From Balneolaceae bacterium (lineage in GTDB: Bacteria > Bacteroidota > Rhodothermia > Balneolales > Balneolaceae), in contig SLOU01000231.1 of NCBI GenBank assembly GCA_007132385.1, positions 1 through 35,262 on the forward strand: a stretch of 35,262 nucleotides of DNA, read 5' to 3'. Shown here in pieces: positions 1 to 35,262 of this stretch. Within the stretch, counting starts at the first letter, position 1, and the number at the start of each line of letters is the position of its first letter. The notes under the pieces were generated by a model, which saw only the letters and a program-made list of their open reading frames with translations, did not search any database and had not been told where the DNA came from. The translations under genes were made by a program, and so were the position numbers.

Positions 1-64
1 AAATCAATAACTTGCGGCGATCTGTAAAATTGAATCCTCTTGAATTTAAATCAAATCAAACGGA

Positions 65-940
65 ATGAGTGCAACGAATATTTATAAAATTACCGATTCA
101 ATCCCGTCGACCGAGAATTTACCGATCCGTTTCGATATGTACTCACCAGGCAATAGCAGCCGGGATCTTTTGCCTGTGATTTTGTTTGTACACGGCAATA
201 AAGGTTTTAAAGATTGGGGTCCGTTTCCAGATGCTTGTGAAGATATCGCTCGTAAAGGATTTATTGTGATTGCCATGAACTTTTCACTGAATGGGATAGG
301 TGAAAACCCGACGGAACTGGAAAGGCTTGATCTCTATCAGAGGGAGACATTAAGCCAGGATCTGAATGATATCGGAACTGTCATTGAAGGTATTAAAAAC
401 GGATCGATTTCGTCACAGCGTGTCGGTTTACATACGGACTATATAGGTATAATCGGACATTCCCGGGGCGGCCATACAGCCGTTGCCGCCGCCGCAGAAT
501 TTCAGGAAATACAGTGCCTGGTTACCTGGTCGGCAGTTGCAAATTATAATGAGAGATGGACTGACCGAATGGTCCGGGACTGGAAAGAAAAAGGATTTAC
601 GGAAATTCTGAATTCACGCACTGGACAAGTTATGAGAGTAGACAAGGTTGTTTACGAAGATGCACTTGCCAATGAAGAGAGGCTTATGGCTATCAACCGA
701 GTGAAAGAGCTTTATATACCGTGCATGTTTATTGCCGGAAAGGAGGATGAATCGGTGTCTTACAAAGAATCGGAGAGCCTTTATCGCAATTGTCCTTCAG
801 AAAACCGCGAATTGCGTCTTATTTCCGGAACGGGACATACATTTGATGCTTCTCACCCTTTTGAAGAGAAGGAATACCCGGAAAAGTTTGCCGAAGTACT
901 TGATTTGACCGAGGAATGGTTTATTGATAATCTCGCATAA
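65..940 (+). CDS. alpha/beta hydrolase family protein (dienelactone hydrolase/lipase-like)
   Basis: A 291-residue alpha/beta hydrolase, probably a soluble esterase or lipase-like enzyme; no signal peptide is visible. The oxyanion-hole strand reads VILFVHGNKG (about 38-47) and the nucleophile elbow is GHSRGGH, giving Ser133. The likely acid is Asp228 in GKEDES and the likely base is His258 in GTGHTF, so the Ser-Asp-His triad is complete and in the usual order. The start ATG is preceded by an A-rich leader without a strong Shine-Dalgarno, which is common in this phylum. A TPR gene follows 27 bases downstream on the same strand and may be co-transcribed. The substrate cannot be read from sequence; family assignment is firm, specificity is not. 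Confidence 0.9.
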   Translation: MSATNIYKITDSIPSTENLPIRFDMYSPGNSSRDLLPVILFVHGNKGFKDWGPFPDACEDIARKGFIVIAMNFSLNGIGENPTELERLDLYQRETLSQDLNDIGTVIEGIKNGSISSQRVGLHTDYIGIIGHSRGGHTAVAAAAEFQEIQCLVTWSAVANYNERWTDRMVRDWKEKGFTEILNSRTGQVMRVDKVVYEDALANEERLMAINRVKELYIPCMFIAGKEDESVSYKESESLYRNCPSENRELRLISGTGHTFDASHPFEEKEYPEKFAEVLDLTEEWFIDNLA

Positions 941-967
941 TCCGTCCGGATCCTGCGTTATGTGGAT

Positions 968-2131
968 ATGAAAAATGTGTATCTGTTCATAGCCGGGCTG
1001 ATATTTCTAATTGATGTTTCGAATACTGATACAACACAGTCAGTTCCGGAATTAGTCAAAAACAAGGAATTTCAGGTTTCGGCAGTTGCTGCACTTGATT
1101 CGTTATACAATCGAAATTATAGTTCGGCACGGGATATACTCAAACCATGGGAGGACGAACATCCTGAACATCCCGTGTGGTTGTTGTGGGATGCAATGGA
1201 TTTTTGGTGGGTCGTTCTTAACGATTTGCATAACGATGAATATGATGAGGAGCTTTTTGCCAGGATGGAAAAAGCAGATAAAGCTGCGATAAAGCTTCTG
1301 GAAGAACAGCCTGAAAATGCAGATGCTTACATTATTCGAGCTGTAGCAAACGGGTATATGGCTCGTCAACATGCCAACAGAGAACGATGGATCCGGAGCA
1401 TACGTACAGCTCGTACGGCACAGAATGCACATGAGAAATTACAGGAATATGCACCCGATTTGGCAGATAACCTGTTTGCTGAAGGTTTGAAAAAATACTA
1501 TTCAGCGTACCTTCCTGAAGCCTATACGGTTGTGCGTATGGTTTCCTGGTTATTGCCGGATGGGGATAAAGAGAAGGGGCTTGAACTTCTGGGTAAAACC
1601 AGTCAAAGTGCCATATTTGCACGTCCGGAGGCGACATATTTTTTAGGAATGATTTTATTGAACTATGAGAAAGAATATAATGAGGCCGTATCCCATTTTG
1701 TGACTCTTGTTGAAACTTATCCCAACAACGGATACTATAGAAGATTGCTTATCCGAACTCTTTTTCAGCTCCAACAAGATACACATGCAAAAACAGAAAT
1801 TAGGAGTGCGCTTGAACACTGGACAAATATAGGCCTTAAAGACGATCGGGTATTAAAAGAAGAGCTGCTTTACTGGCTGGGCAGAATTGATTTTCGTAGT
1901 GGCGACCTCAATTCAGCGCACGATTATTTTCAGCAAAGTTATGCAATGGGTTTTGAGTTGCCAAACAGGCCAAACCGATCTTTCCACGTTTTAAGTGGAT
2001 ACTATGCCGGCCGGACCGCACAACTTCTGGGGGATTCTATTACTGCCCGGGATTATTATCTTGAAGTATCGAGGCTTGAAACAGAGCCGGATGTTCGCAA
2101 AAGGGCAGAAGAAAGAATCAGAGAGCTCTGA
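968..2131 (+). CDS. exported tetratricopeptide-repeat protein
   Basis: About 387 residues. The N-terminus MKNVYLFIAGLIFLIDVS resembles a signal peptide, so the protein is probably periplasmic. The rest is almost entirely helical with TPR-like signatures, for example ATYFLGMILLNYEKEYNEAVSHF near residue 225 and LYWLGRIDFRSGDLNSAHDYFQQSYAMG near 305. The ORF track opens at a GTG at 962; I prefer the ATG at 968 because it places the signal sequence directly at the N-terminus. TPR arrays act as protein-binding scaffolds; no catalytic domain is evident. It follows the alpha/beta hydrolase closely and converges on the NRDE gene. Partner unknown. Confidence 0.8.
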   Translation: MKNVYLFIAGLIFLIDVSNTDTTQSVPELVKNKEFQVSAVAALDSLYNRNYSSARDILKPWEDEHPEHPVWLLWDAMDFWWVVLNDLHNDEYDEELFARMEKADKAAIKLLEEQPENADAYIIRAVANGYMARQHANRERWIRSIRTARTAQNAHEKLQEYAPDLADNLFAEGLKKYYSAYLPEAYTVVRMVSWLLPDGDKEKGLELLGKTSQSAIFARPEATYFLGMILLNYEKEYNEAVSHFVTLVETYPNNGYYRRLLIRTLFQLQQDTHAKTEIRSALEHWTNIGLKDDRVLKEELLYWLGRIDFRSGDLNSAHDYFQQSYAMGFELPNRPNRSFHVLSGYYAGRTAQLLGDSITARDYYLEVSRLETEPDVRKRAEERIREL

Positions 2132-2202
2132 GAAGGAATCAAGGAACGGGCTTGATTACCGGGAACAGATTCCCTGATGATCTGTAAAAACATAGAGGAG
2201 AT

Positions 2203-2967
2203 TTACAGAAAACTGAAGTCATAACCGTTTTCTTCTTCCACTTCATTTGTGCCTGGTTTAAAGATTCTTTCAATAAAACGGACTCTGCCGTTATCCCGGA
2301 TATTAAGAATGGTTGAGCAACGTGTACCATAGTTTTCGGTCTTGATAAAGGCAGCCGACACCGCTTTTTCCATTTCCGGGGAAAGCCCGGTTTCGGGAAG
2401 CTGATCGTGAGGATAGGTTTTTTTATTCAGAAGAAGTTTGAAAAGATTTTTTTCGTTCAGGGAGTCATTTTCTGCCAATGTTTTAAACTCTTTTTTAGCT
2501 TGGGTAACTTTGGGCCAGGGAGTATTCATAAACGCATTGCTGACGGAATGAATACCGGGTGGAACCTCAGTGATTTTCATAGACCGGTTTGAAAAATGAA
2601 AGAATTTATTTTTATCGCCGGCCAGCAGGTTAAAGCCATTATAGGACTCCGGATTGTTGAGTGATTTTAAAAAGTCTTGTGGCTGAGAATCACTATTCAG
2701 ATACTCTGTAACCAGATGTCCCCGGCTTTTTGCATCCGGATTGTGGGTTAAAAGATTCCGGAAATTGGTAAGTGCGGCGTATCGCCCCGATCGATGAACT
2801 CCAAGCCAGGTCCCGCCGGCTTTAAGGTCTTTACCGGCAAGCATATTTCTGTTTTCCGGCCAAAACCGGGCAGATTCTGTTGGCCGGTTATAAAATTCAT
2901 CCCGGTTGGCGGCAAAGATCAACCGATACCCGGGAACAGTTCGGTATCCAAAGACGATCAGACACAT
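2203..2967 (-). CDS. NRDE (TANGO2-like) family protein
   Basis: 254 residues beginning MCLIVFGYRTVPGYRLIFAANRDEFYNRPT. The Cys2 start and the NRDE motif with following RPT are the hallmarks of the NRDE/TANGO2 family. Other family blocks are visible, such as GGTWLGVH near residue 52 and LTNFR near 66. The fold is related to N-terminal-nucleophile hydrolases with Cys2 as candidate nucleophile. Human TANGO2 has been linked to heme and lipid handling, but the bacterial role is unsettled. The start is fixed by the conserved Met-Cys. The gene stands alone on the minus strand, convergent with the TPR gene and divergent from the PP2C phosphatase. Length is typical. Confidence 0.92.
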   Translation of the reverse strand: MCLIVFGYRTVPGYRLIFAANRDEFYNRPTESARFWPENRNMLAGKDLKAGGTWLGVHRSGRYAALTNFRNLLTHNPDAKSRGHLVTEYLNSDSQPQDFLKSLNNPESYNGFNLLAGDKNKFFHFSNRSMKITEVPPGIHSVSNAFMNTPWPKVTQAKKEFKTLAENDSLNEKNLFKLLLNKKTYPHDQLPETGLSPEMEKAVSAAFIKTENYGTRCSTILNIRDNGRVRFIERIFKPGTNEVEEENGYDFSFL

Positions 2968-3170
2968 AATTGTTATGTTGATTTCTCAATATCAGTGAAA
3001 AGTACACCAATCTACAGAACTTTGTTAAGATCAAGTTCGTATTTTTGAAAAATTTGAAACTTATTCGGTTTGAATTCGATGTAAAAATAGATATTTAGAC
3101 AATCGAAGTAATATTGATGAATGTCAGGTTCGAAAAATGAATCTAAATATAGTAAATCGACTTTTCATAA

Positions 3171-5759
3171 TTGGACTATTTTAGTGATACAGCACGCCAG
3201 TACTGGTTGATAGGTATAGCAGGATTACTTGCAGGTGGATGGTTCTTTTTTGACTATTCCAACCACCATCCGATGAAATATGCAGATGCTTCACTTGGTG
3301 AACAAGTGGCAATCAGCACGGGAGAGGAACTTCTTGGTGAGCTCGGGTATATGATTACAGATGCTGAATACAGGGCTACATTTAAAACAAAAAAACAACT
3401 CCTTGATCAGATTCAAAGCAAAGTATCACTTGGGGAGTATATGGCAGATCGTGAAAAAAATCGGGGTTTTAACCCGTTTTACTGGAATCTCGATTTGATG
3501 TTTCCACGTACGGGGACAAGTCTGAGCGATCAGGATTTTACTCAATGGGGTGTCGATCAGTCGGCCTCGCTGGCAATACGATTGAATGAAAAAGGAGAGT
3601 GGATGGAACTCGTAAATCGAGATAATCACCGGCCATTGCGCCTGCTCAATGCAGAGGCAATGGCAGATGTCGGTAATTTGCCAGAGGAACTTTTGGTGGA
3701 AGCCAGGGATGATTCGGTGGCAGCCGCCGTTTTTTCATTTGATTTCGAGAATAATCTGGACGACATAACAGATTTGTATGAAGATGGAATGGTATTACTC
3801 GGTGTTAGCCAAGCCAGAACTATAGCCGGATATTACCTGGAGATGACCGGCTGGCCGATTGAAAACCTGGAGTTTACTGAAGCGAGAATCGTACCGATGG
3901 ACGATATCGAAGCTGCAGAGGTACGTTACCGGCTCACCGATCAAACCGTAGAGCAGGAACTGCTTCTGACAGCAATGTTATCACCGGCAGGATCGGTGTT
4001 TTCATTATCGGCAGACTATCAGATGATAACGGATGAAGACCAGACGATTTCCTTTATTATCAATAGCAGCCGGGGTGTGCTTATGCTTTTCTTTGCCGTG
4101 TGGTTAATTATACTGCTTTATATACGGGTCCAACTCAGGGTTGTGGATATCAAATCCGGAATCCTGTTTGCGGTACTTGCCGGGATGGCCTTGCCTGCTT
4201 TTATTTTTTTTGAATGGCTCTATGAACAGTTGCTGATTCCTGGCACTCCCGGTCTTACCGATATTGTGATGATTTTGGTTCGGACAGGTTTCACGGCTGC
4301 GATTGTTTCATTGGTTTTCTTTATCATCACTGTAATCGGTGAGTCGTTAACCAGACAGCACCAGATCGATAAGATTCGTACAATGGATCTGATCCGGATC
4401 GGCCACTTCCTGAACATTCCAGTAGGTGGAACATTTATCAATGGAGTTTCTTTTGGATTGATAATCGCCGGAATCTGGTCATTATCTTTTTGGGTGATAC
4501 CAGGTCTGCATTTATCGGTGGATCCTGAATTTATATCCAATACGACACTTCTTGCTCCACTGGTTCAAATAATGAGTAGTTTCTTTCTTTGTTTTATCAT
4601 TATTCAATCCGTATTCCTGGTAGTGAGTGGCCAGTTGAACAGCTGGAAAAGGAATAATCTGGTCATCGTTGTAGCATGTGTGCTGATTTTTATGATCCTG
4701 TCTCCGGTTTCTGAATTAGTAATGCCGATCACCCAGCAGATGTTGTTGAACGGATTAGTGGGATTGATTCTGGGAGTCATATTTATTTACAGCGATTTTC
4801 TGACCACTTTTCTCTCTTATTTTATTTTTATCCTTCTGATTACCACTGCAGACGGATGGATAATGGATTATTCACCGGATGCCGATATTTTTTATCTGGC
4901 TGCCGGTATTGGTATTTTGTTTCTGGGTTTCGGATATATTGCGGTTACGAGAGGGAAACCCGTTAACGAACTGCCAAAATATATTCCTGAATATATTGAA
5001 GACCTGGCCCAGGAAGAACGAATCAAACAGGAATTGCAAATTGCCAGGAAGGTTCAACAGTCTTTTCTTCCTGTAAAAAAACCGGACTTCAGAGGGCTGG
5101 ATCTGGCAGCCGTATGTATTCCTGCATATGAAACAGGTGGAGATTATTACGATTTTATTGATGTCACGGATCAAAAAGTAGCGATAACGGTTGGGGATGT
5201 AAGTGGAAAAGGATTTCAGGCTGCGTTTTATATGACATTTATCAAAGGGGTTCTTCATGCGCTTTGTCTGGATACAAATTCGACAGTCGATATACTCACA
5301 AAAGCCAATCAGCTGATAAGAAAGAATGCCCGGCGCGGGACCTTTATCTCAATTATATATGGAATTATCGATCTGGATACATTTACCTTTTCTTTTTCAA
5401 GGGCGGGGCATAATCCGCTGCTTCATTACAGGGAGAAAGAAAACTTGCTAAAAAATATGAAGCCGAACGGGATTGCCCTGGGAATGACCGACGGAGTATT
5501 ATTTGAAGAAAATATTCTTGAGACTACGATTCATCTGGATGAAGGCGATATTATTATTCTGTATACGGACGGAATTGTTGAAGCAGTTAATCACAGAAAT
5601 GAATTTTACGGTGAAAAAAGACTTCACAGGATGATCTACTTTCACCATCGAAAAAATTCTCAGGAGATAATTGACCATGTTTTAAAAGACATAGAAAAAT
5701 TTTCTGACGGTGCTAATCAGCATGACGATATGACATTGGTAGTTATCAAGCAGAAATAA
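3171..5759 (+). CDS. multi-pass membrane PP2C-type (SpoIIE/RsbU-like) serine phosphatase
   Basis: 862 residues. One N-terminal membrane segment (about 12-28) is followed by a roughly 270-residue extracytoplasmic region. Then come eight or so transmembrane helices (about 300-610), a coiled-coil linker with the RsbU-type sequence RKVQQSFLP near 635, and a C-terminal SpoIIE/PPM phosphatase domain (about 645-860). Metal-binding acids are intact: GGDYYDF (Asp658), GDVSGKG (Asp676), YTDGIVEA and the terminal DDMTLVVI. It probably dephosphorylates an anti-sigma-factor antagonist or similar STAS protein in response to an envelope signal; no partner lies in the window. The start is unusual: a stop at 3168-3170 excludes upstream extension, and the only start that keeps the first helix is TTG at 3171. 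The first in-frame ATG is at residue 35. Confidence 0.9.
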   Translation: MDYFSDTARQYWLIGIAGLLAGGWFFFDYSNHHPMKYADASLGEQVAISTGEELLGELGYMITDAEYRATFKTKKQLLDQIQSKVSLGEYMADREKNRGFNPFYWNLDLMFPRTGTSLSDQDFTQWGVDQSASLAIRLNEKGEWMELVNRDNHRPLRLLNAEAMADVGNLPEELLVEARDDSVAAAVFSFDFENNLDDITDLYEDGMVLLGVSQARTIAGYYLEMTGWPIENLEFTEARIVPMDDIEAAEVRYRLTDQTVEQELLLTAMLSPAGSVFSLSADYQMITDEDQTISFIINSSRGVLMLFFAVWLIILLYIRVQLRVVDIKSGILFAVLAGMALPAFIFFEWLYEQLLIPGTPGLTDIVMILVRTGFTAAIVSLVFFIITVIGESLTRQHQIDKIRTMDLIRIGHFLNIPVGGTFINGVSFGLIIAGIWSLSFWVIPGLHLSVDPEFISNTTLLAPLVQIMSSFFLCFIIIQSVFLVVSGQLNSWKRNNLVIVVACVLIFMILSPVSELVMPITQQMLLNGLVGLILGVIFIYSDFLTTFLSYFIFILLITTADGWIMDYSPDADIFYLAAGIGILFLGFGYIAVTRGKPVNELPKYIPEYIEDLAQEERIKQELQIARKVQQSFLPVKKPDFRGLDLAAVCIPAYETGGDYYDFIDVTDQKVAITVGDVSGKGFQAAFYMTFIKGVLHALCLDTNSTVDILTKANQLIRKNARRGTFISIIYGIIDLDTFTFSFSRAGHNPLLHYREKENLLKNMKPNGIALGMTDGVLFEENILETTIHLDEGDIIILYTDGIVEAVNHRNEFYGEKRLHRMIYFHHRKNSQEIIDHVLKDIEKFSDGANQHDDMTLVVIKQK

Positions 5760-5808
5760 CTTTCATTTACTATTTTCGTTACATTAGAGAATCCAATAAT
5801 TTCATTTT

Positions 5809-6312
5809 ATGAATGTGTTGAAATTTACAACCGCGGTTTTGCTTGTGGCATTCATATGCACTTCAGACGACCTGAATGCACAGAACAGTAATTTCCAGGA
5901 TAACATAAACTGGAGATCCATGGATCACGCCCTGAGTCTGGCGGAACAACAGGATAAGCTGATACTGATCGATGTCTATGCAGAATGGTGTCCATATTGC
6001 CAGAGAATGCAGGATGAAGTATATCCGGATGAATTGGTCGAAAAAGTTGTGGAGCAATATTTTGTACCTGTTCGTATAAATACTGAATCGAGTCAGAAGC
6101 TGAGATTTATGAACAGGGAATTTACGCAGGAAGAATTTGCCAGAGCATTAAGGTATCAAAGCGTGCCGACGACTTATTTTATGAACAAAGACGGGGAGGT
6201 GGTTGGACAGCAACCGGGCTTTTTGCCTGTTGATGTATTTTCTTCTCTTCTCGAATATGTAGGTTCCGGAGCGTACGAAGAAATTTCATTTGATGAATTT
6301 GAAAAGAACTGA
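5809..6312 (+). CDS. periplasmic thioredoxin-like protein with WCPYC motif
   Basis: 167 residues with a signal peptide ending around LNAQ (residues 1-25). A thioredoxin fold follows, with the redox motif WCPYC (Cys61, Cys64) and the cis-proline loop SVPTTYF (Pro120). The sequence around it resembles the thioredoxin_7/thiol-disulfide interchange group (DsbD C-terminal or SoxW-like), with MNKDGEVVGQQPGF after the cis-Pro as in that group. It probably reduces disulfides or acts as a thiol chaperone in the periplasm. It begins 49 bases after the phosphatase stop and precedes the DtxR regulator on the same strand. No membrane electron donor of DsbD type is encoded in the window. Confidence 0.88.
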   Translation: MNVLKFTTAVLLVAFICTSDDLNAQNSNFQDNINWRSMDHALSLAEQQDKLILIDVYAEWCPYCQRMQDEVYPDELVEKVVEQYFVPVRINTESSQKLRFMNREFTQEEFARALRYQSVPTTYFMNKDGEVVGQQPGFLPVDVFSSLLEYVGSGAYEEISFDEFEKN

Positions 6313-6385
6313 CCGTTTCGATATTTAGAGTATTAAAGAAAAACAAACAATTGGACGGGATTTTTAAAACCGGAATTCACGGATA

Positions 6386-7054
6386 ATGGCGCTGAGTCAG
6401 GCAGTTGAAGATTATATAAAAGCAATTTACCGACTGGAGAAAGAAGAAGGAGGTAAAGGGGTATCTACGACCAAAATTGCCAGGGAAATGGAGGTATCGT
6501 CGGCTTCTGTTACAAATATGATTAAGCGACTTGCCGACTTGGACTTGGTTAAATACCGGTCATATTATGGGACGACGCTAACAGATGCCGGAAAAAAAAT
6601 TGCCCTTGAGATCATACGGCATCACCGGCTTTTGGAACTGTATCTGAAGGAGGTTTTGGGATATTCATGGGATGAAGTACACGACGAAGCGGAAAACCTC
6701 GAACATCATATTTCAGAACAATTTGAGGATAAGATTGCTGAGCTTCTTGATAATCCTACACATGATCCGCACGGAGACCCGATTCCAAGCAAAGATGGAG
6801 TGATGCCTGAAATTGCGACCAGGCCGTTATCGGAAGTAGAAAAAGGGGAAACATTGATGATTGGCCGTGTTGTGGATCAGGATCCGGAGCTTTTACGATA
6901 TCTTGAAGAAATCGGGTTAATTCCGGGGATTGAGGTCGAAGTTATAGATATAGCCCCTTTCAAAGGGCCGATTACCCTGAAACTGGAAGGGAAAAAACAG
7001 ATCGTTGGATATGAGGTTGCAGTAAATCTGTTTGTGATATCCTCCGAAGACTAA
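6386..7054 (+). CDS. DtxR/MntR-family metal-dependent transcriptional regulator with C-terminal FeoA/SH3-like domain
   Basis: 222 residues. An N-terminal winged helix (about 5-65; recognition region SSASVTNMIKRL) is followed by the metal-binding dimerisation domain (about 70-145) and an SH3/FeoA-like domain (about 150-220, with GLIPGIEVEVIDIAPFKGPI). By alignment from memory to B. subtilis MntR, Asp9, His80, Glu103, Glu106 and His107 match its Mn-site residues Asp8, His77, Glu99, Glu102 and His103; the position of MntR Glu11 is Lys12. The Met and Cys of iron-type DtxR are absent. With its metal bound it should repress metal-uptake genes. A FecA-like receptor and a heme-biosynthesis gene lie just downstream, so iron control is also plausible. 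The true metal cannot be decided here. Confidence 0.92.
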   Translation: MALSQAVEDYIKAIYRLEKEEGGKGVSTTKIAREMEVSSASVTNMIKRLADLDLVKYRSYYGTTLTDAGKKIALEIIRHHRLLELYLKEVLGYSWDEVHDEAENLEHHISEQFEDKIAELLDNPTHDPHGDPIPSKDGVMPEIATRPLSEVEKGETLMIGRVVDQDPELLRYLEEIGLIPGIEVEVIDIAPFKGPITLKLEGKKQIVGYEVAVNLFVISSED

Positions 7055-7084
7055 TCTCAAGGCCTATGTTCCATGATGTAAACT

Positions 7085-7921
7085 TCAGGGTGTATGATCC
7101 ATTGGATTGGGATAAAGGAAGGAGTAATTCAGCTTTTCTTTAAGTTTTTTATTTGAGACGATTTTATACTCTTCCGTTGGCTTTTCATTACTGTCTGTCT
7201 TGAATACTGGCGTTTCAAATCCAAAGTGATTTGCCGCAGATGTATAAAACTCCCGCCTTGGAGGATGCCCATCCGAGACAACATTAAACGTTTCATTGCG
7301 TACATTCATCTGAATTATTTTACCGATAATCTGCACACAATCATCCTGGTGGACCAGGTTTACCGGCCGGTTGGCTTTGTCAATTTCCTTGCGCCCGGCC
7401 AGGTATTTTACCGGATGACGTTCATATCCGTAAAGTCCTCCAAACCGGAGTATTGTCGTGTCGAATGTTGATTCTTCTTTTAAAATTTTCTCACATTCAA
7501 GCAGAGCTTTTCCACTTTGCGATGATGCGGTATCCGGATCAGCATCTTCTTCGGTTGTGATACCACCGTACGTAGCATATACCGATGTGGAACCGGCAAA
7601 AATGATCCAATTAATATGTCCGACTTCTTTTACTTGCTCAACGATTGCTTTAATTTGGGCTGGATGCCTGTTCAGTACATCTCCCCGTTTTCTCCCGGGA
7701 GGGATATTTAGAAAAAGTATATCGCTTTTCCAGAATTTGGTGCATTCATTGCAATTAATTTTATTCTCAATACGTATCAGATAGGGAGTGACCTCATTAT
7801 TATCCAATAAAGGTAGTTTCTTTTCATCTGTAGTGGAACCGCTCACTGAATATCCAAGGGATAACAGGTGGCGGGCAGCCGGAAATCCAAGCCACCCGCA
7901 TCCAAGTACTGATATGTGCAT
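7085..7921 (-). CDS. SDR-family NAD(P)-binding protein (YeeZ-like epimerase/dehydratase family)
   Basis: 278 residues starting MHISVLGCGWLGFPAARHLLSLGYSV, a Rossmann GxGxxG (Gly7, Gly9, Gly12). A conserved IIFAGSTSVYATYGG strand near residue 105-120 follows, where extended SDRs place the catalytic Ser. The Tyr-x-x-x-Lys of classical SDRs is not evident; the segment SGKALLECEKILKE resembles the YeeZ-type 'SG(R/K)xxLxxE' pattern, so this atypical group fits best. It lies 14 bases downstream of the TonB-dependent receptor on the same strand and is probably co-transcribed. A role linked to the receptor is not established. Substrate unknown. Confidence 0.82.
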   Translation of the reverse strand: MHISVLGCGWLGFPAARHLLSLGYSVSGSTTDEKKLPLLDNNEVTPYLIRIENKINCNECTKFWKSDILFLNIPPGRKRGDVLNRHPAQIKAIVEQVKEVGHINWIIFAGSTSVYATYGGITTEEDADPDTASSQSGKALLECEKILKEESTFDTTILRFGGLYGYERHPVKYLAGRKEIDKANRPVNLVHQDDCVQIIGKIIQMNVRNETFNVVSDGHPPRREFYTSAANHFGFETPVFKTDSNEKPTEEYKIVSNKKLKEKLNYSFLYPNPMDHTP

Positions 7922-7935
7922 GTCGAATGATTTAA

Positions 7936-10224
7936 TTAAAGTGTGAACTTTAATCCTCCCAACAAAGTTCTCGGCATTCCGGGCCGAATTCCGCTTGGCC
8001 TGTCGGAAACAATATATGTTTCATCCAGAAGGTTTCGGATATTTACGAAAAGGCCCAGGTTTTCTGTAATATTGTATGAGCTGCTCAGGTCAAACAACAG
8101 ATAACTGTCGGTACTGAATTGATTATCAATAGCACCGCTGCCGGCAACAGTTCTTACTTTGGGAGTGTACATGGAATTGATGTTGGATGAAAACCTCTTA
8201 TAATCGAACGAAAGTCCGGCATTGAACTGATGATCGGGTATAAACGGAATTTTGTCTCCCGTTTCAACTGATCCCCATGGGCCAAAGTTGCTTTCAAATG
8301 ATGATTGGAAGGAAGCGTTTGTATAGGTATAACTTGCGTTGAAAGGTAATGAAACATTTCCGGAGGAGATATTCAGCAGATCCGTGAGCTCGAGATAGGT
8401 CGTAACCTCAAGTCCGTATACTTCGACTTCACCGGCATTGAATTGCGCCGTTGTCCCGGACCCTCCGCCAGCAGCGAGATCCGATCCCAACAGGTTGCTG
8501 TAATCGTTGTAAAAACTGATGACTTCTGCCTGAATTAGAGAGTTTGACAACCGGAGTCCGAGCTCATAGTTGACACTCATTTCAGAACGTGTCTCACTGG
8601 AAGATCCGGGGCTTGGAGGTGAAAAGCCTCTGTGAATGCCCGAAAGCAGTGTAAGATTTTCTGAAGCTTGCCATGTGATACCGACACCCGGAACAAATAT
8701 ATTTACTGAATAGTCGTTTTCATCAAGATTGGTCCCGGTTCTTTCCGGATCATCTGACCCATAATTTTTATTGTTGAACCAGATATTTTCAAAACGAAGG
8801 CCGGGTGTAAAGGTCCAGTTATTCAACTGGATTTTATCCTGGATATAAACGGAAAGAGCAGTCGCAGATCCGATTCGATTTGCCTGAGTGCCTGGTAACC
8901 CGGCTTGGGTGAGTATCATTCTGCCATCCTCCATACGATAATCATCCTCGTACTGATATCGGTCCTCTTCATCCTGGTGAAGCCTAATACCAATCTCCAT
9001 TTGATTTTCAGCACTGCCGATGTCAAAATTCAGTCCCAGTATCGATTCAATTCCCTGAGAGTAGTAATCACGGTTGTTACTTCTCACAGTCATAGCATTA
9101 TCGGGACTCGTTTCCCCCCTCAGGTAACCCAATTCAACAGGATGTTGGTTCGGGTTTGCAAGAATTGTGGATAAGTTGCCCATCTGTATTGCGGCTACAT
9201 TCGTATTCAGATCGTGTAGTTTATACCAGGTTCTGGAAAAATTATTTCTGTAGACGGATGTTGTAAGATCAATGTGATTAGAAATTAAAGCGAAATGCCG
9301 GGCCATGAGTTGTATATGTTCCGTGTTCATTTGATCCACCTGGGAAGCCGCATAACGCCTGAGAGGTGATTCCCTGAAGTCGTCCCTGGTTAACCCGAGA
9401 TAGGTTTCATCGGATAATTCATCATGATATCCCAGTTTAAATTCAAGACGCTGATAGACGGAAGCATCGGAAGAGGATTGAACCATAAATTTGCCCATAA
9501 AGTCCCGAAGATTGTAACCGGTGTCGCCTCCGTTGTCGAGTTCTTTAAACCCGTTTTCACCCATTGAGGTAACTTCCAATAGATAACCAAAACGTTCGGT
9601 TCGGTTACCGAAATTTGCATAAAGTTTATTTGCAGAACGCTCACCGACATTAAACTCGGCTGTACCTGAAAGCTCGGCCGGGATGGGTGTGGATATCATA
9701 TTAATTGCCCCACCGGTTGTGTTCGGGCCGTATTTAACCTGGGATGATCCTTTTCTTACTTCAATGGTATTCATACGTGCAATATTTGGGAAATAATAAG
9801 CAGCTGGAGCACTGTAGGGTGCTGGAGAAGCAAGTATGCCATCTTCCATGATATTTACTTTTGTGCTTCTTTCACTGCCGGCACCCCGGATTCCGATATT
9901 TGGCCTGAGACCAAACCCATCTTCTTCCTGTACATAGATGCCACTGATACTTCTCAATACCCGGTTGATGTCCGTATAGCTTTGCTTTTGGAGTTGTTCT
10001 AAGTCGATGTAATTGGCTGCTCCCGGGATGTTGCTCATCCAAACAGGCTGACCCACTACGGTTACCCGATCCATCATCAGTTTTTCATAGACGTCAACAG
10101 AGTCCTTTTCGGTTGTAATATCCTTAGAGCCAAGTTGCAGATTTTTTGAAAGTAGTTCTGTGGGAAGAAGCAGAAAAAATAAGGTTGTAAAAAAGAGCAG
10201 AATGAATGATATCTTTGAACGCAT
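7936..10224 (-). CDS. TonB-dependent outer-membrane receptor, FecA-like
   Basis: 762 residues with a signal peptide (MRSKISFILLFFTTLFFLLLP). The N-terminal plug (about 50-175) contains ANYIDLEQLQKQSYTDINRVLRS, GIRGAGSERSTKVNIMEDGI and the IEVRKGSSQVKYGPNTTGGAINMIS block typical of receptor plugs. The remainder is a beta-barrel with alternating aromatic strands, ending MPRTLLGGLKFTL. Overall it resembles FecA-type receptors for iron chelates, but the ligand is inferred. No CarboxypepD-like SusC domain or N-terminal signalling extension is seen, so it is a pure transporter. The promoter region carries a TTAGA-N5-TCTAA dyad overlapping the -10 box, consistent with metal-dependent repression. The SDR gene follows in the same transcription unit. 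Confidence 0.93.
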   Translation of the reverse strand: MRSKISFILLFFTTLFFLLLPTELLSKNLQLGSKDITTEKDSVDVYEKLMMDRVTVVGQPVWMSNIPGAANYIDLEQLQKQSYTDINRVLRSISGIYVQEEDGFGLRPNIGIRGAGSERSTKVNIMEDGILASPAPYSAPAAYYFPNIARMNTIEVRKGSSQVKYGPNTTGGAINMISTPIPAELSGTAEFNVGERSANKLYANFGNRTERFGYLLEVTSMGENGFKELDNGGDTGYNLRDFMGKFMVQSSSDASVYQRLEFKLGYHDELSDETYLGLTRDDFRESPLRRYAASQVDQMNTEHIQLMARHFALISNHIDLTTSVYRNNFSRTWYKLHDLNTNVAAIQMGNLSTILANPNQHPVELGYLRGETSPDNAMTVRSNNRDYYSQGIESILGLNFDIGSAENQMEIGIRLHQDEEDRYQYEDDYRMEDGRMILTQAGLPGTQANRIGSATALSVYIQDKIQLNNWTFTPGLRFENIWFNNKNYGSDDPERTGTNLDENDYSVNIFVPGVGITWQASENLTLLSGIHRGFSPPSPGSSSETRSEMSVNYELGLRLSNSLIQAEVISFYNDYSNLLGSDLAAGGGSGTTAQFNAGEVEVYGLEVTTYLELTDLLNISSGNVSLPFNASYTYTNASFQSSFESNFGPWGSVETGDKIPFIPDHQFNAGLSFDYKRFSSNINSMYTPKVRTVAGSGAIDNQFSTDSYLLFDLSSSYNITENLGLFVNIRNLLDETYIVSDRPSGIRPGMPRTLLGGLKFTL

Positions 10225-10266
10225 TTGACAGTAAGTTCCGGTTGTAATAGAATGAATGTTTCTTAT

Positions 10267-10281
10267 TTAGATTGATTCTAA
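10267..10281. promoter_or_regulatory. candidate DtxR-type operator upstream of TonB receptor
   Basis: TTAGATTGATTCTAA is a perfect 5-bp inverted repeat around a 5-bp centre (TTAGA-TTGAT-TCTAA). It starts 43 bases upstream of the receptor ATG and overlaps the first two bases of its predicted -10 box. The half-site TTAG resembles DtxR-family iron boxes, and a DtxR-type regulator is encoded 3.2 kb away. A related half-site (ATAAATCTAAAT) lies farther upstream near 10320-10331. Binding by that regulator is inference. Confidence 0.55.
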
Positions 10282-10308
10282 TGTAAAAGGGTTTCCATTT
10301 CGAGGCAA
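10280..10308 (-). promoter_or_regulatory. predicted promoter of the TonB receptor gene
   Basis: On the minus strand TTGCCT and TACATT are separated by exactly 17 bases, about 56 bases upstream of the receptor start. The -10 box abuts the TTAGA-N5-TCTAA dyad, the expected place for a repressor to block initiation. Confidence 0.5.
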
Positions 10309-10340
10309 GGTTATATAGAATAAATCTAAATTAAGTTAAG

Positions 10341-10360
10341 ATAAATCGCCGGCGGTTTAT
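10341..10360. promoter_or_regulatory. 20-bp near-perfect palindrome just upstream of hemG
   Basis: ATAAATCGCC/GGCGGTTTAT is a dyad of two 10-base arms with no spacer and a single mismatched pair (T6 against G15). It ends 16 bases before the hemG ATG. With no loop it is not a good hairpin terminator, so a protein-binding site is the simpler reading. It is followed by an A/T-rich TATTATTATG stretch. Confidence 0.45.
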
Positions 10361-10376
10361 ATTATTATGTAAGTAA

Positions 10377-11729
10377 ATGAAAAATAAAGAGATAGCAATT
10401 GTAGGTGCAGGTATTACCGGATTGACAGCGGGCTGGATGCTACAGAAAGCGGGGTATCATGTCACACTTTTTGAGCGCAGAAGTTGGGCGGGCGGAGCAA
10501 TACGTACGGATAACTCTCAAGGCTGGTTGGTAGAATATGGGCCGAATACGATGAGACTGAAAAGCAAGCGTGTTCAGGAGTTTTTAAATGCAGCAGGTCT
10601 TGGAAAAAGAATTGAAAAAGCGAACCCGGATGCCCATAAACGTTTTATTGTCAAAAACGGGACTCTGCAAAAAGTACCCGTCAGTGTTGGTGATTTTATC
10701 AGGACTCCGCTACTCAGCACTTCGGGAAAATTGAAAATTTTGAAGGAGCCTTTTATACGCAGAGAACATAAACCGGACGAGACGTTGGCGTCATTTATCC
10801 GGCGAAGGCTCGGGGATGAAGTTTTGGAGTATGCGGTAAATCCGTTTATTGCGGGAATTTATGCAGGTTCTCCTGATCGTTTATCGGTAAAGCATGCATT
10901 TCCAAAACTATATCAGATTGAACAGGAAAGCGGATCGCTGACAAAAGGATTTATTAAGCGGGCTGTCAGCGGTAATAAGGAGGATACCATCAAAACACGT
11001 TTGATTTCGTTCAGTAATGGATTACAGGAACTGCCCGATACGTTGTTGAAATCAATTGGAAAGATTCACCTGGATACCGAAGTTGAACGGGTACAACGCA
11101 ATCAGGAGGGGTGGGAAATACAGGCAGGAGGTTTTCGATTTGGTGCATTTGATAAACTGATTCTGAACATTCCTCTCTATCATTTTAGTGAACAGTTTAT
11201 CAATGGAGGAGCCGGAATTCTGGATATTTGCCAAATTGCAGAATACCCTCCATTATCGGTTGTTATGACCGGCTATGAATCATCTCAGGTTAGGCATCCA
11301 CTTGATGGTTTCGGTTTTCTGGTACCGGAAAATGAAAACCGGCAAATACTTGGATCCCTGTTCAACTCAACACTTTTCCCCGGCCGGGCACCCAAGGAAA
11401 AGGTACTTATCACATCGTTTGTCGGTGGCAGCAGACAACCAGAACTTGCTAAACTGGATAGTGATCGTATAAAAAAACTGGTCACAGGAGAGCTTAAAGA
11501 TTTACTGAGTATTGAAGGAGAACCCTTGTTTTTTGACCATGTTTTTTGGCCAAATTCCATTCCACAATACACCGTACAGTACGAACGGGTATATGAAGCT
11601 GTTGAATACCTGGAACGTCAACATTCGGGATTAAAGATTGCCGGTAATTTCCGGGGTGGTATTGCATTGCCTGACTGTATTGCAAACGGGCTGAATTTGG
11701 CAGAAGAAATTATCGTGGAAAAAAATTAG
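10377..11729 (+). CDS. hemG: protoporphyrinogen/coproporphyrinogen oxidase, oxygen-dependent HemY-type
   Basis: 450-residue FAD-dependent oxidase of heme synthesis. The N-terminal dinucleotide fold is IAIVGAGITGLTAGWMLQKAGY with GG(A)IRT after the ribose-binding Glu. The family hallmark GWLVEYGPNT follows at about 49-58. The C-terminal FAD motif LKIAGNFRGGIALPDCIANGL (about 422-442) is diagnostic for the PPOX/CgoX family rather than generic amine oxidases. In diderms it would oxidise protoporphyrinogen IX to protoporphyrin IX; coproporphyrinogen as substrate cannot be excluded. The gene is divergent from a FecA-like receptor across a 152-base region with two dyads, which suggests joint iron/heme control. 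Confidence 0.93.
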   Translation: MKNKEIAIVGAGITGLTAGWMLQKAGYHVTLFERRSWAGGAIRTDNSQGWLVEYGPNTMRLKSKRVQEFLNAAGLGKRIEKANPDAHKRFIVKNGTLQKVPVSVGDFIRTPLLSTSGKLKILKEPFIRREHKPDETLASFIRRRLGDEVLEYAVNPFIAGIYAGSPDRLSVKHAFPKLYQIEQESGSLTKGFIKRAVSGNKEDTIKTRLISFSNGLQELPDTLLKSIGKIHLDTEVERVQRNQEGWEIQAGGFRFGAFDKLILNIPLYHFSEQFINGGAGILDICQIAEYPPLSVVMTGYESSQVRHPLDGFGFLVPENENRQILGSLFNSTLFPGRAPKEKVLITSFVGGSRQPELAKLDSDRIKKLVTGELKDLLSIEGEPLFFDHVFWPNSIPQYTVQYERVYEAVEYLERQHSGLKIAGNFRGGIALPDCIANGLNLAEEIIVEKN

Positions 11730-12006
11730 TTTGAATCTGGAAAATCACCGGACATAAGTTTTCTATAATCAGGAGTATTCGATGGTTATGATTAGGTAAA
11801 AAAGCCGATAGATTTTTACTTATTAATGAATCATATTCCTACTATAATATTTTTTAAAATATCAATCTAAACACACGGCTAAATCAGAATCAGTTCTTAA
11901 CAGAAAGAGAATCTTTTCCTGCTATTCATCTTATTTCCCAGGGAAATATGTGAAGATATAAACAGGGCAGATTGACTACAGACTGATAACTTTAAATGCC
12001 ATAAGG

Positions 12007-13401
12007 GTGTTGAATAGCGATTACTCCTACAAGATACTTGTCATTGAAGATAATCCGGGAGATTTTATCCTGATTAAAGATCATTTACTTGATCAGAAGG
12101 TAAAATGCCGTATCGAGAGGGCGGAAAAATGGGCTGATGCCAAAAAAATGTTATCCGGTCCCGGGCAAAATTTCGATGTTATATTCCTTGATCTGACTTT
12201 ACCTGACAAGAGTGGAGAAGAACTTATTGATGATAGCCTCCAGATCGCAGATCCTGTACCGGTAATCGTTCTTACCGGATATACGAATATGGAGTTCAGT
12301 GTCAAATCGCTTTCGATGGGTGTATCGGACTACCTGCTTAAGGATGAACTCAGTTCAAATGGATTGTGGAAAAGTATCCTCTACAGTATTGAACGAAATA
12401 CCTCACAGAAACGGCTGGAAGAATCAGAGCGACGATACCGGGATTTATTTAAAAATAACCCGTCTCCCATGTTGATCTGGGATATCAAAAACAGGAATAT
12501 CATCGACTGTAATGAGGAGGCTTTATTGAAGTACGGGTATATACGGGATGAGTTTTTGAATCTGAAAGTGGATGATATTGAAGCGATACAATTGTCCGAG
12601 TCAGACCGGGAAAATCCCAATGCATTAAACAATGATCAGTTGTGGGTCCATAAAAAAAGGAACGGAAAATTGATGTATATGGAAGTTAACGGGCACCTGC
12701 TCGAATACAGAGGGAGAAAATCGGTTTTGATGCTGTTAAATGATGTAACGGAGCGAGTCATGCTGCAGGAACGGATTATTGAAAATACAATTCAGGCTGA
12801 AGAACAGGAACGAAACCGAATTGCAAAAGAATTACACGATGGAATTGTTCAGCAACTGGTAGCCTGTGGGATGTATGTCCAAAATTTACTGGACGTAATG
12901 GATGATCCTGAACAGCTCGAAATTAAAGTAAAAAAGCTATATGAATTGCTGAAAATGACAACCAATGACACCCGGGATCTTTCTCATAAACTGAGATCTG
13001 CCGAGATTCATGATATGAATTTTTCGGAGATGGTAAACCAGCTTGGCAGGCAATTGAATTACAATTCAGGTATTGAATTTATTGTTAAAGATTTTTTGCC
13101 TGAGCAAAATAAACTCTCAACACAGACGAGAATCAATCTTTACCGGAGTATACAGGAGCTGTGTAACAATATTGTGAAACATTCCCATGCTGACGAAGCC
13201 GTTATAACTCTTGAACAAGTTGATGATAAAATTTTCTTATCTATTACAGATAATGGTGTCGGATTCGAGCAGAATGGACATGAAAATACCGGGATTGGAA
13301 TTGTTAATGTAAAGAGTCGAATTCGACAACTGGGTGGACAGATTCGATTTCATCGAATGAATAAAGGCGGAATGAAAATTAATATTGAAATACCTTTGTA
13401 A
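12007..13401 (+). CDS. REC-PAS-HisKA_3 hybrid sensor histidine kinase (NarX/DegS-type transmitter)
   Basis: 464 residues, cytoplasmic, no membrane segment. The N-terminal receiver (about 8-125) has the acidic pair EDNPGD, phospho-acceptor Asp62 in IFLDLTLP, and Lys112. A PAS domain (about 140-250, PMLIWDIKNRNIIDCNEEAL) follows, then a HisKA_3 dimerisation helix with His277 in KELHDGIVQQL, and a HATPase with the N box NNIVKHSH and G1 box ITDNGVGF. The phosphorylated receiver probably controls the kinase. The start is GTG at 12007 (or TTG at 12010), since no in-frame ATG precedes residue 48; an AAGG lies just upstream. It heads a cluster of three phosphorelay genes; its receiver closely resembles that of the third. 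Confidence 0.92.
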   Translation: MLNSDYSYKILVIEDNPGDFILIKDHLLDQKVKCRIERAEKWADAKKMLSGPGQNFDVIFLDLTLPDKSGEELIDDSLQIADPVPVIVLTGYTNMEFSVKSLSMGVSDYLLKDELSSNGLWKSILYSIERNTSQKRLEESERRYRDLFKNNPSPMLIWDIKNRNIIDCNEEALLKYGYIRDEFLNLKVDDIEAIQLSESDRENPNALNNDQLWVHKKRNGKLMYMEVNGHLLEYRGRKSVLMLLNDVTERVMLQERIIENTIQAEEQERNRIAKELHDGIVQQLVACGMYVQNLLDVMDDPEQLEIKVKKLYELLKMTTNDTRDLSHKLRSAEIHDMNFSEMVNQLGRQLNYNSGIEFIVKDFLPEQNKLSTQTRINLYRSIQELCNNIVKHSHADEAVITLEQVDDKIFLSITDNGVGFEQNGHENTGIGIVNVKSRIRQLGGQIRFHRMNKGGMKINIEIPL

Positions 13402-13479
13402 GCTATATAGTTTCGTTAATTACATTGAATCAACGTATACTATATTTATGAACGTTATCAATAAACATTTGGAATAGTT

Positions 13480-13917
13480 ATGGAACCAATTCACATATTG
13501 CTTGTGGAGGATAATGAAGGCGACATTATTTTAACTACGGAAGCGCTCAATGAAGGCAAAATTAGCAATAAAATTGATGTCGTAAAAGACGGCTGGCAAG
13601 CAGTGCAGTATCTTGAAAAAAAAGATGAGTTCTACGATGCAGAGACGCCTGATCTGGTACTACTGGATATAAATTTGCCAAAAATGAACGGCCATGAAGT
13701 GCTTAAACATATTAAGTCGAATGCAAACCTGCAGCATATCCCGGTTATTATGTTGACTACCTCATCTTCTGAGAAAGATGTTTTGGAATCGTATAAAGGT
13801 CATGTGAATTGTTACATCACCAAACCAGTGGATGTCAACAGTTTTCTGGAAATTGTCTCATCTATTGAAGATTTTTGGATATCCATAGTGCAACTACCTT
13901 CACGAATACAACATTAA
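13480..13917 (+). CDS. stand-alone response regulator receiver protein (Rcp1-type)
   Basis: 145 residues, a single CheY-like receiver with no output domain. The acidic pocket is EDNEGD (residues 10-15), the phospho-acceptor is Asp63 in LVLLDINLPKMNG, the switch Thr lies in MLTTSSSEKDV, and the conserved Lys is in ITKPVDVNSF. The long loop YLEKKDEFYDAETPDLV between beta-2 and beta-3 is typical of Rcp1-type regulators that shuttle phosphate to or from PAS/GAF kinases. It lies between two REC-PAS kinases, and only 3 bases separate its stop from the next start, so the three probably work as one relay. Confidence 0.93.
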   Translation: MEPIHILLVEDNEGDIILTTEALNEGKISNKIDVVKDGWQAVQYLEKKDEFYDAETPDLVLLDINLPKMNGHEVLKHIKSNANLQHIPVIMLTTSSSEKDVLESYKGHVNCYITKPVDVNSFLEIVSSIEDFWISIVQLPSRIQH

Positions 13918-13920
13918 TGA

Positions 13921-15342
13921 ATGGCAGATCATGAACATATTTCAATACTGGTAATCGAAGATAATCCGGGGGACTATGTACTGATCGAGGAGTATCTGCA
14001 AGAGGAGTATGCAACACCTGAGATATCTCAGGCAAAAACATTTGCAATTGCCAGGGAGATACTAGCTTCTGCAGCTTCGTTTGATACGGTTTTACTGGAT
14101 CTTTCACTTCCGGATGGGAATGGGATAAAATTGGTTTCTGATGTACTTGACCTGGCCGATCACACACCGGTTATTGTATTGACCGGTTATGCCAACATGG
14201 ATTTTGGAATAGAAACGTTATCCATTGGCGTTTCCGATTATCTTATAAAAGATGACTTGCGTGCGGATTTGCTTAAAAAAAGTATTTCATACAGTATTGA
14301 ACGGAAAAAACTGACGCGTTCGCTGGAAATTTCGGAAAGAAGGTTTAAAGCGCTTGTCCAGGAAGGGTCTGATATGATAGCCATAATCGATCCTGAAGCA
14401 AACTATCAGTACGTTTCCCCATCCGTTGAATCGATCCTCGGGTATTCTGTAGATTATTTCACCGGGAAGAATGCGTTGGACTTTATCCATGAAGAAGATA
14501 AGCAGAGGCTTGTTGAACTTATTACTGATCTGCCCTCCGAACAGGTTTTTTATATTGAGCCGTACAGGTTTCGGGATGCCGATGGGAATTGGCACTGGCT
14601 TGAAACCTATATCACGAACATGTTGGATAACCCTGCAGTCGGAGGTATTGTGGCGAATACAAGGGACGTGACCAGTCGTATTGAACAGGAGGCTGAAATA
14701 CACCGATCGCTTAAGGAGAAAGAAGCACTGTTGGCAGAAATTCACCACAGGGTAAAGAATAACCTTGCAGTTATATCAGCAATGCTTCAGCTTCAGGCCT
14801 ACAGAGAAGGAAATGAAGTGTTGGCTGACAAGTTATTTGACAGCGTGAGCCGTATAAAAGCGATGGCTAACATCCATGAGCATCTCTATAGATCAGATCA
14901 CTTTTCCAGAATAGATTTTGCAAAAAATTTAAAAATGCTAGTTTCTGAGGTCATTGATACGATAGGAAAAGATAAACAGGTTCAAACGGTTTTTGATTGT
15001 GAAGAGATTGAATTGAATGTCAATCAGGCGATTCCCTGTTCTCTGATCGTAAATGAGATTATCACGAATTCAATGAAGCATGCTTTCAAAAAAGATGTGA
15101 ATGGAGAAATCCATGTAGAACTCTTCCAGAAAGATTCAAAAATCGTTTTAAAAATCAAAGATAATGGTCCGGGTTTTCCTGCTGATTTGGATCCGGAACA
15201 AAGTGATACCCTTGGAATGCAGATTATATCGGTTTTATCCCAGCAACTGAAAGCTGATCTTACCTACAGAAACAGGAAAACCGGTCATTCAGGAACAATT
15301 TTCATTCTGAAATTTAATAAAACTGAATTAAAGGGCATTTGA
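13921..15342 (+). CDS. REC-PAS-HisKA_2 hybrid sensor histidine kinase
   Basis: 473 residues, soluble. The receiver (about 6-122) has EDNPGD and Asp60 in VLLDLSLPDGNG. A PAS domain (about 140-255, DMIAIIDPEANYQYVSPSVESILGY, with a PAC-like end GGIVANTRDVTSRIEQE) follows. The transmitter is of HisKA_2 type: LLAEIHHRVKNNLAVISAMLQLQ with candidate phospho-His275/276, then a HATPase with IVNEIITNSMKHAF and KIKDNGPGF. This transmitter class is usually paired with stand-alone receivers or stress-response regulators. The gene starts right after the Rcp1-type regulator (translational coupling likely) and its stop codon directly abuts the stop of the convergent bactofilin. Confidence 0.92.
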   Translation: MADHEHISILVIEDNPGDYVLIEEYLQEEYATPEISQAKTFAIAREILASAASFDTVLLDLSLPDGNGIKLVSDVLDLADHTPVIVLTGYANMDFGIETLSIGVSDYLIKDDLRADLLKKSISYSIERKKLTRSLEISERRFKALVQEGSDMIAIIDPEANYQYVSPSVESILGYSVDYFTGKNALDFIHEEDKQRLVELITDLPSEQVFYIEPYRFRDADGNWHWLETYITNMLDNPAVGGIVANTRDVTSRIEQEAEIHRSLKEKEALLAEIHHRVKNNLAVISAMLQLQAYREGNEVLADKLFDSVSRIKAMANIHEHLYRSDHFSRIDFAKNLKMLVSEVIDTIGKDKQVQTVFDCEEIELNVNQAIPCSLIVNEIITNSMKHAFKKDVNGEIHVELFQKDSKIVLKIKDNGPGFPADLDPEQSDTLGMQIISVLSQQLKADLTYRNRKTGHSGTIFILKFNKTELKGI

Positions 15343-15741
15343 TTAACCGGTTTCGGCAACTTGTTGCATTCTGTTCACCTGTACCGGTTCAGAAATGGCA
15401 CTTTCATCTCTCATTTTGATTTCTCCGTCCAGTACTGCATTCTCTTCAACCAGCAGTAACTTTGTGTAAAGATCACCGGAAATTACAGCGCTGTTTTTTA
15501 CAACCAGTTTTCCATTGCTTTTGACAGTTCCGTGAACTGTACCTGCAACTTCAACAGAATCGGCTATGATATCTCCCTTGATGATACTTTTAGTACCTAT
15601 AATAATCCGACCCTGTACATTTATATCCCCATCCACTTTACCGGTAATCATGATGTCCTTTGAAGAAGAAATTGATCCGCTTATTTGAACTGATTCACTG
15701 ATAAAATTGGAAAAGGCCGTTTGGTTATTTTCTTTTGCCAT
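15343..15741 (-). CDS. bactofilin (polymer-forming cytoskeletal protein)
   Basis: 132 residues. The core (about 15-115) is a run of short beta-helix turns with alternating Gly, Val and Ile, for example ITGKVDGDINVQGRIIIG and VEVAGTVHGTVKSNGKLVVK, the right-handed beta-helix of bactofilins. Flexible polar tails flank it, as usual. Bactofilins self-assemble without nucleotides into filaments that organise cell-wall enzymes, stalks or chromosome segregation modules. The start ATG has a strong ribosome-binding site (AAGGAG, 7 bases upstream). It is monocistronic and convergent with the kinase gene with zero bases between the two stop codons. Envelope genes (penicillin acylase, GH3) lie a few kilobases away. 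Confidence 0.93.
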   Translation of the reverse strand: MAKENNQTAFSNFISESVQISGSISSSKDIMITGKVDGDINVQGRIIIGTKSIIKGDIIADSVEVAGTVHGTVKSNGKLVVKNSAVISGDLYTKLLLVEENAVLDGEIKMRDESAISEPVQVNRMQQVAETG

Positions 15742-15957
15742 AATGCACTCCTTGAATATATAGAAAGCAGAGATCTATTGGTTTTTGCACTTTTCTACCC
15801 CTAGACTCTGAACTTCGTATTATTGTATGATTCTATTGTTTCTCTGTTACCTAATTAATTCACTGCAATAAACATAATTTGGCTAATAACTCAAAAAAGA
15901 TGGCATAATTTTAATTTTACTGCAAAGCAGAACCTAGATGTGAATACAGGCACTAAC

Positions 15958-15998
15958 AAAAAACCCTTAAGCGCCTAATATATTAGCACTTAAGGGTT
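15958..15998 (-). terminator. rho-independent terminator of tRNA-Asn
   Basis: On the minus strand AACCCTTAAG ... CTTAAGGGTT forms a perfect 10-bp stem, with a further inner pairing around TAATATATTA. It is followed at once by TTTTTTG. It lies 9 bases downstream of the tRNA 3' end. Confidence 0.85.
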
Positions 15999-16006
15999 AC
16001 ATTAAG

Positions 16007-16078
16007 CTCCCCGGGTAGGATTCGAACCTACGACCCAGCGGTTAACAGCCGCTTGCTCTGCCTCTGAGCTACCGAGGA
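16007..16078 (-). tRNA. tRNA-Asn (anticodon GTT)
   Basis: Read on the minus strand, the acceptor TCCTCGG pairs with CCGGGGA, with discriminator G. The D arm is GCTC...GAGC, the anticodon stem AGCGG/CCGCT with loop CTGTTAA (anticodon GTT at 16046-16044), and the T arm GTAGG-TTCGAAT-CCTAC. It totals 72 nucleotides with all stems complete. CCA is not encoded (CTT follows). It has its own promoter upstream and a hairpin terminator downstream, so it is a single-gene unit. Confidence 0.97.
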
Positions 16079-16101
16079 ATAAATTTTTCCGTGACAGACA
16101 C

Positions 16102-16133
16102 CAAATATAAGACTCCTGCAAAAAATATGTCAA
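16102..16133 (-). promoter_or_regulatory. predicted promoter of tRNA-Asn
   Basis: On the minus strand TTGACA is followed 18 bases later by TATATTTG. The latter is a perfect match to the Bacteroidota -7 element TAnnTTTG, with TTG 21 bases upstream. It ends 24 bases before the tRNA 5' end. Confidence 0.7.
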
Positions 16134-16160
16134 GTTATTTATGAAAACTTTTTAAATAAA

Positions 16161-16199
16161 TTACAAAAGCCACATTGTACAAGGATGTGGCCTTTGTAA
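16161..16199 (-). terminator. hairpin terminator of the Hc1-like gene
   Basis: TTACAAAAGCCACAT (16161-16175) and ATGTGGCCTTTGTAA (16185-16199) form a 15-bp stem with one mismatch and a 9-base loop. It starts 21 bases after the Hc1-like stop codon. On the minus strand it runs into TTTATTTAAAAA, a weak T tract. Confidence 0.65.
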
Positions 16200-16219
16200 A
16201 TAAAATCTTCAATAATTTC

Positions 16220-16402
16220 TTAAACCTGGCCAGAGTTCTTCATATCCTGTATTTCAAGACGGATTTCCTGAGATACTTTCTTGATCTCTTGCAATGTCTT
16301 ACGTGCGCGCGTACCTGCAGCTTTGTTTCCTTTGTCATAGAACTTGACCATATCCGGTTCAAGCTGGTCTATGAGTGACTTCATCTGTTCAATTCTACTC
16401 AT
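16220..16402 (-). CDS. small histone H1-like (Hc1 family) DNA-binding protein
   Basis: 60 residues, highly charged: MSRIEQMKSLIDQLEPDMVKFYDK then GNKAAGTRARKTLQEIKK. The GNKAAGTRxRK segment with a following amphipathic helix matches the short Hc1/histone-H1-like proteins common in Bacteroidota. These are thought to bind DNA non-specifically and compact the nucleoid. The start has a clear ribosome-binding site (AAAGGAG, 7 bases upstream). It has its own promoter (TTGACT-17-TAGTTT) and a hairpin terminator, so it is a single-gene unit likely to be well expressed. Identity rests on short-sequence resemblance, but the pattern is distinctive. Confidence 0.85.
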   Translation of the reverse strand: MSRIEQMKSLIDQLEPDMVKFYDKGNKAAGTRARKTLQEIKKVSQEIRLEIQDMKNSGQV

Positions 16403-16462
16403 GCTGTAACTCCTTTGGTTAGTTAAGGTTAAATTCTTTATGCTCTATCAAGCAGATGTCGG

Positions 16463-16491
16463 AAACTATATATTCAGGGGTGAGTAGTCAA
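16463..16491 (-). promoter_or_regulatory. predicted promoter of the Hc1-like gene
   Basis: On the minus strand TTGACT and TAGTTT are separated by exactly 17 bases. The -10 box lies about 60 bases upstream of the start codon, leaving a short leader that ends in AAAGGAG. Confidence 0.6.
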
Positions 16492-16550
16492 GTAGAAAAG
16501 GCTATTTTAATGTAATTAAGGCTCTTTTTTGCGGAAAAATTCATTTGAAT

Positions 16551-17216
16551 CTATCTGCGGACGAGCGTGGCATTTTGCAGATTTGGATAGGTAGCGAATT
16601 CCTGTGCAGTTGTCAGATAAAAAGAACAACTGTTGTTTCTAAATTCATCGGGAATGATTTCCCTGAGATGACTCTCACCCATTTTTTGGTCGGTGATTTC
16701 ATCGAATCGATTCTGATTGATCAGCTCTTCTGTGTCGTCAAGTGTAAATACGAATAGATGACTGGTTTTAAGGCTTCTCTGAAATGCTGCAGCAAGCTGA
16801 TCCAGGTCAATCCTTTCGGGGATTCCCGTATCCGGGTTGTCAACAAGGTTGGAAAGTAAAAGATGCGGTTTTGAAGGCAGATTATTCAATTGATTTGTGT
16901 CGATCGTAATTGCATTGTCTTTTTTCATAATCAGGGAGCGTTGATAACCGTTCAGACCGATGGTTGAAATTCCGTAGTCTGCCAATAACGCAATTAACCG
17001 GTGATTAAGATCTTTAATTGCCCGTTTTGTTGCCTCCTCTCGAATCAAACCGGTCTGAATCAATCTTTCAGTATATTCACTGTCCCCATGTAAAATCAAT
17101 CCACGGCTGTTTTCATGAGTAGCGACCGATTTGGCAAAAGCACTTAAAAACAGGCCGTTGTCCAAATGTTGATAGTCCAAAACTGCAATATAGTCCATAG
17201 GAATCGTTGAATGCAC
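16551..17216 (-). CDS. degenerate amino-acid-kinase-fold protein (acetylglutamate-kinase-like), probable pseudokinase
   Basis: 221 residues. The stretch LILHGDSEYTERLIQTGLIREEATKRAIKDLNHRLIALLADYGISTIGLNG (about 40-90) parallels the ArgB-type block 'VIVHGGG..I...L...G...(V)NK.LVALL...G..AVGLSG'. VFTLDDTEELINQNR near 155-170 parallels the 'LTDV.GV' strand. The nucleotide-binding 'K-(L/I)-G-G' of the first strand is replaced by VLDYQH, and the substrate loop GGG by GDS. Catalysis as a kinase is therefore unlikely. The track start is GTG at 17216; an ATG at 17198 (MDYIAVLD) aligns better with the kinase N-terminus and may be the true start. It follows the cytidine deaminase by 9 bases, so they share a transcript. 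Function unknown; the fold call is from pattern memory only. Confidence 0.55.
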   Translation of the reverse strand: MHSTIPMDYIAVLDYQHLDNGLFLSAFAKSVATHENSRGLILHGDSEYTERLIQTGLIREEATKRAIKDLNHRLIALLADYGISTIGLNGYQRSLIMKKDNAITIDTNQLNNLPSKPHLLLSNLVDNPDTGIPERIDLDQLAAAFQRSLKTSHLFVFTLDDTEELINQNRFDEITDQKMGESHLREIIPDEFRNNSCSFYLTTAQEFATYPNLQNATLVRR

Positions 17217-17225
17217 AGGAATAAT

Positions 17226-17930
17226 TTATATCTTTTTTCTCAGGGATGAGGTTCTGAAACCGTAAGGTAAAAATTCTTTTGCAGGGTATGAAGAAAATGT
17301 GCCATTGCCGTGAAATAGTTCAATTATCTGGTGATTCATCCATTCGCTGATCACCTGCCGGCATCCGCCGCATGGACTTGCAAATTCACTCTTACATACG
17401 TAGATCGACAGTTTTTTGAATGTCTGGACACCGGCTGACAGCGCTTTGGCAATAGCTACACGTTCAGCGCACAGGCCGTGTGGCCAGTCACTGAATTCCA
17501 CATTGACACCTTCAATCATTCCTTTATCACAAAATAACAATACTGAGACCGGAAATGAAGAATTTGGTGTTACTGCCTGGTTTTTGAGCTGATCCAGATG
17601 ATATTTTCTATTCACTGTCGTTTTTTTAACGGGATCGAAATGATTGCCTTTCGGGAAGTCTTCATTCACAAATACTTTCAAATCAAATTCTGTCATCCAA
17701 AATTGTGAGTGATTGCCAGGTGGCTGAGGATAAATCAATTCAACTGGTATGTCGGATTCACTGAGACAGCTGGTAACAGCTGCCTGTTCAGCGGTTATAG
17801 TAAGTGGATATGAGATATTCTCAATGCGTACTCCCGGATACAAGATTCCTGATTTCCCCCGAATCAAGCAACAGGAGGCTTTTTCTGAGTATGGAGCGTA
17901 GGCATATGATCTTAATACTTGCCAGTTCAT
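17226..17930 (-). CDS. two-domain cytidine deaminase with degenerate N-terminal domain
   Basis: 234 residues with two tandem CDA folds. The C-terminal half (about 118-225) is complete: NVEFSDWPHGLCAERVA gives zinc ligand Cys154 and catalytic Glu156, and SPCGGCRQVISEW gives Cys187 and Cys190. The N-terminal half (about 1-90) has the same outline (YAPYSEKASCCL, ENISYPLTITAEQAAV, PPGNHSQFWMTEF). There the zinc ligands are replaced: Cys to Thr46, Cys to Gly72 and Cys to Ser75, though Glu48 remains. It should deaminate cytidine/deoxycytidine to the uridine form with one active domain per chain. In E. coli Cdd the active half is N-terminal, so the order here is reversed. The start overlaps the GH3 gene stop by ATGA, so translation is coupled. 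Confidence 0.85.
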   Translation of the reverse strand: MNWQVLRSYAYAPYSEKASCCLIRGKSGILYPGVRIENISYPLTITAEQAAVTSCLSESDIPVELIYPQPPGNHSQFWMTEFDLKVFVNEDFPKGNHFDPVKKTTVNRKYHLDQLKNQAVTPNSSFPVSVLLFCDKGMIEGVNVEFSDWPHGLCAERVAIAKALSAGVQTFKKLSIYVCKSEFASPCGGCRQVISEWMNHQIIELFHGNGTFSSYPAKEFLPYGFRTSSLRKKI

Positions 17931-20851
17931 GGTTCTGCAAGGCTTCTCATTACGGTATCGGCTATTTCAGGACGAATCTGTCGTATTTCAGTCCCATAAC
18001 TGCGGTTCGGATACGTTCGGTTTGTTAAAAGAATGATGGATATACCCGAATCAGGATCAATCCAGATACTTGTACCGGTAAACCCGGTATGACCGAAGGA
18101 GTTGGGTCCCAACAAACTACCGGCACTTGTGTAATCCTCGCTTTTGCGGTCGAATCCGTATGCTCTTTGATTGATCGGGGATCTGTGACCTGTAAAGAGC
18201 TCAATGGTGGCAGGTTGCAGGTATGTTTTTCCCGCATAAAATCCCTTGTTTAGTAACATTTGAGAAAATATGCCCAGATCTTCGCCGGTTGCAAACAGTC
18301 CGGCATGCCCTGCAACACCATCCATAAAATAAGCTCTTTCATCGTGCGCGTAACCCTGAACGGTACCCCTGCCGTAAATAATATCAATTTCAGTTGGAGG
18401 TATCCGGTTTCTCATCCATATGCCCAAACGCCCCGGATTAAAATGAGTACTGCTCATTCTCAGTGGATTAAAGAATTGGTTCCGTATAAATCGGTCGATT
18501 TCCTGGCCGCTTACCTCCCGAACTATTTCAGCCAGCAGAATGAATCCGAGATCGCTGTAAACATATTCTTCTCCGGGGGCGTTTTCAAGTGGTTCATCAC
18601 GTACAGCCCTGATCAATTCGCTTCTGGATTGTAGTCGATCCACGTAAATTCGAAAAGCAGGTAAACCGGATGTATGAAGAAGCAGATGCCTGATAGTAAC
18701 ATCACTTTTTACCGGGGCATCATATTCAGGTATATATCTGGAGACTGGGTCGTCAAGGCTGATTTTCCCCTCTTCGTGTAATTTCATAATTGCAGTGGTA
18801 GTCGCCACAACTTTGGTTATCGAAGCCAGATCATAAACATCATTTGATCTGACAGCCCTGGTTTTGGTATAGTCATGATATCCATAACCCTTGTTCCAGG
18901 CGATGACCCCGTCTTTTAATACGGTTACCACACCTCCGGGAAATATTGAATCTTCAATGGCCGATTGCATGATGTCATCAATTCTCATGAGAGAATCGGT
19001 ACGAAAGCCCACCGTTTCCGGTGAATCAAACCGGATTACCGAATGAGGCATTTCAATTCCGTCTCCCGGATCATACAATCCGGGAATATCTACGGGAATC
19101 CTGCCGGCAATGTTAGAGCCGCCAAAAAGTGCCGGAACTGTGTTTATAACCTGATGGCTGGATCCCGACCAGGCAAGGATATGTGCATCCGTATCCTTCA
19201 ATTCCTGCAGTACATATGGATTGCCAAATGCGATCAAAACCGAGGGTTGATCCAGCTTCTCAAGCTTTCTGAGAAATGAAAGCTGGTCGTCGGTAAGTTG
19301 CATCGGTTGGTGGGAACGCACAAATATAAATGACCCGATAACCAACAGGTCAGCATTCATAGCATCCGATAATATATTTTCCTTTTCCTCTTCCCCTGTT
19401 CTGCGATCTAAGGCATGGAATACGACGTTAGAGTGATATTTCCGCATTTCTCTTGCCAGATTATTACCGGTTGACCCGGAATGGTCGTCGGCTACTGATA
19501 CGACCACAATACGCTGGTTATCGATCTCTCTGATGGGTAAAATTTCATTTTCATTTTTCAAAACAGTAACCGATTCACGTGCAATCCGATTGGAAATTTT
19601 CCGGTGCTCCGGGGTGTTGATTTTGTAATCAAGTGCATGGATATCGGGCAGTGGGTTTTCAAAGAGCCCGTTTTCTTTTTTCAGATTCAGAATTTTTCGA
19701 ACCGATTGCTCGATACGCTCTTCCGAAAGCCGGCCATGTTTTACAGCCATTTCCACTTCATGTATGGCAGTCATTTCATCCGGACTGATGAGCATCACAT
19801 CCGCTCCGGCACTCAGAGATCTTATTACAGCTTCACCGGGTGAAAACGTGTTTGTAATACCTTGCATTTCAAGGCCGTCAGTGACTATCAAGCCGTCAAA
19901 ACCCAAACTATCGGAAAGTATTCCATTCAGTATTTCCGGATCCAGTGTGCCGGGAAGCTCAGGGTTTGAACTGATATTTGGGAATGCAATGTGTGCACTC
20001 ATGATACTTCTGAGGCCACTCTCTATTGCTATTTGAAATGGTCGTAATTCGATTGATTTCAGCCGTTCATAATTATGATGCATAACCGGAAGTGCCAGGT
20101 GCGAATCGGTATCGGTATCCCCGTGTCCTGGAAAATGCTTGGCAGTTGCAAGCAGGCCCTCTTCTTCAACACCTCTGATGAAGGCGTTCCCAAATTCGGC
20201 AACCATCTCGGGGTCAGCCGAAAATGAACGTACATTGATGACCGGGTTTTCCGGGTTATTATTAACGTCAAGAACCGGGCCAAAGATCTGGTGCACACCA
20301 AGAGCTTTAGCTTCACGTGCGGTTATTTTTCCCTTCAGATAGGCATTTTGAGGATTTCGTGTTGCTGCAATACCCATTGCAGGAGTAAACCGTGTAGTAC
20401 CCTGTACTCTCATTGCTGCCCCGAATTCCATATCCTGTGTAATCCAGAGCGGGATTTCAGAGCGTTGCTGAAGTTCTCTTGTCATAACAGCCTGTCCATA
20501 GATGTCTCCTGCCATAAAAATGAGTCCACCTACTTGATAACGGTCGATCAATCTTTTCCATTCAAGATATCTTTGGTCATATTGATTTCTGAATGTACCG
20601 TTAACCGGAATAAAAAAGAGCTGGCCAATTTTTTGCCGCAGTGACATCTCCTGAAGCAGTGAATCAACGTCTGTATGAGATATTTCTTCAGGTTTCTCTG
20701 TCACCGGTAGATCGGGGGATGGTTCTTCCAGGCCGGTTTCAACAGGCTGTTCTTCAGGCGTAGTGGGGAAAGCCGGTTCACTGCTTTTACAGGCAATGCC
20801 AAAAATTAACCACAACGTCAGCAGATAGATGATGATATGTTTGATGTTCAT
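17927..20851 (-). CDS. GH3 beta-N-acetylhexosaminidase (NagZ-like) fused to serine beta-lactamase/CubicO-type hydrolase, lipoprotein
   Basis: 974 residues. An N-terminal signal with candidate lipid-attachment Cys21 (LIFGIAC) leads into a Pro/Glu-rich linker. A GH3 domain (about 62-400) follows, with the NagZ signature KHFPGHGDTDTDSH (238-251) and the nucleophile Asp325 in IVTDGLEMQGI. A GH3 C-terminal-type domain spans about 420-600. The last domain (about 615-970) is a class-C-beta-lactamase/CubicO fold with SITK (Ser677, Lys680), YSD (Tyr765) and HTG (921-923). All catalytic residues are present in both enzymes. It probably removes GlcNAc from peptidoglycan fragments and hydrolyses a peptide or ester bond in the same material at the membrane. 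The gene lies 66 bases downstream of penicillin acylase and overlaps the CDA gene. Confidence 0.93.
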   Translation of the reverse strand: MNIKHIIIYLLTLWLIFGIACKSSEPAFPTTPEEQPVETGLEEPSPDLPVTEKPEEISHTDVDSLLQEMSLRQKIGQLFFIPVNGTFRNQYDQRYLEWKRLIDRYQVGGLIFMAGDIYGQAVMTRELQQRSEIPLWITQDMEFGAAMRVQGTTRFTPAMGIAATRNPQNAYLKGKITAREAKALGVHQIFGPVLDVNNNPENPVINVRSFSADPEMVAEFGNAFIRGVEEEGLLATAKHFPGHGDTDTDSHLALPVMHHNYERLKSIELRPFQIAIESGLRSIMSAHIAFPNISSNPELPGTLDPEILNGILSDSLGFDGLIVTDGLEMQGITNTFSPGEAVIRSLSAGADVMLISPDEMTAIHEVEMAVKHGRLSEERIEQSVRKILNLKKENGLFENPLPDIHALDYKINTPEHRKISNRIARESVTVLKNENEILPIREIDNQRIVVVSVADDHSGSTGNNLAREMRKYHSNVVFHALDRRTGEEEKENILSDAMNADLLVIGSFIFVRSHQPMQLTDDQLSFLRKLEKLDQPSVLIAFGNPYVLQELKDTDAHILAWSGSSHQVINTVPALFGGSNIAGRIPVDIPGLYDPGDGIEMPHSVIRFDSPETVGFRTDSLMRIDDIMQSAIEDSIFPGGVVTVLKDGVIAWNKGYGYHDYTKTRAVRSNDVYDLASITKVVATTTAIMKLHEEGKISLDDPVSRYIPEYDAPVKSDVTIRHLLLHTSGLPAFRIYVDRLQSRSELIRAVRDEPLENAPGEEYVYSDLGFILLAEIVREVSGQEIDRFIRNQFFNPLRMSSTHFNPGRLGIWMRNRIPPTEIDIIYGRGTVQGYAHDERAYFMDGVAGHAGLFATGEDLGIFSQMLLNKGFYAGKTYLQPATIELFTGHRSPINQRAYGFDRKSEDYTSAGSLLGPNSFGHTGFTGTSIWIDPDSGISIILLTNRTYPNRSYGTEIRQIRPEIADTVMRSLAEP

Positions 20852-20917
20852 GTCAAACTCATTTATATGTACATAGTATTAAATTTTAAATACGTTTGAT
20901 CCGAATGAGTCATAATG

Positions 20918-23362
20918 CTACCTGGGAACTAACTGCATGGTTTGATAACTGGTTTCATGGAAAAAAGTACTGTCCTGGTAGATATAACGATACTGACCCT
21001 GAAGCCAGAGTTCGGTTTGATCACCAAAAAATTCGGATAGAGGATTGCCGGACTGACCGGTGGGCAAAATACTGTGACTACGGCCTCTGTCGGAAAAATC
21101 AACAATCCGCCGGATAGACGGCCCGAGTGTCATCTCGAAAGGTTCCAGCCAGCTGTATTCCCCTTTATTCAAACTCATTCCATGGCCAGGTGCAGCATAG
21201 GGGCCTTTACTCATAAGATTGTTTACGATCATTTTAAGTGTGATGGATGCATCTTCTTCCTTTATGGCGTCCCGAAAAAGGGGAGGAGCCAGCGAGACCG
21301 TATGTAAATTCTCCCATCTCCAGAGAAACGGTTCAGGCCCATATTGTTCGGTAAGCCAGTCGATTGCATCCTGCATACTTTGTGCAATGATATCATCACG
21401 GGTTTCGGTGACATCGGTTTGTTGATTATTAAATAAGAAACTGTCTTCCATCAACAGGCGCGTCATAACACGAACCGGGACATTTTCAAGGCGCATGAAA
21501 TTTGTAAGCACCTCTTCACTCATAAGGTCACTCATCGTATTACGGGTCAGTTTTATAAAGAAAGCATCCAGGACAGAAGCTGCAGTTGATTCGGGCAGGT
21601 ACTGGAAGTCCCAGTTTTCCAGGTAAGGTGCTACAACGGTATAATCAAACTCATCACTGCTCAGACGGAGTATTGGCAGGATAAGCTCTACAATTTCACG
21701 TGCATGTACCGAATAGCTGTCAAATTGCATTTGTTGAAAAATGTTGGCATCCACTGTATCGACCTCAGCCAAAAATTCTTCAATTCGTTCAATGCGGGAA
21801 GGAGGTTCCCAGAATGTAGCTATATAATGCGGATAACTGTCGGTATGAAGCTTGTTATTTGCATTTGCCACGTAACCGGTTTCCGGGTTTATGATTCTTG
21901 GCATTTCATCAAAATCAATCCAGTCGTACCAGTCATAATCAGGGTCCCATCCGGGTCTGAAAAGAAGTGGATTAAAATCACGGATTGGCAAGCGTGCGGC
22001 GCTGAAAATTGCAATATTCCCCTCTCGATCTGCATATGTAAAATTCTGACCCGGTGTATGGAAATACCCGAGTGCTTCCCGAAAAGATTCCAGATTCTCA
22101 GAACGGTTGATTTGATAGAGGGCATATATTTCATGACTTACCTGATGTCCGGTCCATTTCATGGATATAAGCCGGTCATCGGCGATCTCCACATTTGGAT
22201 ATATATCTGTAATGATGGGGCCATGCATGGTTTTACGAAACCGGTAATGGATATCATCGTTATCCTTGACCCTGATGACTTCATCCTGATTTTCGTAATC
22301 CCGGTAAATTGCCTCACCATTGAGGCTGTCAGCCAGATACTGATCTGAATGATCCGGGTTTTGTATTTCAAGAAAAAAATCGGTGTCGTCTGCCATCATA
22401 TTGGTCAGCGACCAGGCAAAGTCATTGTTTTGGCCCAATACAACCACTGGAGAACCCGGAATGGTTGCCCCTGTAATGGTATGGTTTTGAACTGACTGGT
22501 GCATTTCATACCAGTGGCCAGGCATGGAAATCCCCATATGAGGATCGCCGGCCAGTATAGGCATGCCGGAGTGAGTCCGGCTTCCGTCGACCGCCCAGGC
22601 ATTGCTGCCAACCGAAGTCCCTTTGCGGCCGGTCATTGATCGAAACCTGAATTCGGTATCAAGTATGGGCATTACAGCTTCGGCAGCCTGGAGCGATTGC
22701 TGCTCGTTCATCATAGTCGGATATGTGTCGTCATACCGTGGGAAAAGTTCCTGTAAAACCGACATCGGCAGGTTTTCAGCCAGGTGGGCATACGTTAGTT
22801 TACTCCACCAGCTGATGTTCATCTCCCATGCCATCAGCCTCGAAATAGCATAAGAGTGAGTGGGTGTCCATTCGATCGGTTCGATACCGAGCAGCATAAA
22901 TTCGACCGGCAGGTTTCCTTTGTTCTGTTCAACAAAATCATTAACACCCCGGGAGTAGGCTTCCAAAACGGTATGAATTTCTTCAGGAGCTTCTTGCTCA
23001 ATTCGTTCGGCTGTTTCCCAAAATCCAAGCGTTCTCTGGTATTTATCAAATTCGATCAGATCTTCACCAAGAAACTCGGCAAATCGGCCTTCGGCTGCAA
23101 TCTGTGTGAACGTCATTTGCCAAAGACGATCTTGTGCATGTACATATCCAACGGCATAGTAGAGATCTTCCTCGTTGTCGGCATATATGTGGGGTACGCC
23201 GAATGTATCCCAGTGTATATCCACATTGCTGTTTAGTCCGGGCAACTCTACAACGGCAGAATAATCGGGTAGGGGCTTGTAGAATGTCCAGTAAATAGCC
23301 AGTGCAGATACACCCAGAATCAGTATCAGTAGAAATAGGGCAATGCGAAGAACAGTTTTCAT
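20918..23362 (-). CDS. penicillin acylase family protein (Ntn hydrolase)
   Basis: 814 residues from the ATG at 23362. The ORF track extends it by 108 codons, but that segment (MNTLKCLLFF...) overlaps the divergent gene's leader, whereas MKTVLRIALFLLILILGVSALAIYW is a proper signal/membrane anchor. The alpha chain contains DIHWDTFGVPHIYADNEEDLYYAVGYVHAQDRLWQM, the typical family start. The autocatalytic cleavage site is GSNAW, making Ser253 the N-terminal nucleophile of the beta chain. The distal Asn near LENVPVRVM and the C-terminal SILPTGQSGNPLSEFFGDQTELW block also fit. Such periplasmic enzymes cleave amide bonds in penicillin-like compounds, N-acyl-homoserine lactones or acyl-peptides. It heads the envelope gene train; substrate unknown. 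Confidence 0.93.
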   Translation of the reverse strand: MKTVLRIALFLLILILGVSALAIYWTFYKPLPDYSAVVELPGLNSNVDIHWDTFGVPHIYADNEEDLYYAVGYVHAQDRLWQMTFTQIAAEGRFAEFLGEDLIEFDKYQRTLGFWETAERIEQEAPEEIHTVLEAYSRGVNDFVEQNKGNLPVEFMLLGIEPIEWTPTHSYAISRLMAWEMNISWWSKLTYAHLAENLPMSVLQELFPRYDDTYPTMMNEQQSLQAAEAVMPILDTEFRFRSMTGRKGTSVGSNAWAVDGSRTHSGMPILAGDPHMGISMPGHWYEMHQSVQNHTITGATIPGSPVVVLGQNNDFAWSLTNMMADDTDFFLEIQNPDHSDQYLADSLNGEAIYRDYENQDEVIRVKDNDDIHYRFRKTMHGPIITDIYPNVEIADDRLISMKWTGHQVSHEIYALYQINRSENLESFREALGYFHTPGQNFTYADREGNIAIFSAARLPIRDFNPLLFRPGWDPDYDWYDWIDFDEMPRIINPETGYVANANNKLHTDSYPHYIATFWEPPSRIERIEEFLAEVDTVDANIFQQMQFDSYSVHAREIVELILPILRLSSDEFDYTVVAPYLENWDFQYLPESTAASVLDAFFIKLTRNTMSDLMSEEVLTNFMRLENVPVRVMTRLLMEDSFLFNNQQTDVTETRDDIIAQSMQDAIDWLTEQYGPEPFLWRWENLHTVSLAPPLFRDAIKEEDASITLKMIVNNLMSKGPYAAPGHGMSLNKGEYSWLEPFEMTLGPSIRRIVDFSDRGRSHSILPTGQSGNPLSEFFGDQTELWLQGQYRYIYQDSTFFHETSYQTMQLVPR

Positions 23363-23402
23363 ACAGATGATTAATACAGACCTTATATTATGTGTTGTAA
23401 GA

Positions 23403-23442
23403 TTGAAAATTCCGGGCAAAATACATACTCTGAAACCCGGAA
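23403..23442 (+). promoter_or_regulatory. predicted promoter and dyad upstream of the hydroxyacyl-CoA dehydrogenase gene
   Basis: TTGAAA (23403-23408) and TACTCT (23426-23431) are separated by 17 bases. A perfect 7-bp inverted repeat, TTCCGGG (23410-23416) and CCCGGAA (23436-23442) with 19 bases between, brackets the -10 box. That is the geometry of a repressor operator. The regulator is not identified. Confidence 0.45.
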
Positions 23443-23467
23443 AGATCCTAAGAAAAATAACATTATT

Positions 23468-24322
23468 ATGAGTGAGAAGAAGAAAGTTTCTGTTATCGGT
23501 GGCGGAACTATGGGAAATGGGATTGCTCAACTCTTTGCACTTCACGAGTACCAGGTCCACGTTGTTGAAACCAATCAGGAACTTGCAGACCACGCCTTTG
23601 AGGCGATTGAAATAAATCTGGATCGAATGGTCCAAAAAGAGAAAATCGACAATAAGAAAAAAAAGGAGACACTTCAATGTATTCACTTATTTCAGGCAGC
23701 GGAAGATGCTGTAAAAGGTTCGGAATTGATTATCGAAGCTGTTCCTGAAGAATTTGAAATAAAAAAACAGGTATTTTCAGATTTAGATGAACATGCACCA
23801 GAAGATGCTATCCTGGCTACAAACACATCGTCCATTTCCATAACAAAACTTGCTGCGGTTACCAGCCGGCCGAACCGGTTTATCGGTATGCATTTTTTTA
23901 ATCCGGTTCCGGTAATGAAGCTCGTGGAGGTGGTAAGCGGACTTCAAACGGATCCAGAAGTGGTGCACAGGATACAACAGACAGCGAAAGAATTAGGCAA
24001 AGTACCTGTTCCGGTCAAGGATTCACCTGGATTTGTGTCCAATCGTGTTTTGATGCCGATGATAAATGAAGCGATATTTTGTGTGTACGAGGGAGCAGCA
24101 ACCCCTGAAAACGTGGATGAGATTATGAAGCTTGGGATGGGACATCCGATGGGTCCGCTGCGGCTTGCCGATTTTATCGGATTGGATGTTTGCCTGGACA
24201 TACTGAATGTACTGTACGAGAGTTTCAGGGATTCCAAATACCGTCCGTGTCCACTATTAGTACAGATGGTGGATGCCGGTAATCTGGGTGACAAGACCGG
24301 GTCCGGATTTTATAAGTATTGA
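23468..24322 (+). CDS. hbd: 3-hydroxybutyryl-CoA / 3-hydroxyacyl-CoA dehydrogenase
   Basis: 284 residues from the ATG at 23468 (MSEKKKVSVIGGGTMGNGIAQ); the track's 26-residue extension is untranslated leader by family alignment. The NAD fold has GGGTMG (11-16). The catalytic dyad is His142 in GMHFFNPVPVMKLVEV and Glu154, 12 residues apart as in the family. The C-terminal dimerisation domain contains DSPGFVSNRVLMPMINEA and ends GDKTGSGFYKY. It interconverts 3-hydroxyacyl-CoA and acetoacyl-CoA in beta-oxidation or butyrate-type metabolism. It is the short, single-function form, without a crotonase domain. It is divergent from penicillin acylase and followed by threonine aldolase 88 bases on. 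Confidence 0.93.
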   Translation: MSEKKKVSVIGGGTMGNGIAQLFALHEYQVHVVETNQELADHAFEAIEINLDRMVQKEKIDNKKKKETLQCIHLFQAAEDAVKGSELIIEAVPEEFEIKKQVFSDLDEHAPEDAILATNTSSISITKLAAVTSRPNRFIGMHFFNPVPVMKLVEVVSGLQTDPEVVHRIQQTAKELGKVPVPVKDSPGFVSNRVLMPMINEAIFCVYEGAATPENVDEIMKLGMGHPMGPLRLADFIGLDVCLDILNVLYESFRDSKYRPCPLLVQMVDAGNLGDKTGSGFYKY

Positions 24323-24410
24323 TCTTGGAATTCGGGGAGCTGCCAGTGTCTGTGAGGATTATCTGCCAAGGACGGAAAAATAAAATTGTAAATAAAATAA
24401 AATCCAAGCG

Positions 24411-25427
24411 TTGATAGATTTACGAAGTGATACGGTAACACGTCCAACCCCTGACATGCTCAGTGCAATGATAAAAGCAGATGTTGGGGATGATGTATTT
24501 TCAGAAGATCCGACGGTCAATAAATTTCAGCAAAAAATTGCCGGAATGTTCGGGAAACAGGCAGGACTTTTTGTTCCAAGTGGAACGATGGGAAATCAGT
24601 TGTGCCTGCACGTACTGACAAAACCCGGGGATGAAATCATCATCGACGAATTGGGCCATATATTTAATTATGAAACGGGTGCTGCTGCTCATCTCTCATC
24701 CCTTCAATTGAAACCGCTGCAGGGTGATCAGGGGAAATTAAATTCCGGACTGGTTCGGTCAGCGATACGAACCCGGAATGAATGGGATCCCTGGAGCCGG
24801 GTAGTGGCAATAGAAAATACCACAAATAAAGGCGGTGGTGCATGTTATTTGAAGAATGAGCTCTTGTCGCTTCGTGAAGTTGTAAATGAACATAATCTGA
24901 AACTGCATCTGGATGGAGCCCGAATCTGGAATGCAATTACAGCCACCGGAATTGAGCCTGAATTTTTTGGTGAGATCGCAGATACGATTTCCGTTTGTTT
25001 TTCCAAAGGGTTGGGAGCACCGGTTGGCTCCATGATACTCGGAACCGATGAAATGATCCGCAAAGCCCGTCGTTCGCGCAAGATGTGGGGAGGTGGCATG
25101 CGGCAGATCGGGATACTCGCCGCTGCGGCTGACTTTGCGGTGGAACACCATTGGTCGTTACTTGAAGAGGATCACCGAAGGGCCAGGATGTTTGCCGAGA
25201 TGATATCAGAAGTTTCAGCATATTCAGTGGAACCTGATCGTGTTGAAACAAACATAGTTTTATTTAAAATCCATAATAGAAGCGCCGCTGAATGTGTAGA
25301 TAAACTCGCTAAACATGGTATTGGTATGGTAGCCTTTGGGCCGAATATAGTTCGGGCAACGTTTCACTTTCAAGTAGGTGATAAAGGAGTGGCCAAAGCT
25401 GTTGATCAATTAAAGAATATGGTATAA
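24411..25427 (+). CDS. ltaE: low-specificity L-threonine aldolase
   Basis: 338-residue fold-type I PLP enzyme. It starts with TTG at 24411: the family N-terminus MIDLRSDTVTRPTPDM begins exactly there, and an in-frame stop lies a few codons upstream with no ATG between. Visible blocks are VPSGTMGNQL (55-64), LHLDGARIWNA (166-175, the PLP-contacting Asp168) and the Schiff-base Lys199 in CFSKGLGAPVGS. The C-terminal part has the usual GVRATFHFQV-like end (NIVRATFHFQVGDKGV). It cleaves threonine/allo-threonine to glycine and acetaldehyde. Length and motifs are complete. Confidence 0.94.
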   Translation: MIDLRSDTVTRPTPDMLSAMIKADVGDDVFSEDPTVNKFQQKIAGMFGKQAGLFVPSGTMGNQLCLHVLTKPGDEIIIDELGHIFNYETGAAAHLSSLQLKPLQGDQGKLNSGLVRSAIRTRNEWDPWSRVVAIENTTNKGGGACYLKNELLSLREVVNEHNLKLHLDGARIWNAITATGIEPEFFGEIADTISVCFSKGLGAPVGSMILGTDEMIRKARRSRKMWGGGMRQIGILAAAADFAVEHHWSLLEEDHRRARMFAEMISEVSAYSVEPDRVETNIVLFKIHNRSAAECVDKLAKHGIGMVAFGPNIVRATFHFQVGDKGVAKAVDQLKNMV

Positions 25428-25521
25428 TGGATCCATCGATTGATTGCTGATTTCTGATCGATCTATTCAATATATTTAGGTCAAAAATTTCAAAGAAGCC
25501 GACAGACGGATAATCGAATAT

Positions 25522-26322
25522 ATGATTCAATCAATTAGTGATAGTGAATTAACGCAATTTAGAGAAGCTGCTGAAGACTTTGCCCGGAAGGGAGGGGATT
25601 CAACGCTGGAGTATTTTGAAAATAGATTATTCGGATTGGAATTCAAGTCTGATCAGTCGCCGGTAACCAGGGCCGACAGGGAATCTGAAGAGATCATTCG
25701 TGAAGAAATTATTTCCAGGTTCCCGGATCATGGCATCATTGGTGAAGAATATGGCAGCGAAGGCGAGGATAAAGATGTAGTTTGGGTAATCGATCCTATT
25801 GATGGTACTCAATCGTTTATCCATGGGATTCCGCTCTACTCTACATTGATTGGGGTCCTGATCAATGGGTCACCACTGGTGGGTGTGATTTATGTGCCTG
25901 CACAGAAAGAACTGGTATCTGCTGCAGCAGGTATGGGTGCTCAATGGAACGGGAAAACGTGTCGAGCCCGTACCTGCAATGAATTGGGCGAGGCGACGTT
26001 TTTAACAACGGATGTCGTTCACATACATAAATATGAATTTTATCAACCGTTTAAGGAACTCATAGATAAAACAAGGATACACAGAACATGGGGAGATGCC
26101 TACGGTCATTTAATGGTAGCCACCGGGAGAGCTGATATTATGTTTGATCCTATTTTAAGCATTTGGGATGCTGCAGCATTGCTGCCGGTGGTATCAGAGG
26201 CAGGAGGCAGTTTCTCCGATGTATATGGAACTGCATCCATTGAAACCGGTAATGCATTGTCCTGTGCTTCAGGTTTGCAGAATTCTGTATTAGAACTGTT
26301 TAAAAAACATAACAAAGTATGA
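25522..26322 (+). CDS. hisN: inositol-monophosphatase-family phosphatase, histidinol-phosphatase (HisN)-like
   Basis: 266 residues with all metal-binding motifs of the Mg-dependent IMPase family: GEEYGSE (74-80), DPIDGTQSF (91-99) and WDAAALLPVVSEAGG near 215. The order SPVTRADRESEEIIREEI then IDPIDGTQSFIHGIPLYSTLIG resembles HisN histidinol-phosphatases more than SuhB or CysQ. The assignment between histidinol phosphate, inositol phosphate and 3'-phosphoadenosine phosphate is still by resemblance only. No other his genes are near. Its stop overlaps the next gene's start (ATGA), so the two are translationally coupled. Confidence 0.85.
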   Translation: MIQSISDSELTQFREAAEDFARKGGDSTLEYFENRLFGLEFKSDQSPVTRADRESEEIIREEIISRFPDHGIIGEEYGSEGEDKDVVWVIDPIDGTQSFIHGIPLYSTLIGVLINGSPLVGVIYVPAQKELVSAAAGMGAQWNGKTCRARTCNELGEATFLTTDVVHIHKYEFYQPFKELIDKTRIHRTWGDAYGHLMVATGRADIMFDPILSIWDAAALLPVVSEAGGSFSDVYGTASIETGNALSCASGLQNSVLELFKKHNKV

Positions 26323-28637
26323 TAAAAAAGATAATATTCTCGTCAACAGTCCTGGTTTTTTTAACCCTTTCTTTGCAAGTGGAAGTTACATTTGGCCAGG
26401 AAACAGATTTTCTCGCTTTTCCGGAACGTGTAGCTGATTACGAACATCTGGAATTGAACCTTGAAATTACTGAAGATCTTGATATCAGGGGGGATGCTCT
26501 CTATACATTTAACCTGTTAAGGGTGGATTCAGACTCAATCAGGCTTAACGCGGTTCGAATTAGCATGGAAACGATTGAATTGAATGGTGAAGAAGCAGAT
26601 TTCCGGATTGATGATGATCAGATAATCATCAAAATACCGGAAGAATTATCTGTAGAAGAGTCACACCAGCTCCGGATTCAATATAGGGCAAATCCAGTAT
26701 TTGGTGTTTTTAAAAATAGAAACGGTACCATCTGGAGTTCCGGAATGCCGGCTTCCGTACGCCATTGGCTACCTGTTAAAGACCATCCCAGAAACAGTTT
26801 TACAACAGACATCAACCTGATATTTCCGACCGGAAATGAAGCTGTATTTGCAGGGGAAAGAGGCAATACTGAAGTGGAGTCGGTAGATTTACAGAGAGTA
26901 CGTTTTCAATCAGACGAGCGAATTCCGGTTTCTTCCCTAAGATTTGCCATTGGTGATTTTGTCAGAACCCAATCAACGGTGGGTGACCATCAAATTACTC
27001 TTTATTCGGAAAGGGATTTACTCGGTGATGATGAATTGGGAGAGCTTTTAAATGATGCAAGAGATACTTTTCAGTTCACTTTGGAAACTCTTGGTTCTGA
27101 ATATTTCTCCCGGGTACTTAATCTGATTGTTTTGGATGACCATCATTGGGAGACTCGACCCTATGGAGCAGGAACTGTTTTTGCCTATACCTCACTGGGT
27201 TTCCTGTCCGAACAGATCGCCTCCGGTGTAATAGGCCAGTGGCTGGGTGTTCAGCTTCGCGAAGAACAGTGGTCCGATCCGGATGCTATCCTGTTGTTGC
27301 AAGCCTGGCTGCTTGAGCAATCCGGGCTGAATATCGAACTGCCGTCTGAATCCCCGGATATGTTTGTTGAAAGCATATATAATCATTTTGGGATGGATTC
27401 CAGGGCAGCCTGGAGATCATTTTTCCGGTCAGATGATTCCGAGAGATACAAAGCTGCGCTGAATAATTTTGACTTTAGCGGGTTAAAAGAACAATCCGAA
27501 GTTGTAAACTGGTATGATTTTACGACTTTTTTATACAACCGTACGGGCAGGAACCTCATGGAAAAACCGAGCCCCGAAACTCCTGAAATGGATGATGAAG
27601 ATGAACAAATACCAGTTTATCGTGTCGTTTATCATCATAATGAAGAGGAAGAAAGATTGAGGCTGGAGTTTATTGGCGAGGATGCAACAATCGATGAACT
27701 GGTCTCATTGAGAGTTCGGGAAGTGACTTTTAACGATGAGCGGGAACGGGAAATAACGTTTACTGGGACAAGGGATGAAGTTCACCTAAATGTAAACCGC
27801 GGGATTGAAAATTTAACTTTATATGCTGAAGACGATCAGCAGGTGAAACTAAAACCCGAAAAACCATTTCGATTCTGGATTTACCAGTTGCAGCATGATG
27901 AGGATGCCGAAAAAAGGAGAGAAGCGGCTGTTGGCCTTAGAAACTTTACGGAAAATCCTGATCTGCAACTGGCACTTCTTGATATAATTGACTCAGAAGA
28001 GAATGAGGAAGTTTTTGCAGAAGCCTTGAAGACCCTTTCCTACGTAACCAATGGGGCAAGCGGAACGGATCAGCTCTTTACGCAAAGGTACAGCGGTAAT
28101 GCTGGCCGGGCTGTACAACTGGCCATTGTAGAGGCTTATTCCGATTACAATGGTAATGAACGTGTGATAAGTCAGTTGCAGAGCATACTTCAAAATACTG
28201 CATACACGGACGTTCAAAGACAAGCTGTGCGATCACTTTCTGCTATTGCTGATGATTCCCGTTTTCAGTCGATCAGTGAATCAGCTCTAACCAATGAAGC
28301 TATTGAACCTATAGCTCCTTTTATTTTACGTGAATTGGCAAGGGCTAACGACGCAGATACGGCCGTATCTATTGCCTCGAGTTTTCTTGATGACCGCTTT
28401 CCTTATCGAAACAGGGTAGAAGTGCTGGATTTATTGCTGGATTATGACAGATCTTCCGACCGGTGGGTGCGAAGAATTAACCATTTGTTAGAAGATAATG
28501 ATCCCCGAATCCGAATGAGGGCTCTCGACGGTTTGCAATTTTTAGATTCAAGTGAACGTAACGCAATTATTGATGAACGCCTTTATGAAGAATATGACGA
28601 CCGGGTTATCAGCCGGCTGAAAATGCTGCAAGGGTAG
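26319..28637 (+). CDS. exported M1-aminopeptidase-like protein lacking the zinc site, with C-terminal HEAT-like repeats (probable pseudopeptidase)
   Basis: 772 residues with a signal peptide (MIKKIIFSSTVLVFLTLSLQ). Residues 35-230 resemble the M1 N-terminal beta domain (SVRHWLPVKDHP is the equivalent of 'ARHWFPCxDEP'). In the catalytic region the GAMEN motif is GAGTV (283-287). The HExxH block, normally HELAHQWFGN, is SGVIGQWLGV (302-311), followed by EEQWSD. The third ligand region (LNEGFA) reads LLLQAW. All zinc ligands and the general base are therefore gone while the frame of the family is kept. From about 540 on, helical HEAT-like repeats occur (DEDAEKRREAAVGLRNF, RQAVRSLSAIADDSRF). The ORF is intact, so it looks like a binding or scaffold protein rather than a decayed gene. 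Confidence 0.8.
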   Translation: MIKKIIFSSTVLVFLTLSLQVEVTFGQETDFLAFPERVADYEHLELNLEITEDLDIRGDALYTFNLLRVDSDSIRLNAVRISMETIELNGEEADFRIDDDQIIIKIPEELSVEESHQLRIQYRANPVFGVFKNRNGTIWSSGMPASVRHWLPVKDHPRNSFTTDINLIFPTGNEAVFAGERGNTEVESVDLQRVRFQSDERIPVSSLRFAIGDFVRTQSTVGDHQITLYSERDLLGDDELGELLNDARDTFQFTLETLGSEYFSRVLNLIVLDDHHWETRPYGAGTVFAYTSLGFLSEQIASGVIGQWLGVQLREEQWSDPDAILLLQAWLLEQSGLNIELPSESPDMFVESIYNHFGMDSRAAWRSFFRSDDSERYKAALNNFDFSGLKEQSEVVNWYDFTTFLYNRTGRNLMEKPSPETPEMDDEDEQIPVYRVVYHHNEEEERLRLEFIGEDATIDELVSLRVREVTFNDEREREITFTGTRDEVHLNVNRGIENLTLYAEDDQQVKLKPEKPFRFWIYQLQHDEDAEKRREAAVGLRNFTENPDLQLALLDIIDSEENEEVFAEALKTLSYVTNGASGTDQLFTQRYSGNAGRAVQLAIVEAYSDYNGNERVISQLQSILQNTAYTDVQRQAVRSLSAIADDSRFQSISESALTNEAIEPIAPFILRELARANDADTAVSIASSFLDDRFPYRNRVEVLDLLLDYDRSSDRWVRRINHLLEDNDPRIRMRALDGLQFLDSSERNAIIDERLYEEYDDRVISRLKMLQG

Positions 28638-28713
28638 GATAAGTTAAGTGGAGTAAATTTTTGAGAAACGGACTTTGGAGTGACCGGGACTGGTGATTCG
28701 TATGTGCATCGGT

Positions 28714-30009
28714 TTATGACTGGCGGAACCATTTGAGCAAATCCTTGAATCCGGCTTTTCCGCCGTATTGCAGGATCCCAACCCGGTATATGCGTGCGCT
28801 TAATAACATGGTTCCGGCGATCGTTGCAAGCATCAAAAATATCGATAACCCGATTTGCCACAAAGGCACACTGCTGATAGCCATACGGGAGATCATATTC
28901 ATCGGTGCAAAAAATGGAAAGAGCGAACCGAATAGGGAAATGCCACTGTCGGGATTTTGAACCACTTCCATATTCAGGAAAAAACCGATAAAGAGTACAA
29001 CAAATACGGGCATCATCAGTTGCTGTGTGTCCGATTCAGAGTCAACAGCGGAACCAATACTTGCAAAAAGGGCACTGTACAAAAAGTAGCCGAGTACGAA
29101 AAAAACAAAAAATCCAAAAACGAGAGAGACAGGTACAGCGGGAATTTCGAACATTGCAGGGTCAATTCCACCAGCTGCTTCCATTGCTGCCGGATCGGCA
29201 GTTACATCGCCAACCAGCATCATCGCAATTGGGCCGGCTGCCATGGCTACCAACACGATCAGCAGGGTCCAAACCGCAAACTGCGTAATTGCAACAGAGG
29301 TTATACCGAGGATTTTACCGGTCAGCAGTTCAATGGGACGGATAGAGGATGCAATAACCTCAATAATCCGGTTCGATTTTTCCTCAATTACACCACGCAT
29401 GATAATGGTACCATACATAAAGAGGGAAAAGAAGATGACCAGGCCGAGTATGAAGCCTAATGCGGCGTAAAAAGCCGCATGATCCTCTTCTTCATCACCG
29501 GTTTCCGTCAGTTTGCGGGTCTGAAGAGAGACCTGGGTTTCAAAGATATTTCTGATTTCATCAGAAACCTGTTCCCGGACCAGGCGTTCTTCCCGGATTG
29601 CTTCCCTGAGATCGGTGCGTATACTGGTTTGAAGAGTTACGCTGGAACTACCGGTATAGATATATTCAGGGGGTTGTCCGCCGGTAATATGATCTTCCGT
29701 TAGTAATATATAACCGTCGAGCTGACCGATAATAACCAAACTACGTAGTGAATCAACCGGTACGTGAGTCATATCCGTATATCGATCATCATTCTGATTG
29801 ATCAGACGTTCTACCAACATCTCGGTCTGATCGTGAATTCCGATATCCTGCTGAGGTTCACTCTCCCAGAATTGAATACCGATAATCAGGGCAATATAAG
29901 CAACAAAACCGAGTGGTATCAGCAATGTAGAGATGATAAATACCGTGCTTTTTACACGAGTCAAATACTCACGTTTCAGGACCAATAATATTTGTCTCCA
30001 ATTCATCAT
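28714..30009 (-). CDS. ABC-2 type exporter permease (NatB-like)
   Basis: 431 residues. MMNWRQILLVLKREYLTRVKSTVFIISTLLIP is the typical cytosolic start and first helix (about 20-46). A large extracytoplasmic domain (about 47-180) precedes five further helices between about 183 and 415, including LGFILGLVIFFSLFMYGTIIMRGVIEEKSNRIIEVIASS, the conserved ABC-2 coupling block. This matches NatB/ABC2_membrane_3 permeases that export Na+, antibiotics or lipids. It is encoded 19 bases downstream of its ATPase. The start could be either of the two first Met codons. Substrate unknown. Confidence 0.92.
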   Translation of the reverse strand: MMNWRQILLVLKREYLTRVKSTVFIISTLLIPLGFVAYIALIIGIQFWESEPQQDIGIHDQTEMLVERLINQNDDRYTDMTHVPVDSLRSLVIIGQLDGYILLTEDHITGGQPPEYIYTGSSSVTLQTSIRTDLREAIREERLVREQVSDEIRNIFETQVSLQTRKLTETGDEEEDHAAFYAALGFILGLVIFFSLFMYGTIIMRGVIEEKSNRIIEVIASSIRPIELLTGKILGITSVAITQFAVWTLLIVLVAMAAGPIAMMLVGDVTADPAAMEAAGGIDPAMFEIPAVPVSLVFGFFVFFVLGYFLYSALFASIGSAVDSESDTQQLMMPVFVVLFIGFFLNMEVVQNPDSGISLFGSLFPFFAPMNMISRMAISSVPLWQIGLSIFLMLATIAGTMLLSARIYRVGILQYGGKAGFKDLLKWFRQS

Positions 30010-30028
30010 TTCTCTGCGAAATTATCAG

Positions 30029-30949
30029 TTATACCAGTTCTTTTGGATTTACATTATCCTCGCCAACAGTAGTGATAAATATTTCGGTGAGTGAGGGTTC
30101 CACCAACTCGAATTTTTGAATCTCAGTATGTTCCATCGCTTTTTCCAAAATCATTTGTGGTTTCTGGTCATCGAGAATACGTATTTCAGCGAAGTTGGTG
30201 GAGCGGTTATTGATCCGAACACCATCGAGTAGTTCTATAAAACTGCCATCACCTACAAATTCCAGCAAGACAGTATTTTTACCCGCGTTTTTTTTGATTT
30301 CACGCAAATTTCCGGTCAATACTGCCCGGCCATTGTTAAACAGGCAGATATCATCACACATCTGTTCAACCTGTTCCATGCGGTGCGTGGAAAAAAGGAC
30401 AGCTTTGCCTTTCTCGCGGAGTTCGATGATGATTTCCTTAAGGAGTTCACTGTTTATCGGATCAAGGCCACTGAAAGGTTCATCAAAGATATAGATATCG
30501 GGCTCATGAACGATCGTTGCAATAAACTGAATTTTTTGACTCATACCCTTTGAAAGTTCACCGACCTGTTTAGAGTGCCAGTCGATTGCTCCAAAACGCT
30601 CCAGCCAGTAGCGGATTCTTTTTTTGGCTTCACCGGTACTTAGTCCTTTTAGTTGAGCCAGATAGAGCAGTTGTTCTCCTACTTTCATTTTTTTGTAAAG
30701 TCCACGCTCTTCCGGCAGATACCCTATCCATTTCTGTGTTTTGCTGCTAACAGTCTCATTGTGTACCCTAATTTCTCCGGTATCCGGGGATATGATATAG
30801 TTGATCATTCTCAGCGTAGTCGTTTTGCCGGCACCATTGGGACCTAAAAGCCCAAAAATTTTTCCAGTTTCCACCTCAAAACTGACATTTATGACTGCTC
30901 GGGTTTTCCCAAAACTCTTGCTTACGTTTTTTACATTTATAACGCTCAT
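30029..30949 (-). CDS. ABC transporter ATP-binding protein (NatA-like, with C-terminal DUF4162-type domain)
   Basis: 306 residues. Walker A is GPNGAGKT (36-43), the signature is LSKGMSQK (132-139), Walker B is IYIFDEP (152-158, catalytic Glu157), the D-loop is SGLDP, and the H-loop is FSTHRMEQ. After about residue 215 a non-ATPase tail (VLLEFVGDGSFIELLDGV...) matches the extension of NatA-type exporters. It powers the permease encoded directly downstream. The pair is divergent from glgA across a 144-base region. Confidence 0.95.
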   Translation of the reverse strand: MSVINVKNVSKSFGKTRAVINVSFEVETGKIFGLLGPNGAGKTTTLRMINYIISPDTGEIRVHNETVSSKTQKWIGYLPEERGLYKKMKVGEQLLYLAQLKGLSTGEAKKRIRYWLERFGAIDWHSKQVGELSKGMSQKIQFIATIVHEPDIYIFDEPFSGLDPINSELLKEIIIELREKGKAVLFSTHRMEQVEQMCDDICLFNNGRAVLTGNLREIKKNAGKNTVLLEFVGDGSFIELLDGVRINNRSTNFAEIRILDDQKPQMILEKAMEHTEIQKFELVEPSLTEIFITTVGEDNVNPKELV

Positions 30950-31013
30950 GAGAAATTCAGACCCTCTTTTTAAAAAAGTTAATGCTATTAAAATTTTTGG
31001 TTAATAAGAAACT

Positions 31014-31042
31014 TTGTTTACTTCAAAGTAAATAAATATTGT
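31014..31042 (+). promoter_or_regulatory. predicted glgA promoter with internal palindrome
   Basis: TTGTTT and TATTGT are 17 bases apart. Between them lies TTTACTTCAAAGTAAA (31017-31032), a perfect 7-bp inverted repeat around CA. This is a candidate operator for control of the glycogen genes. The start codon is 52 bases downstream. Confidence 0.45.
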
Positions 31043-31093
31043 AATGACTACGAACATCAGAACGATTGGTTTCATTGGAATTGATTTTAAAAG

Positions 31094-32533
31094 ATGAAAA
31101 TTATTCACATTAGTGCTGAATGTTATCCTGCCGCCAAGGCTGGCGGGCTGGCAGATGTGGTAGGGGCTTTACCAAAATATCTAAACCGAAATGGACATGA
31201 ATCGTCTGTAATCATTCCAAAATATAAAACAGACTGGCTCAATCGGCAAAAAACAAAAACGGTTTTCAAGAGTGAAGGACCTTTTGGAAATGGCAAGTTC
31301 AAATTTTCGGTTGAGAAAGTATTGGACCACGAACTCGGATTTTCTCTATACCTGGTCAACATTCCGGGGAAGTTTGACAGGGAAGGAATTTATATTGACC
31401 CGTGGTCCGGGTACGCTTTCTGGGATGAAATGGAACGGTTTTTCAGCTTTCAAATTTCAGCACTTGAATGGATCGTACAGCAGAAAGAGCTTCCGGAAGT
31501 AGTGCATTGCCATGATCATCATACAGGACTCATTCCGTTTATGATGTCAAAATGTTTCAGGTATGACAAGCTTCACGAAACGCCAAGTGTTTTAACCATT
31601 CATAACGGGGAGTACCAGGGCAGGTTCGACCTGTATCACTATAACAAACTCCCTGCGTTTAATCTTGAAGAAATCGGGTTTCTCGACTGGGGCGGAAGCC
31701 TTAATGCACTTGCAGCGGGGATCAAGTGTGCCTGGAAAGTGACCACTGTATCAGAGGGGTATCTGAATGAATTAATGGAATTTTGTCACGGTCTGGAGAT
31801 TCTGTTGCAACATGAAAAAGAAAAAGCAGTCGGTTTGATCAATGGAATAGATGTGGAGCTCTGGGATCCGGCGACAGATCCCTATCTGGAAAAAAATTAC
31901 ACTTTCAGAAACCGGATTTCCGGCAAGAAAAAAAACAAGGAATACCTTTGCAAGGAGTTTTCACTGGAACTGTCAAAACCGTTATTCTCTTTCATCGGCC
32001 GCCTGGTTAGAGAAAAAGGAGCCGATTTACTTCCGGAATTAATCAGGGAAGTGAGAAAGCAGGGGCTCGAAATGAATATCATGGTTTTAGGAACCGGAGA
32101 ACCGGAGCTCCATCGAATTTTCAAGCAGCTAAGCGGTAAATTTATTGGATATTTTGATGCAAGACTGGAATATAATGAAAGATTAGCACATAATATTTAT
32201 GCAGGTTCTGATTTTTTATTGATGCCTTCGAGAGTCGAGCCGTGTGGTTTGAATCAGATGTATGCCATGCGATATGGTACGGTTCCGGTTGTTCGTGCTA
32301 CCGGAGGCCTGGCTGATACAGTGGTGGATATATCAGAAAAGGGTGGATACGGTTTTTTATTTGAGGAATTTAGTTTGGACGATGCGATGGCCGTCGTAAC
32401 CCGGGCGGTTGATTTTTATGAGAAGCAAGACAAGTTCAAAGAAAATTTGAAGCTTCTGATGAAGCTCGATTTTTCATGGGATCAAGCCTCCATAAACTAC
32501 ATTGAAATGTATGAACAACTAAACAAAGATTAG
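31094..32533 (+). CDS. glgA: glycogen (starch) synthase, GT5
   Basis: 479 residues, usual length. The ADP-glucose-binding N-terminus is HISAECYPAAKAGGLADVVG with the KxGGL motif (Lys15). The acceptor-side block is VVHCHDHHTGLIPFM. The C-terminal GT-B domain has FIGRLVREKGADLL and the catalytic region SRVEPCGLNQMYAMRYGTVPVVRATGGLADTV (Glu382). It transfers glucose from ADP-glucose to growing alpha-1,4-glucan. glgC, which makes ADP-glucose, follows after 8 bases, so both steps are co-expressed. No branching enzyme or phosphorylase is in the window. Confidence 0.95.
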   Translation: MKIIHISAECYPAAKAGGLADVVGALPKYLNRNGHESSVIIPKYKTDWLNRQKTKTVFKSEGPFGNGKFKFSVEKVLDHELGFSLYLVNIPGKFDREGIYIDPWSGYAFWDEMERFFSFQISALEWIVQQKELPEVVHCHDHHTGLIPFMMSKCFRYDKLHETPSVLTIHNGEYQGRFDLYHYNKLPAFNLEEIGFLDWGGSLNALAAGIKCAWKVTTVSEGYLNELMEFCHGLEILLQHEKEKAVGLINGIDVELWDPATDPYLEKNYTFRNRISGKKKNKEYLCKEFSLELSKPLFSFIGRLVREKGADLLPELIREVRKQGLEMNIMVLGTGEPELHRIFKQLSGKFIGYFDARLEYNERLAHNIYAGSDFLLMPSRVEPCGLNQMYAMRYGTVPVVRATGGLADTVVDISEKGGYGFLFEEFSLDDAMAVVTRAVDFYEKQDKFKENLKLLMKLDFSWDQASINYIEMYEQLNKD

Positions 32534-32541
32534 GAGTCCGT

Positions 32542-33813
32542 ATGAGATCAGATGTGTTAGCAATTATTTTGGGTGGTGGACGGGGTTCCCGGCTTCACCC
32601 TCTGACCAAACAAAGATCCAAACCTGCAGTCCCGATTGCAGGGAAATACCGGTTGGTGGATATTCCCATATCCAACTGCCTGAATTCCGGTATCAGAAAG
32701 ATTTATGTATTAACTCAGTTTAACTCTGCTTCTTTAAACAGGCATATCAAAAACACTTACAATTTTGATGTATTCAGCAGTGGTTTTGTTGATATACTTG
32801 CTGCCGAGCAAACACCGAAGAGCCAAATGTGGTTTCAGGGTACGGCAGATGCTGTACGTCAATCTCTCCACCATCTGAGAAATCATTCATACGAATACGT
32901 TTTCATTTTATCCGGAGATCAGCTTTATCAGATGGATTACCAGAAAATGCTCGAAATTCATAAAAAGAAAAAAGCGGAGCTGACGGTAGCAACGATACCT
33001 GTTACTGCCGAAGACGCAACCGGTTTTGGAATTATGAAAACCAATAAAAACGGCCGGATTGAAAGTTTTGTGGAGAAACCGAGTATGGATGAACTCGAAA
33101 AATGGAAGTCGGAAACACCTGAAGAGTTTAATTCCAGCGGGAGGAATTTTCTCGCTTCAATGGGAATTTATATTTTCAACAAGGAGACACTGGAACGCCT
33201 GTTTAATGAAAACGAGGAGGGGACGGACTTCGGTAAGGAATTTATTCCCAAAGAGATCGATGACGGAGGGAAAGTCTACTGCTATGAGTTTGATGGCTAC
33301 TGGACCGATATCGGAACGATTAAATCGTTCTATGATGCAAACCTTGAACTTACGCAGACACTGCCGTCTTTTAATCTTTATGATAATGAACGGTACATTT
33401 ATACACGTGCCAGGTTATTGCCTGCATCAAAACTGATGGGTACAACACTCGATTATACGGTTGTTGCCGAGGGTTGTATTATCTCAGCAAGTCGAATTGC
33501 AAGATCTGTTGTGGGAATTCGTTCAAGAATCGGCAGGGGAACCACGATCGAGAATTCAATCATTATGGGTAATGATTATTTTCCGACACAGGAAGAACTG
33601 ACCAACGTATCAAAAGACGAACCGGCCATGGGAATTGGTGACAGATGCTATCTCAGCAATACCATTGTTGATAAAAACTGCAGAATCGGGAATGATGTGC
33701 GAATTGTAGGCGGTTCTCACCTGGAAGACGGAAAATACGAAAAACACTATGTTGTTGATGGAATTGTCATCATCGAAAAAGGGGAAGTGATTCCTGATGG
33801 ATATAGTATCTGA
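32542..33813 (+). CDS. glgC: glucose-1-phosphate adenylyltransferase
   Basis: 423 residues. The nucleotidyltransferase N-terminus is AIILGGGRGSRLHPLTKQRSKPAVPIAGKYRLVDIPISNCLNSG, with the NTP loop and catalytic Arg/Lys. The glucose-1-P site FVEKP, the SMGIYIF strand and YWTDIGTIKSFYDANLEL are all present. The C-terminal left-handed beta-helix (about 300-420) carries hexapeptide repeats such as CIISASRIARSVVGIRSRIGRGTTIENS. It makes ADP-glucose, the committed step of glycogen synthesis, and is usually allosterically controlled. A good AGGAG ribosome-binding site precedes the ATG within the 8-base gap after glgA. Confidence 0.96.
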   Translation: MRSDVLAIILGGGRGSRLHPLTKQRSKPAVPIAGKYRLVDIPISNCLNSGIRKIYVLTQFNSASLNRHIKNTYNFDVFSSGFVDILAAEQTPKSQMWFQGTADAVRQSLHHLRNHSYEYVFILSGDQLYQMDYQKMLEIHKKKKAELTVATIPVTAEDATGFGIMKTNKNGRIESFVEKPSMDELEKWKSETPEEFNSSGRNFLASMGIYIFNKETLERLFNENEEGTDFGKEFIPKEIDDGGKVYCYEFDGYWTDIGTIKSFYDANLELTQTLPSFNLYDNERYIYTRARLLPASKLMGTTLDYTVVAEGCIISASRIARSVVGIRSRIGRGTTIENSIIMGNDYFPTQEELTNVSKDEPAMGIGDRCYLSNTIVDKNCRIGNDVRIVGGSHLEDGKYEKHYVVDGIVIIEKGEVIPDGYSI

Positions 33814-33823
33814 TCGTAGTTTG

Positions 33824-34690
33824 TCAGAGCAGATTTTTCAGGGTTATTCCGATTTCAGCCGGGCTTTCGACCACCGTCACACCGGCTGCGCGCAGTGCTT
33901 TTTTCTTATCCTGTGCAGTGCCCTGGCCCCCGGAAATTATGGCACCTGCGTGTCCCATTCGACGACCGGGAGGTGCTGTACTTCCGGCAATAAAAGCTAC
34001 AACCGGTTTTTCGACATTCTCCCTGATATAGGCAGCTGCTTCTTCTTCTGCAGATCCGCCGATTTCACCGATCAAAACAATCGCTTCTGTTTCAGGATCG
34101 TCATTAAAAAGTTTTACAGCGTCTGTATGGGTGGTTCCGATAACAGGGTCACCACCAATACCGATTGCAGTAGACTGCCCAAGGCCGGCTTTTGTCAGTT
34201 GGTCTACAGCTTCATAGGTCAATGTTCCCGATCTGGATATCAAACCGACATTTCCTTTGTGAAATATCATCCCCGGCATAATGCCAACTTTTGCCTCTCC
34301 AGGAGTGATAACACCCGGGCAGTTCGGGCCGATTAAAGTAGCACCTTGACTCCGTACTATCTGTTTTGCAATAACCATATCACGTACCGGAATTCCTTCA
34401 GTGATACAAATGATGACTTCAATTCCCGCAAAAGCCGCTTCACTGATTGCATCACCGGCAAACGGAGGAGGTACAAATATCACAGATGTATTGGCAGTTT
34501 CTTTTTCAACAGCTTCAGCAACAGTATTGAACACTGGCAGGTCGAGATGAGACTGCCCGCCTTTGCCAGGGGTTACACCCCCTATTACATTGGTTCCGTA
34601 TTCGATCATCTGCTCGGAGTGAAACGTTCCTTCACTGCCGGTAAAACCTTGAACAACAAGGCGTGTATCTTTGCCAACTAAAACACTCAT
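33824..34690 (-). CDS. sucD: succinate-CoA ligase (ADP/GDP-forming) alpha subunit
   Basis: 288 residues. The CoA-binding Rossmann domain ([33 protein letters not shown]) is followed by [21 protein letters not shown]. The ligase domain carries the phospho-histidine His247 in [12 protein letters not shown] and Glu209 in GEIGG. It catalyses the substrate-level phosphorylation step of the TCA cycle with SucC, which is not adjacent. It is convergent with glgC with 10 bases between stops, and has its own promoter on the far side. Complete and of normal length. Confidence 0.97.
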
Positions 34691-34735
34691 TGGACGGTTG
34701 TTAGATTTAAATTTCCGGTATAATTTGACATGGAG

Positions 34736-34764
34736 AATATACCATCATCTAAGTCATTTGCCAA
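34736..34764 (-). promoter_or_regulatory. predicted sucD promoter
   Basis: On the minus strand TTGGCA and TATATT are separated by exactly 17 bases. The -10 box lies 46 bases upstream of the sucD ATG. No clear Shine-Dalgarno precedes the start. Confidence 0.6.
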
Positions 34765-34967
34765 AATTGAAATGCCATAGTATGCTCAAAAAAATAACCG
34801 GGCATATGAACCTGAATATTGCTGAATCCGGTAGTACAAATCCTGCATTTGCATTTTTTCAGGTGACAGTGTATTCACGTTAATAGTTTCTGGTAAATTG
34901 TTGTCAATTTCTGCAAGTAAGGATTGAAATCCCTATCATTTTAACAGATACTTGGATTGAAGGACTT

Positions 34968-35262
34968 ATGGTCACTGACGGGAAAAAAGAGGAAATTCGA
35001 GATGCAGCCGATCTGGTCGAGGTGGTTGGGGACTACGTTCGTCTCAAAAAGGCAGGCAAGAATTTTGTAGGCTTGTGCCCTTTTCATGATGAAAAGACTC
35101 CGTCCTTTACAGTCACCCCGGAAATGGGAATCTATAAGTGTTTTGGGTGCGGAGCCAGTGGAGATCTATTTAATTTTGTGATGGAGATGGAAGGCGTGGG
35201 TTTTGGAGAAGCATTGCGGAGCCTTGCCGAACGATATGGGGTAAGTTTACCAAAAAAAGAAA
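34968..35262 (+). CDS. dnaG: DNA primase, N-terminal part (cut by window end)
   Basis: Not in the ORF track because it runs off the end. Translation from the ATG at 34968 gives MVTDGKKEEIRDAADLVEVV, then LKKAGKNFVGLCPFHDEKTPSF and IYKCFGCGASGDLFNFVMEMEG. This is the CHC2 zinc-binding domain of DnaG, with Cys37, His40, Cys58 and Cys61 as zinc ligands. 98 codons are visible. It makes RNA primers for replication. An AAGG lies 4 bases upstream of the ATG. The gene is divergent from sucD across a 277-base region in which I see only the sucD promoter. Confidence 0.96.
   Translation, partial: MVTDGKKEEIRDAADLVEVVGDYVRLKKAGKNFVGLCPFHDEKTPSFTVTPEMGIYKCFGCGASGDLFNFVMEMEGVGFGEALRSLAERYGVSLPKKE

Follow-up and report, generated by a model that had tools for sequence, protein, structure and literature searches.

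The window analysed here, a stretch of 35,262 nucleotides from a member of the Balneolaceae, encodes a protein of a pseudopeptidase family within the M1 aminopeptidases, called pseudo-M1 below. The family has lost the catalytic residues and has kept the fold under purifying selection; judged by its residues, it should be inactive as a peptidase. Nearly all relatives in the order keep the same zinc-less form, and a role other than peptide cutting is therefore most likely. The protein is rather likely to be an exported pseudopeptidase that binds a protein or a peptide, in a way comparable to TAF2 or Tma108. Selection for a non-enzymatic role had already been proposed in the first-pass annotation, and the vanished zinc site, the preserved M1 fold and the purifying selection agree with that proposal.

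The layout of the protein and its neighbours is summarized in Table 1. The reading frame (26319-28637, +) opens with ATG and runs through 772 codons with no internal stop, intact as first described. The signal peptide noted at that stage was recognized again by inspection at residues 1-26, and an N-terminal hydrophobic leader is present in nearly all orthologues. From this leader, the protein is probably secreted to the periplasm or the cell surface. Pfam matches comprise Peptidase_M1_N (3.3e-8) and HEAT_2 (9.3e-12); the catalytic Peptidase_M1 model gave no Pfam match in the protein. An AlphaFold2 model, built from an alignment of 37 family members (mean pLDDT 90.8, pTM 0.83), comprises the signal helix and four domains, with boundaries at 39-232 (beta domain), 237-410 (shortened catalytic domain), 433-514 (Ig-like domain) and 517-771 (alpha-solenoid). 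The best PDB fold in Foldseek is TAF2 in TFIID (1.2e-30), aligned over the whole chain, and then come PepN, IRAP and ERAP. The TM-scores are just 0.43-0.53 and the rmsd is large, as expected if the domains differ in placement. A profile search of the PDB sequences agrees with Foldseek in ranking TAF2 first (4.8e-21). The structure prediction that had been suggested as a check thus returns a four-domain M1 fold with full-length Foldseek alignments to PepN, IRAP, ERAP and TAF2, and the predicted model places the protein in the M1 peptidase fold superfamily. The HEAT-like repeats had been regarded as a fusion. However, large M1 enzymes have an alpha-solenoid as their domain IV, and it is through this HEAT region that active relatives in Bacteroidota, 800-930 aa long, match the pseudo-M1 family profile; this part is therefore the usual M1 domain IV and no new fusion.

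Table 1. Features of the pseudo-M1 locus, in window coordinates
Feature	Coordinates	Strand	Remarks
Pseudo-M1 aminopeptidase gene	26319..28637	+	772 aa, coordinates include the stop; basis: ORF, orthologues, model
Signal peptide, residues 1-26	26319..26396	+	By inspection: KK, hydrophobic core, VTFG/Q (cleavage at the slash)
Domain I, M1 N-terminal beta domain, residues 30-232	26406..27014	+	PF17900, 3.3e-8; strands in model
Domain II, vestigial shortened thermolysin-like domain, residues 233-420	27015..27578	+	Model; alignment with active enzymes
Former site of the GxMEN exopeptidase motif, residues 278-283 (ETRPYG)	27150..27167	+	Alignment
Former HExxH helix, residues 296-312	27204..27254	+	Ser302 at first His position; QWxG kept; model and alignment
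Domain III, Ig-like beta sandwich, residues 432-515	27612..27863	+	Model
Domain IV, HEAT-repeat alpha-solenoid, residues 516-772	27864..28634	+	PF13646; most strongly conserved within the family
HEAT patch conserved specifically in the order, residues 547-616	27957..28166	+	PDLQLALxD, GASGTxxxF, YxGNxxV
HisN-like gene, inositol-monophosphatase family	25522..26322	+	Directly upstream, ATGA overlap; PF00459, 5e-53
ABC-2 permease and ATPase pair, convergent	28714..30949	-	Downstream; neighbour conserved in most loci with enough sequence

The catalytic columns were read from an alignment of 21 active M1+HEAT enzymes and 23 rows from the order. In the active rows, H, E, H and E, the Glu and Asn of GxMEN and the Tyr are all present (21 of 21). 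In the window protein, the first zinc histidine has become S302, the catalytic glutamate G303 and the second zinc histidine G306, and the QW.G frame is retained; the full replacement of the zinc site within a preserved frame, as claimed from the sequence at the outset, is borne out. Two other motifs had been misplaced. The GGMEN column, previously read at GAGTV, falls at about 278-282 (ETRPY), and the third ligand, sought in LLQAW, belongs to a column a few residues off, near D322-L325, where the alignment is gapped and ambiguous and places D322. Across the order, the first zinc histidine is replaced by Arg in 18 of the 23 rows and by other residues in the rest, the catalytic Glu by Gly or Ala in 19, and the second zinc histidine mostly by small residues; the GxMEN Glu is replaced at the aligned column. 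The segment of the catalytic Tyr is deleted in 20 rows, and in the other three the residue is not Tyr. One orthologue (L018) contains a GNMEN string off the aligned place, which itself reads WEEIQSGAGVIYLY. Sister species that keep HExxH were looked for, and none of the 51 orthologues has this motif anywhere in its sequence; the HExxH-18-E zinc site was likewise absent from these 51 and from the order rows at the aligned columns. The absence of HExxH from all 51 members rules out a misalignment or a shifted second zinc motif, and the conservation of the zinc-less state excludes chance and the decay of a single copy.

Mean pairwise identity is 0.32 in the HEAT part versus 0.21-0.29 elsewhere in the protein. 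Conservation specific to the order was seen at 27 residues: 16 in the HEAT part, above all at 547-616, and six in the old catalytic domain (L272, W277, E278, Q299, R314 and Y406). Conservation of the HEAT part and of the surroundings of the old active site is what would be expected of a binding protein, without being proof of one. The cleft could instead have been rebuilt as a metal-free active site or a small-molecule site around the cluster W277/E278/Q299/R302/R314/Y406, whose residues the order conserves and active M1 enzymes lack, with Arg prevailing at the first zinc-histidine position. Such a different chemistry is quite unlikely, since the HEAT part shows the stronger order-specific conservation and position 302 is Ser in the window protein. 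We know of no M1-fold protein with rebuilt metal-free chemistry.

The pseudo-M1 family occurs in 52 of 59 near relatives (42 of the 46 of good quality) and, nearly always as an open frame, in 88 of the 97 sampled genomes of the order, which comprise Balneolaceae and sister families; the count of 88 leaves out weak matches to other M1 proteins. The nine genomes without it are those of the genus g5 (1.9-2.6 Mb), those of two genera with small genomes (1.5-1.8 Mb) and one incomplete genome. The gene is thus dispensable, having been cleanly lost in one genus and being absent from two small-genome genera. Outside the order, within the phylum searched, matches drop sharply, and the full-length ones are of two kinds: zinc-less proteins from a small number of further families in the class, and active M1+HEAT enzymes elsewhere in the phylum. 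Orthologues are 23-55% identical to the window protein, a divergence high enough to make one function throughout the order no more than an assumption, with residues that stay invariant in five families of the order. The dN/dS ratio, taken from pairs that are not saturated, is 0.15 and 0.10 in two close pairs, and 0.10-0.16 in more distant pairs, in which synonymous sites are near saturation. This comparison across orthologues, recommended by the first-pass annotation, points to purifying selection.

Simple decay, by which the gene would be heading for loss and would have no present function, might account for the clean losses in g5, the absence from small genomes and two split copies. It is scarcely credible in view of the low dN/dS, the retention in most of the order as open frames and the residues that are invariant across the five families. 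Decay of a single copy is ruled out by the orthologues and dN/dS, and decay is refuted for the whole family. The two split copies are orthologues in the MAGs G013:C4 and G054:C152 (L053, L063) and extend over two or three frames; these may be real frameshifts or assembly errors.

In a tree of 51 rows, the order forms a clade (100/100), and a branch (99/99) divides the zinc-less proteins, namely those of the order and six from other families of the class, from the active enzymes. When the tree was repeated without the catalytic block and two long rows, the split stayed (99/96), with five class proteins left. Provided that the root falls within the active enzymes, the split argues for a single zinc loss, and the tree fits one loss of the site before the order diverged, common to the five or six class proteins from other families. 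The class proteins retain more of the catalytic frame than the order, which has lost the Tyr segment, and the decay of the site was thus stepwise. Inside the active part of the tree, L130 (G255:C9), which is related to the active L001-type M1+HEAT enzymes, represents a second, independent loss of an M1 zinc site.

The nearest active relatives in sequence are the M1+HEAT zinc aminopeptidases of Bacteroidota (for example L094, L096 and L128, and L001 from the same genome as the window), which have the same domain order and length and a HEAT-type domain IV. All 21 of those aligned have GxMEN with its Glu and Asn, HExxH-18-E and the Tyr, whereas the pseudo-M1 family keeps none of these. LTA4H and PepN share the fold of the M1 N-terminal and catalytic domains but are active zinc enzymes. 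TAF2, the eukaryotic pseudo-M1 of TFIID and the top match by fold and profile, has an M1 fold without activity, as is predicted for pseudo-M1, and acts as a scaffold in its complex (PMC6220335). It differs in being nuclear and longer and in contacting promoter DNA and TAF8, and it is only about 14% identical to pseudo-M1. Membership in TAF2 is implausible for an exported bacterial protein, and the resemblance is one of fold only. No common inactive ancestor of the two is indicated, and independent loss is the simpler reading; inactivity inherited in common is unsupported beyond the fold rank, and the likeness is left as convergence. Tma108, a yeast M1 homologue, binds nascent chains, and its cleft takes N-terminal segments, with catalysis not shown, according to a 2024 review of inactive metallopeptidase homologues (PMC11266112). 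Unlike pseudo-M1, it retains nearly all of its active-site residues and works at the ribosome, and it is likened here by description and not by sequence.

A HisN-like phosphatase gene lies directly upstream of pseudo-M1 in 44 of 50 loci and one gene off in a few more, with the same 4-nt overlap in 11 loci; the copy in the window matches TIGR02067 at 2.3e-79 (266 bits, slightly below the model cut-off). The overlap of the phosphatase stop with the pseudo-M1 start makes translational coupling plausible. This part of the earlier description stands; its functional weight is lessened by genus g5, which has lost pseudo-M1 and kept the phosphatase. In g5, pseudo-M1 is cleanly gone from between the phosphatase and the ABC-2 permease in all four loci read (L135-L138), and the phosphatase is kept in five of five genomes. 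The neighbours hence do not depend on pseudo-M1, and the linkage with the phosphatase is old, not obligatory. It is very unlikely that the two genes form a translationally coupled functional unit serving a common process, for all their frequent adjacency and overlap: the g5 loci, with the other neighbours unchanged, weaken the phosphatase as a functional partner, the enzyme is presumably cytosolic and pseudo-M1 probably exported, and the remaining neighbours are conserved as well, which indicates general synteny.

Several other genes of the window deserve mention. A glycogen-type pair of the starch synthase and ADP-glucose pyrophosphorylase families (31094-33813) adjoins the ABC-2 transporter in many of the order's genomes. 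At 20918-24322, the starts of a penicillin-amidase ORF (-) and of a 3-hydroxyacyl-CoA dehydrogenase ORF (+) overlap over roughly 300 bases; the GTG start of the amidase is probably too far upstream, its domain beginning at residue 153. A glycoside hydrolase family 3 enzyme (17930-20851, -) carries, on the same chain, a beta-lactamase (serine hydrolase) domain at its C-terminus, and tRNA-Asn(GTT) at 16006-16078 (-) is the sole RNA gene found.

Pseudo-M1 could also pair with an active exported peptidase, for instance an active M1 enzyme of the same cell, and present substrate to it or control it, as modelled by the alpha subunit of the mitochondrial processing peptidase. Active M1 enzymes with HExxH-18-E are encoded in its own genome (L001, L002 and L003), L001 with the same M1+HEAT layout, and the pairing of active peptidases with inactive partners is a familiar theme (PMC11266112). 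Such a regulatory pairing is unlikely, because the conserved neighbours include no active peptidase gene and because two genomes (G003, G011) keep pseudo-M1 although close L001-type relatives were not found there, so that L001 cannot be the general partner.

In the preferred reading, that of an exported binding protein, the zinc site of a Bacteroidota M1+HEAT zinc aminopeptidase would have disappeared in an ancestor of the class. On the branch towards the order, the catalytic-tyrosine segment would have been lost next, with the four-domain fold kept. A protein segment or an exported partner may then be held by the remodelled cleft of the old active site together with the first HEAT repeats, which are conserved. 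By analogy with the M1 folds of eukaryotic TAF2 and Tma108, we infer that pseudo-M1 works by binding, not by cutting. It might, more specifically and with somewhat poor odds, be a bacterial exported counterpart of these proteins, in which an aminopeptidase fold became a carrier or chaperone devoted to exported proteins across the order after one ancient zinc loss.

The use of an inactive peptidase homologue for binding is of an already known kind, and the well-known pseudo-M1 proteins are, to our knowledge, eukaryotic. The literature searched, in which subscription journals are incompletely covered, yielded no bacterial inactive M1 family and no account relevant to Balneolaceae. The passages of the 2024 review that were searched name no bacterial M1 case (PMC11266112). 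Within the limits of this literature, an order-wide bacterial pseudo-M1 appears undescribed. The annotation "M1 family peptidase" in these bacteria can mislead about activity. An order-wide pseudo-M1, together with its active relatives and a zinc loss placed on a tree, provides a good system for understanding how a peptidase becomes a binding protein.
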